Under the pieces are notes generated by a model. It saw nothing but the letters and a program-made list of their open reading frames with translations. It had not been told where the DNA came from and searched no databases. 41,815 nucleotides of DNA, from NCBI GenBank assembly GCA_005787785.1, contig SXZT01000038.1, positions 1-41,815 of the forward strand, written 5' to 3'. Shown piece after piece: positions 1 to 41,815 of the stretch. The stretch comes from Actinomycetota bacterium (GTDB taxonomy: Bacteria > Actinomycetota > Acidimicrobiia > Acidimicrobiales > Ilumatobacteraceae). The translations under genes were made by a program, and so were the position numbers. Numbering within the stretch: position 1 is the first letter of the stretch; every line of letters begins with the position of its first letter.

Positions 1-204
1 GAGAGCACCAAGTCGGTCTCCGACATTTACGCACCGGTCTCGGGCAAGGTGACCGCAGTGAACGCTGCTCTCGGGGGCACCCCCGAACTCGTGAACTCTG
101 ACCCTTATGGTGAAGGTTGGATCTGCGAGATCGAAATGACCGACGAGGCCGAACTGGCTGACCTGCTCGACGCCGCCGGCTACAGCGCACTGACGGGCGT
201 CTAG
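1..204 (+). CDS. gcvH: Glycine cleavage system H protein, 3' fragment (start outside window)
   Basis: Frame 1 from base 1 reads [62 protein letters not shown], typical lipoyl-domain C-terminal half of GcvH; other gcv genes nearby. Confidence 0.88.
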
Positions 205-212
205 GTCGATTC

Positions 213-695
213 GTGTCATACGTCTACTGCAACCGCTGCGCGCACAGGAATCCGCCTCAGGCGGCATTCTGCAGCGTCTGTGGTGCGGTGCTCGACAGCG
301 CCACGGACCGCACGATCACCCTTACGCGGGTGGATGCCCTGCAGGATTCGCCCGGGCATGCCGACGATGTGATCTTCCGCACCTCGGAAGTGCCGATCGG
401 GGGAGCCGTCCTCGTGTCGCGCACGGGCGAACAGTTCGGTGATCGTTTTCCGCTGGGCATCGGCACGACGAACATCGGCCGACACCCGAATTCGGACGTC
501 GTTCTCGACGACATCACGGTGTCGCGGCGTCACGCGCAGGTTGTGTTCACCGAAGGCGCCTATGTCGTGCGTGACGTTGGCTCCCTGAACGGAACGTACG
601 TCAACCAGCAGCGCGCCGATGAATCAAAGCTCCATCACGGCGACGAAGTGCAGATCGGAAAATTCCGACTGGTCTTCTTCGATCGCTCGGAGTGA
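213..695 (+). CDS. garA: FHA-domain protein with N-terminal zinc ribbon, GarA-like
   Basis: FHA core NIGRHPNSDVVLDDITVSRRHAQV...DVGSLNGTYVN...GDEVQIGKFRLVFF; N-terminal CNRC...CSVC pair; lies between gcvH and an ftsR-like MerR as in mycobacteria. Confidence 0.85.
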   Translation: MSYVYCNRCAHRNPPQAAFCSVCGAVLDSATDRTITLTRVDALQDSPGHADDVIFRTSEVPIGGAVLVSRTGEQFGDRFPLGIGTTNIGRHPNSDVVLDDITVSRRHAQVVFTEGAYVVRDVGSLNGTYVNQQRADESKLHHGDEVQIGKFRLVFFDRSE

Positions 696-1594
696 ACATG
701 GCCGAGCGTGGTTACAAGAGCATCGGAGAGGTTCTTGGGCTGCTTCTCGAGGAGTTCCCCAATGTCACGATCTCGAAGATCAGGTTCCTCGAGAGTCAGG
801 GATTGATCGAGCCCGAGCGCACCCCGTCGGGTTACCGCAAGTTCACAGACTCGGAGGTCGAACGTCTGCGGTACATTCTGCGCGAGCAAGAGACGAATTA
901 TCTTCCGCTGCGTGTCATTCGTGATCGTCTCGACGAGTCCGGGGCCACTCCTCGGGATCCCACTTCACCGCCTTCGTTGCCGGCAGCCTTGCGCCATCAA
1001 ACCGTCGGTGATGTCAGCCGAGAACTGGCGCGAATCCACAGGTTGAACGTCGGATCCGTCGATGCCGACGAAAGCCTGGAGATCGAAATCGACCCGGTGG
1101 TTCTCGCCGAGTCCGAACGCTTGCACCCCGCGTCACGCAGGGCGCCGCAACGACCTGCCGCCAAGGTCCTCGTGCCTGCGGCGATAACCCCGATGTCCGC
1201 CCCACAAGGCGGTCCGGTTTCGCTGGAGGATCTGTGCGAATTGAGTGGACTTTCTGCAATCGACCTGCGCTTGCTTGAGCAATTCGGGCTGGTGTCCTCT
1301 CGGCAGGTGGGCAACGACAGCTTTTATGACGCCTCCGCGCGCGAAATCGCGGTTCTTGCGAAGAGGTTCCTGGATCACGGAATTGACATCCGTCATTTGA
1401 AATCGTGGCGCCTGGCGGCCGAGAAGGAGGCGGCGCTGTTCGAGCAACGCCTGATGCCGCTGCTGCGCCAGAAAAACCCCGAAGCGCGGTCCCAGTCGGC
1501 CGAGATGTTGGCGACCCTGATGTCGTTGGCAGGTGACCTCCGTCGCGTTCTGGTGCAACAGGCCGTTGGCCAATTCATCGAACCACGTCAGTAA
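692..1594 (+). CDS. ftsR: MerR-family transcriptional regulator, FtsR-like
   Basis: N-terminal MerR HTH (YKSIGEVLGLLLEEFPNVTISKIRFLESQGLIEPERTPSGYRKFTDSEVERLRYIL); gene order after the garA-like gene. Confidence 0.82.
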   Translation: MNMAERGYKSIGEVLGLLLEEFPNVTISKIRFLESQGLIEPERTPSGYRKFTDSEVERLRYILREQETNYLPLRVIRDRLDESGATPRDPTSPPSLPAALRHQTVGDVSRELARIHRLNVGSVDADESLEIEIDPVVLAESERLHPASRRAPQRPAAKVLVPAAITPMSAPQGGPVSLEDLCELSGLSAIDLRLLEQFGLVSSRQVGNDSFYDASAREIAVLAKRFLDHGIDIRHLKSWRLAAEKEAALFEQRLMPLLRQKNPEARSQSAEMLATLMSLAGDLRRVLVQQAVGQFIEPRQ

Positions 1595-1608
1595 GTAATC
1601 TCTGGGAC

Positions 1609-2124
1609 ATGGGAGACGTGGCTCGGGTCGAGGTGGTCGGGCTACGGATTGAGTTACCTTCGAATCAGCCGGTTCTCGTGTTGCGGGAAGTCGAAGGTCG
1701 CCGACGGGTACTCACCCTCTACATCGGCGGCCCCGAGGCGAGCGCCATCCATACAGCGCTTGAAGGGACCCAGCCGCCCCGTCCGCTCACCCACGATCTG
1801 TCGGTGATGTTGATCGAAGCCCTTGCGGCGAAGCTCGATCGTGTGATCGTTACCGAATTACGTGATCAGACGTATTTCGCGGAGATCGTCCTGCGTACAT
1901 CTGCCGGCGACATAGGCATTTCGGGTCGGCCGTCGGATGCCGTGGCCCTTGCCGTTCGGGCGGGAGCGGGGATTTTTGCGTCCGTCGATCTTCTCGACGA
2001 GGTAGGACGCGAAATCGGTGTCGATGGAGCCGAGAACGAAGAGGCGGAAGAGGCAGTCGTCGACGAATTCAGAGATTTCCTCGAGACGATTTCGCCCGAA
2101 GACTTCTCTGATCCGACGTCATAG
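1609..2124 (+). CDS. Bifunctional nuclease family protein (DUF151)
   Basis: VLTLYIGGPEASAIHTALEG..PRPLTHDL...ISGRPSDAVALAVRAGAGIF motif set. Confidence 0.85.
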   Translation: MGDVARVEVVGLRIELPSNQPVLVLREVEGRRRVLTLYIGGPEASAIHTALEGTQPPRPLTHDLSVMLIEALAAKLDRVIVTELRDQTYFAEIVLRTSAGDIGISGRPSDAVALAVRAGAGIFASVDLLDEVGREIGVDGAENEEAEEAVVDEFRDFLETISPEDFSDPTS

Positions 2125-2134
2125 ACTGTGAAAC

Positions 2135-2590
2135 ATGGGTGAGGGGTTCAGCGGTACCAAAGCCGCGCAGATTGTCGGGATCTCGTACCGACAACTCGAC
2201 TATTGGGCGCGCACGAACTTGATCGCACCGTCGTTGTCGCCCGCGTCGGGTAGCGGTTCGCGTCGCGCGTATTCCTACGGCGATCTCCTCGAGTTGAAGG
2301 TCGTGAAGAACCTTCTGGATGCGGGCATCAAGTTGGAGTCGGTGCGCGAGGTCTTCCGCTACATGCGTGAGCACCTGCGCTCCGACGTCGTGTCGGCTCA
2401 CATCGTCATTAGTGGCTCGTCCGTTGTCCTGTGTGACGGTGACCAACTCATCGATGTCTTGCGCAACGGTCAAGGCGTTCTCAACGTGTTGCCGCTCGCG
2501 GGCGTGAAAGACGACGTCGATGCGAGCATCATGACCGTCGGTCGTCGGGTCGAAGCCGACGCCGAACAGCGTCGCGCCGCCGGCATGTGA
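2135..2590 (+). CDS. MerR-family transcriptional regulator
   Basis: GTKAAQIVGISYRQLDYWARTNLIAPSLSPASGSGSRRAYSYGDLLELKVVKNLLDAG helix-turn-helix. Confidence 0.82.
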   Translation: MGEGFSGTKAAQIVGISYRQLDYWARTNLIAPSLSPASGSGSRRAYSYGDLLELKVVKNLLDAGIKLESVREVFRYMREHLRSDVVSAHIVISGSSVVLCDGDQLIDVLRNGQGVLNVLPLAGVKDDVDASIMTVGRRVEADAEQRRAAGM

Positions 2591-3651
2591 TGTCGCTGCG
2601 TCGCACGACACTGCACGGTGCCCATGTCGAACTCGGCGCCAAGATGGTGCCGTTCGGCGGGTGGGACATGCCGGTCTCGTATCCGATCGGAACCATCGAA
2701 GAACACATGACCTGCCGCCGTGCGGCGGTGATGTTCGACGTCTCCCATCTCGGAACTGTGCGTGTCGAGGGCGCCGGATCGTTCGAATCCTTGCAGCGTG
2801 TTCTGACCAATGACCTCGCGAAGGTCGCGCCCGGTCGTGCGCAGTACACGCACCTCCTCGATCCCGCCGATGCGTCGGTGATCGACGACATCATCGTGTG
2901 GTGGGTCGACCACGAAGTGTTCGACGTCATGCCGAACGCCTCGAACACCGACCGTGTCGTCAAGTATCTCGGCGGACACGACACGACTTCGACCCGTTCG
3001 GTGATCGCCGTACAGGGTCCCGCCTCACGCGAGAAAGTGGCACGTGTGTCACCCGAGGCTGCGGCGGTCGGTCGCTTCCGTGTCGAGCGTATCGAGGTGT
3101 GCGGTTGTCCTTGTGTCGTCGCCGGAACGGGTTACACGGGTGAAGACGGCATCGAGATCGCTGTGCCCAACCATCACACGCGCAGCATGTGGGATGCGCT
3201 CTTGAGTGCCGGTGTGGTTCCCGCCGGCCTCGGAGCACGGGACACGTTGAGGCTCGAGTCCGGTCTCCCGTTGCACGGACACGAACTGGGTGAGGGCATC
3301 ACGCCGTTGCAGGCCAACTTGAACTGGGTGGTCGGCTGGAAGAAGACCGAGTTCCAGGGTCGCGCCGCGCTTGCGGCCGAAAAAGAGCGGGGTGTTGCCC
3401 GGGTGTTGCGGGGAATTGCGACCGAAGGTCGTCGACCATCGCGCGAGGGGAGTGCGGTGCGCACGGCGCACGGCAGCGGCGTCGTGACCAGCGGGAACTT
3501 CTCGCCCGTGCTCGGGCACGGCATCGCGATGGCTTTCCTTCCACCGGCATGCACCGAGGGTGACGAGGTCGAAATCGACGTTCGCGGTTCGGCGCTGGTC
3601 GGCCGTGTCGTGGCGTTGCCCTTCGTCAGGAAGCCGGCTTCTGGGGCTTGA
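2587..3651 (+). CDS. gcvT: Aminomethyltransferase, glycine cleavage T protein
   Basis: RTTLHGAHVELGAKMVPFGGWDMPVSY...; GYTGEDGIEIAVPN; GLGARDTLRLESGLPLHGHEL; 4-bp overlap with preceding MerR gene. Confidence 0.93.
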   Translation: MMSLRRTTLHGAHVELGAKMVPFGGWDMPVSYPIGTIEEHMTCRRAAVMFDVSHLGTVRVEGAGSFESLQRVLTNDLAKVAPGRAQYTHLLDPADASVIDDIIVWWVDHEVFDVMPNASNTDRVVKYLGGHDTTSTRSVIAVQGPASREKVARVSPEAAAVGRFRVERIEVCGCPCVVAGTGYTGEDGIEIAVPNHHTRSMWDALLSAGVVPAGLGARDTLRLESGLPLHGHELGEGITPLQANLNWVVGWKKTEFQGRAALAAEKERGVARVLRGIATEGRRPSREGSAVRTAHGSGVVTSGNFSPVLGHGIAMAFLPPACTEGDEVEIDVRGSALVGRVVALPFVRKPASGA

Positions 3652-3967
3652 TGCCCATCAGATTGCCCATCGTGGCCATCGTCTGAAGAGCGAAACCGAC
3701 CTGGGGCATCACCGCGCGCAGCGGCCCCTCGATGTCGTCGAGCAGCGAATTGATGCGGGTCGCCGCCGAGTTGAGGTTCTTCATCGTCTCGGCGGTGTTC
3801 TCGAGGGTCTGCAGAAGCAACTCGACAGACCGGCGACCCTGGTCGATCGTCTTGCCGCCTTCGCTGATCACCTTGGTGGCGAGCTCCACCGGGTTGATGC
3901 TGAACAGAAGTGCGATGAGGTCTTCCAATCCCGCTAGCGGGTTCGAAGCATCGCCGTCCTGGGACAT
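3626..3967 (-). CDS. Hypothetical 113 aa protein, predicted amphipathic helical
   Basis: Uninterrupted ORF 24 bp downstream of gcvP on the same strand; overlaps the gcvT 3' end convergently by 26 bp. No family recognised. Confidence 0.6.
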   Translation of the reverse strand: MSQDGDASNPLAGLEDLIALLFSINPVELATKVISEGGKTIDQGRRSVELLLQTLENTAETMKNLNSAATRINSLLDDIEGPLRAVMPQVGFALQTMATMGNLMGIKPQKPAS

Positions 3968-3991
3968 GGCGTCAGACTATGCGCTCCGGGG

Positions 3992-6877
3992 TCAAGCGGT
4001 GCCGTTCGCAGCGGCATATTCCTCGAGCGGTGTGCACGAGCAGACGAGGTTGCGGTCACCCGCGGCGGCGTCGATGCGTGAGACGGGCGGAAAGTACGAC
4101 CGACCAACGGTTCTCGAGGTCGGATACAACCCTGTTCGACGCTCATAGGAGCGGGTCCAGTCGGTTGTCGTGTCGGCGACGGTGTGCGGTGCGTGACGCA
4201 GTGGCGAGTCCTCGATGGTCGTTCGGCCGGACTCGACCTCCGCGATTTCCGTGCGGATCGACAGCATCGCTTCGATGAAACGATCGAGTTCGGATTTCTC
4301 TTCGCTCTCCGTTGGCTCGACCATCAGGGTGCCCGCCACGGGGAAACTGACCGTCGGCGCCTGGAAGCCGTGGTCGATCAGGCGTTTTGCAACATCGTCG
4401 ATCGACACCCCCGTCGACTTGCCGAGCGGACGCAGGTCGAGGATGCATTCGTGGGCGACGCGCCCGTTCGCACCCCGGTACAGCACCGGAAAGGCGTCGC
4501 CGAGCTTTGCTGCGATGTAGTTCGCATTGAGGATCGCGCGCTGCGTTGCGCGGCGCAGTCCGTCGCCGCCCATCATCGCGATGTACATCCAGGGAATCGG
4601 CAGGATGCCCGCCGAACCGTGCGGAGCAGCGGAGACGGGTCCGACGGCCTCGTCGAACCGACGGTCGGGGGAGTTGAAGTCGACGACTGCCGGCAGGAAT
4701 GGCGCGAGGTGTTCGCGTACGGCGACGGGGCCAACGCCCGGGCCCCCACCACCGTGGGGAATGCAGAAGGACTTGTGCAGGTTGAGGTGGCTCACATCGG
4801 CCCCGAATTTTCCTGGTGCGGCCAGACCGACGAGGGCATTCAGGTTCGCGCCGTCGACGTACACCTGGCCGCCGCCATCGTGCACAATTCCGCAGATCTC
4901 GACGACGGCTTCTTCGTACACGCCGTGCGTGGACGGATAAGTGATCATGAGGGCCGCGAGTCGGTCGTCCGCGATCTCGATGTTGCGGCGCAGGTCGGCG
5001 ACGTCGACGTTGCCCTCGTCATCGCACTTGATGACGACAACCTTCATGCCGGCCATCACTGCGCTTGCGGCATTGGTTCCGTGTGCGGAGGAGGGGATAA
5101 GGCAGACATCGCGGGCGTGGTCGCCGCGCGAGCGGTGGTACGCGCGGATCGCCAGCAAGCCGGCGAATTCACCCTGGCTTCCGGCGTTCGGTTGCAGACT
5201 GACCGCGTCGTAGCCCGTGGCTTCGCACAGCCACTCTTCCAACTGTGCGATCATTTCGAGTGATCCGGCACGGGTCTCTTCCGGGGCGAAGGGATGCAGC
5301 GAGGCGAACTCGGGCCACGTGACGGGAATCATCTCGGACGTAGCGTTCAATTTCATGGTGCACGACCCGAGCGGGATCATCGTTCGGTCGAGCGCGAGGT
5401 CCTTGTCCGCGAGGCTGCGCAGGTAACGCAACATCTCATGTTCGGTGCGGTGGGCCTTGAAAGCGTGATGCTCGAGAAAGGCATCGGTGCGCAACGATTC
5501 GAGTGGACTCTCGAGGGCCGAATTCCACAGTTTGTCGACATGGTCGGCGCAACCGAAGAAGCCTGCGATCGTGCGTATGTCGTCGCGTGTCATCGTCTCG
5601 TCGATCGAGATCCCGACGGTGTCGTCGTCGGTGTGGCGCAGGAACCAGCCCTCGTTGCGCGCGATGCGCAGAATCACATCCGCATCGCCCTTCGGGTCCA
5701 CGGTCAGCGTGTCGAACCACGAAGGATTGACCACTTCGTGGCCCGCCGCGACGAGTGCCTCGGCGAGGACGTTCGTGTAGGCGTGCACGCGCGAAGCGAT
5801 TTCGACGAGGCCTTCACGGCCGTGCCATGCGGCGTACAGTCCGGCCATGTTGGCGAGAAGCACTTGTGCGGTGCAGATGTTCGACGTGGCCTTCTCTCGG
5901 CGAATGTGTTGCTCACGGGTCTGGAGCGCCAGACGCAGGGCCGGCCGGCCGCGTGTGTCGACACTGACACCGACGAGACGTCCGGGCAGTGAACGCACGT
6001 GTGCCTCACCGATGGCGAGGTATGCGGCGTGCGGGCCACCCATGCCCATCGGAATGCCGAAGCGTTGCGACGTGCCAACGGCCGCGTCGAAGCCCAGTTG
6101 CCCGGGCGGCATCACGAGACACAGCGCAAGCAGGTCGGCGGCAGCGATGGCGAGTGCGCCGACGGAATGTGCGGCTGTAACGATCCGGCGCAGCGTGTCG
6201 GCGGAGGGAACGTTGCCCGAAAGGCCGGGAATCGACGCAAGTATTCCGAACGGCTTCGCGTCGGCGATCCGCGAGGCACTGCCGATCACGATGTCGATGC
6301 CGAGAGGCTCGGCACGCGTTTGCAGAACGGCCAGCGTCTGGGGGAGAACGTCGTCGAGGACGAAGAAGGTGTCGGACTCGGCGCTCGCCGCGCGGTGGGC
6401 CATCGTCATTGCTTCGGCCGCGGCAGTAGCTTCGTCGAGAAGTGAAGCGTTTGCGACGTCGAATCCCGTCAGCTCGGCGATCATCGTCTGGAAGTTGAGA
6501 AGCGCCTCGAGGCGCCCCTGCGAGATCTCCGGCTGGGAAGGGGTGTAGGCGGTGTACCACGCGGGGTTTTCCAGCACGTTGCGCTGGATGACGGCGGGCG
6601 TGATTGTGCCGTAGTAGCCCATGCCGATCGCGCTGCGACCGACCTCGTTCTTTGCCGCGAGGTCGCGCAGGGTACGCAGTGCGGCCTGTTCGGAGAGGCC
6701 CGAGCCGATCGACAAACCCCTGGTGAGAGCGATGACGGCGGGAACCGTCTGGCGCGCAAGATCATCGAGGTCCACCGCGCCGACGGTGGCGAGCATCGAC
6801 GCGAGGTCACTCGGGTCGGCGCCCATGTGGCGGGACTCGAACTTCTCTTCACCGAAATGGGACGGGGACAGACGCAC
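3992..6877 (-). CDS. gcvP: Glycine dehydrogenase (decarboxylating), P protein, single-chain
   Basis: 961 aa; [14 protein letters not shown] start region; [38 protein letters not shown]-lysine region. Confidence 0.97.
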
Positions 6878-6903
6878 GTTTTCTCCTGACGGATGGTTGA
6901 TGT

Positions 6904-7075
6904 GCGCCCCCGCTGTCGGTGGGACCTGAGAGCTTCACGGCCGAGGCCGCTTTCCCCTTCGGTGGGAGAGTTGCCTCTCCGCTTTCCAGCGTGTGAGTCC
7001 CGACGGTCCGTTGTGCCTGAGAGGTTCCGGGGCGGTTGCTCCTTCGGCGGCCGGCGAGCCGGCTCTCTCCCGTGC
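6904..7075 (-). promoter_or_regulatory. Tandem glycine riboswitch (two aptamers) in the gcvP 5' leader
   Basis: Minus strand reads CGGGAGAGAGCCGGC..GCCGCCGAAGGAGCAACC..GGAACCTCTCAGGCACAACGGACC then GCGGAGAGGCAACTCTCCCACCGAAGGGGAAAGC..GAAGCTCTCAGGTCCCACCGACAG, i.e. two copies of the glycine-aptamer landmarks (GGAGAG / CCGAAGG / CTCTCAGG) directly upstream of gcvP. Confidence 0.93.
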
Positions 7076-7105
7076 GGGAATTTCAGTTGTACCCGAGAAC
7101 CTACA

Positions 7106-8263
7106 TCACTTCCGGGCTGTTCTCTCTTCCTCGTAGGCGGCAATCGCGGTGAGTTGAGCCCCGAGGGTGGAGTCGACCCAGCGCGAGCCAGCGGCGACGA
7201 TGCGGTCATAGCTGGCCCGGGGAGCGGCCAGCTGGTCCTGGAAGTGGGGCATCACGTACTCGGCGAAGAGCTCGTAACTGCGCTTCGTGGCCTGCCAATC
7301 GGCGAGGTCGGCGCCGAGGAACAGATAGGCGCCGAATCCGCCGGTCTTTTGACGGAGTCGCTCGAGTTGAGCAATCGCCATGTCGGGTGTGCCGATGACC
7401 ATTCGTCCCGACTCGTTGGCGAAGTCGACGAAGGAGTCGAAGTCGGCGGGGGGCGCATCGTTCGGGTCGCCGACGGGAATGATGTGCGACAGATAGTCGA
7501 AGATCCACTGCAGTCCGTATCTGCAGTTCTCACGGGCCTGCTTCTCCGTTTCGGCGATGTGCATCGGGCCCATCAGTCGCCACTGTGCGCGATCGGCCAC
7601 GTGGCCGTGCAGTGCGGCCTCCTCCTGCCAGACAGTGAAGTTGTAGTCGAGTACATGGAAAGCGGCGGGCTCGGTTGCCGCGATCGACAGGAGGCCCGTG
7701 CCGTAGCGACCGGCCAGCTTCGACCCCGACGGCGAAATCGACGAGGCCACCGCGATGGGGAACTTCGAGTAGGGCTTCATTTGCAGAACGGCTTCTTCGC
7801 AGACGAACCAATCGGTGTGTTTGGTGACCGTCTCGCCGCGGAAGAGTCGCATGATGACGTCGAACGATTCCTCCATGCGAGGTCTCTGCATCTGCGGAGG
7901 GATGCCGAGCATCGCTGCATCGCTCGTCAATTGACCGGGGCCTGCACCGAACATCATTCGGCCGCGCGTCAGGTGGTCGAGCATCACGATTCGGTCGGCG
8001 AGGATGAGGGGATGGTGGTAGGGAAGTGAGTTGACTCCCGTCCCCAACCTGATGTGCGAAGTGCGCTGCGCAGCCGCGGCAATGAACACCTCGGGCGACG
8101 CGATGAGCTCGGACCCGGCACTGTGGTGTTCGCCGATCCACGCCTCGTCGTAGCCGAGCTTGTCGAGCCATTCGACGAGTTCGAGGTCGCGGTGCAGCAG
8201 AAGTGTCGGGTTGATGCCCGTCTTGTGCATGGGCGGAAGAAAGATGCCGAAGCGCATGGGCAA
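7106..8263 (-). CDS. LLM-class flavin-dependent oxidoreductase (luciferase-like)
   Basis: MRFGIFLPPMHKTG...LDKLGYDEAWIGEHHSAGSELIASPEVFIAAAAQRTSHIRLGTGVNSLPYHHPLILADRIVMLDHLTRGRMMFGAGPG. Confidence 0.9.
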   Translation of the reverse strand: MPMRFGIFLPPMHKTGINPTLLLHRDLELVEWLDKLGYDEAWIGEHHSAGSELIASPEVFIAAAAQRTSHIRLGTGVNSLPYHHPLILADRIVMLDHLTRGRMMFGAGPGQLTSDAAMLGIPPQMQRPRMEESFDVIMRLFRGETVTKHTDWFVCEEAVLQMKPYSKFPIAVASSISPSGSKLAGRYGTGLLSIAATEPAAFHVLDYNFTVWQEEAALHGHVADRAQWRLMGPMHIAETEKQARENCRYGLQWIFDYLSHIIPVGDPNDAPPADFDSFVDFANESGRMVIGTPDMAIAQLERLRQKTGGFGAYLFLGADLADWQATKRSYELFAEYVMPHFQDQLAAPRASYDRIVAAGSRWVDSTLGAQLTAIAAYEEERTARK

Positions 8264-8266
8264 TTC

Positions 8267-9610
8267 TTACTCGACCGTTCCGTACGCACCGGAACTGCCG
8301 TCGGTTGCGTTCGATGCCCGTACGTCGGCGACGCTTGCCCGCAAAGCCGCAACGAAGTCGTCGACAACCTTGTCGTGGTGCGCGCTCACCGTCATGTGGA
8401 GCATCGGGGGAGGTGACTGCCGGTCGACCCACCAGCCGCGCGCGGCGAGTGCGTCGGCGACCGCGTGCGCGGGTACGGCGGGGTCGGCAGAACCGAAACA
8501 GATCAGGGTCGAGTCGGGTTTCGTCATGACGAAAAGGGGATCAATCGCAGTGATCGCGTCGACGAGAAGGAGAGTGGTTGCGCGGGTGAGAGCGGCGAGC
8601 TTCGCGTAACCCTCGCGGCCGAAGTGGTTGATCATCGCCCACGACGAAGCGATCGGCCCGCCGCTTTTTGTCCCGAGCACGCCGGAGCTGCCGTACATGC
8701 CACCGAGCCAGTTGTCGGTGACGAAGACCTGCTTGTCGCGCAGTTCGCGCGAGCGGTAGACGATCACGCCCGATCCCTTGGCCGCATAGCCGTACTTGTG
8801 CAGGTCGACGGAGATCGACGTAACGCCCTCGATGCGAAAGTCGAAGGGGACTGTGCCACCGGCGAACGGTTCGAGGAATGCGAGGACCATTCCGCCGATG
8901 CACGAGTCGACGTGCAGCGGGACGCCGCGGGACAACGCAATGTCGCCAAGTTCGGCGATGGGGTCGACCACACCCTGGGGGTACTGCGGGGCGGAGGCGA
9001 CCATCAGCACGGTGGAGTCATCGATTGCATCGCGCATGGCGGCCGCGTCGGCGCGCCAATCCGCGCGCACGGGCACACGGCGGCTCTCGATGCCGAAATA
9101 CGCGCAAGCCTTCTCGAAGGCTGCGTGGGCGGAGGTGGGGAGCACGATGTTGGGTCGGGCGACCTCGGGACGGCGTTGCTTGGCGGCATACGACACCATG
9201 AGGAGGCTCTCGGTTCCGCCCGACGTCATGAAGCCCGCAGCGCCTGACGGAGCGTGACACAGCTCCGAGACGAAGCCCAGCACCTCGGACTGCATCCGCC
9301 GCAGGCTGGGAAAGGCAGCCACGTTGAGGGCGTTTTCGCCGGCATACATCGCATAGGCGCGCTCGGACAGCTCGAGCGCCTCGGGTGTTGCCAGATACGT
9401 GAGGCTGAATGCGCGGCCGTTGCGCCAGTCGATGTCGGATCGCCGAAGATCTTCGAGTGCCGAGATGACTTGCCCCGGGTCCTCCGCGCCGTTTGCCACG
9501 CCGCGCAGAGTAGTGCCATGAATTCGGGCAAGGGTTCCTCTGATTCCCCTTGATTCATTGGCTTCTCCGTAATTTACATAAGATGTATTATGGGCGCAGA
9601 CGAATGGCAT
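8267..9610 (-). CDS. PLP-dependent decarboxylase/lyase family protein, sphingosine-1-phosphate lyase-like (5' end uncertain)
   Basis: DIDWRNGRAFSLTYLATPE...ENALNVAAFPSLRRMQSEVLGFVSELCHAPSGAAGFMTSGGTESLLMV; SISVDLHKYGYAAKGSGVIVYRSRELR PLP-lysine. True start may be an internal GTG (VANGAEDPG...). Confidence 0.82.
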   Translation of the reverse strand: MPFVCAHNTSYVNYGEANESRGIRGTLARIHGTTLRGVANGAEDPGQVISALEDLRRSDIDWRNGRAFSLTYLATPEALELSERAYAMYAGENALNVAAFPSLRRMQSEVLGFVSELCHAPSGAAGFMTSGGTESLLMVSYAAKQRRPEVARPNIVLPTSAHAAFEKACAYFGIESRRVPVRADWRADAAAMRDAIDDSTVLMVASAPQYPQGVVDPIAELGDIALSRGVPLHVDSCIGGMVLAFLEPFAGGTVPFDFRIEGVTSISVDLHKYGYAAKGSGVIVYRSRELRDKQVFVTDNWLGGMYGSSGVLGTKSGGPIASSWAMINHFGREGYAKLAALTRATTLLLVDAITAIDPLFVMTKPDSTLICFGSADPAVPAHAVADALAARGWWVDRQSPPPMLHMTVSAHHDKVVDDFVAALRASVADVRASNATDGSSGAYGTVE

Positions 9611-9974
9611 CGAGGGGTTCGGCAGAGTCCAGGATCCACCGCAACATTTCGCTCAATTCACGCACCGTGGGCCTCGTACTCTGCTCCAGATCGCGCCGCA
9701 CATCTTGGACCGCGCACGCCAAGACGTAGAGCGCATCGTGGAGTTGATCGAGTTCCGACCGCGTCATGACGAGTTGATCCTCGGAGAGTTTTAATTCCCG
9801 CGCACGCTGCCGTGCCACCCAGTCCCATTGGCGACAGGCCTGCGAACAAAACACGCGGGGCCGACCCGGACCGTCGGTGGAGGTGATGGCTCGTCGACAC
9901 CACCGACAACGAGGTTTGTCATCGGCCATCCCCTCGAGCGTCGGTTGCCGCGACCCTTTCATCGATTTTGTCAT
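9588..9974 (-). CDS. Small Cys-rich (putative zinc-binding) hypothetical protein
   Basis: CRWCRRAIT..GRPRVFCSQACRQWDWVARQRARELKLSEDQLVMTRSELDQLHDALYVLACAVQDVRRDL; likely start ATG at 9974 (MTKSMKG) or 9929 (MADDKPRC). Confidence 0.65.
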   Translation of the reverse strand: MTKSMKGSRQPTLEGMADDKPRCRWCRRAITSTDGPGRPRVFCSQACRQWDWVARQRARELKLSEDQLVMTRSELDQLHDALYVLACAVQDVRRDLEQSTRPTVRELSEMLRWILDSAEPLDAIRLRP

Positions 9975-10020
9975 GACGTAATTATGCGCGATTCGGCAGT
10001 GCAGATGTGAGAATGCATCG

Positions 10021-11076
10021 GTGAGCGTGCTTCGATCCTTCGCCAGCGACAACTTTGCCGGCGCGCATCCATCAGTCATCGAGGCTCTCGCTGCCGCCAA
10101 CGTCGGCCACGCCCGCGCCTACGGCGACGACGAGATCTCTCTCGAGGTCTACGCCGAGTTCGAGAGGCTCTTCGGCTCCGGCACGAGGAGTTTCTTTGTG
10201 TTCGGCGGCACGGGCGGCAACGTCGCCGCCCTCAGTTCTCTCGCGGGCCCCGGCGACTGTGTCGTGTGCACCGAGTGGTCCCACATCCACGTCGACGAAA
10301 CCGCGGCCCCTGAGCGCGCCGGTTTGAAGTTGCTCGTGCGACCGAGTGCCGATGGCAAATTGACCCCGCACGACCTGCAAGTGGCCTCACACTGGTTGGG
10401 TTCTCAGCACCACGCGCAACCACGAATCGTGTCGATCACCCAACCCACCGAAGTCGGAACGCTCTACACACCCGACGAAGTTCGCGCGCTCTGTACGACT
10501 GCCCACGGCCTCGGGATGGTCGTGCACATGGACGGTGCGCGCGTCGGAAACGCGACAGCGGCGATCGGTGGGCCCGACAAGCTGCGCTTGTTCACGGTCG
10601 ACGCAGGGGTCGACGTACTGACTTTCGGCGGAACCAAGAACGGCATCGTCTTTGGCGAGGTGATCGTGTACTTCCCCCAGTCGGGCAACCCGGTCGTCGA
10701 GCGCGCGGTGGGGTATGCGCCGTGGGCCCGCAAGGCGACGACACAACTGCCTTCGAAGGGTCGATTCGTCGCCGCCCAGTTCAGGGCACTGTTGCGCGAG
10801 GACCTTTGGGTCACACTTGGTGGCCGGGCAAACGACGCGGCTCATGAGCTCTACGAGGCGGTGTGCGACATCGCTTCATTGCGACTGACCGCTCCCCCTG
10901 CCGTCAACAGCCTCTACCCCGTCGTTGCCGACCCGATTGCCGAGCGGCTGCGTGAGACCAGCTTTTTTTGGCCCTGGGACCCCGAAGAGCAGAGGGTGCG
11001 TTGGATGACGTCATGGGACACCACTACCGACGACGTGGCAACTTTTGCCGCTGCCGTCAGAACATGCATGAAGTAA
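10021..11076 (+). CDS. Low-specificity L-threonine aldolase-type beta-eliminating lyase
   Basis: FASDNFAGAHPSVIEALAAANVGHARAYGDDEISLEVYAEFERLFG...; HMDGARVGNA; DVLTFGGTKNGIVFGE PLP-lysine. Confidence 0.9.
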   Translation: MSVLRSFASDNFAGAHPSVIEALAAANVGHARAYGDDEISLEVYAEFERLFGSGTRSFFVFGGTGGNVAALSSLAGPGDCVVCTEWSHIHVDETAAPERAGLKLLVRPSADGKLTPHDLQVASHWLGSQHHAQPRIVSITQPTEVGTLYTPDEVRALCTTAHGLGMVVHMDGARVGNATAAIGGPDKLRLFTVDAGVDVLTFGGTKNGIVFGEVIVYFPQSGNPVVERAVGYAPWARKATTQLPSKGRFVAAQFRALLREDLWVTLGGRANDAAHELYEAVCDIASLRLTAPPAVNSLYPVVADPIAERLRETSFFWPWDPEEQRVRWMTSWDTTTDDVATFAAAVRTCMK

Positions 11077-11146
11077 TTGACTTAAAAATTAGTTCTTGTT
11101 AGTTTGATCTTGTTCAGCAGCAGCCCAAATTTGGCGGAGGGGTCAG

Positions 11147-11452
11147 ATGGAGGTCGTCGAGTCGTATGCGCGGCGTGAATTCAGCGTCGACACATGGATG
11201 CACGAGGGTGCTTGTGGTGGTTTGACCTCGGTGTTCTTCCCACCTGCGGCAGAGCGACCACAAGCCCGCCTTCGCCGCGAAGCGCAGGCCCGGCTGGTGT
11301 GCCTGCAGTGCCGGGTTCTCGAGTCCTGCCGCAAGTTTGCCCGCGAGAACCACGAGTACGGATTTTGGGGTGGTGAGTCCGAAGAGGAACGTCATGCGGC
11401 CGGTTTCCATTTGATCGCGCCGATCGGTGTTCGCAGCCGCGCAGCGAGTTGA
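11147..11452 (+). CDS. WhiB-family Fe-S transcription factor
   Basis: Four Cys pattern GACGG ... VCLQCRVLESC, plus YGFWGGESEEERH turn. Confidence 0.9.
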   Translation: MEVVESYARREFSVDTWMHEGACGGLTSVFFPPAAERPQARLRREAQARLVCLQCRVLESCRKFARENHEYGFWGGESEEERHAAGFHLIAPIGVRSRAAS

Positions 11453-11493
11453 AACGTGCGCCGCATGCACGACGCACCGTGAATAATTGATCC

Positions 11494-12585
11494 ATGGAGG
11501 TCTCCCCCGTCGGTGTCGTTCGTGCGGCATGGGTCGATCTCGCGGATCACCGGCAGATCATCGACGTTCACGAAATATCGGCGAACGTGTCGACGAACCG
11601 CGTCTATCGGGTGGTGCTTGCCGGCGGTGACACCGTTGTCTGCAAGGTGTCGTCGTACGGTTCGTATTTTCTCTTCGCCGAGGACCACGACCGCCTTCAC
11701 CGTTGCGCGAAGATGCTCGCCACAAACCCGGAAACGCAGCGCTGGGCCCCGTTCCTCGCGAATGTTCTCGAGCGCGACGGCCGTCCGTTCACCTGGTACG
11801 ACGGATCGGTCTGGGCGGTCTTCTATGAGGACGTTCCTCGCGCCGAATCGCTACCGAAGATTCTCTCGATGAGCCAGGTTGAAAACCTAGGTCGCGAAAT
11901 GGCCGAGTTCCATGCCGCTTGCGCACCGATGGCGAGCAAACTGCCCTCGACCTCCAATTCGGTCAAGGGTGATCTGATCCACCTGCTCGACTTGCTCGAG
12001 AGTCCGTTCGCAACGAGGAATTTCAATCTTCTGCCCGAAGACATCGGCGTACTCCACCGCGACACACACCAGCTCTTGCTGCAATTCGAGTCGTTCCACT
12101 ACGACGAATGGCAACGCATCCCCGTGTTGATCGATTGGAATCTCGGCAATTTCTCCGTGATCTTCAACAACGCGGCCGCCGGCAACACCGATGACGGTGG
12201 CGGCTTTCGACTCTTCAGTCGGTGGGACTACGACTGGTTCCGCCTCGAATCGCGAGTCTTCGACTTCTATTTTCTGTCGCGGGTGAGCAGCAGTACCGGC
12301 GACCGCACCACCTTCACCTATTCCCCGCACACGCTGCTCGAGCCGAGATTCCTGGCCTTCCTGCGCGCCTACAACGGGGTGAATCCATTGACGGCCGATG
12401 AGGTGCGGTTCATCCCTCTCGCTTACCGCTTCTTTTTGTTGAACTACGTCATCCGCGAAGGTGCGCGTTTCTTCCGCGACGATCTCTGCAGACAGTTTCG
12501 CGAAGAAGTGGCCCGCCGTTATCTGCGCCAGGTGGCGCAGCTCGACTTTGCGCCCCTGCTATCGACGCTCGAGCTGAAGGGCTAG
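11494..12585 (+). CDS. Putative phosphotransferase/kinase-fold protein (APH-like, divergent)
   Basis: VVCKVSSYGSYFLFAEDHDRLHRC (Lys-strand like), LGREMAEFHAAC, VLIDWNLGNFSVIF followed by WDYDWFRLESRVFDFYF, resembling the catalytic and metal loops of APH-like kinases in degenerate form. Confidence 0.55.
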   Translation: MEVSPVGVVRAAWVDLADHRQIIDVHEISANVSTNRVYRVVLAGGDTVVCKVSSYGSYFLFAEDHDRLHRCAKMLATNPETQRWAPFLANVLERDGRPFTWYDGSVWAVFYEDVPRAESLPKILSMSQVENLGREMAEFHAACAPMASKLPSTSNSVKGDLIHLLDLLESPFATRNFNLLPEDIGVLHRDTHQLLLQFESFHYDEWQRIPVLIDWNLGNFSVIFNNAAAGNTDDGGGFRLFSRWDYDWFRLESRVFDFYFLSRVSSSTGDRTTFTYSPHTLLEPRFLAFLRAYNGVNPLTADEVRFIPLAYRFFLLNYVIREGARFFRDDLCRQFREEVARRYLRQVAQLDFAPLLSTLELKG

Positions 12586-13443
12586 CCAGCCCTCGAGTTC
12601 TGTCGCCTCGCGCAAAAAGAGGCCGAGTGTCGAATAGCGGGCGATGATGTCGGGACGGCGAGCGTCAGTGAAGCCGCTGACGATCAAGGTCCCGCGCGCC
12701 GCGACCCGAGCGGCGATGTCATCGGCGTCGCTCAGCAAGACGGGCGCGAGGATGTTCGCGAGCACGAGGTCGTAGGTGCCACGAACGCACCGCACGTCGC
12801 CGTGTTCGATGACGATGAGATCGATGACCTCGTTGATGTGGGCGTTGTGCCGTGTGGCTTCGATGGCCGCGGGAGCGACGTCGACCGCAACGACGCTGGC
12901 CCGTCTCGTGAGGGCAAGGGTGATGCCGAGCACACCCGAACCGCAGCCGAGATCGAGAACCTGCGAACCGGGACACCGCAATGCAAGCGCGAGCGACGCC
13001 CGCGTGGTCGGGTGATCACCGATGCCGAACGACCCACCTGGCTCAATGAGCACCGCGGTGCCGGAGGTCGAGTCGCATTCGTTCTCCAACCACGCGGGAA
13101 CGATGCTGACGTCGTCGACGACGGTGACGGTGGCGTGTTGCCTCCACGTGTCGGCGACTCTTGCGTCGACGGTCTGCTCGCGAACCGACCACTCACGCGC
13201 GTCAGGGTTGGCTTCGACGATCGTCGCCCACACCACAAGCGGTTCACTTCCGAGGTCGGTGCGCAAATCCACCGTTGCGCCGGGATGTATCTCTTCGCCG
13301 GGATGTATCTCTTTGCCGGGATGTATCTCTTCGACGGCTTGTGCTCCTGCCGACCACAGAAGGTCGGCGGCATACTCCGCGATCTCGACGGGGACGCTCA
13401 CGACCAAAAGAAGGTGGCGCGATCCTCCGGCTATGCCGCTCAT
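12559..13443 (-). CDS. prmA: Ribosomal protein L11 methyltransferase-like protein
   Basis: GGSFGIGDHPTTRASLALALRC..QVLDLGCGSGVLGITLALTRRASVVAVDVAPAAIEATRHNAHINEV; DLVLANILAPVLL. ATG MSGIAGG at 13443. Confidence 0.88.
   Translation of the reverse strand: MSGIAGGSRHLLLVVSVPVEIAEYAADLLWSAGAQAVEEIHPGKEIHPGEEIHPGATVDLRTDLGSEPLVVWATIVEANPDAREWSVREQTVDARVADTWRQHATVTVVDDVSIVPAWLENECDSTSGTAVLIEPGGSFGIGDHPTTRASLALALRCPGSQVLDLGCGSGVLGITLALTRRASVVAVDVAPAAIEATRHNAHINEVIDLIVIEHGDVRCVRGTYDLVLANILAPVLLSDADDIAARVAARGTLIVSGFTDARRPDIIARYSTLGLFLREATELEGWLALQLERR
13279..13332. repeat. Three tandem 18-bp repeats (gccgggatgtatctcttc/t), in frame inside prmA
   Basis: Direct reading: 13279-13296, 13297-13314, 13315-13332; copies 1 and 3 identical, copy 2 differs at the last base. 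On the coding strand gives EEIHPG/KEIHPG/EEIHPG. Confidence 0.97.
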
Positions 13444-13444
13444 G

Positions 13445-13963
13445 TCAGTCGATACGGCGCAGTTCGGCGCGGTATCGCGCCGTCTTGTGCACGTAAGACT
13501 TGACTCCCATCGCAACCACGTCCATTTTTGCACGGCCTTCCTTGATCACCGCGGGTGCACCGACGGCAAGCGCACCTGTCGGTACCTCGAGGCCGTTCAG
13601 TACGACAGCATTCGCGGCGACGATCGACCCCGTACGAACGATCACTTGGTGCAGGACGATCGCTCCGTTCGACACCTGCGCGCGATCCTCGACGGTGCAA
13701 CCTTCGAGATGGACGATGTGTCCGATGATGCACTCATCCCCCACGATCGTGGGAAACATGGGCGTCGTGTGAAGAACGCTGCCGTCCTGCACGGACGTGT
13801 TTACCCCGATCCGGATGTAGCCGTCGTCGCCACGTAGAACCGCTCCGGGCCAGATGCTCGAACCGGCGCCGATCGTGACGCTGCCGATGATCGTCGCCTC
13901 AGGATGCACGAACGCAGTCGGGTCGATGTCGGGAACCTGGTCACCAAGTGCGTAAACAGCCAC
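13445..13963 (-). CDS. Gamma-class carbonic anhydrase-like hexapeptide-repeat protein
   Basis: VHPEATIIGSVTIGAGSSIWPGAVLRGDDGYIRIGVNTSVQDGSVLHT...VGDECIIGHIVHLEGCTVEDRAQVSNGAIV left-handed beta-helix repeats. Confidence 0.9.
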   Translation of the reverse strand: MAVYALGDQVPDIDPTAFVHPEATIIGSVTIGAGSSIWPGAVLRGDDGYIRIGVNTSVQDGSVLHTTPMFPTIVGDECIIGHIVHLEGCTVEDRAQVSNGAIVLHQVIVRTGSIVAANAVVLNGLEVPTGALAVGAPAVIKEGRAKMDVVAMGVKSYVHKTARYRAELRRID

Positions 13964-14059
13964 GCGGAGACCCTAGTCGTAAGGGCTCGTCACGCGACCG
14001 CGATCCCCGAGCTACAGGAATGAGACGGATGGGACTTCAGCCGTTAGCGTTGTGTGCCT

Positions 14060-15364
14060 ATGTCGCGTCGCATCGAAATCGAACTCACGAGCAGCCGCCC
14101 GAACGGCACGTGGACCTGGCGGGCCGCCGGGGCACGCGAACCGAAGGGTGTCCTCGAGGGTTCGGTCCTGTCGGGTGGTGCCAAGGTCGGCGACGTTCTG
14201 AAGGTTGAAGCCGACTTCGACATCGACGGCATTTCCATCCTGTCGATCGTCGCCGGCAAAGAGCGTGTCGAGAAGTCGAATCGCCTCGAATTGCTTGCGT
14301 CGGAAAAGCCGTTCAAGCCGGTCATCGAAACCAAGGCGCCGCGTTCCGAGCGTCCGCGTCGCGACGACAAGCGTCGGCCGCGTGGTGAGAAGGGTGATGG
14401 CCCGGCGGCGGGCGGAGACGACCGCAAGCGGCGCGGTCCGTTCACCCCTCCACCGGAACTCCCCCAGCGTCCGAAGGCCAAGCGTTTGAAGCCGGGTCGC
14501 GCGCATCGCAGTGAAATCCTCGGCGCGCTTCCCGAAGCACAGCGCGCTATTGCCGAACGTGTCTTGCAGGGTGGTATTCCCGCCGTGCGGGCCGCTGTTG
14601 CCGATCAGAACAAGGTCCTCGCCGCCGAAGGCAAGGAAGTCATTCCCGCCGACGGTCTGGTCACGATGGCCGAGAATCTCCTTCCGAAGTTGCGTGTCGC
14701 TGAATGGCTCGACCGCGCCGATGCGGCAGTGGCCGACATCGATTCGCTCGACCTGCGCGATCTGCGATCGGTCGTCACGTCGGGTGACGACCCTGCGATC
14801 GCCCGCGACGAGTCCACTCGCGCGGTCGCCGCGAAGTTGAGAGAGGGCCTCGCTGCCCGGCAGGAAAAGGACCATGCCGAGTGGCTGTCCGACATCGACG
14901 CCGCGCTTGGCGTCGGTCGTGTCGTGCGCGCCTTGAAACTCTCCTCGCAGCCCCCGAAGGCCGGCGCGCGCTTTCCCGCCGAACTCGCGACTCGTCTCGC
15001 TGCAGCCGCGTCCGCCGCGCTCGAAGTCGACGCGCCCACCGACCGTTGGGTGGCCATGCTCGAAGCGGCGGCGTTCAGCCCCGTTCGTTCCCAATTGAAT
15101 GCCGCAGCCATTCCTGCAGTCGTTGCACCTGAGCTGCTGGCCTGTGTGACTCGCCTCGCACCTGCGGTCCCCCAGATCGCTGCGAAGTTCGGGGTTCAGG
15201 TCGCACCGGGGGCTGCGATGCCGAGGCCCCTGCGGCCCGCTCGTCCGATCGACAAGAAGGGCGCCGACAAGAAAGGCGCTCCGCGCGGTGGACGTCCCGG
15301 CCAGCGTCGTTCCAACAACCAAGATTCGCAGTCCAAAACGAAAGCGAGCACCGAAAATGTCTGA
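14060..15364 (+). CDS. Uncharacterised basic protein with N-terminal small beta-rich region, central helical region and Lys/Arg-rich linker and tail
   Basis: MSRRIEIELTSSRPNGTWTWRAAGAREPKGVLEGSVLSGGAKVGDVLKVEADFDIDGISILSIV...ERPRRDDKRRPRGEKGD...KKGADKKGAPRGGRPGQRRSNN; ATG 14060 (or GTG 14054); overlaps next CDS by 8 bp. Confidence 0.75.
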   Translation: MSRRIEIELTSSRPNGTWTWRAAGAREPKGVLEGSVLSGGAKVGDVLKVEADFDIDGISILSIVAGKERVEKSNRLELLASEKPFKPVIETKAPRSERPRRDDKRRPRGEKGDGPAAGGDDRKRRGPFTPPPELPQRPKAKRLKPGRAHRSEILGALPEAQRAIAERVLQGGIPAVRAAVADQNKVLAAEGKEVIPADGLVTMAENLLPKLRVAEWLDRADAAVADIDSLDLRDLRSVVTSGDDPAIARDESTRAVAAKLREGLAARQEKDHAEWLSDIDAALGVGRVVRALKLSSQPPKAGARFPAELATRLAAAASAALEVDAPTDRWVAMLEAAAFSPVRSQLNAAAIPAVVAPELLACVTRLAPAVPQIAAKFGVQVAPGAAMPRPLRPARPIDKKGADKKGAPRGGRPGQRRSNNQDSQSKTKASTENV

Positions 15365-16142
15365 CATCGTGCAGTACGAAAAGCGTGGCCGTGTTGGCGT
15401 CATCACGTTGAACCGGCCCGAAGCCCGAAACGCCGTCAACGGCGACGTAGCGAACGGTGTCGAGGCCGCCGTGGACCAGATCGAAGCCGACGACGACGTC
15501 TGGGTGGCGATCCTGACAGCCAACACTGCCGGCCAGGAAAAACCCGTGTTCTGCGCCGGGGCGGACCTGAAGGCAATCAACTCCGGAAATGCTGCAGCGC
15601 TCAACACGAAGAGGGGTGGCTTTGCGGGTCTCACCTACCGTGATCGTCGTAAGCCGATCATCGTCGCTGTCGACGGCCTAGCGACGGCTGGCGGATGCGA
15701 AATTGTCCTGTCGTGCGACCTCGTCGTTGCCTCGACCCGCTCCGCTTTCGGACTTGCCGAAGTGAAACGCAATCTCATCGCCGGTGCCGGTGGGTTGTTC
15801 CGTTTGCCGCGGGCCATCGGCCAGTCGGTGGCATTGGAGATCATTCTTACTGGCGAACCTCTCGCCGCCCAGCGCGCCCACGAGCTTGGTCTCGTGAATC
15901 ATTGTGTGGCGCCCGAACAACTGATGCCCACCGCGCTGGCGCTCGCCGAAAAGATCTGTGCTGCCGCCCCGCTAGCAGTCTGGGCGAGCCGCAAGGTCGT
16001 CCTGGCCGCCGCGTACGAAAGCGACGAGAATCTGATCAGGATGACCAACGCTGAGTTCGCAGGAATCATGGCGTCGGAAGATACGAAAGAAGGGCTCACC
16101 GCCTTCATCGAAAAGCGCGCACCGGATTGGAAGGGTCGCTAG
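15357..16142 (+). CDS. Enoyl-CoA hydratase/isomerase family protein (crotonase)
   Basis: GVITLNRPEARNAVNGDV...FCAGADLKAINSG...KPIIVAVDGLATAGGCEIVLSCDLVVASTRSAFGLAEV; start MSDIVQYEKRG at 15357. Confidence 0.93.
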   Translation: MSDIVQYEKRGRVGVITLNRPEARNAVNGDVANGVEAAVDQIEADDDVWVAILTANTAGQEKPVFCAGADLKAINSGNAAALNTKRGGFAGLTYRDRRKPIIVAVDGLATAGGCEIVLSCDLVVASTRSAFGLAEVKRNLIAGAGGLFRLPRAIGQSVALEIILTGEPLAAQRAHELGLVNHCVAPEQLMPTALALAEKICAAAPLAVWASRKVVLAAAYESDENLIRMTNAEFAGIMASEDTKEGLTAFIEKRAPDWKGR

Positions 16143-16159
16143 GCCTATCCGTCTTCCGG

Positions 16160-16510
16160 CTAGTGCAGCAGCACCTGTGCCGGCAGTTTGGCCTCTTCGA
16201 AAAGATTCTTCGTCTGCCTGTCGCCAGGCAGGGCCAGACCCCGTAGTAACACCGTCGTACCAAGAGATTTCCTTGCCTGTTCGATAACGGCGGCCGAGTC
16301 AACCGGATCGCCCGCAAGGCAGTGCAGTACCGCAGCGCCGTCGGCGACGGTGACCACCGCGCTCGACGAACCGTGCAACAACGTCGTGCTGGTCGCCGCC
16401 GAATGTGTCCGAAGAACCGAGACCAGCCACATATAGGCATCGATCCCCCGCTGTTCTGCACGTGACTCCGCGTAAGCCGCAACGATGGACTCGACGGACA
16501 CGGCCATCAT
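16160..16510 (-). CDS. Hypothetical 116 aa protein
   Basis: ORF with 4-bp overlap to the upstream same-strand ORF; no family recognised. Confidence 0.6.
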   Translation of the reverse strand: MMAVSVESIVAAYAESRAEQRGIDAYMWLVSVLRTHSAATSTTLLHGSSSAVVTVADGAAVLHCLAGDPVDSAAVIEQARKSLGTTVLLRGLALPGDRQTKNLFEEAKLPAQVLLH

Positions 16511-16881
16511 TGAGCAAGCCTGTTCTTGACGGCTTGCACGACGAGGCGACGCCGACGGTGTGATTCTTCGAAAGCACCGATCGCGCGCACCGCATCTTCA
16601 CCGCAGTTTTTGATCATGTCGACGACGTCGCCCGAGCTGAGCAACGCCCATTGGGCGACGGGCAGAGGTAGACCGACGTACAAATCCTGTTCGGCGGGGG
16701 GCCCGGACGGAGCCGGACAATCTGATGCCGGTGCCTGAGACCCGCTTGACGACCCGCCACGACCCGATCCTGTCAGGCCCCGCAGTGCGGTATCAACCAC
16801 GAGTTTTCCAATCGCATGGGAATTGCGGACGTGGCGCGCGAGACCCTTGGCCGCCTTGATTGGATCGGTCGGAATGGTCAT
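16507..16881 (-). CDS. Hypothetical 124 aa protein
   Basis: ORF between DUF4193-like gene (15-bp gap) and the 116 aa ORF (4-bp overlap); no family recognised. Confidence 0.6.
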   Translation of the reverse strand: MTIPTDPIKAAKGLARHVRNSHAIGKLVVDTALRGLTGSGRGGSSSGSQAPASDCPAPSGPPAEQDLYVGLPLPVAQWALLSSGDVVDMIKNCGEDAVRAIGAFEESHRRRRLVVQAVKNRLAQ

Positions 16882-16896
16882 GGCAAAAGCAGGATG

Positions 16897-17517
16897 TCAA
16901 CGGGCAAAAATCGGACAGTCATCGTCGCCGACGGGACAATTCGGCGCTGCACGACGCACGAGGAGGAAGCACGACGTACACATCTCTTCGTCTGCGCGAC
17001 GTGGCTGAAGGGCATCTCCGTCTGTGGACCTGTCCTCCACCTCATGCTCTTCGTCGTCTTCGTTGGGCTGGTCGTCGGCAGCGACGAGACGATCCTTCAG
17101 AATCGTGTCGAGGTCGGCCTCGACGTCGTCAGGAGTCGTCAGATCTTCGTCGTCTTCTTCTTCTGTTGCGCGACGCGCGGCAGGAACAATCTCTTCCTCT
17201 TCTACGTCTTCTTCGGCAACGACGTCGACGAAGGCCTCATCATCGTCGAATTCGCTGCTTTCGGCTTCGAATGCCTCTTCGTCGAGATCTTCCGGGTCGA
17301 TCTCTTGTACATCGAGATCCATGTCCTCTTCGATGATGTCGTTTATCTCATCATTTGCGTCACCGCGAAGAGACTCGGCTACAGGGACTGCAGGGTCGGC
17401 GGCAGCCACCGGCTGCTTGCGCGATTTCTTGCTCGGTTGGGATTTGCCGGCCGATGACTTGCCTGTTGCGGCCTTCTCGGGGGCCGCGCTTTTTGGCTTG
17501 GCCTTCTTGCTTGCCAT
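16897..17517 (-). CDS. DUF4193-like acidic protein with Lys-rich N-terminus and C-terminal Cys motif
   Basis: ADLDTILKDRLVA..., long Asp/Glu tracts, EEMCTSCFLLVRRAAPNCPVGDDDCPIF C-terminus, resembling the actinobacterial DUF4193 signature. Confidence 0.72.
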   Translation of the reverse strand: MASKKAKPKSAAPEKAATGKSSAGKSQPSKKSRKQPVAAADPAVPVAESLRGDANDEINDIIEEDMDLDVQEIDPEDLDEEAFEAESSEFDDDEAFVDVVAEEDVEEEEIVPAARRATEEEDDEDLTTPDDVEADLDTILKDRLVAADDQPNEDDEEHEVEDRSTDGDALQPRRADEEMCTSCFLLVRRAAPNCPVGDDDCPIFAR

Positions 17518-17632
17518 GAACAGGAAACCTTTCTTTGAAACACTCGAGGGACCGATCTGCGCGGGATACTAGACACACCGGACCCCCTCAGGCGGGCACC
17601 ATAGAGGTTGGCGAACCCCACAATGCAAATCC

Positions 17633-17670
17633 AACCGATTTGCCTCTTTCGACCCCCGGGGTGATCGGTT
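17633..17670. other. Inverted repeat AACCGAT/ATCGGTT just 3' of the ThyX-like gene; possible terminator
   Basis: Left arm 17633-17639, right arm 17664-17670, 24-nt spacer with GC-rich core; no strong U tract in the direction of transcription. Confidence 0.35.
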
Positions 17671-17673
17671 TTG

Positions 17674-19290
17674 TCAGGACTTACCGCGACGCGATTCGGC
17701 ACGCCGCTCTGATTCGAGACGTTCTAGTTCGGGCGCCTCGGTGGTGATATGTGTCATTGCATCGGCAATCGCCCTGTGGCCGGCTCGATCGCGAATCTGA
17801 CAATGCATGTCGAGGGCAACTTTGCGGTACGCGGGGTGGCCCTGGGGACTCGAGCGCAGTTCAAGCATGTGCATTGCTTCACGTGCATTGAATTGCATCA
17901 CGTATCTGATGCGGTACGCCATCGACAACGCATACGGGGCCTGGGCCGGATACTCAACGGCGAGCGCGTCATACAACGATGCACTGCGCTGCATCACTTC
18001 ATCGAAGACCCCCGCCTGGCCGGCTTCGCCGACGACTTCGGGCCGTACATAACCGTGATTCGGCGTGAGAGGTTGCCACTCGATCGTGAGAAGACGGTGG
18101 CGCTGGAGATCCCGGAACGCACCGTAGTCGGAGAGAATATCGAATCGATAGTCCGTCCGTTCGAAGGCGCGACCGGGTCGATGCCGGCGGTTGGTACGGT
18201 CTCCCACGTAGGCCCTGATGAGGGCGACTTTTTCTTCGTGTGACATGCGTTCGATGCGACGTGCGATGTCGGTTTCACTGCGATTCGTGTGCGAGTAGCA
18301 GATGGCTGCGAGCACCTTGTCTTCCCCGTCAGGGTCGAAATCGGTCAATGTCACGGACTCCGCTTTGGAGTCGTCGACGCCGTCATCTTCGAACAGCGCA
18401 CGAACGGCGAGGTCTGTCTCGGTAGCGGTGTCGATGAGGTACTGCGACCAGCGCCCGCCACGGTCGGGCTGGTCGACGCGACGCAGGAAACTGGGTATCA
18501 CTTTTCGCAGTTCGGTGAGCATCAAGTCCGCATAGAGCCGGGCTTCGGGAAGAGAACTCGAACGCATACGCAAGAGCAGACCCTCGAACGCCTGGCCGCT
18601 TCCGTATATGCCAACGTTCGACAGTGCCGCTGCCGGAAGGGCACCCCGTACCGCGTCGAGAGCCTTTGCCCGCGTCGCCTGTCGGTACACGAAGTCGCTG
18701 TCTTTCGGTCCCTGTGGAACAACCCGGCGCACGTGGTCAGTCAGCGATTCGACCAGGACGCTGTAGGAATCGAACATACGGTCCATATCACCCACGTAGC
18801 GTGTGCCGTACTTGCCGGTGAGAACGTCTGGATCGCGAAAATAGCGGTAACGGCCGCCCAGGCGTACGTCGTAGGAGATGTACCGCGTGCTTTGCTCGAG
18901 GTAGCTCATCAGCCGGCCCCACTCGAGGATCTTTGTGAGGATGTTCGAGGCCTGCTCGCAGGCAAGATGAACGCCACCCAACTGAGCCACCGAGTCGTCG
19001 CCATACTCGACGAAGACTTTCTCATAGAGATCCTCGGCCCGTGAGACACCGATGGTCGCATCAAATGTTTGGTCGCCCCGAATATCGAGTTCACCCACGA
19101 ACTCGTCGAGGAAGAGACGCCGCAAACTTTTCGCACTGCGGCTGTACCGCGCAAAGAGGGCACCCTTCACGACCTCGGGCAGGTTGACGAGGGCAAACAC
19201 GGGCGAATCGAGGTTGGTGAAGTAGCGGCGCAGGATGTCGGCCTCGGTCGGACTGAACTCCTCGGGCACGTACACCGTCACGGCGACCAA
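17674..19290 (-). CDS. Tandem ThyX-like protein (FAD-dependent thymidylate synthase superfamily)
   Basis: Half 1: VEYGDDSVAQLGGVHLACEQASNILTKILEWGRLMSYLEQSTRYISY. Half 2: NRRHRPGRAFERTDYRFDILSDYGAFRDLQRHRLLTIEWQPLTPNHGY...YVMQFNAREAMHMLELRSSPQGHPAYRKVALDMHCQI. Confidence 0.8.
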   Translation of the reverse strand: MVAVTVYVPEEFSPTEADILRRYFTNLDSPVFALVNLPEVVKGALFARYSRSAKSLRRLFLDEFVGELDIRGDQTFDATIGVSRAEDLYEKVFVEYGDDSVAQLGGVHLACEQASNILTKILEWGRLMSYLEQSTRYISYDVRLGGRYRYFRDPDVLTGKYGTRYVGDMDRMFDSYSVLVESLTDHVRRVVPQGPKDSDFVYRQATRAKALDAVRGALPAAALSNVGIYGSGQAFEGLLLRMRSSSLPEARLYADLMLTELRKVIPSFLRRVDQPDRGGRWSQYLIDTATETDLAVRALFEDDGVDDSKAESVTLTDFDPDGEDKVLAAICYSHTNRSETDIARRIERMSHEEKVALIRAYVGDRTNRRHRPGRAFERTDYRFDILSDYGAFRDLQRHRLLTIEWQPLTPNHGYVRPEVVGEAGQAGVFDEVMQRSASLYDALAVEYPAQAPYALSMAYRIRYVMQFNAREAMHMLELRSSPQGHPAYRKVALDMHCQIRDRAGHRAIADAMTHITTEAPELERLESERRAESRRGKS

Positions 19291-19331
19291 CTCTAGGAGT
19301 CCCGAACCCGTGTTGCAGGGATCCGCCGGGG

Positions 19332-20534
19332 TCAGAGAACGCCGTCGGGGAGGCCCCCGATTGCTGCGAATTCAGTGGCGATCGACTCTCGAAGAAGCGG
19401 GTTCGCCCACACGTCGAGGGCCGTCAGGGCGAGAACCTTGGCGCCGTCGATCGCAGCACGGTCGCCATCATCCCCGCCCGCGTAGCCGGCAAAACGAGCC
19501 GTATGAATGGGAACCCCGCGAGGTGCGACCCGAATCATTGGGTGAATGGACGGAGCGAGATAGCTCACGTTGCCCATGTCGGTGGACCCGACGACAGTGC
19601 TGTGCGGAGACGGAGCAACGAAGTCACGACCGACCTCACGGCCATTGGCAACGTAGGCAGTCAACAGTGCAACCGAATCACGAACGTCTGCGTACGCGTG
19701 GTCCTCCCACTGGATCTCGACTTCACATCCGGTTGCCTGCGCCGCTCCCTTGAAACATTGTTCAACGCGTTCCTTCAGGGGCTTGAGGGTCTCCAGCGTG
19801 TCCGAGCGCACGTACCAGTTCATTGCCGCGTATTTGGGAACGATGTTCGGCTTGTCACCCCCGTGAGTGAAGATTCCGTGTATGCGTTCTGTCGGTCTGA
19901 TGTGCTGCCGCAGCGCTGCGATGGAGTTGTACGCGATGACCGCGCCGTCGAGGGCGTTCCGACCCATGTGGGGCGCCGCTGCGGCATGTGCTTCGCTACC
20001 GTGGAACTGTGCGCAACATTCATGGATCGCAATGGCGCGCATCGATGTGATGTCGACGTCGGCGGGGTGGACCATCATTGCGGCATCCAATCCCCGGAAA
20101 GCCCCGTTACGAGCCATTGCAATTTTCCCACCACCGCCCTCTTCAGCCGGCGTGCCGTAGACCTCGAGCAGTCCCCCTGTCGAACCCACGAACGGCGCGA
20201 GACCGAGAGACGCTCCGAGACCCGCCGCCGCGATGACGTTGTGACCACACGCATGACCGATCTCCGGCAACGCGTCATACTCCAGAACGATGGCGACGCG
20301 TGGTCCATTGGCGTCGCCCTTCGAGGTGTGGAATGCGGTGTCGACGTCGAAAGCGGACCGCGTGACCGACGAGAAGCCGACACCCAGCGCATCGGTGAGG
20401 ACATCGTGCGCATACGTCTCCTCATAATTGAGTTCGGGGTGGGCATGGATGTCGCGGCTGATCTCGACAAGTAGCGGGACGAGGCGGTCGATTTCGGCGA
20501 CGACGACGCGCTTCAACTCTGAGAGATCGCTCAT
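19332..20534 (-). CDS. M20-family amidohydrolase/peptidase (AbgB-like)
   Basis: DIHAHPELNYEETYAHDVL...EYDALPEIGHACGHNVIAAAGLGA...GTPAEEGGGGKIAM...STDMGNVSYLAPSIHPMIRV. Confidence 0.9.
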   Translation of the reverse strand: MSDLSELKRVVVAEIDRLVPLLVEISRDIHAHPELNYEETYAHDVLTDALGVGFSSVTRSAFDVDTAFHTSKGDANGPRVAIVLEYDALPEIGHACGHNVIAAAGLGASLGLAPFVGSTGGLLEVYGTPAEEGGGGKIAMARNGAFRGLDAAMMVHPADVDITSMRAIAIHECCAQFHGSEAHAAAAPHMGRNALDGAVIAYNSIAALRQHIRPTERIHGIFTHGGDKPNIVPKYAAMNWYVRSDTLETLKPLKERVEQCFKGAAQATGCEVEIQWEDHAYADVRDSVALLTAYVANGREVGRDFVAPSPHSTVVGSTDMGNVSYLAPSIHPMIRVAPRGVPIHTARFAGYAGGDDGDRAAIDGAKVLALTALDVWANPLLRESIATEFAAIGGLPDGVL

Positions 20535-20554
20535 GAACCGACTCTAGCCCTCCG

Positions 20555-21115
20555 TTATGGAGCGGGAATGTGAGTGACCGTCGCGTCGGGACGAATGATC
20601 GCGGTCAATTCGACGACTGCCTTGATCGGCACGGATGATTCGAATCGAACCGTGACGGGATGACTGAACTTGCAGGACATGGTCGGACCCGTGCCGATGT
20701 CGACGAGAGGATGCGGCAGATGTGTCTCGCTGCGTGTCCTGCGGCGAAAGCCCCAGCGCTGTCGCATTGACATCGAGGGTTCGATGACCAACCAGTCGAG
20801 GCGGCCATCGTTCGGATGGGCCCGCGAGAAGATGCGCCGCCTCCGAACAAATGACGTGGACGAGACGATGCAGTACTCGCCCCGCAGGAGGCCGCCAGCC
20901 TCGAGCCAAGTGGCAAAGGTGCGTTCGTGGCGCCGGCCCCACTCATCTACCGCCACGACATCGATGAGATCAAGGGGCAGTCGCAGCCACTGTTTGGACT
21001 CGATTGTTACTCCGTCCACGAACCCGAGCTCGCGAGCCAAGTCTCCCCTGGCAACGAGTCCATCTTCCCGAGCCGCTACGAGCTCGCCCCAGTTGACGCC
21101 TTTCTTGATGGTCAC
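20555..21115 (-). CDS. Hypothetical 186 aa protein
   Basis: ORF overlapping the helicase stop by 4 bp on the same strand; no family recognised. Confidence 0.65.
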   Translation of the reverse strand: MTIKKGVNWGELVAAREDGLVARGDLARELGFVDGVTIESKQWLRLPLDLIDVVAVDEWGRRHERTFATWLEAGGLLRGEYCIVSSTSFVRRRRIFSRAHPNDGRLDWLVIEPSMSMRQRWGFRRRTRSETHLPHPLVDIGTGPTMSCKFSHPVTVRFESSVPIKAVVELTAIIRPDATVTHIPAP

Positions 21116-23673
21116 TGAGGCACCTCTCCCTGCACGACCTCACCACCCACAACGAGTCCGCGGAACATCAATTCTGCCGCGCGCGCCGCATTGTTCACGA
21201 CGTCGGGATTGGGGGATGTACGTTCGATCTGGCGCAAAAGATCCACAAGCTGTCTAATCATACGGACGAAGTCGCCTGCCCCCATGTCGGGCACGACGTC
21301 GAGAATCCGATCGAGTGAACCCCCCGAAGCCCATACCGACGCTGCTCTCGCAAAGCCGTTGTCGGGAAAACGGTGCATCGGGAGTGCGGCGGCCTCCTCG
21401 GCATCACGGATCTCGAGGCTGAGGTCTTCGAGAGCGTCGATGGCACGTTTGACCGCATCGGAAGGGTACGGATGGTCGATGTCATCCGAGGATCGACGTT
21501 CGTACACGAGCGCGGACACCGCACCTGCAAGATCAGTCACAGACAGATCGTCGAAGACTCCGCATTTGATCGCCTCCGCAACGAGCATGTCACACTCGTG
21601 AAAAACTCCTGCGAGAATTGCCCCGGAAGGGGTGAGAGACCAACCGTTGATGAAGCCCCGGTCACGCAAGAGCGCAAGGACGCGGTCGAACGTGGATGCC
21701 ACCGAGCGGGACTCAGCGGTAAGTTCGCTTTCGATCCTCTCGATGTCGCGACGGATGCGGTCGGCGTTGTCTGCATGGCGCATTCGCTCGCGCAAGTGCG
21801 GGTCGCCGCCGATTGCCTCGTCCGTCGCATTGCCGGCGGCGCCCTTCGGCGTTCGGTGACGGAAATTCGCCAGCCGTTGGGCCAGAGTCTTCACGTCGCT
21901 CGGATTCCAGGTCGAGAACCCCTCCGGTATCTCGATTCGACCGACGTGTCGTGGAGTTGTGTCAAAGTCATCGAGAAGCAGTCCACGAACGCCTTGACGC
22001 CTGTCGAGCACGGTCACCTTCAGTCCACGTTTGCGTGCGGCGGTCGCGACAACGAGAAACTGTTCTTCCCTCCCGTCGGACATTCCGATCATCACGTCAC
22101 CCGGTGTGAGGTTGTCCCAGAGAGCCCTGTCATTGGCCGCCCGCGTGGGCGCGTCGAGACCAACGCCCCTTTGGCGCCGGTAGGCCCAGATGTCGCCGAA
22201 GGCACTCTCCGCACGTGCCACGGCGCTCTCCAAGGCATCACGTCGACGTTCGAGACGGGATTGCATGGCCACGACGGTCGAGTTCGATTGGAACTGGGCG
22301 AAGGAAAGATTGAGTAAGTGTCTGACCTCGCGCTCGGCGTGGGTGCGGACGAGATTCACGGTCATGTTGTAGGTCGGCCTGAAAGCCGACGTCAGCATGA
22401 AGGTCTTGTTGGTCGCGTACCGGGCGACCTCGTCGAGTGACACGAACGGACTCCAAACGGTCACTGCGTGACCCAGGGAGTCGATTCCGCGACGACCAGC
22501 ACGTCCGGTGAGTTGCGTGAAGTCGGAGGGCTTGAGCGGAACGTGACGCTCGCCCGTGTATCGGGACAGTTTGTCAATTACGACAGTACGGGCCGGCATG
22601 TTGATGCCCACAGCCAATGTCTCGGTCGCAAACACGACCTTGACGAGGCCCGCAGTGAACGCCTCTTCGACCATTTCTTTGAAGGCGGGTACCAGGCCCG
22701 CGTGGTGGGGGGCCACCCCTGAAGAAACAAGCTCGACAAACCCGTTGAAGTCGAGAGCCCGACGCTCCTCGTCCGACAGACGGGCTCCGTGACGGTCGGC
22801 GATCTCGCGAATGCGTCGGGATTCCTCAGCCGTGACAAACGAAAGAGCGTTGCGTCGACACGCCTTGGCAGCGTCGTCGCATTGGTTGCGGCTGAAGATG
22901 AAATAGATCGCGGGCAACAGTCCTTGGACCTGCAGTTCCTCGATCACCTCGGTTCGCCCGGGTGGACCGACCCGTGAATCGCGGTCCCGTCGGCGCTTGT
23001 CACCCTGGGCGTGTTGTGCGTTGCCGGTGAGCACGCGCTTCAGCTTGTCGTTCGCTCTTGCGCCGTCCAGAGTCGACATCACGCGTGTCATGCCAGTGGC
23101 CTTGTCATAGAACGCGTGATGATGCTCGAGAGGAACGGGTCGCCGTGACTCGACGATTGCACGGGTGTCGCCACGGACGGTCGTCAGCCATGCGGCAACT
23201 TCGTCGGCATTCGACACCGTTGCTGAAAGGCAGACCAAGGTCACCTCGAGAGGCAGGTGAATAATGACCTCTTCCCACACGGGCCCGCGGTATTCGTCCT
23301 GCAGGAAGTGCACCTCGTCGAGCACGACGTACGCGAGGTCGTCGAGGGCTTTCGAACGTGCGTAGATCATGTTGCGAAGAACTTCGGTGGTCATCACGAG
23401 AATCGGCGCCTCGGGGTTGATGCTGGTGTCGCCAGTGAGGAGTCCAACCCGGCGTTCGCCAAACAGACGCTGAAAGTCACGGAATTTCTGGTTCGACAAA
23501 GCCTTGATCGGGGCCGTATAAAACGCGCGCTTACCCGTCTTTAGCGCGGAGTCGATGGCGTGTTCGGCGATGAAGGTCTTGCCCGAGCCCGTTGGGGCCG
23601 CTACGAGCACTGAGGCGCCCTGATCGAGGGCGTTGCAGGCGGCCTGCTGGAAGGGGTCGGGGGAAAAGTTCAC
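21112..23673 (-). CDS. helY: DEAD/DEAH-box superfamily II helicase, HelY/Mtr4-like
   Basis: FSPDPFQQAACNALDQGASVLVAAPTGSGKTFIAEHAI...VVLDEVHFLQD...VCLSATVSNADEVA...ETLAVGINMPARTVVIDKLSR...QLTGRAGRRGID; GTG start 23673 overlaps the tatC stop; follows tatC as in mycobacteria. Confidence 0.9.
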   Translation of the reverse strand: MNFSPDPFQQAACNALDQGASVLVAAPTGSGKTFIAEHAIDSALKTGKRAFYTAPIKALSNQKFRDFQRLFGERRVGLLTGDTSINPEAPILVMTTEVLRNMIYARSKALDDLAYVVLDEVHFLQDEYRGPVWEEVIIHLPLEVTLVCLSATVSNADEVAAWLTTVRGDTRAIVESRRPVPLEHHHAFYDKATGMTRVMSTLDGARANDKLKRVLTGNAQHAQGDKRRRDRDSRVGPPGRTEVIEELQVQGLLPAIYFIFSRNQCDDAAKACRRNALSFVTAEESRRIREIADRHGARLSDEERRALDFNGFVELVSSGVAPHHAGLVPAFKEMVEEAFTAGLVKVVFATETLAVGINMPARTVVIDKLSRYTGERHVPLKPSDFTQLTGRAGRRGIDSLGHAVTVWSPFVSLDEVARYATNKTFMLTSAFRPTYNMTVNLVRTHAEREVRHLLNLSFAQFQSNSTVVAMQSRLERRRDALESAVARAESAFGDIWAYRRQRGVGLDAPTRAANDRALWDNLTPGDVMIGMSDGREEQFLVVATAARKRGLKVTVLDRRQGVRGLLLDDFDTTPRHVGRIEIPEGFSTWNPSDVKTLAQRLANFRHRTPKGAAGNATDEAIGGDPHLRERMRHADNADRIRRDIERIESELTAESRSVASTFDRVLALLRDRGFINGWSLTPSGAILAGVFHECDMLVAEAIKCGVFDDLSVTDLAGAVSALVYERRSSDDIDHPYPSDAVKRAIDALEDLSLEIRDAEEAAALPMHRFPDNGFARAASVWASGGSLDRILDVVPDMGAGDFVRMIRQLVDLLRQIERTSPNPDVVNNAARAAELMFRGLVVGGEVVQGEVPQ

Positions 23674-24476
23674 GTCACCGTACGGGCGCGTCGTCGCCTG
23701 CGCCACGCGACGGCGTATCCGATGCCAACGGACAGCCCGTAAAGAAGGCACATGGGGAGAGACAACGCGAAGAGCGAAACCGGGTCTCCGGAGGGCGTAA
23801 TGACGGCTGCTGTGAGGAAAATCAGCATGATCGCCCAGCGCCATTGCGTCACGAGTTGACCGGGAGTGATGGCCTCCACCAACTGAAGAAAAACGAGAAG
23901 CACAGGAAAGAGAAAACCGATGCCGAAGGCGAGAACCATGAGAAAGACCAGATTCACGTACTTTGTTATCTGATACGCCTGTTCGACGTCGGTACCCGAC
24001 CAACTGATGAGAAATTCGAGGGCTTTGTCCAGCGTCCAATACGCGATGTAGCCCCCGAGAGCGAACAAAAGAACGCTGGACACGACGAATCCGATGGCAT
24101 ATTTCTTTTCATTGCGGTGTAGCGCGGGAGCGACGAAGCGCCATATCTGCCACATGATCACCGGCAGGGCGAGAATCAGGCCGCCGTAGACGGATATTCG
24201 CATGCGTGCAGCGAGGCCGTCGAGCGGGCCGAGCCCGTAGAGCGTGCCGTCGCACGCGAAGTCCGGACGCTCCTCGCAGAGACTGCGGTAGGGCTTCGTG
24301 AGAAAACGCAGCAGGGGTTCGTACCGAAGCAAAACCAGAATCATCCCGACCGCAACCGCGAGCAACGACCTGATGACGCGCAAACGCAGTTCGCCTAGAT
24401 GTTCCGTCAGCGTCGCTTCATCGTCGGGTCGACGGACGCGACGTTTCCTACTGCGCAGCGCCATTGTCTGGGGCAT
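23670..24476 (-). CDS. tatC: Sec-independent protein translocase TatC
   Basis: LTEHLGELRLRVIRSLLAVAVGMILVLLRYEPLLRFLTKPY...multi-TM, VFLMVLAFGIGFLFPVLLVFLQ, AVITPSGDPVSLFALSLPMCLLYGLSV. Confidence 0.95.
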   Translation of the reverse strand: MPQTMALRSRKRRVRRPDDEATLTEHLGELRLRVIRSLLAVAVGMILVLLRYEPLLRFLTKPYRSLCEERPDFACDGTLYGLGPLDGLAARMRISVYGGLILALPVIMWQIWRFVAPALHRNEKKYAIGFVVSSVLLFALGGYIAYWTLDKALEFLISWSGTDVEQAYQITKYVNLVFLMVLAFGIGFLFPVLLVFLQLVEAITPGQLVTQWRWAIMLIFLTAAVITPSGDPVSLFALSLPMCLLYGLSVGIGYAVAWRRRRRARTVT

Positions 24477-24798
24477 TCGTCGGGTCTGTCGCTGGTGGAG
24501 CCTCGTAAGGAACGAACGGCGGGTCGTCGGGATCCGACGTAGTCGGCTGTTTGGGGTGTTCCTGAGTCGGGTCGAGGCCTGTGAAAATTCGCTTGGCCTC
24601 GTCGGCGGTCTTGCGGATTTCGTTGACCGGTTCGGAGAAGGTGGAGGTCACATCGCGCTGTATACCTCCGGCGACCCGACGGATCTCGTTGTAGACGCGT
24701 CCGAATTTGCGCATGGCGTCGGGCAACTTCTCGGGCCCGAGCACGACCAAACCGATGATCAGCAAAACGACTATTTCGCCGCTCGACAGGTTGAACAC
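24448..24798 (-). CDS. tatB: Twin-arginine translocase TatA/TatB family subunit (TatB-like)
   Basis: MFNLSSGEIVVLLIIGLVVLGPEKLPDAMRKFGRVYNEIRR. Confidence 0.88.
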   Translation of the reverse strand: MFNLSSGEIVVLLIIGLVVLGPEKLPDAMRKFGRVYNEIRRVAGGIQRDVTSTFSEPVNEIRKTADEAKRIFTGLDPTQEHPKQPTTSDPDDPPFVPYEAPPATDPTNAPDNGAAQ

Positions 24799-24862
24799 GA
24801 GACGAGTCTATGAACCACCGATGCCGTCGACGTTGGTCTCGTCGGTACTAGCCTCGCCCAGA

Positions 24863-25546
24863 ATGTTGCCGGTTGTCATCGGATTCGCCCACCGTGGCGC
24901 CAAGGCCTACGCCCAGGAGAACACCCTCGAGGCGTTCACACTCGCCTTGCGCCTCGGTGCCACCGGGTTGGAAAGTGACGTCTGGCTCACGGCAGACGGG
25001 ATTCCGGTCCTCGACCACGACGGCGTGGTGAAGAGCCGTCTGCGCTCGAGGCCCATTGGGGCTTGCGCTCGGGCCGACCTGCCCGCCCACATCCCGACCC
25101 TCGATGAGATGCTGTCCGCGACACCATCGACCATGCCGCTCTCTCTGGACGTGAAAGACCCAGCAGCCTTCGAACCAATCGTCGAAATATTTCGTCGGCA
25201 CAGCATCCATGGCGGCCGACTCTTGTATCTCTGTCATCCCCACCTCGAAGTCTTGCGTGACTGGGTGAACTTGGCGGCGGACGTCCGGTTGGTGCACTCG
25301 ACTCGTCTGGCGCGCATGAAGGACGGCCCAGAGCGACACGCAGCCACGCTGCGAGAGGTCGGTATCGACGTGGTGAACATGCCCTACCCTGATTGGTCGG
25401 GCGGTCTCGTCGCTCTCTTCAAAAGGTTCGACGTCCGCTGTTTCGCGTGGGATTGCCAGCACGAACGACAAATCGGAGAAGTTGCCCGGATGGGCGTCGA
25501 CGCGGTCTACAGCGACTGGCCGGACCGCCTCGCAGACGTCCTTTAG
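24863..25546 (+). CDS. Glycerophosphodiester phosphodiesterase family protein
   Basis: IGFAHRGAKAYAQENTLEAFTLALRLGATGLESDVWLTADGIPVLDHDG; ATG 24863 preferred. Confidence 0.9.
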   Translation: MLPVVIGFAHRGAKAYAQENTLEAFTLALRLGATGLESDVWLTADGIPVLDHDGVVKSRLRSRPIGACARADLPAHIPTLDEMLSATPSTMPLSLDVKDPAAFEPIVEIFRRHSIHGGRLLYLCHPHLEVLRDWVNLAADVRLVHSTRLARMKDGPERHAATLREVGIDVVNMPYPDWSGGLVALFKRFDVRCFAWDCQHERQIGEVARMGVDAVYSDWPDRLADVL

Positions 25547-26154
25547 AGCCAGCGCCAGCGGCTGATTGGCCAGATCACAACGAAGGCCCGACCAACGATG
25601 CTTTTTTTGTCGACGGGACCAAAGACGCGACTATCCATCGACTGGGGCCTGTTGTCACCGAGAACAAAAACCTGACCGTCGGGTACAACGACCGCGGCCA
25701 TCTCGGGCTGGCGGCACCGTTCAACAAGATCCACCCGCTGCGCTCCCTGCTCCGGAAGGTAGGGCTCAACCAATTGTTTGCCATCGACATAGACAACGCA
25801 GCCCATGATCGATACCGACTCGCCCGGCAGGGCAATGACACGCTTGATCAAGTCGTCATGCTGGACGTCGCGGCCGTTCGAAGTGACTCGGTCGAAAACG
25901 ACAACGTCTCCCCTGTCGATGTCGCCGTAGCGATACGACAGTTTGTTGACCAGAACCCGATTCGGCTGGAAGAGCGTGGACTCCATCGAGGGCCCGGAAA
26001 TATAGAACTGTTGGAGGACGAATGTTCTGATCCCGAAAGCGACGAGTAGCGCCACCACGAGCACCACCACCCAATCCCTGACAACCCGGAACGAGTCGCG
26101 AGCCCGACTGCGAGCGCCAACGACATCGGTTTCGCCGGGGAGTTCGAATGACAC
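25543..26154 (-). CDS. lepB: Signal peptidase I
   Basis: FVLQQFYISGPSMESTLFQPNRVLVNKLSYRYGDIDRGDVVVFDRV...DDLIKRVIALPGESV...PDGQVFVLGDNRPQSMDSRVFGPV; GTG at 26154 avoids overlap with pafA. Confidence 0.92.
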   Translation of the reverse strand: MSFELPGETDVVGARSRARDSFRVVRDWVVVLVVALLVAFGIRTFVLQQFYISGPSMESTLFQPNRVLVNKLSYRYGDIDRGDVVVFDRVTSNGRDVQHDDLIKRVIALPGESVSIMGCVVYVDGKQLVEPYLPEQGAQRVDLVERCRQPEMAAVVVPDGQVFVLGDNRPQSMDSRVFGPVDKKSIVGRAFVVIWPISRWRWL

Positions 26155-26174
26155 CCGAGCGAGGTTACTGCCGC

Positions 26175-27533
26175 TTACATGGACTCGATGATCTTTTCCA
26201 CACGCTCGTCCCTGCTCTTGAACGGGTCCTTGCACAGCACCGTGCGCTGGGCCTGGTCGTTCAATTTGAGGTGTACCCAATCAACGGTGTAGTCGCGTTT
26301 TTTGGATTTCGCTTTTTTGATGAATTCACCCCGTAGGCGAGCGCGTGTCGTGGCCGGCGCATTGTCTATCGCATGCGTGATGTCGTCCTCGCTACACATG
26401 CGCTCCACGAGCCCCTTTGATTCGAGCTTGTAATAAAGCCCACGCGAGCGGGAGATGTCGTGGTACTGGAGGTCTACCAACTGCGTCTTCGGGTCACCGA
26501 GGTCGAGGCTGTGACGCTCGCGGTACCGTTCGATCAGTTTGTGCTTGATAACCCAGTCCACCTCGCGGTCAAGCAGAAAGGGGTCGCGTTCGATGGTGGA
26601 GATGCAGTGTTTCCACATCTCCAGTGCCTTCATCTCAAACTCGGGGAAACCTTTTCGATCGGCATAAGCGAGGGCACGGTCGAGGTATTCGCGTTGGATA
26701 TCCAGTGCACTGACCTCGCGACCGTTCTGCAATCTTACGGTACGTCGGCACGTGAGGTCGTGGCTTATCTCGCGAATGGCACGTATGGGATTTTCGAGCG
26801 TCATGTCCCGAAGAACGACGGCAGGGTCTTCCATCATCCGCAAAAGACAAGCCGTCGAGCCAACCTTGAGAAACGTGGTGTACTCGCTCATGTTCGAGTC
26901 ACCGACAATCACGTGCAATCTTCGGTAATGTTCGGCGTCGGCGTGAGGCTCGTCGCGCGTATTTATGATCGGCCTACTCCGAGTGGTGGCGGAACTCATG
27001 CCTTCCCAGATGTGGTCGGCGCGTTGCGATATGGAGTAGACGGGTCCACGAGCCGTGTGGGTGATGCGTCCCGCTCCGGCGATGATCTGTCGTGAGACCA
27101 GAAACGGGATCAGAATCTGTCCAATGGCAGTCTGGTCGTCGTCGCGCCCGGTCAGATAGTTCTCGTGACATCCGTAGGAATTCCCTGCGCTGTCGGTGTT
27201 GTTCTTGAAGAGATACACCGTGCCGCGAATGCCCTCGTCGCGTAGCCGCTCCTCGGCGGAATACGTGAGGTCCTCGATACGCCTCTCGCCAGCCTTGTCA
27301 TGCACGACTACGTCGTAGATGTTGTCGCATTCGGGGGTCGCATACTCGGGGTGTGACCCGACGTCGAGATACAACCGGGCTCCATTCTCGAGGAATACGT
27401 TGCTACTGCGGCCCCATGAAACGACCTTACGAAACAGATAGCGCGCGACTTCGTCCGGACTGAGGCGACGTTGACCACGCAGCGTGCATGTGATTCCGTA
27501 CTCGGTCTCGATACCGTAGATTCGGCGTTCCAT
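26175..27533 (-). CDS. pafA: Pup-protein ligase
   Basis: [16 protein letters not shown]...[26 protein letters not shown]...[22 protein letters not shown]. Confidence 0.97.
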
Positions 27534-27548
27534 TTCAGGTGCCGGTGA

Positions 27549-28232
27549 TCAACTCGCGAGGAGGTTCGAAACCTCCGCGTCGTCGAGTCGGGCAAAGGCG
27601 CGTCGCGAGCCGTTGCGTCGCAACACGGCGACCTCGAAATCGTCGGCGACAAGCGATCTGTCAGGTCCGGCGAGTGCACTATTTGCGAGCTTGACCGCCG
27701 ACGCCAGATTCGGGACGGAATCAACGAGTTCGGGTGCCAGGCGGGCGGCGATCGCATCGGCATCGCCACCGAGAACTGAATACCGCTTCTCATCGAGAAC
27801 GGTTCCATCGTAGAGAATGTGAAAAAGTTGATCGGAAGAGGCGTCGACACCGATTTCGGCCACGAGGATCTCGACTTCGAGCGGTTTCATTTCGTGGGTG
27901 AAAATCTGGCCGAGAATCTGCGCGTACTGGTTTGCGAGGCCGCGTGCATCGACATCGGCGCGAGAATATTGGTAGCCCTTCAGATCGGCTGATCGGACCC
28001 CTGCTACTCGCAACTGATCGAACTCGTTGTATTTTCCGACACCGGCGAAAGCGATGCGGTCGTAGATTTCGCTGACCTTACGCAGGGTGTTCGACGGGTT
28101 TTCGGCGATGATCGCGATGCCTTCGGTGTACTGCACCGCAACGAGAGCCCGACCACGGGCAATTCCCTTGCGCGCATAGTCGGCGCGATCCTTCATCACC
28201 TGTTCGGGGGCTACGTAGAAAGGGGTGCTCAT
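27549..28232 (-). CDS. prcA: 20S proteasome alpha subunit
   Basis: MSTPFYVAPEQVMKDRADYARKGIARGRALVAVQYTEGIAIIAENPSNTLRKVSEIYDRIAFAGVGKYNEFDQLRVAGVRSADLKGYQYSRADV. Confidence 0.97.
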   Translation of the reverse strand: MSTPFYVAPEQVMKDRADYARKGIARGRALVAVQYTEGIAIIAENPSNTLRKVSEIYDRIAFAGVGKYNEFDQLRVAGVRSADLKGYQYSRADVDARGLANQYAQILGQIFTHEMKPLEVEILVAEIGVDASSDQLFHILYDGTVLDEKRYSVLGGDADAIAARLAPELVDSVPNLASAVKLANSALAGPDRSLVADDFEVAVLRRNGSRRAFARLDDAEVSNLLAS

Positions 28233-29032
28233 CGGGTTTCGCCTCCGTTGCGCGCGCGCTGTTCCACGAGGATTTCATCCACCATCCCGGCCAGACGGGC
28301 ATCCTCGACGCGCGACCAACCCGTCGAAGTGATGGACGCTGTGACCGGATAGATGCCACGCAACGCGTCGGGGCCGCCCGTGGCCGAATCCGCATCAGCT
28401 GCCTCCCACAATGCGCGCACGGCGAGGCGAATCGCGTCATCCTCCGTGAGAGACGACCTCCACCCGACCTTCACAACCGTGCCCGCATGAAGGCTGCCCG
28501 AGCCCGTTGCCACGAACTCTTTCTCCTCATAACGACCGCCGGTCGGGTCGTAGTCCCAGAGCCGGCCTGTACCGAAGGCAACGTCGTAGCCAGCGAAAAT
28601 CGGGACCACGACCATGCCCTGCATCGCCGCAGGCAAATTGCCCCGAACGAGCATGGACAGTTGGTTCGCCTTGCCTTCGAGCGAGAGCATCTGGCCCTCT
28701 ACTTTTTCGTAATGCTCAAGTTGCAATTGAAAGAGCTTGATCATTTCCATGGCAGGACCGGCCGCACCCGCTATCGCGACGCCGCTGAATCGATCCGCTT
28801 CAACAACTTTTTCCATTGTCCGGTGCGATATGAGATTTCCTGATGTCGCCCTTCGGTCGCCGGCCATGACGACCCCGCCCGAGAAACGCAACGCAACGCA
28901 CGTCGTTGCGTGCGGGATCGAAACGTACCCCGACACATCGGCAGTTGCGAAGGGTTCGGGCCCCGTGCGACGGAGAAGTTCGAGGAAGCTGGCCCCCGGG
29001 TTGTCGTCGGGAGCGAAAAAAGGCATCGACAT
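28229..29032 (-). CDS. prcB: 20S proteasome beta subunit with propeptide
   Basis: SIPHATTCVALRFSGGVVMAGDRRATSGNLISHRTMEKVVEAD; catalytic Thr predicted at HA|TTCVAL. Confidence 0.97.
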   Translation of the reverse strand: MSMPFFAPDDNPGASFLELLRRTGPEPFATADVSGYVSIPHATTCVALRFSGGVVMAGDRRATSGNLISHRTMEKVVEADRFSGVAIAGAAGPAMEMIKLFQLQLEHYEKVEGQMLSLEGKANQLSMLVRGNLPAAMQGMVVVPIFAGYDVAFGTGRLWDYDPTGGRYEEKEFVATGSGSLHAGTVVKVGWRSSLTEDDAIRLAVRALWEAADADSATGGPDALRGIYPVTASITSTGWSRVEDARLAGMVDEILVEQRARNGGETR

Positions 29033-29037
29033 CGTGC

Positions 29038-29241
29038 CTATTCCCCACCCTTTTGCACGTAGCTCTTCACGAAGTCCTCCGCATTCGATTCGAGCACCTC
29101 GTCGATTTCGTCGAGGAGGTCGTCGAGTTCCGCCTTCAACTTCTCGCTGCGCTCGGTGTCGGCAGCGGGTGAGGCCGAATCTGAAACGGCCGCATCATCG
29201 GTGCCGCGCTCGGTACGTTGTTTTTGGATGCGCTCGGCCAT
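29038..29241 (-). CDS. pup: Prokaryotic ubiquitin-like protein Pup (67 aa, C-terminus GGE)
   Basis: MAERIQKQRTER...KLKAELDDLLDEIDEVLESNAEDFVKSYVQKGGE*; codons read directly at 29038-29060 (rc). Confidence 0.96.
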   Translation of the reverse strand: MAERIQKQRTERGTDDAAVSDSASPAADTERSEKLKAELDDLLDEIDEVLESNAEDFVKSYVQKGGE

Positions 29242-29269
29242 TCGCCCACCGTAGCCAAGTTTCCGCGCC

Positions 29270-30808
29270 TCAGTACATCCCGGGATCGACGAAGCCCGAA
29301 GTCTCGCTGGCCCCCGCACCCAGCATGTCGATCAGGTTCCGGGGCGACGTGGCGGACTCGATGAGTGAGCCGACGATGGCACGGGTGCCACGCAGCGGCT
29401 CCATCATCGGGACTCGGCGCAACGGCTCGTCGCCTATGTCAAAGACGAGGCTGTCCCAATTCGCCGCAACGACATCGTTCGGCCATTTCTGCAGGCACTT
29501 GCCGCGGAAGAACGCTCGCGTCGTAGCGGGCGGTTCCGTTACGGCCGTGGAAACCGCGTCGTCCGACCACATCGTCTCGAGACCGACACGACGGGCGAGA
29601 CATCGCTCGGGACGCATGTCGTGGTACTGAAGGTCCACCGCCTTCAACTTGGCGTGTCCGGCTGACAGATTGTGCCGGGAGGCCAATCCGTCGACCAGTC
29701 GTTTCTTGGCGACCCAATCGACGATGTGCGCGACGGAATCCGGGGCGTGTTCGAGACCTTCGAGCACGTCCTTCCAGCGCGACAGAATCAACTCCCCCTC
29801 CCCGGCACCACCTGCATCGTCAACGCAAGCCAGACCGTATTGCTGGGCGTATTTTTGAGCACATTCGAGCAGGAGAAACTGCATCTCGAGCGCCGTGAGA
29901 CGCTGTCCGTCTATCCGTTCGACAGTCGTTTTGAGTGTCGGGTCGTGACTGACAGCCGCGATTCCGTGCAAAGGGTTGGAGAGTTGCAAGTTGTGGGGAA
30001 GGACGTCGTCTTCGATCATGGCGAGGACAATCGCCGTGGTGCCCACTTTCAGAAACGTCGCCACTTCGCTCATGTTCGCGTCGCCGACGATCACGTGAAG
30101 GCGCCGATAGAGATTTGGGTTGCAGTGTGGCTCGTCTCTCGTATTGACGATCGGACGCTTGAGCGTGGTCTCGAGTCCTATCTCTTCTTCAAAAAAGTCG
30201 GCCCGTTGCGTGAGTTGGTATGCGACGGCGGTCGAACTCCTGCCAGGTTGCTCGCATCCGACTTTGCCGGCACCTGTGAACACCTGTCGCGTCACGAAGT
30301 GCGACGTGATCAGCGCAGCCAGACGACCGAAGGGAAGGTTCCGGTCGACTAGGTAGTTTTCATGGCAACCGTACGAGTTTCCCTTGCCGTCGGAGTTGTT
30401 CTTGTAGAGAACGATTTCGTGACTCGGGGGCAACTTCTCGTTTGCTGAGGCCACGCTGCGTCGAATTACCTCTTCGGCAGCCCTGTCGAAAAGGACGACT
30501 TGTGAAGCACTCGTACACTCGGGCGTCGAGACTTCGGGATGTGCGTGATCGACGTAATAACGGGCACCATTGGTGAGAACGCTGTTGACGAGATGGGTCT
30601 CGACCTCCGGCGGAAAAGCGTCATCGAGGACGAGACCGCGCGCGTCGAGACCCGGATTTTCATCTGCGAAATCCCATCCGATCAGTTGGGGAAAGTTCCC
30701 GGCGTAGGCATTCACGAGAACCGACGAGGCCACGACGGGATTGGCATCGAAGCCACGTGTGATGATCCCGTATTCGGTTTCTATCCCGCAGACCTTGTGA
30801 ATTGCCAT
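29270..30808 (-). CDS. dop: Pup deamidase/depupylase
   Basis: [36 protein letters not shown]...YYVDHAHPEVSTPECTSASQVVLFDRAAE...[23 protein letters not shown]; start ATG 30808. Confidence 0.96.
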   Translation of the reverse strand: MAIHKVCGIETEYGIITRGFDANPVVASSVLVNAYAGNFPQLIGWDFADENPGLDARGLVLDDAFPPEVETHLVNSVLTNGARYYVDHAHPEVSTPECTSASQVVLFDRAAEEVIRRSVASANEKLPPSHEIVLYKNNSDGKGNSYGCHENYLVDRNLPFGRLAALITSHFVTRQVFTGAGKVGCEQPGRSSTAVAYQLTQRADFFEEEIGLETTLKRPIVNTRDEPHCNPNLYRRLHVIVGDANMSEVATFLKVGTTAIVLAMIEDDVLPHNLQLSNPLHGIAAVSHDPTLKTTVERIDGQRLTALEMQFLLLECAQKYAQQYGLACVDDAGGAGEGELILSRWKDVLEGLEHAPDSVAHIVDWVAKKRLVDGLASRHNLSAGHAKLKAVDLQYHDMRPERCLARRVGLETMWSDDAVSTAVTEPPATTRAFFRGKCLQKWPNDVVAANWDSLVFDIGDEPLRRVPMMEPLRGTRAIVGSLIESATSPRNLIDMLGAGASETSGFVDPGMY

Positions 30809-30827
30809 CCTGTCGCGTCTCCGTCGG

Positions 30828-32513
30828 CTACAGGTACTGACCGGTGGCGGTGCGCTCGATGGCCTTGCCACCACGCGAAGCCGCATCACCGACGTGCTCG
30901 TCGACCAGGGTGCGGATGAACACGATGCGCTCGCCCTTCTTACCCGAGATACGCGCCCAATCGTCGGGGTTCGTGGTATTCGGGAGGTCTTCGTGTTCCT
31001 TGAACTCTTGGCGCACCGACCGGACAAGATCGTCGAGACGGATGCCCTTGTCTCCCCCGGCGATGACACGCTTGATGGCCAGTTTCTTGGCGCGACGGAC
31101 AATGTTCTCGATCATTGCTCCGGACGAAAAGTCACGGAAATGGAGGACTTCCTTGTCGCCGTTTTGATACGTCACTTCGAGGAAACGATTTGCCTTGTCG
31201 TCGCTGTACATCGCATCCACTGCCGCGTTTATCATCGCCCGTACGGCGGCCTCGGTGTCGAGGCCGGGTTCGGCTGGCGCAATGGGTAGGTCGGCGGTGA
31301 GGTAGCGCGAGAAGATCTGTGTCGCTGCGGCCTTGTCGGGGCGCTCGATTTTGATCTTCACGTCAAGACGTCCGGGTCGAAGGATCGCGGGGTCGATGAG
31401 ATCCTCGCGGTTGGTCGCTCCGATGACTATGACGTTTCGCAAGCCCTCGACGCCGTCTATTTCTGCGAGCAACTGAGGCACGATCGTCGACTCCATGTCG
31501 CTGCTGATGCCGCTTCCACGTGTGCGGAACATCGAGTCCATCTCGTCAAAAAAAACGATGACCGGCCAGCCCTCCTCGCTCTTTTCTCGTGCGCGCTGGA
31601 AGATGAGGCGGATCTGTCGCTCGGTTTCGCCGACGTACTTGTTGAGAAGTTCGGGGCCCTTGACATTGATGAAGTAACTGCGGCCCTTCGCGTCGCCCTG
31701 CGTGGCGGCCACTTTTTTGGCAAGGCTGTTGGCGACAGCCTTTGCAATGAGGGTTTTCCCGCAACCCGGGGGTCCATACAGCAAGACGCCCTTCGGCGCA
31801 GGCAGCCGGTGCTCGGCAAAGAGGTCGCCGTAAAGGAAGGGCAATTCGACAGCATCGGCGATCAGTTCAATCTGGGAATCGAGGCCGCCGATGTCGCCGT
31901 AGTCAATGTCGGGTACCTCTTCGAGCAAGAGGTCCTCCACATCGGGCTGCGGAAGCTTCTCGAGGAGAAGCGCCGAACGCGGATCGAGGCGCAGAAGGTC
32001 ACCCGAACGCAAGTGCACACCGCGCAAGGCATCGGCGAGTTCGCAGATTCGTTCGTCATCCCCACGCACCGTGACGACGGCTCGCACACCGTCTTCGCAG
32101 ACTTCCTTCAGCGAGACGACCTCACCAGAGCCCTCGGGAATCCGAGCCAGAACGACATTGAGACTCTCGTTCAACACCACCTCGGCGCCACGGGCAATGG
32201 TCTCGAAGTCGATGTCAGGGTGGAGATGCACACGCATCTTGCGTCCGCTCGTGAGAATGTCAACCGTTTCGTCGTCGTTCTTGCCGACGATGACCCCGTA
32301 TGCCGACGGCGGCTGCGACAATTTGTCGACTTCTTCGCGCAGTTGGGCGATGTGCTCTCGCGCCTCACGAAGGGTGTAGGACAACTTCTCGTTCTGGGCG
32401 TTCTTGTGCGCAAGTTGGCTCTTTGCCTCGAGCAGTTGAGCCTCGAGTCGCGCCGATCGACCATCGCCGCGTTCGGTTTCCTCGTTCTGCCCGTCCCCTT
32501 GACCAGCAGACAT
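30828..32513 (-). CDS. mpa: Proteasome-associated AAA ATPase (Mpa/ARC)
   Basis: Coiled-coil N-terminus, OB region, [24 protein letters not shown] Walker [17 protein letters not shown] Walker B, C-terminal ..ATGQYL* proteasome-docking motif. Confidence 0.96.
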
Positions 32514-32708
32514 TCCGCACCTCCGACCTTTCGAAGACCTCCCTTTCTCTATCATCTCCCGCGGGCGTTCACGCGACCGCGCGGGCAAACGAAGGGCGAC
32601 CCCCACCAGGATGTTGCGTCCTGCAAGATGTCATGGGACAAAAGGTGACCACGACGGCCACGGCGTGTAGAGTTTGGGCGCACGTCGGAGCGATAGAAGG
32701 AGCAGTCA

Positions 32709-32954
32709 ATGAAGGTCTGGATCGATCAGGATCTGTGCACAGGCGATGGCCTCTGCGAGGAGATCGCACCGGATGTCTTCACGCTTCTCGACGACGGTCT
32801 GGCCTACGTAAAGGAAGGCAGCAAGATATTCGCCACTGCCAAGGGCAACCCCCAGGGTGCGGAGGGCCTCGCCAATTTTGCCGACAGCATGATCGATGCA
32901 GTCGTCGAATCGGCCGAGGAATGCCCCGGCGAGTGCATTTTCATCGAACCGTGA
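32709..32954 (+). CDS. Small ferredoxin (Fer4-like, probably 3Fe-4S type)
   Basis: MKVWIDQDLCTGDGLCEEIAPDVFTLLDDGLAYV...ESAEECPGECIFIEP; AAGGAG ribosome-binding site upstream. Confidence 0.88.
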   Translation: MKVWIDQDLCTGDGLCEEIAPDVFTLLDDGLAYVKEGSKIFATAKGNPQGAEGLANFADSMIDAVVESAEECPGECIFIEP

Positions 32955-32960
32955 CCGCCA

Positions 32961-32976
32961 GGCCCTGAATCGGGCC
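32961..32976. terminator. Possible bidirectional hairpin between convergent ferredoxin and trmI genes
   Basis: GGCCC-tgaatc-GGGCC perfect 5-bp GC stem within the 29-bp convergent spacer; no U tract. Confidence 0.4.
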
Positions 32977-32983
32977 GAGTGAC

Positions 32984-33778
32984 TCAGGATTTGTCGATGA
33001 GTCGCGCCGCCGTGAGAAATCCGGTGTGCGCGACCATTCTGTGATCGGGCCTCACGGCCTGTCCTTCAATGTGCCAAGTCCGGTGCAGAACTTCGAGCGT
33101 GCGTTGACTCGCCCACTCATCGCCGAGGGCCGTCCGCACTTGCATTGCCTGGGTAATGGAGGGCGTGTAAGCCACGAAGACTCCCCCACGACGCAATGCC
33201 CCGACAGCGTGGTCTACGACGAGCCACGGCTCGGGTAGGTCAAGAACGATGCGTTCGTAATCTTCGCCATCGATTCCGTCGTAGCAATTGCGAATGTGCA
33301 CGTCATACGAGCGCAGAGAAGATTCCCCCAGGAAGGACCCCACGTTGGCCTTTGCACGGTTGGCGAAGTCTTCGCGCAACTCGTACCCGGTGATCGTTGC
33401 TCCGGCGCGCAGCATCGCCATCGAAAGGGCACCCGAGCCAACACCGGATTCGAAAACCCGCACACCAGGCCGAATGTCGGCGATCATGAGGATCGTTGCG
33501 AGATCCTTCGGATAAATGACCTGTGCGCCTCGGGGCATCTCGATGACGAAGTCCTCCAGAGTCGGGCGAAGAACCACGTAACGCGCACCCTTGGTCGAAA
33601 TGACCTCCGTTCCGTCCGGGCAACCGACGACTGCGTCATGCGGGACAAATCCAGCGTGGCTGTGAAATTCACCGCCAGCGACGAGATCGATCAGATATCG
33701 GCGATCCTTCCTGTCGATGAACATAACTTTCTCGCCCAGTCCGAAGGTATCCGCATGTCCGGTTGCGTTCATGGTCAT
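32984..33778 (-). CDS. trmI: tRNA (adenine-58-N1)-methyltransferase TrmI family
   Basis: PRGAQVIYPKDLATILMIADIRPGVRVFESGVGSGALSMAMLRAGATITGYELREDFANRAKANV...DLPEPWLVVDHAVGALRRGGVFVAYTPSITQ. Confidence 0.93.
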   Translation of the reverse strand: MTMNATGHADTFGLGEKVMFIDRKDRRYLIDLVAGGEFHSHAGFVPHDAVVGCPDGTEVISTKGARYVVLRPTLEDFVIEMPRGAQVIYPKDLATILMIADIRPGVRVFESGVGSGALSMAMLRAGATITGYELREDFANRAKANVGSFLGESSLRSYDVHIRNCYDGIDGEDYERIVLDLPEPWLVVDHAVGALRRGGVFVAYTPSITQAMQVRTALGDEWASQRTLEVLHRTWHIEGQAVRPDHRMVAHTGFLTAARLIDKS

Positions 33779-33996
33779 CGCGATTCGACGTCGATGACGG
33801 CCCGTCGAGTTGTCGTTCTCACGACACGCGGACGAGGGTTGCCGAAGAAGCGTCGCGAGAGGCGGCCCAGCAGAATTGTCTTGGCGATGGTCGTGGATCG
33901 ACGTGCCAGCGACGAGATGACGCGACGGCGTAACGGGGTACGACCGATAACGAGCCCCGCGACTAACGAGATCCGACGGACGTTTTTCGACGCCAC
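33775..33996 (-). CDS. Small basic hypothetical protein
   Basis: GTG start 33996 gives (V)ASKNVRRISLVAGLVIGRTPLRRRVISSLARRS...; 4-bp overlap with trmI start; alternative start ATG 34065. Confidence 0.5.
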   Translation of the reverse strand: MASKNVRRISLVAGLVIGRTPLRRRVISSLARRSTTIAKTILLGRLSRRFFGNPRPRVVRTTTRRAVIDVESR

Positions 33997-33997
33997 T

Positions 33998-34210
33998 TCA
34001 ACGCCTGAATTCGACGCGGGTGGCGCGCCGCGAGCCTCGACGCCGGCCAAAGAGATACGAAGCAATCATCAAAACAACCGCGGCGGCACCGGCGACGGCC
34101 ACGATCGTCTGTTTCTTGTTCTCAACTCGCCCTTGAATGTCGTCCTGCAGACTCTTGAACCTGCGCTCGAGGTCTTCCCTCGAGATTTTCCCCTCACCGC
34201 TTTGTTCCAT
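33998..34210 (-). CDS. Small single-TM hypothetical membrane protein
   Basis: MEQSGEGKISREDLERRFKSLQDDIQGRVENKKQTIVAVAGAAAVVLMIASYLFGRRRGSRRA. Confidence 0.65.
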   Translation of the reverse strand: MEQSGEGKISREDLERRFKSLQDDIQGRVENKKQTIVAVAGAAAVVLMIASYLFGRRRGSRRATRVEFRR

Positions 34211-34222
34211 TGTCCCTCCAAC

Positions 34223-34525
34223 CTAAAGACGCGGCCGGCGCACCTGCAACAGCGCTACCCCGACCACCACTACCGCAAACACGGTGCCGAAAACGTAGGG
34301 AACGAAGGACCATGCCCCGTCAAACACGTCAGCCGTCATATCTTGGACAAGACGCAACAAACCGAGTGCAAAAAGAACCATGCCGAGTGAAACGAGAGTC
34401 ATTGAAACGACTCCCCAGACAATCCAACGGCCTGCGCCCCGCAGAGGTTCGACGGTCTCTTGGCGCGCGTAGGCGACGACCAGGTCGACGATCTCTGCGT
34501 CGCGCGCTCGGGACTTGGAGGCCAT
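34223..34525 (-). CDS. Small two-TM hypothetical membrane protein (holin-III/Phage_holin-like topology)
   Basis: WIVWGVVSMTLVSLGMVLFALGLLRLVQDM...VPYVFGTVFAVVVVGVALLQVRR. Confidence 0.65.
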   Translation of the reverse strand: MASKSRARDAEIVDLVVAYARQETVEPLRGAGRWIVWGVVSMTLVSLGMVLFALGLLRLVQDMTADVFDGAWSFVPYVFGTVFAVVVVGVALLQVRRPRL

Positions 34526-34564
34526 GGTTCAAGTGTCGCAGCGAACCGCCTGTTTTGCACCCCC

Positions 34565-35977
34565 TCAGCCGGCGCCTAGGAGGCGCACCTGTTGTGCGGT
34601 GGGCCCCGTGGGGTATGTGGACACGGCCCGCGCAAGGGCGTCCCAAAGCGGCCTGTAGTTCCCCTGGTCCGCCCACCCCGCACCGTTCAGGAAGAGAGCA
34701 AAGATGACCTCGTCCGTCGCATTCACGGGCAGGACCCCTCCGAGGGTCTTGACGTTCAAAAGTGTGCCCGATTTTCCGAGCAACTTGCCCGCCGCGGTCG
34801 AATCCGTCAGTACGTCTTTCAAGGTGCCGGTGCGTCCAGCCACAGCGAGACCCTTTTTCAGGCTTCCGCCGACGGGACTACGTCCGAGAAGTTCGACAAG
34901 GCTGGCACAGGTCATCCGATTTGTACGTGAAAGACCGGAACCATCCTTCACGATCACACCCGTGATTGCCCACTGCCGGAGCAAATCCCGAATGACGGCA
35001 AGACCTCCGCCGGTCGTGGGCTGCAGCGAACGCGAGAGACCAATGTGTCGAACCAAGATTTCAGCGGTGTTGTTGTCGCTATTGGTGAGCATTTCCTCGA
35101 TGATTGCCGCGACAGGTGCCGACGAAATTTCCGCAATGGTCGTGCCAAGCGGAGCAGTCTTTGTTTCGCGCGGATCACCGACGACGCTGATTCCCCGAGC
35201 GCGCAGTAGTCGAGTGAACTCCGCTGCCGCTGCCGTAGCCGGGTTGTCCGGCTTCAGGCGCTCGCCGACCACTGCTCCGTCGTTCACCATGAGAGCTCCA
35301 AGCGGCCCCGCCTCGGTTCCCCTGATTCCCGATGACCAATCGTCGACGTAGCGGTCGTCATCGAGATACGACTCGTCACCAAGAACGCTGCCGTTGATGG
35401 ATGTCACACCGGCTGCCTTCACCTTGTCGACGAGGTCGTCGAGAAGAGTCGGAGAGGTTGTCGGATAACGCTCGGTGGCGAGGAACTCGCGGCTGACGAG
35501 CAACGGGTCACCGCCTCCGACGAGAAACAGGTCCCCTTTCACCGTACCTTTGTCGACCTGCCCCACGACACGCGTTGTGAATCGTGTTTCTGCGGGCAGT
35601 ACTTCGAGCGCGACAGCCGCCGTTGCAATCTTCAGGTTGCTTGCAGGTACGAGTTCCTTGTCGGAAGACTTCGCCATGACGAGGCGTCCGCCCGCATCGA
35701 CGCGAATACAGGACGCCGACGGCATCTTCTCCAGAATCGGTAAAAGTTCGTTGCGAAGGTTGCGAGTGGCGAAGTCGGCAGCCAACGTACCGGCGGCACG
35801 CCGCACGCTGAGGATGGGCGACACGATGTATGGAACCGGCTTTGCGTTGCGGCCCTCGGTGCGCGTTGCAAGCGAGTGTCCCGAATACCAAAGAACTGCG
35901 AGAGGAGCCGCGCCGATGGCTCCGATGATCGCAACGACCAATCCTGGCCGGCGGGCGCGACGGCTTTTCTTCGTCAT
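34565..35977 (-). CDS. dacB: D-alanyl-D-alanine carboxypeptidase/endopeptidase, PBP4 family
   Basis: LVPASNLKIATAAVALEVL (SxxK), TNSDNNTAEILVRHIG (SxN), VAGRTGTLKDVL (KTG-like). Confidence 0.92.
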   Translation of the reverse strand: MTKKSRRARRPGLVVAIIGAIGAAPLAVLWYSGHSLATRTEGRNAKPVPYIVSPILSVRRAAGTLAADFATRNLRNELLPILEKMPSASCIRVDAGGRLVMAKSSDKELVPASNLKIATAAVALEVLPAETRFTTRVVGQVDKGTVKGDLFLVGGGDPLLVSREFLATERYPTTSPTLLDDLVDKVKAAGVTSINGSVLGDESYLDDDRYVDDWSSGIRGTEAGPLGALMVNDGAVVGERLKPDNPATAAAAEFTRLLRARGISVVGDPRETKTAPLGTTIAEISSAPVAAIIEEMLTNSDNNTAEILVRHIGLSRSLQPTTGGGLAVIRDLLRQWAITGVIVKDGSGLSRTNRMTCASLVELLGRSPVGGSLKKGLAVAGRTGTLKDVLTDSTAAGKLLGKSGTLLNVKTLGGVLPVNATDEVIFALFLNGAGWADQGNYRPLWDALARAVSTYPTGPTAQQVRLLGAG

Positions 35978-38151
35978 CGGTTGAGGAACTGTGCGTAGCG
36001 CACCATGTGTGCGAGCGCCGCGACGGCACGATTCCCCGTCGGGAAGCAGTAACGACCCGACTCGCGCACCGCGCGCGGACCGGGATTGTCCGGGTCTGCA
36101 ATTGCGAGTTCCGTCGCAACGAGAATCGGCTTGCCCGTCTCGCTCGACAACTCGGCGGCGGCTTCGGCAAAGCGCGCATCCTGGCGCTCGTGGTACGCGA
36201 CGATTCGCTCAAGACCATGATCGGGGTAGAACGAGCCCTCGCGCATCAACCGCGCCTGATTTGACTGGATTCCGATGCCGAGATAAATGACAACATCGAC
36301 TTCTGGATGACGAGCGATGAGGCCGAGAACCTCGGGGATTGTGTCGCGTGTCTCCCCGCCTGCGCAGTCGACTGGGTTTCCCTTGCTCCAACGGGGGGGC
36401 AGTTTTTCGTCGATGGCCGCAAGAAGATCGTCGGGCAACGTGACGAGGCTGAGCTCGGTTCGCTGGTAGAGCGCATCGGACGTGACGACCCCCCAACCGC
36501 CGGCCGTGGTCAGAATCACGGTGCGGCCCCCACGCGGTAACGGTTGCGTCGCAAAGCACGCTGCGGTGTCGAACGCCTCTTCGACAGAGGCGGCACGAAC
36601 GAGACCGGCTGCGCGGCAAGCACCGTCGAACACCTTGTCGTTGGCCGCAAGGGCGCCTGTGTGGCTGGCAGCCGCCTTTGCGCCGGCCTCGGTGGCCCCG
36701 CCCTTCACAATGACGAGGGGCATGCGGCGTGAGACGCCGGCTAGTTGGTTCATGAGGTCGCGGCCGTTCGTGATTCCCTCGAGGTAGGCAAGTCCAACCG
36801 AGGTGGCCGAGTCCGTCGCGTACCACTCGAGATAGTCGGCAACCGAAACACTCGCCGCATTACCGGCCGACACCGCACGGCTCACTCCGACGCCACTTTG
36901 GCGGGCGTAGTTCAGGAACGATGAAACAAAGTTTCCACTCTGACTCGCCACTCCAATTCGACCCACCGGCGGATACGGCGCCACGATCTGTGCGCAAAGT
37001 TTTGCAGGCGTACTGACAACACCCTGGCCGTTGGGTCCGGCGAGAAGGATGTCAAGTTCGTCGGCCAATGCGACGATTTCGTCTTCGAGCATGCGGCCCT
37101 CATCACCGGCTTCGCCATAACCGGCAGACGTGAGAAAAGCGGCCTTCACACCCTTGGCTGCACAGTCACGGAGCAGACCGGGATTAGCGGCGGTTGGGGT
37201 GCACACAAAGACCAAATCGGCGAAACCGTCAGGGAGATCCCCGACCGATGAAACCGTCTTGACCCCGAGCACTTCCTCGCCCGAAAGATTTGTCCCGCCC
37301 ACACGGCCTTCGTAACCACTCGCAAGAATGTTGTGCATCGACACGAAGCCGAACTTGCCCGGATGGCTCGATGCCCCGGCAACAAGCACGCCGCGTGGCT
37401 CGAAGAGCGCCTTGAAATGCTCGTCTTGCAGCTTGCGGCTTCGTTTCGTGGACACGAGTGGCTCGGCGGATGCGCCGACCTCCACTAAGGCATCGACGGC
37501 GACGAGGCCACCCTCGCTCGTGACGAGCAAGGGGTTGAGGTCGACGGACATGACATCGTCCCGTGTCGCCGCGGCATCCGACAAACCACAAAGGACTCCG
37601 ACGAGCGCCTCGCGTTTGACGGCGGATTCCCCTCGGAATGAACCAAGCAACTTCTGGGCCTTGATTTCAGCGATCATTTCGTTTGCATCGGCCCGCGAAA
37701 CGGGAACAGGTCGAAAGACCACATCTGCAACGGCCTCGGCCAACACTCCACCGATACCGAGCATGACTACGGGTCCGAACTGGGGGTCCCGCACGACGCC
37801 GGCGATGAACTCGCGATTGCTCCTGACCATCGGTGCAACAAGAACGCTGACCTTTCCGTCGCCATCGCGTACCGCTCCGAAGAGTTCGTCAATAGTTGTT
37901 GAGAGCCCCTTTTCGTCGCTGATGTTCAAGCGAACGAGACCGCGTTCGGTCTTGTGAGCAATGTGATCGCCGTTCAGCTTTGCGACGACGGGAAACGCGA
38001 TCTTGTGAGATCGGAGGAGTTCGACCAGTTCGCCCGGCGACCGCGTGGTGGACAATTCGAGCTCGGGCAGAAACGGCACTCCGAAACCTGCGAGAAGGCC
38101 CTTGCTCTCGCGCTCCGACAATGTCCGGGATGAGCCGGCGTTGTTGTTCAC
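35974..38151 (-). CDS. NDP-forming acyl-CoA synthetase, ATP-grasp then CoA-binding domain order
   Basis: N-terminal ATP-grasp (FPVVAKLNGDHIAHKTERGLVRLNI..), then CoA-binding LFEPRGVLVAGASSHPGKFGFVSMHNILASGYEG, succinyl-CoA ligase-like GPNGQGVVSTPAKLCAQ..GRIGVASQSGNFVSSFLNYA, and AAASHTGALA. Confidence 0.88.
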   Translation of the reverse strand: MNNNAGSSRTLSERESKGLLAGFGVPFLPELELSTTRSPGELVELLRSHKIAFPVVAKLNGDHIAHKTERGLVRLNISDEKGLSTTIDELFGAVRDGDGKVSVLVAPMVRSNREFIAGVVRDPQFGPVVMLGIGGVLAEAVADVVFRPVPVSRADANEMIAEIKAQKLLGSFRGESAVKREALVGVLCGLSDAAATRDDVMSVDLNPLLVTSEGGLVAVDALVEVGASAEPLVSTKRSRKLQDEHFKALFEPRGVLVAGASSHPGKFGFVSMHNILASGYEGRVGGTNLSGEEVLGVKTVSSVGDLPDGFADLVFVCTPTAANPGLLRDCAAKGVKAAFLTSAGYGEAGDEGRMLEDEIVALADELDILLAGPNGQGVVSTPAKLCAQIVAPYPPVGRIGVASQSGNFVSSFLNYARQSGVGVSRAVSAGNAASVSVADYLEWYATDSATSVGLAYLEGITNGRDLMNQLAGVSRRMPLVIVKGGATEAGAKAAASHTGALAANDKVFDGACRAAGLVRAASVEEAFDTAACFATQPLPRGGRTVILTTAGGWGVVTSDALYQRTELSLVTLPDDLLAAIDEKLPPRWSKGNPVDCAGGETRDTIPEVLGLIARHPEVDVVIYLGIGIQSNQARLMREGSFYPDHGLERIVAYHERQDARFAEAAAELSSETGKPILVATELAIADPDNPGPRAVRESGRYCFPTGNRAVAALAHMVRYAQFLNR

Positions 38152-38780
38152 GCGCCGAGACTAGTAAGCGACGGGTCCGGATCGGCGACGAGAGTGCGTC
38201 GGAACATGTCAAGAAGGTGATCGCGGCGGGCCAACAGCATCTCCGGCGCGAGCGCGTCGTCGACGAGGAGTCCGTTGAGGAAGGGTGCATCCGAGACGTA
38301 GCCGAGCAGGGTCGCGTACGCGGTGACGAGCACTTGGCGGGCATCAACCTTTCTGAAGTGCCCGGCCACCACTTCTTCCTCCAGCCAATTGACCGCAGCT
38401 TCGAAGAAGGGTGCGACCACGCCGACGAGGTCGATGCCGAGACGCTCACCGCCTTCGATTGCCTCGCGTCGCATGAGCCGCACATACGACGGGTTCTCGC
38501 AAAAGAGTTCGAAACCTGACACCAGGACTGCGGAGAACCGCTCCCAGCCGCGACCGGGGCTTTTCATCGTGGCCTCGACGCGTTCCAGCCAATCCGAGAG
38601 CATGCGCTCGAACACCTCCCCGTAGAGGGCATCTTTGCTCGGGAAATGGTGCAGCAGGCTCGGGCGCTTGATGCCCACGCCCGCAGCGATGTGATTGAGG
38701 GAGGTGCCTCCGTACCCGAAGCGGGCGAATAATTCGGTGGCTTCGTCGAGAATCACCTCGCGCATGGGGCGCTGCGCCAT
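38148..38780 (-). CDS. TetR/AcrR-family transcriptional regulator
   Basis: MREVILDEATELFARFGYGGTSLNHIAAGVGIKRPSLLHHFPSKDALYGEVFERM HTH. Confidence 0.92.
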   Translation of the reverse strand: MAQRPMREVILDEATELFARFGYGGTSLNHIAAGVGIKRPSLLHHFPSKDALYGEVFERMLSDWLERVEATMKSPGRGWERFSAVLVSGFELFCENPSYVRLMRREAIEGGERLGIDLVGVVAPFFEAAVNWLEEEVVAGHFRKVDARQVLVTAYATLLGYVSDAPFLNGLLVDDALAPEMLLARRDHLLDMFRRTLVADPDPSLTSLGA

Positions 38781-38802
38781 GCGTCGAGGCTATCGGCAAT
38801 CT

Positions 38803-38824
38803 CTACCTACTGGTTGGTAGGTAG
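38803..38824. promoter_or_regulatory. Candidate TetR operator: CTACCTAC-tggttg-GTAGGTAG
   Basis: Perfect 8-bp inverted repeat in the divergent tetR/desaturase intergenic region. Confidence 0.75.
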
Positions 38825-38837
38825 GTATCATGGTCCC

Positions 38838-39632
38838 ATGATGGTCGGTTTCACGCCTGCTCTTGTTGCACCCTCGTCGTTTTGGGGGTCCGTGTTCGTC
38901 AGCCTCGTTGTGGGTCTTGTCGTGACGGTCCTCGCAAACATCGCAACGACCGTGTACCTGCACCGCGCGATGTCGCACCGTGCCCTGTCCCTGTCGCCCG
39001 CCGCCGCCTTCGGGTTCCGATTCGTCATCTGGGTCACAACGGGCATCCGTCCTCGTCAATGGGTGGCGGTTCACCGTAAACACCATGCTTTCACCGACGT
39101 CGATGGCGATCCCCACTCACCCGTTTTGCTGGGCTGGAAAACCGTGCAGGCAAAAAACGTGGCCCTTTACCGGCGCTGCGCCAATGAATCATCGACAATT
39201 GCACGTTATGCCAAGGACATGCCCGTCACTCGGGTCGACCTTGTCGCTTTCGACCGCACGGTTGTCGGCTTGACGATCGGTGTCGCGACGTTGTGTTGGG
39301 TGTTCGGCTTGTGGGTCGGTCTTGCTGCGGCCGTCGTGCATGTGAATCTCTATCTCGGCGGTTCCGCTGCGGTCAATGCGATCGGTCATCACTTCGGACG
39401 GCGTCCGTACGACAACGGCGCGGGCAATCTGCAGTGGCTCGCCTTCCTGACCGCTGGTGAAGGGTTGCACAACAACCACCACGCCGCACCAACGTCGGCA
39501 CGTCTCGCCCACCGGTGGTACGAAATCGACTATGGCTGGTGGGTCATCAAGGTGTTGACATGGTTGAAGCTGGCACGCGTGCGCCTGGGTGAGATCAAAC
39601 TCGTCACGCCGTCCCGCCGCACTGCCGCCTGA
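38838..39632 (+). CDS. Membrane fatty acid desaturase family protein
   Basis: Histidine boxes YLHRAMSHRA, HRKHHAF, GEGLHNNHHAAP; likely start ATG 38838 (MMVGF). Confidence 0.9.
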   Translation: MMVGFTPALVAPSSFWGSVFVSLVVGLVVTVLANIATTVYLHRAMSHRALSLSPAAAFGFRFVIWVTTGIRPRQWVAVHRKHHAFTDVDGDPHSPVLLGWKTVQAKNVALYRRCANESSTIARYAKDMPVTRVDLVAFDRTVVGLTIGVATLCWVFGLWVGLAAAVVHVNLYLGGSAAVNAIGHHFGRRPYDNGAGNLQWLAFLTAGEGLHNNHHAAPTSARLAHRWYEIDYGWWVIKVLTWLKLARVRLGEIKLVTPSRRTAA

Positions 39633-39669
39633 TTTTCGGCGTCAGTGACGAGGTTTGTAGATTCGATTC

Positions 39670-40071
39670 GTGCATCTCGTCTCAACCCTCTTCGTCGAAA
39701 ACTTTGAAATGCGCCAGGCCGAGGGACCAAGCGCGCGGATCGATCTGACGGGTGCTTTTTTCTCGACCGTCGCTCCCTCCGAACCGCCCTTCACATTCTC
39801 CCCGCACCTCGTGGCATTGATCTATTGCGAGCCGGACGAGTCCGGCGAGGGTGTTTTCGAGGTCGTTTTCAGGAAAGGGCACAGTGAAGACGACGAACAA
39901 GTGGCGCGCAACGTCAGTCCATTCCGTGTCGATCCGGGAAAATTCACCTATCGACTGGTCAAGGCCGAACTCGAATTCGACGGTTATGGCCAAGTGTTCG
40001 CCCATTGCCGCGTCAATCGCGACCGGTGGTCCGTCCTTCCGTTGACCCTCCTCCCACGACCGAACAGTTAG
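39670..40071 (+). CDS. Hypothetical 133 aa protein
   Basis: Intact ORF between desaturase and transketolase; no family recognised. Confidence 0.65.
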   Translation: MHLVSTLFVENFEMRQAEGPSARIDLTGAFFSTVAPSEPPFTFSPHLVALIYCEPDESGEGVFEVVFRKGHSEDDEQVARNVSPFRVDPGKFTYRLVKAELEFDGYGQVFAHCRVNRDRWSVLPLTLLPRPNS

Positions 40072-40080
40072 TGTTCGCAC

Positions 40081-41815
40081 GTGGTTACGCAATCCGCTGC
40101 CCGTTCAGGATTCGGCTCCGCTCTTGATGCTCGGGCCATAGCGGTGATCCGTGGGATGGCCATGGATGCGCCGTTCCATGCCAAAAGCGGTCACCAAGGC
40201 ACGGCAATGGCCTTGGCTCCTCTTGTCCACACCCTGTACTCGCGAATCATGCGTCATGACCCCGCGGACCCGAAATGGCCCAACCGGGACAGATTCATTC
40301 TTTCGGCCGGTCACGCATCGATTCTGCAGTACACCCTTTTGTGGCTCAACGGTTACGGCTTGGAAATCGACGACCTGCGCGCCTTCAGACAACTTGGTTC
40401 AATGACTCCCGGCCATCCGGAGGTGGGCCACACCGTGGGGATCGAGGTGACCACGGGTCCACTCGGTCAGGGGTTTGCAAACGCGGTGGGAATGGCCATC
40501 GCCGAAGAGCATCTTCGCGCGACCCTCGGCAGAGAGGTGATCGACCATCACGTGTTCGTGATCGCCGGCGACGGTTGCCTCATGGAGGGCGTGAGTCACG
40601 AAGCTGCCTCTCTCGCGGGCCATCTCGGACTCGAGCGCCTGGTCTGCGTTTTCGATGACAACAAGATCACGATCGACGGTGCGACCGACCTGACGTGCAG
40701 TGACGACGTGGCGGGACGTTTTCGATCCTACGGATGGAACGTCATTGAAGCCGGTCCAATTTCCGAGGATTGCGACGCTCTCGAATCGGCTCTCAATCAT
40801 GCCAAGGCGACGAAAGGTTCGCCGACACTGATCGTTCTGCCCACTCGGATCGGCTTTCCGTCGCCCGATTTCACCGACAAGCATGCCGCGCACGGAAATC
40901 CCTTCGTGGCCGAACACATCTCACGCACGAAAGCGCTGCTCAATCTGCCGGACGAGCCGTTCCATGCGCCGCATGACCTGTTGTCTGCATATCGCGCGCA
41001 TGCAGCGGCGCGCTGCGGACCCGAGCGTGAGTCATGGGTGGCGTCCGGTGCTCCGCAACAACTAATCGGCCACACAACTTCAGGGCTTGCCGTGCGCCTT
41101 GCACCGTACCTTCCGCGCTTCGAATCACATGAAACACCCGCGACGCGTGTAGCAATTCAGAAGGTTCTTGCCGCCGCGACGGATGTCTTGCCGTGCCTCC
41201 TCGCCGGAGCAGCCGACCTGACGGGAAACACAGGTGCGAAACTTTCTCCCGACCGAATGTTCTCGCGCGCTGACCGCGCCGGGCGTCAGATCTATTTCGG
41301 AGTGCGCGAGCATGCAATGGGTGCTGTTGCGAACGGTATTGCACTGCACGGAAATCTCGTACCCGTCGTCGGCACCTTCTTCGTCTTTGCCGACTACATG
41401 CGACCTGCAATCCGACTCGCGGCACTGTCGAAGGCGAAAGTCGTGTTCGTCTTTAGTCACGACTCGGTCGGAGTCGGCGAGGATGGTCCGACGCACCAAC
41501 CTGTCGAGCACCTGGCAACCCTGCGTGTGATTCCGGGTTTGCAGGTCATTCGTCCCGCCGATGCCAACGAAACCGCTCAGGCAATGTTGGCTGCTCTCGA
41601 CCATGACGGTCCGACGGCGCTCGTCCTAAGCCGCCAAAACCTGCCGATCGTCAGCGACGGTCGGGCCGTAACTCGTGGAGCCGGAGTAGTGAGTGACTCC
41701 CCCAGCCCGCTGGTTGTGCTCGTTGGAACGGGCAGCGAGGTGTCGCTGTGCGTCGCCGCAAGCAAGGAACTGGTGTCCGCGGGTATTGCGACACGTGTTG
41801 TGTCGATGCCGTGTC
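40081..41815 (+). CDS. tkt: Transketolase, truncated by window end
   Basis: Open from GTG 40081: GMAMDAPFHAKSGHQGTAMALAPLVHTLYSRIMRHDPADPKWPNRDRFILSAGHASILQYTLLW...TPGHPEVGHTVGIEVTTGPLGQGFANAVGMAIAEEHL. Confidence 0.93.
   Translation, partial: MVTQSAARSGFGSALDARAIAVIRGMAMDAPFHAKSGHQGTAMALAPLVHTLYSRIMRHDPADPKWPNRDRFILSAGHASILQYTLLWLNGYGLEIDDLRAFRQLGSMTPGHPEVGHTVGIEVTTGPLGQGFANAVGMAIAEEHLRATLGREVIDHHVFVIAGDGCLMEGVSHEAASLAGHLGLERLVCVFDDNKITIDGATDLTCSDDVAGRFRSYGWNVIEAGPISEDCDALESALNHAKATKGSPTLIVLPTRIGFPSPDFTDKHAAHGNPFVAEHISRTKALLNLPDEPFHAPHDLLSAYRAHAAARCGPERESWVASGAPQQLIGHTTSGLAVRLAPYLPRFESHETPATRVAIQKVLAAATDVLPCLLAGAADLTGNTGAKLSPDRMFSRADRAGRQIYFGVREHAMGAVANGIALHGNLVPVVGTFFVFADYMRPAIRLAALSKAKVVFVFSHDSVGVGEDGPTHQPVEHLATLRVIPGLQVIRPADANETAQAMLAALDHDGPTALVLSRQNLPIVSDGRAVTRGAGVVSDSPSPLVVLVGTGSEVSLCVAASKELVSAGIATRVVSMPC

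Follow-up and report, generated by a model that had tools for sequence, protein, structure and literature searches.

A tandem ThyX protein of Acidimicrobiales with its catalytic signature divided between two domains: a probable composite-site thymidylate synthase

Can a protein with two ThyX-like halves, neither of which holds the whole catalytic signature of the family, still serve as a thymidylate synthase? The question is raised by a minus-strand reading frame of an Ilumatobacteraceae bacterium, located in the 41,815-nucleotide stretch of DNA that was analysed as a whole (the window). For this frame, the sequence-only reading proposed either a composite active site formed by the fused dimer or a new flavin-dependent function.

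The reading frame and its two Thy1 domains

The frame at positions 17,674–19,290 comprises 538 codons when counted from a TTG, and a protein of ~538 aa had been assumed. The frame itself is real, but the true start is probably the GTG at 19,281, which gives a coding sequence of 535 aa at 17,674–19,281 (minus strand) with orthologues in 59 of 60 relatives. We favor this start because the position is occupied by GTG in 30 and by ATG in one of the 31 relatives checked, and the TTG at 19,290 sits in an upstream stretch that varies among relatives. Residues are numbered here from the TTG (538-codon version). A −10-like hexamer TAGAGT is located at 19,290–19,295 (minus strand), 8 nt upstream of the GTG, and a TANNNT box stands ~8 nt upstream of the conserved GTG in the 14 relatives inspected for it; no obvious Shine-Dalgarno sequence precedes the GTG within 19,279–19,295 of the minus strand. 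This suggests that the fused thyX mRNA may be leaderless, as in leaderless actinobacterial mRNAs.

The Pfam model Thy1 (PF02511) matches the whole protein in two stretches with 111.7 bits (cut-off 24.8), and each half exceeds the cut-off alone: half 1 (residues 83–267; 18,490–19,044, minus strand) with 47.4 bits and half 2 (residues 321–501; 17,788–18,330, minus strand) with 68.1 bits. Both halves were also matched in the search of the bacterium's own genome. For profile comparison, 165 fused proteins were gathered, some of them being the same gene fetched twice, and 78 were left below 80% identity. Using hhalign, the profiles of the halves built from these 78 non-redundant homologues matched a profile of 53 canonical ThyX at 98.8% (half 1; pairwise E-value 8e-17) and 99.2% (half 2; pairwise E-value 7e-20). 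Thus the suggestion of two ThyX-like halves in one frame is upheld by each half separately, and the case of only one ThyX fold did not arise, as both halves appear homologous to ThyX at the level of sequence profiles. When half 1 and half 2 were compared directly by hhalign, no convincing similarity was observed (5.6%).

Comparison of the fused-family profile with the PDB retrieved ThyX of M. tuberculosis via half 1 (E 9e-7) and ThyX of T. maritima and H. pylori via half 2 (E ~5e-4). A profile from a diverse alignment was required for these matches: a single-sequence phmmer search of the PDB with the fused protein gave none, and a shallow half-1 profile gave insignificant ones only. The NCBIfam equivalog model of ThyX, TIGR02170 (211 positions, single-domain ThyX), scores the fused protein at 43.2 bits, under its cut-off of 87.9, and matches all 38 members of one homologue set (A1) with E-values up to 0.001; the fused split form explains the low scores of such proteins against single-domain ThyX models. 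There is no match in the fused protein to PF00303 (Thymidylat_synt), the family of ThyA, which catalyzes the same metabolic step but has an unrelated fold and chemistry and is not homologous. The AlphaFold models of the whole protein (mean pLDDT 54.6, pTM 0.36; 47 sequences) and of half 1 (mean pLDDT 49.5; 55 sequences) were poor because the input homologues were too alike.

A catalytic signature divided between the halves

Half 1 carries the ThyX motif WGRLMSYLEQSTRY (W124 to Y137; 18,880–18,921, minus strand), in which the dUMP-binding and lid part is present. Half 2 carries RHRLLTIEWQPLTP (R397 to P410; 18,102–18,061), in which the FAD-binding part, RHR (R397-H398-R399; 18,094–18,102, minus strand), is retained and the S-x-R-Y positions are taken by P407, T409, and P410. 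Both motifs lie where the sequence-only reading placed them, and its description of half 2 as keeping RHR without the following Ser and STRY holds in full, each residue of the RHR being found in 78/78 homologues. Its description of half 1 needs a correction: E-x-S-T-R-Y is present, but of the supposedly lost RHR only the first two residues are gone, the place being mostly W/R-G-R (W-G-R here) with the third Arg present in 75 of the 78 homologues.

Further ThyX positions follow in both halves. E132, S134, R136, and Y137 of half 1 are conserved in 78/78 each, the last three being equivalent to Ser105, Arg107, and Tyr108 of M. tuberculosis ThyX, and S100 (18,991–18,993, minus strand), equivalent to the FAD phosphate ligand Ser71, is Ser in 78/78. 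In half 2, the RHR corresponds to Arg95-His96-Arg97; R479 (17,854–17,856, minus strand) corresponds to the dUMP ligand Arg199 and is found in 78/78; and N468-A-R470 (17,881–17,889, minus strand) corresponds to Asn188-x-Arg190, where Arg190 contacts the FAD phosphate (N in 73/78, R in 75/78). At the reciprocal positions these residues are missing or vary: among the 78 homologues, half 2 has unrelated residues at the S-x-R-Y place and Arg at the place of Ser71 (R374, 76/78), and half 1 has mostly S/T and Q at the Asn188-x-Arg190 places, with Gln at that of Arg190 in 74/78. Arg87 is not conserved as Arg in the fused family. A contiguous RHR-x(7)-S-x-R-Y signature within one domain is absent; by alignment column it is split across the two domains in 78/78. 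If both halves are counted, the key residues of one ThyX site (RHR and Arg199; Ser71 and Arg190; Ser105, Arg107, and Tyr108) are all present. The division of one motif over the two halves, first noticed in this single protein, is therefore invariant in 78 sequences below 80% identity, which is far from chance and is not local decay. Four apparent exceptions were produced by a simple motif regular expression; none of them falls in the aligned columns, and we attribute them to chance occurrence of the pattern at other places in the half.

Each active site of M. tuberculosis ThyX is built by three subunits: subunit A provides RHR 95–97 and Arg199; subunit B provides Ser71 and Arg190, both to the FAD phosphates; and subunit C provides Arg87, Ser105, Arg107, and the lid Tyr108, with S-x-R-Y binding dUMP (PMC6514825). 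Since the half-2 invariants match the residues of subunit A and the half-1 invariants S134, R136, and Y137 match the signature residues of subunit C, the halves are, by residue correspondence, specialized for complementary subunit roles. The subunit-B pair is untidy: half 1 has the Ser71 equivalent but Gln at the place of Arg190, and in half 2 both are Arg. By parsimony, we infer that half 1 serves as B and C and half 2 as A, an assignment that would give a homodimer with two full and two dead sites.

Like canonical ThyX (PF02511; M. tuberculosis 2AF6/3GWC, T. maritima 1KQ4/4GT9), the fused form has Thy1 in both halves and, jointly, the equivalents of RHR, Arg199, Ser71, Ser105, Arg107, and Tyr108; it differs in having two domains in a chain of ~535 aa, with no domain bearing the full signature. 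Whereas canonical ThyX is a homotetramer with four sites, the fused form is most likely a homodimer that imitates this tetramer and has two composite sites. In the proposed mechanism, half 2 would always act as subunit A and half 1 always as subunit C, and two fused chains would assemble into a pseudo-tetramer. In each live site, FAD would be held mainly by half 2 and dUMP by both halves, and the methylene of methylene-tetrahydrofolate would be transferred to flavin N5 and then to dUMP, as in ThyX. With a probability of about 0.8, we consider the protein to be a working flavin-dependent thymidylate synthase in which two specialized ThyX domains are fused and form composite sites. It would then show cleanly how, in nature, a homo-oligomeric enzyme can turn into a fused specialized pair with complementary half-sites. 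Because each half would be committed to one subunit role, the contributions of residues in ThyX could be probed independently of one another, an option closed to the symmetric tetramer. A further suggestion, speculative and rather unlikely, starts from the residues still conserved in the dead sites, W/R-G-R from half 1 and both P-G-R and N-A-R from half 2: these sites may have been recruited for a different task, e.g., allosteric nucleotide sensing or a separate NADPH site, making the protein a built-in half-of-sites enzyme.

The halves might also form a thymidylate synthase that shares no sites, with the active site lying within one half or with half 1 being structural or regulatory only. The occurrence of RHR, N-x-R, and R479 in half 2 alone in most members agrees with such an arrangement, and the poor AlphaFold models leave room for it. 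However, the invariant S134, R136, Y137, and E132 of half 1 have no such counterparts in half 2, and a mere scaffold would not need dUMP-binding residues; we judge an unshared site improbable.

Thymidylate synthase candidates across genomes

A check for a separate canonical thyX or thyA had been proposed. In the bacterium's own genome (1.87 Mb, 78% complete, a draft of 162 contigs), the fused protein is the only Thy1 match, and neither a ThyA (PF00303) nor a second Thy1 was found. The order was sampled with 99 genomes, drawn at 90% completeness or above apart from the bacterium's own. Thy1 was observed in 95 of them, nearly always as two matches, and the order matches listed lie in frames of ~540 aa or longer, except for contig-end fragments. 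ThyA was detected in only four of the 99, two of these matches being weak and partial. Three single-contig genomes have the fused form alone, as judged by the Thy1/ThyA search; full-length ThyA beside the fused form occurs in rare genomes, two of which were noted. Four genomes of the order (91–96% complete) have neither Thy1 nor ThyA, probably due to incompleteness. Overall, in most Acidimicrobiales sampled, no thymidylate synthase of the ThyA/ThyX type other than the fused protein was found.

On a larger scale, the fused form is missing from 18 of 119 genomes of the class, and 13 of these 18 were tested: ten have ThyA and three have a canonical 220-aa ThyX. ThyA stands in for the fused form in several families of Acidimicrobiia. 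In the phylum sample, the fused form was found in 95 of 298 genomes, and a strong ThyA match is present in one of these 95 as compared with 42 of the other 203 (Fisher P 6e-7, uncorrected for kinship). This is the replacement pattern expected of a functional thymidylate synthase. We predict that most Acidimicrobiia, and about one third of the Actinomycetota genomes sampled, depend on the fused form as their essential thymidylate synthase.

These data bear on the proposed new flavin-dependent function, by which a ThyX-derived enzyme would catalyze, for instance, another methylation or a reductase reaction, thymidylate being supplied by salvage or by an unknown synthase. A complete ThyX signature in neither half, the score below the NCBI equivalog cut-off, and the full-length ThyA in the two rare genomes are in line with this possibility. 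At the same time, it does not explain why most of the order, the single-contig genomes among them, has no other ThyX/ThyA candidate, why ThyA or canonical ThyX is present where the fused form is absent, or why the dUMP, lid, and FAD residues are retained, divided between the halves. Given this alternation and the match to the subunit roles, a new function is unnecessary, and there is little chance that it is correct. A composite site formed by the fused dimer is strongly favored by the complementary subunit residues kept in the two halves, together with the sole-candidate status in most of the order. The possibility of an assembly chimera or of a pseudogene undergoing decay, conceivable in a draft genome of 162 contigs, is already refuted by open full-length orthologues at 61–92% identity in most of the 60 relatives (a few being cut at contig ends) and by homologues in single-contig genomes and on annotated plasmids.

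In three families of the phylum sample, no Thy1 match is listed for several near-complete genomes, and their ThyA matches are weak (E 1e-8 to 1e-11; frames of ~220–330 aa); the sole enzyme in these genomes may be a ThyA of divergent or methanogen type.

Family spread, earlier descriptions, and gene neighborhoods

Members of the fused family were found in Acidimicrobiia and other Actinomycetota, on plasmids of Bacillus, Paenibacillus, Miltoncostaea, and Euzebya, in a Parabacteroides record, and in the jumbo phage Tunturi_5. The proteins of the Bacillus and Paenibacillus plasmids, named FAD-dependent thymidylate synthase in the NCBI plasmid records, and gp50 of Tunturi_5, which belongs to an existing double-length phage family (PHROG phrog_36506), have two Thy1 stretches with the same split motif at ~22–26% identity. 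They differ from the window protein in that the Arg190 equivalent is present in half 1 and missing from half 2, and thus both subunit-B residues are in half 1; in addition, the Bacillus and Paenibacillus forms carry RHNR in place of RHR. In a tree of 21 half 1s, 21 half 2s, and 14 canonical ThyX (183 columns, LG+G4), all half 1s are separated from the half 2s, with canonical ThyX in between (ultrafast bootstrap 100 and 97). This topology is suggestive of a single ancient origin of the fused form, although domains this short and diverged limit its weight.

A ThyX protein with a domain duplication has been described in Chloroflexi, where it is reported to be the only thymidylate synthase of most members (Valas and Bourne 2009, PMC3224940). 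The likeness, compared by description alone, is a single chain with two ThyX domains, and the Chloroflexi protein likely belongs to the same family as the fused form. The duplicated form is thus not new as an observation. The sequence-only reading would have yielded to a match with a long form already characterized; such a match exists, yet the part of that paper dealing with it offers no analysis of residues and says of the protein that it "has not been characterized". Neither a later characterization of duplicated ThyX nor a description of the complementary split was found in the open-access literature. Three points seem not to have been described there so far: that the split is invariant, that it matches the subunit roles, and that the fused form is the sole enzyme in Acidimicrobiales.

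Several related forms were observed in passing. Two genomes have a second fused ThyX (G179:C108, locus L138; and G265:C5/C71). The G179 second copy, ~39% identical, has N-x-R in both halves and may represent an intermediate state with regard to the subunit-B role. Weak single Thy1 matches in five other actinobacteria with relatives that carry the fused form were considered as split or half-lost fused forms, and this was ruled out: these genomes carry instead a different ThyX of ~300 aa with the motif NTHRxxSRNSxSSRA, which reaches just 39–44 bits with Pfam Thy1 and which we take to be the type known from actinophages. A replicon of Parabacteroides distasonis recorded as a plasmid (NZ_OY725790.1) encodes a fused ThyX 47% identical to the window protein, suggesting transfer between phyla; a DHFR gene lies ~3 kb from it.

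Other gene neighborhoods also contain nucleotide genes, in keeping with a thymidylate role: a dCMP deaminase gene adjoins the fused gene of Tunturi_5, and dcd is near that of the Euzebya plasmid. The conserved neighbors of the window gene, an M20 peptidase, a DEAD-box helicase with a DSHCT domain, and an acidic protein, carry no thymidylate information. The latter, encoded downstream at 16,897–17,517 (minus strand), is a very acidic protein of 206 aa with no Pfam match and a C-terminal CxxC...CP segment, and it is kept in 78 of 80 related loci.
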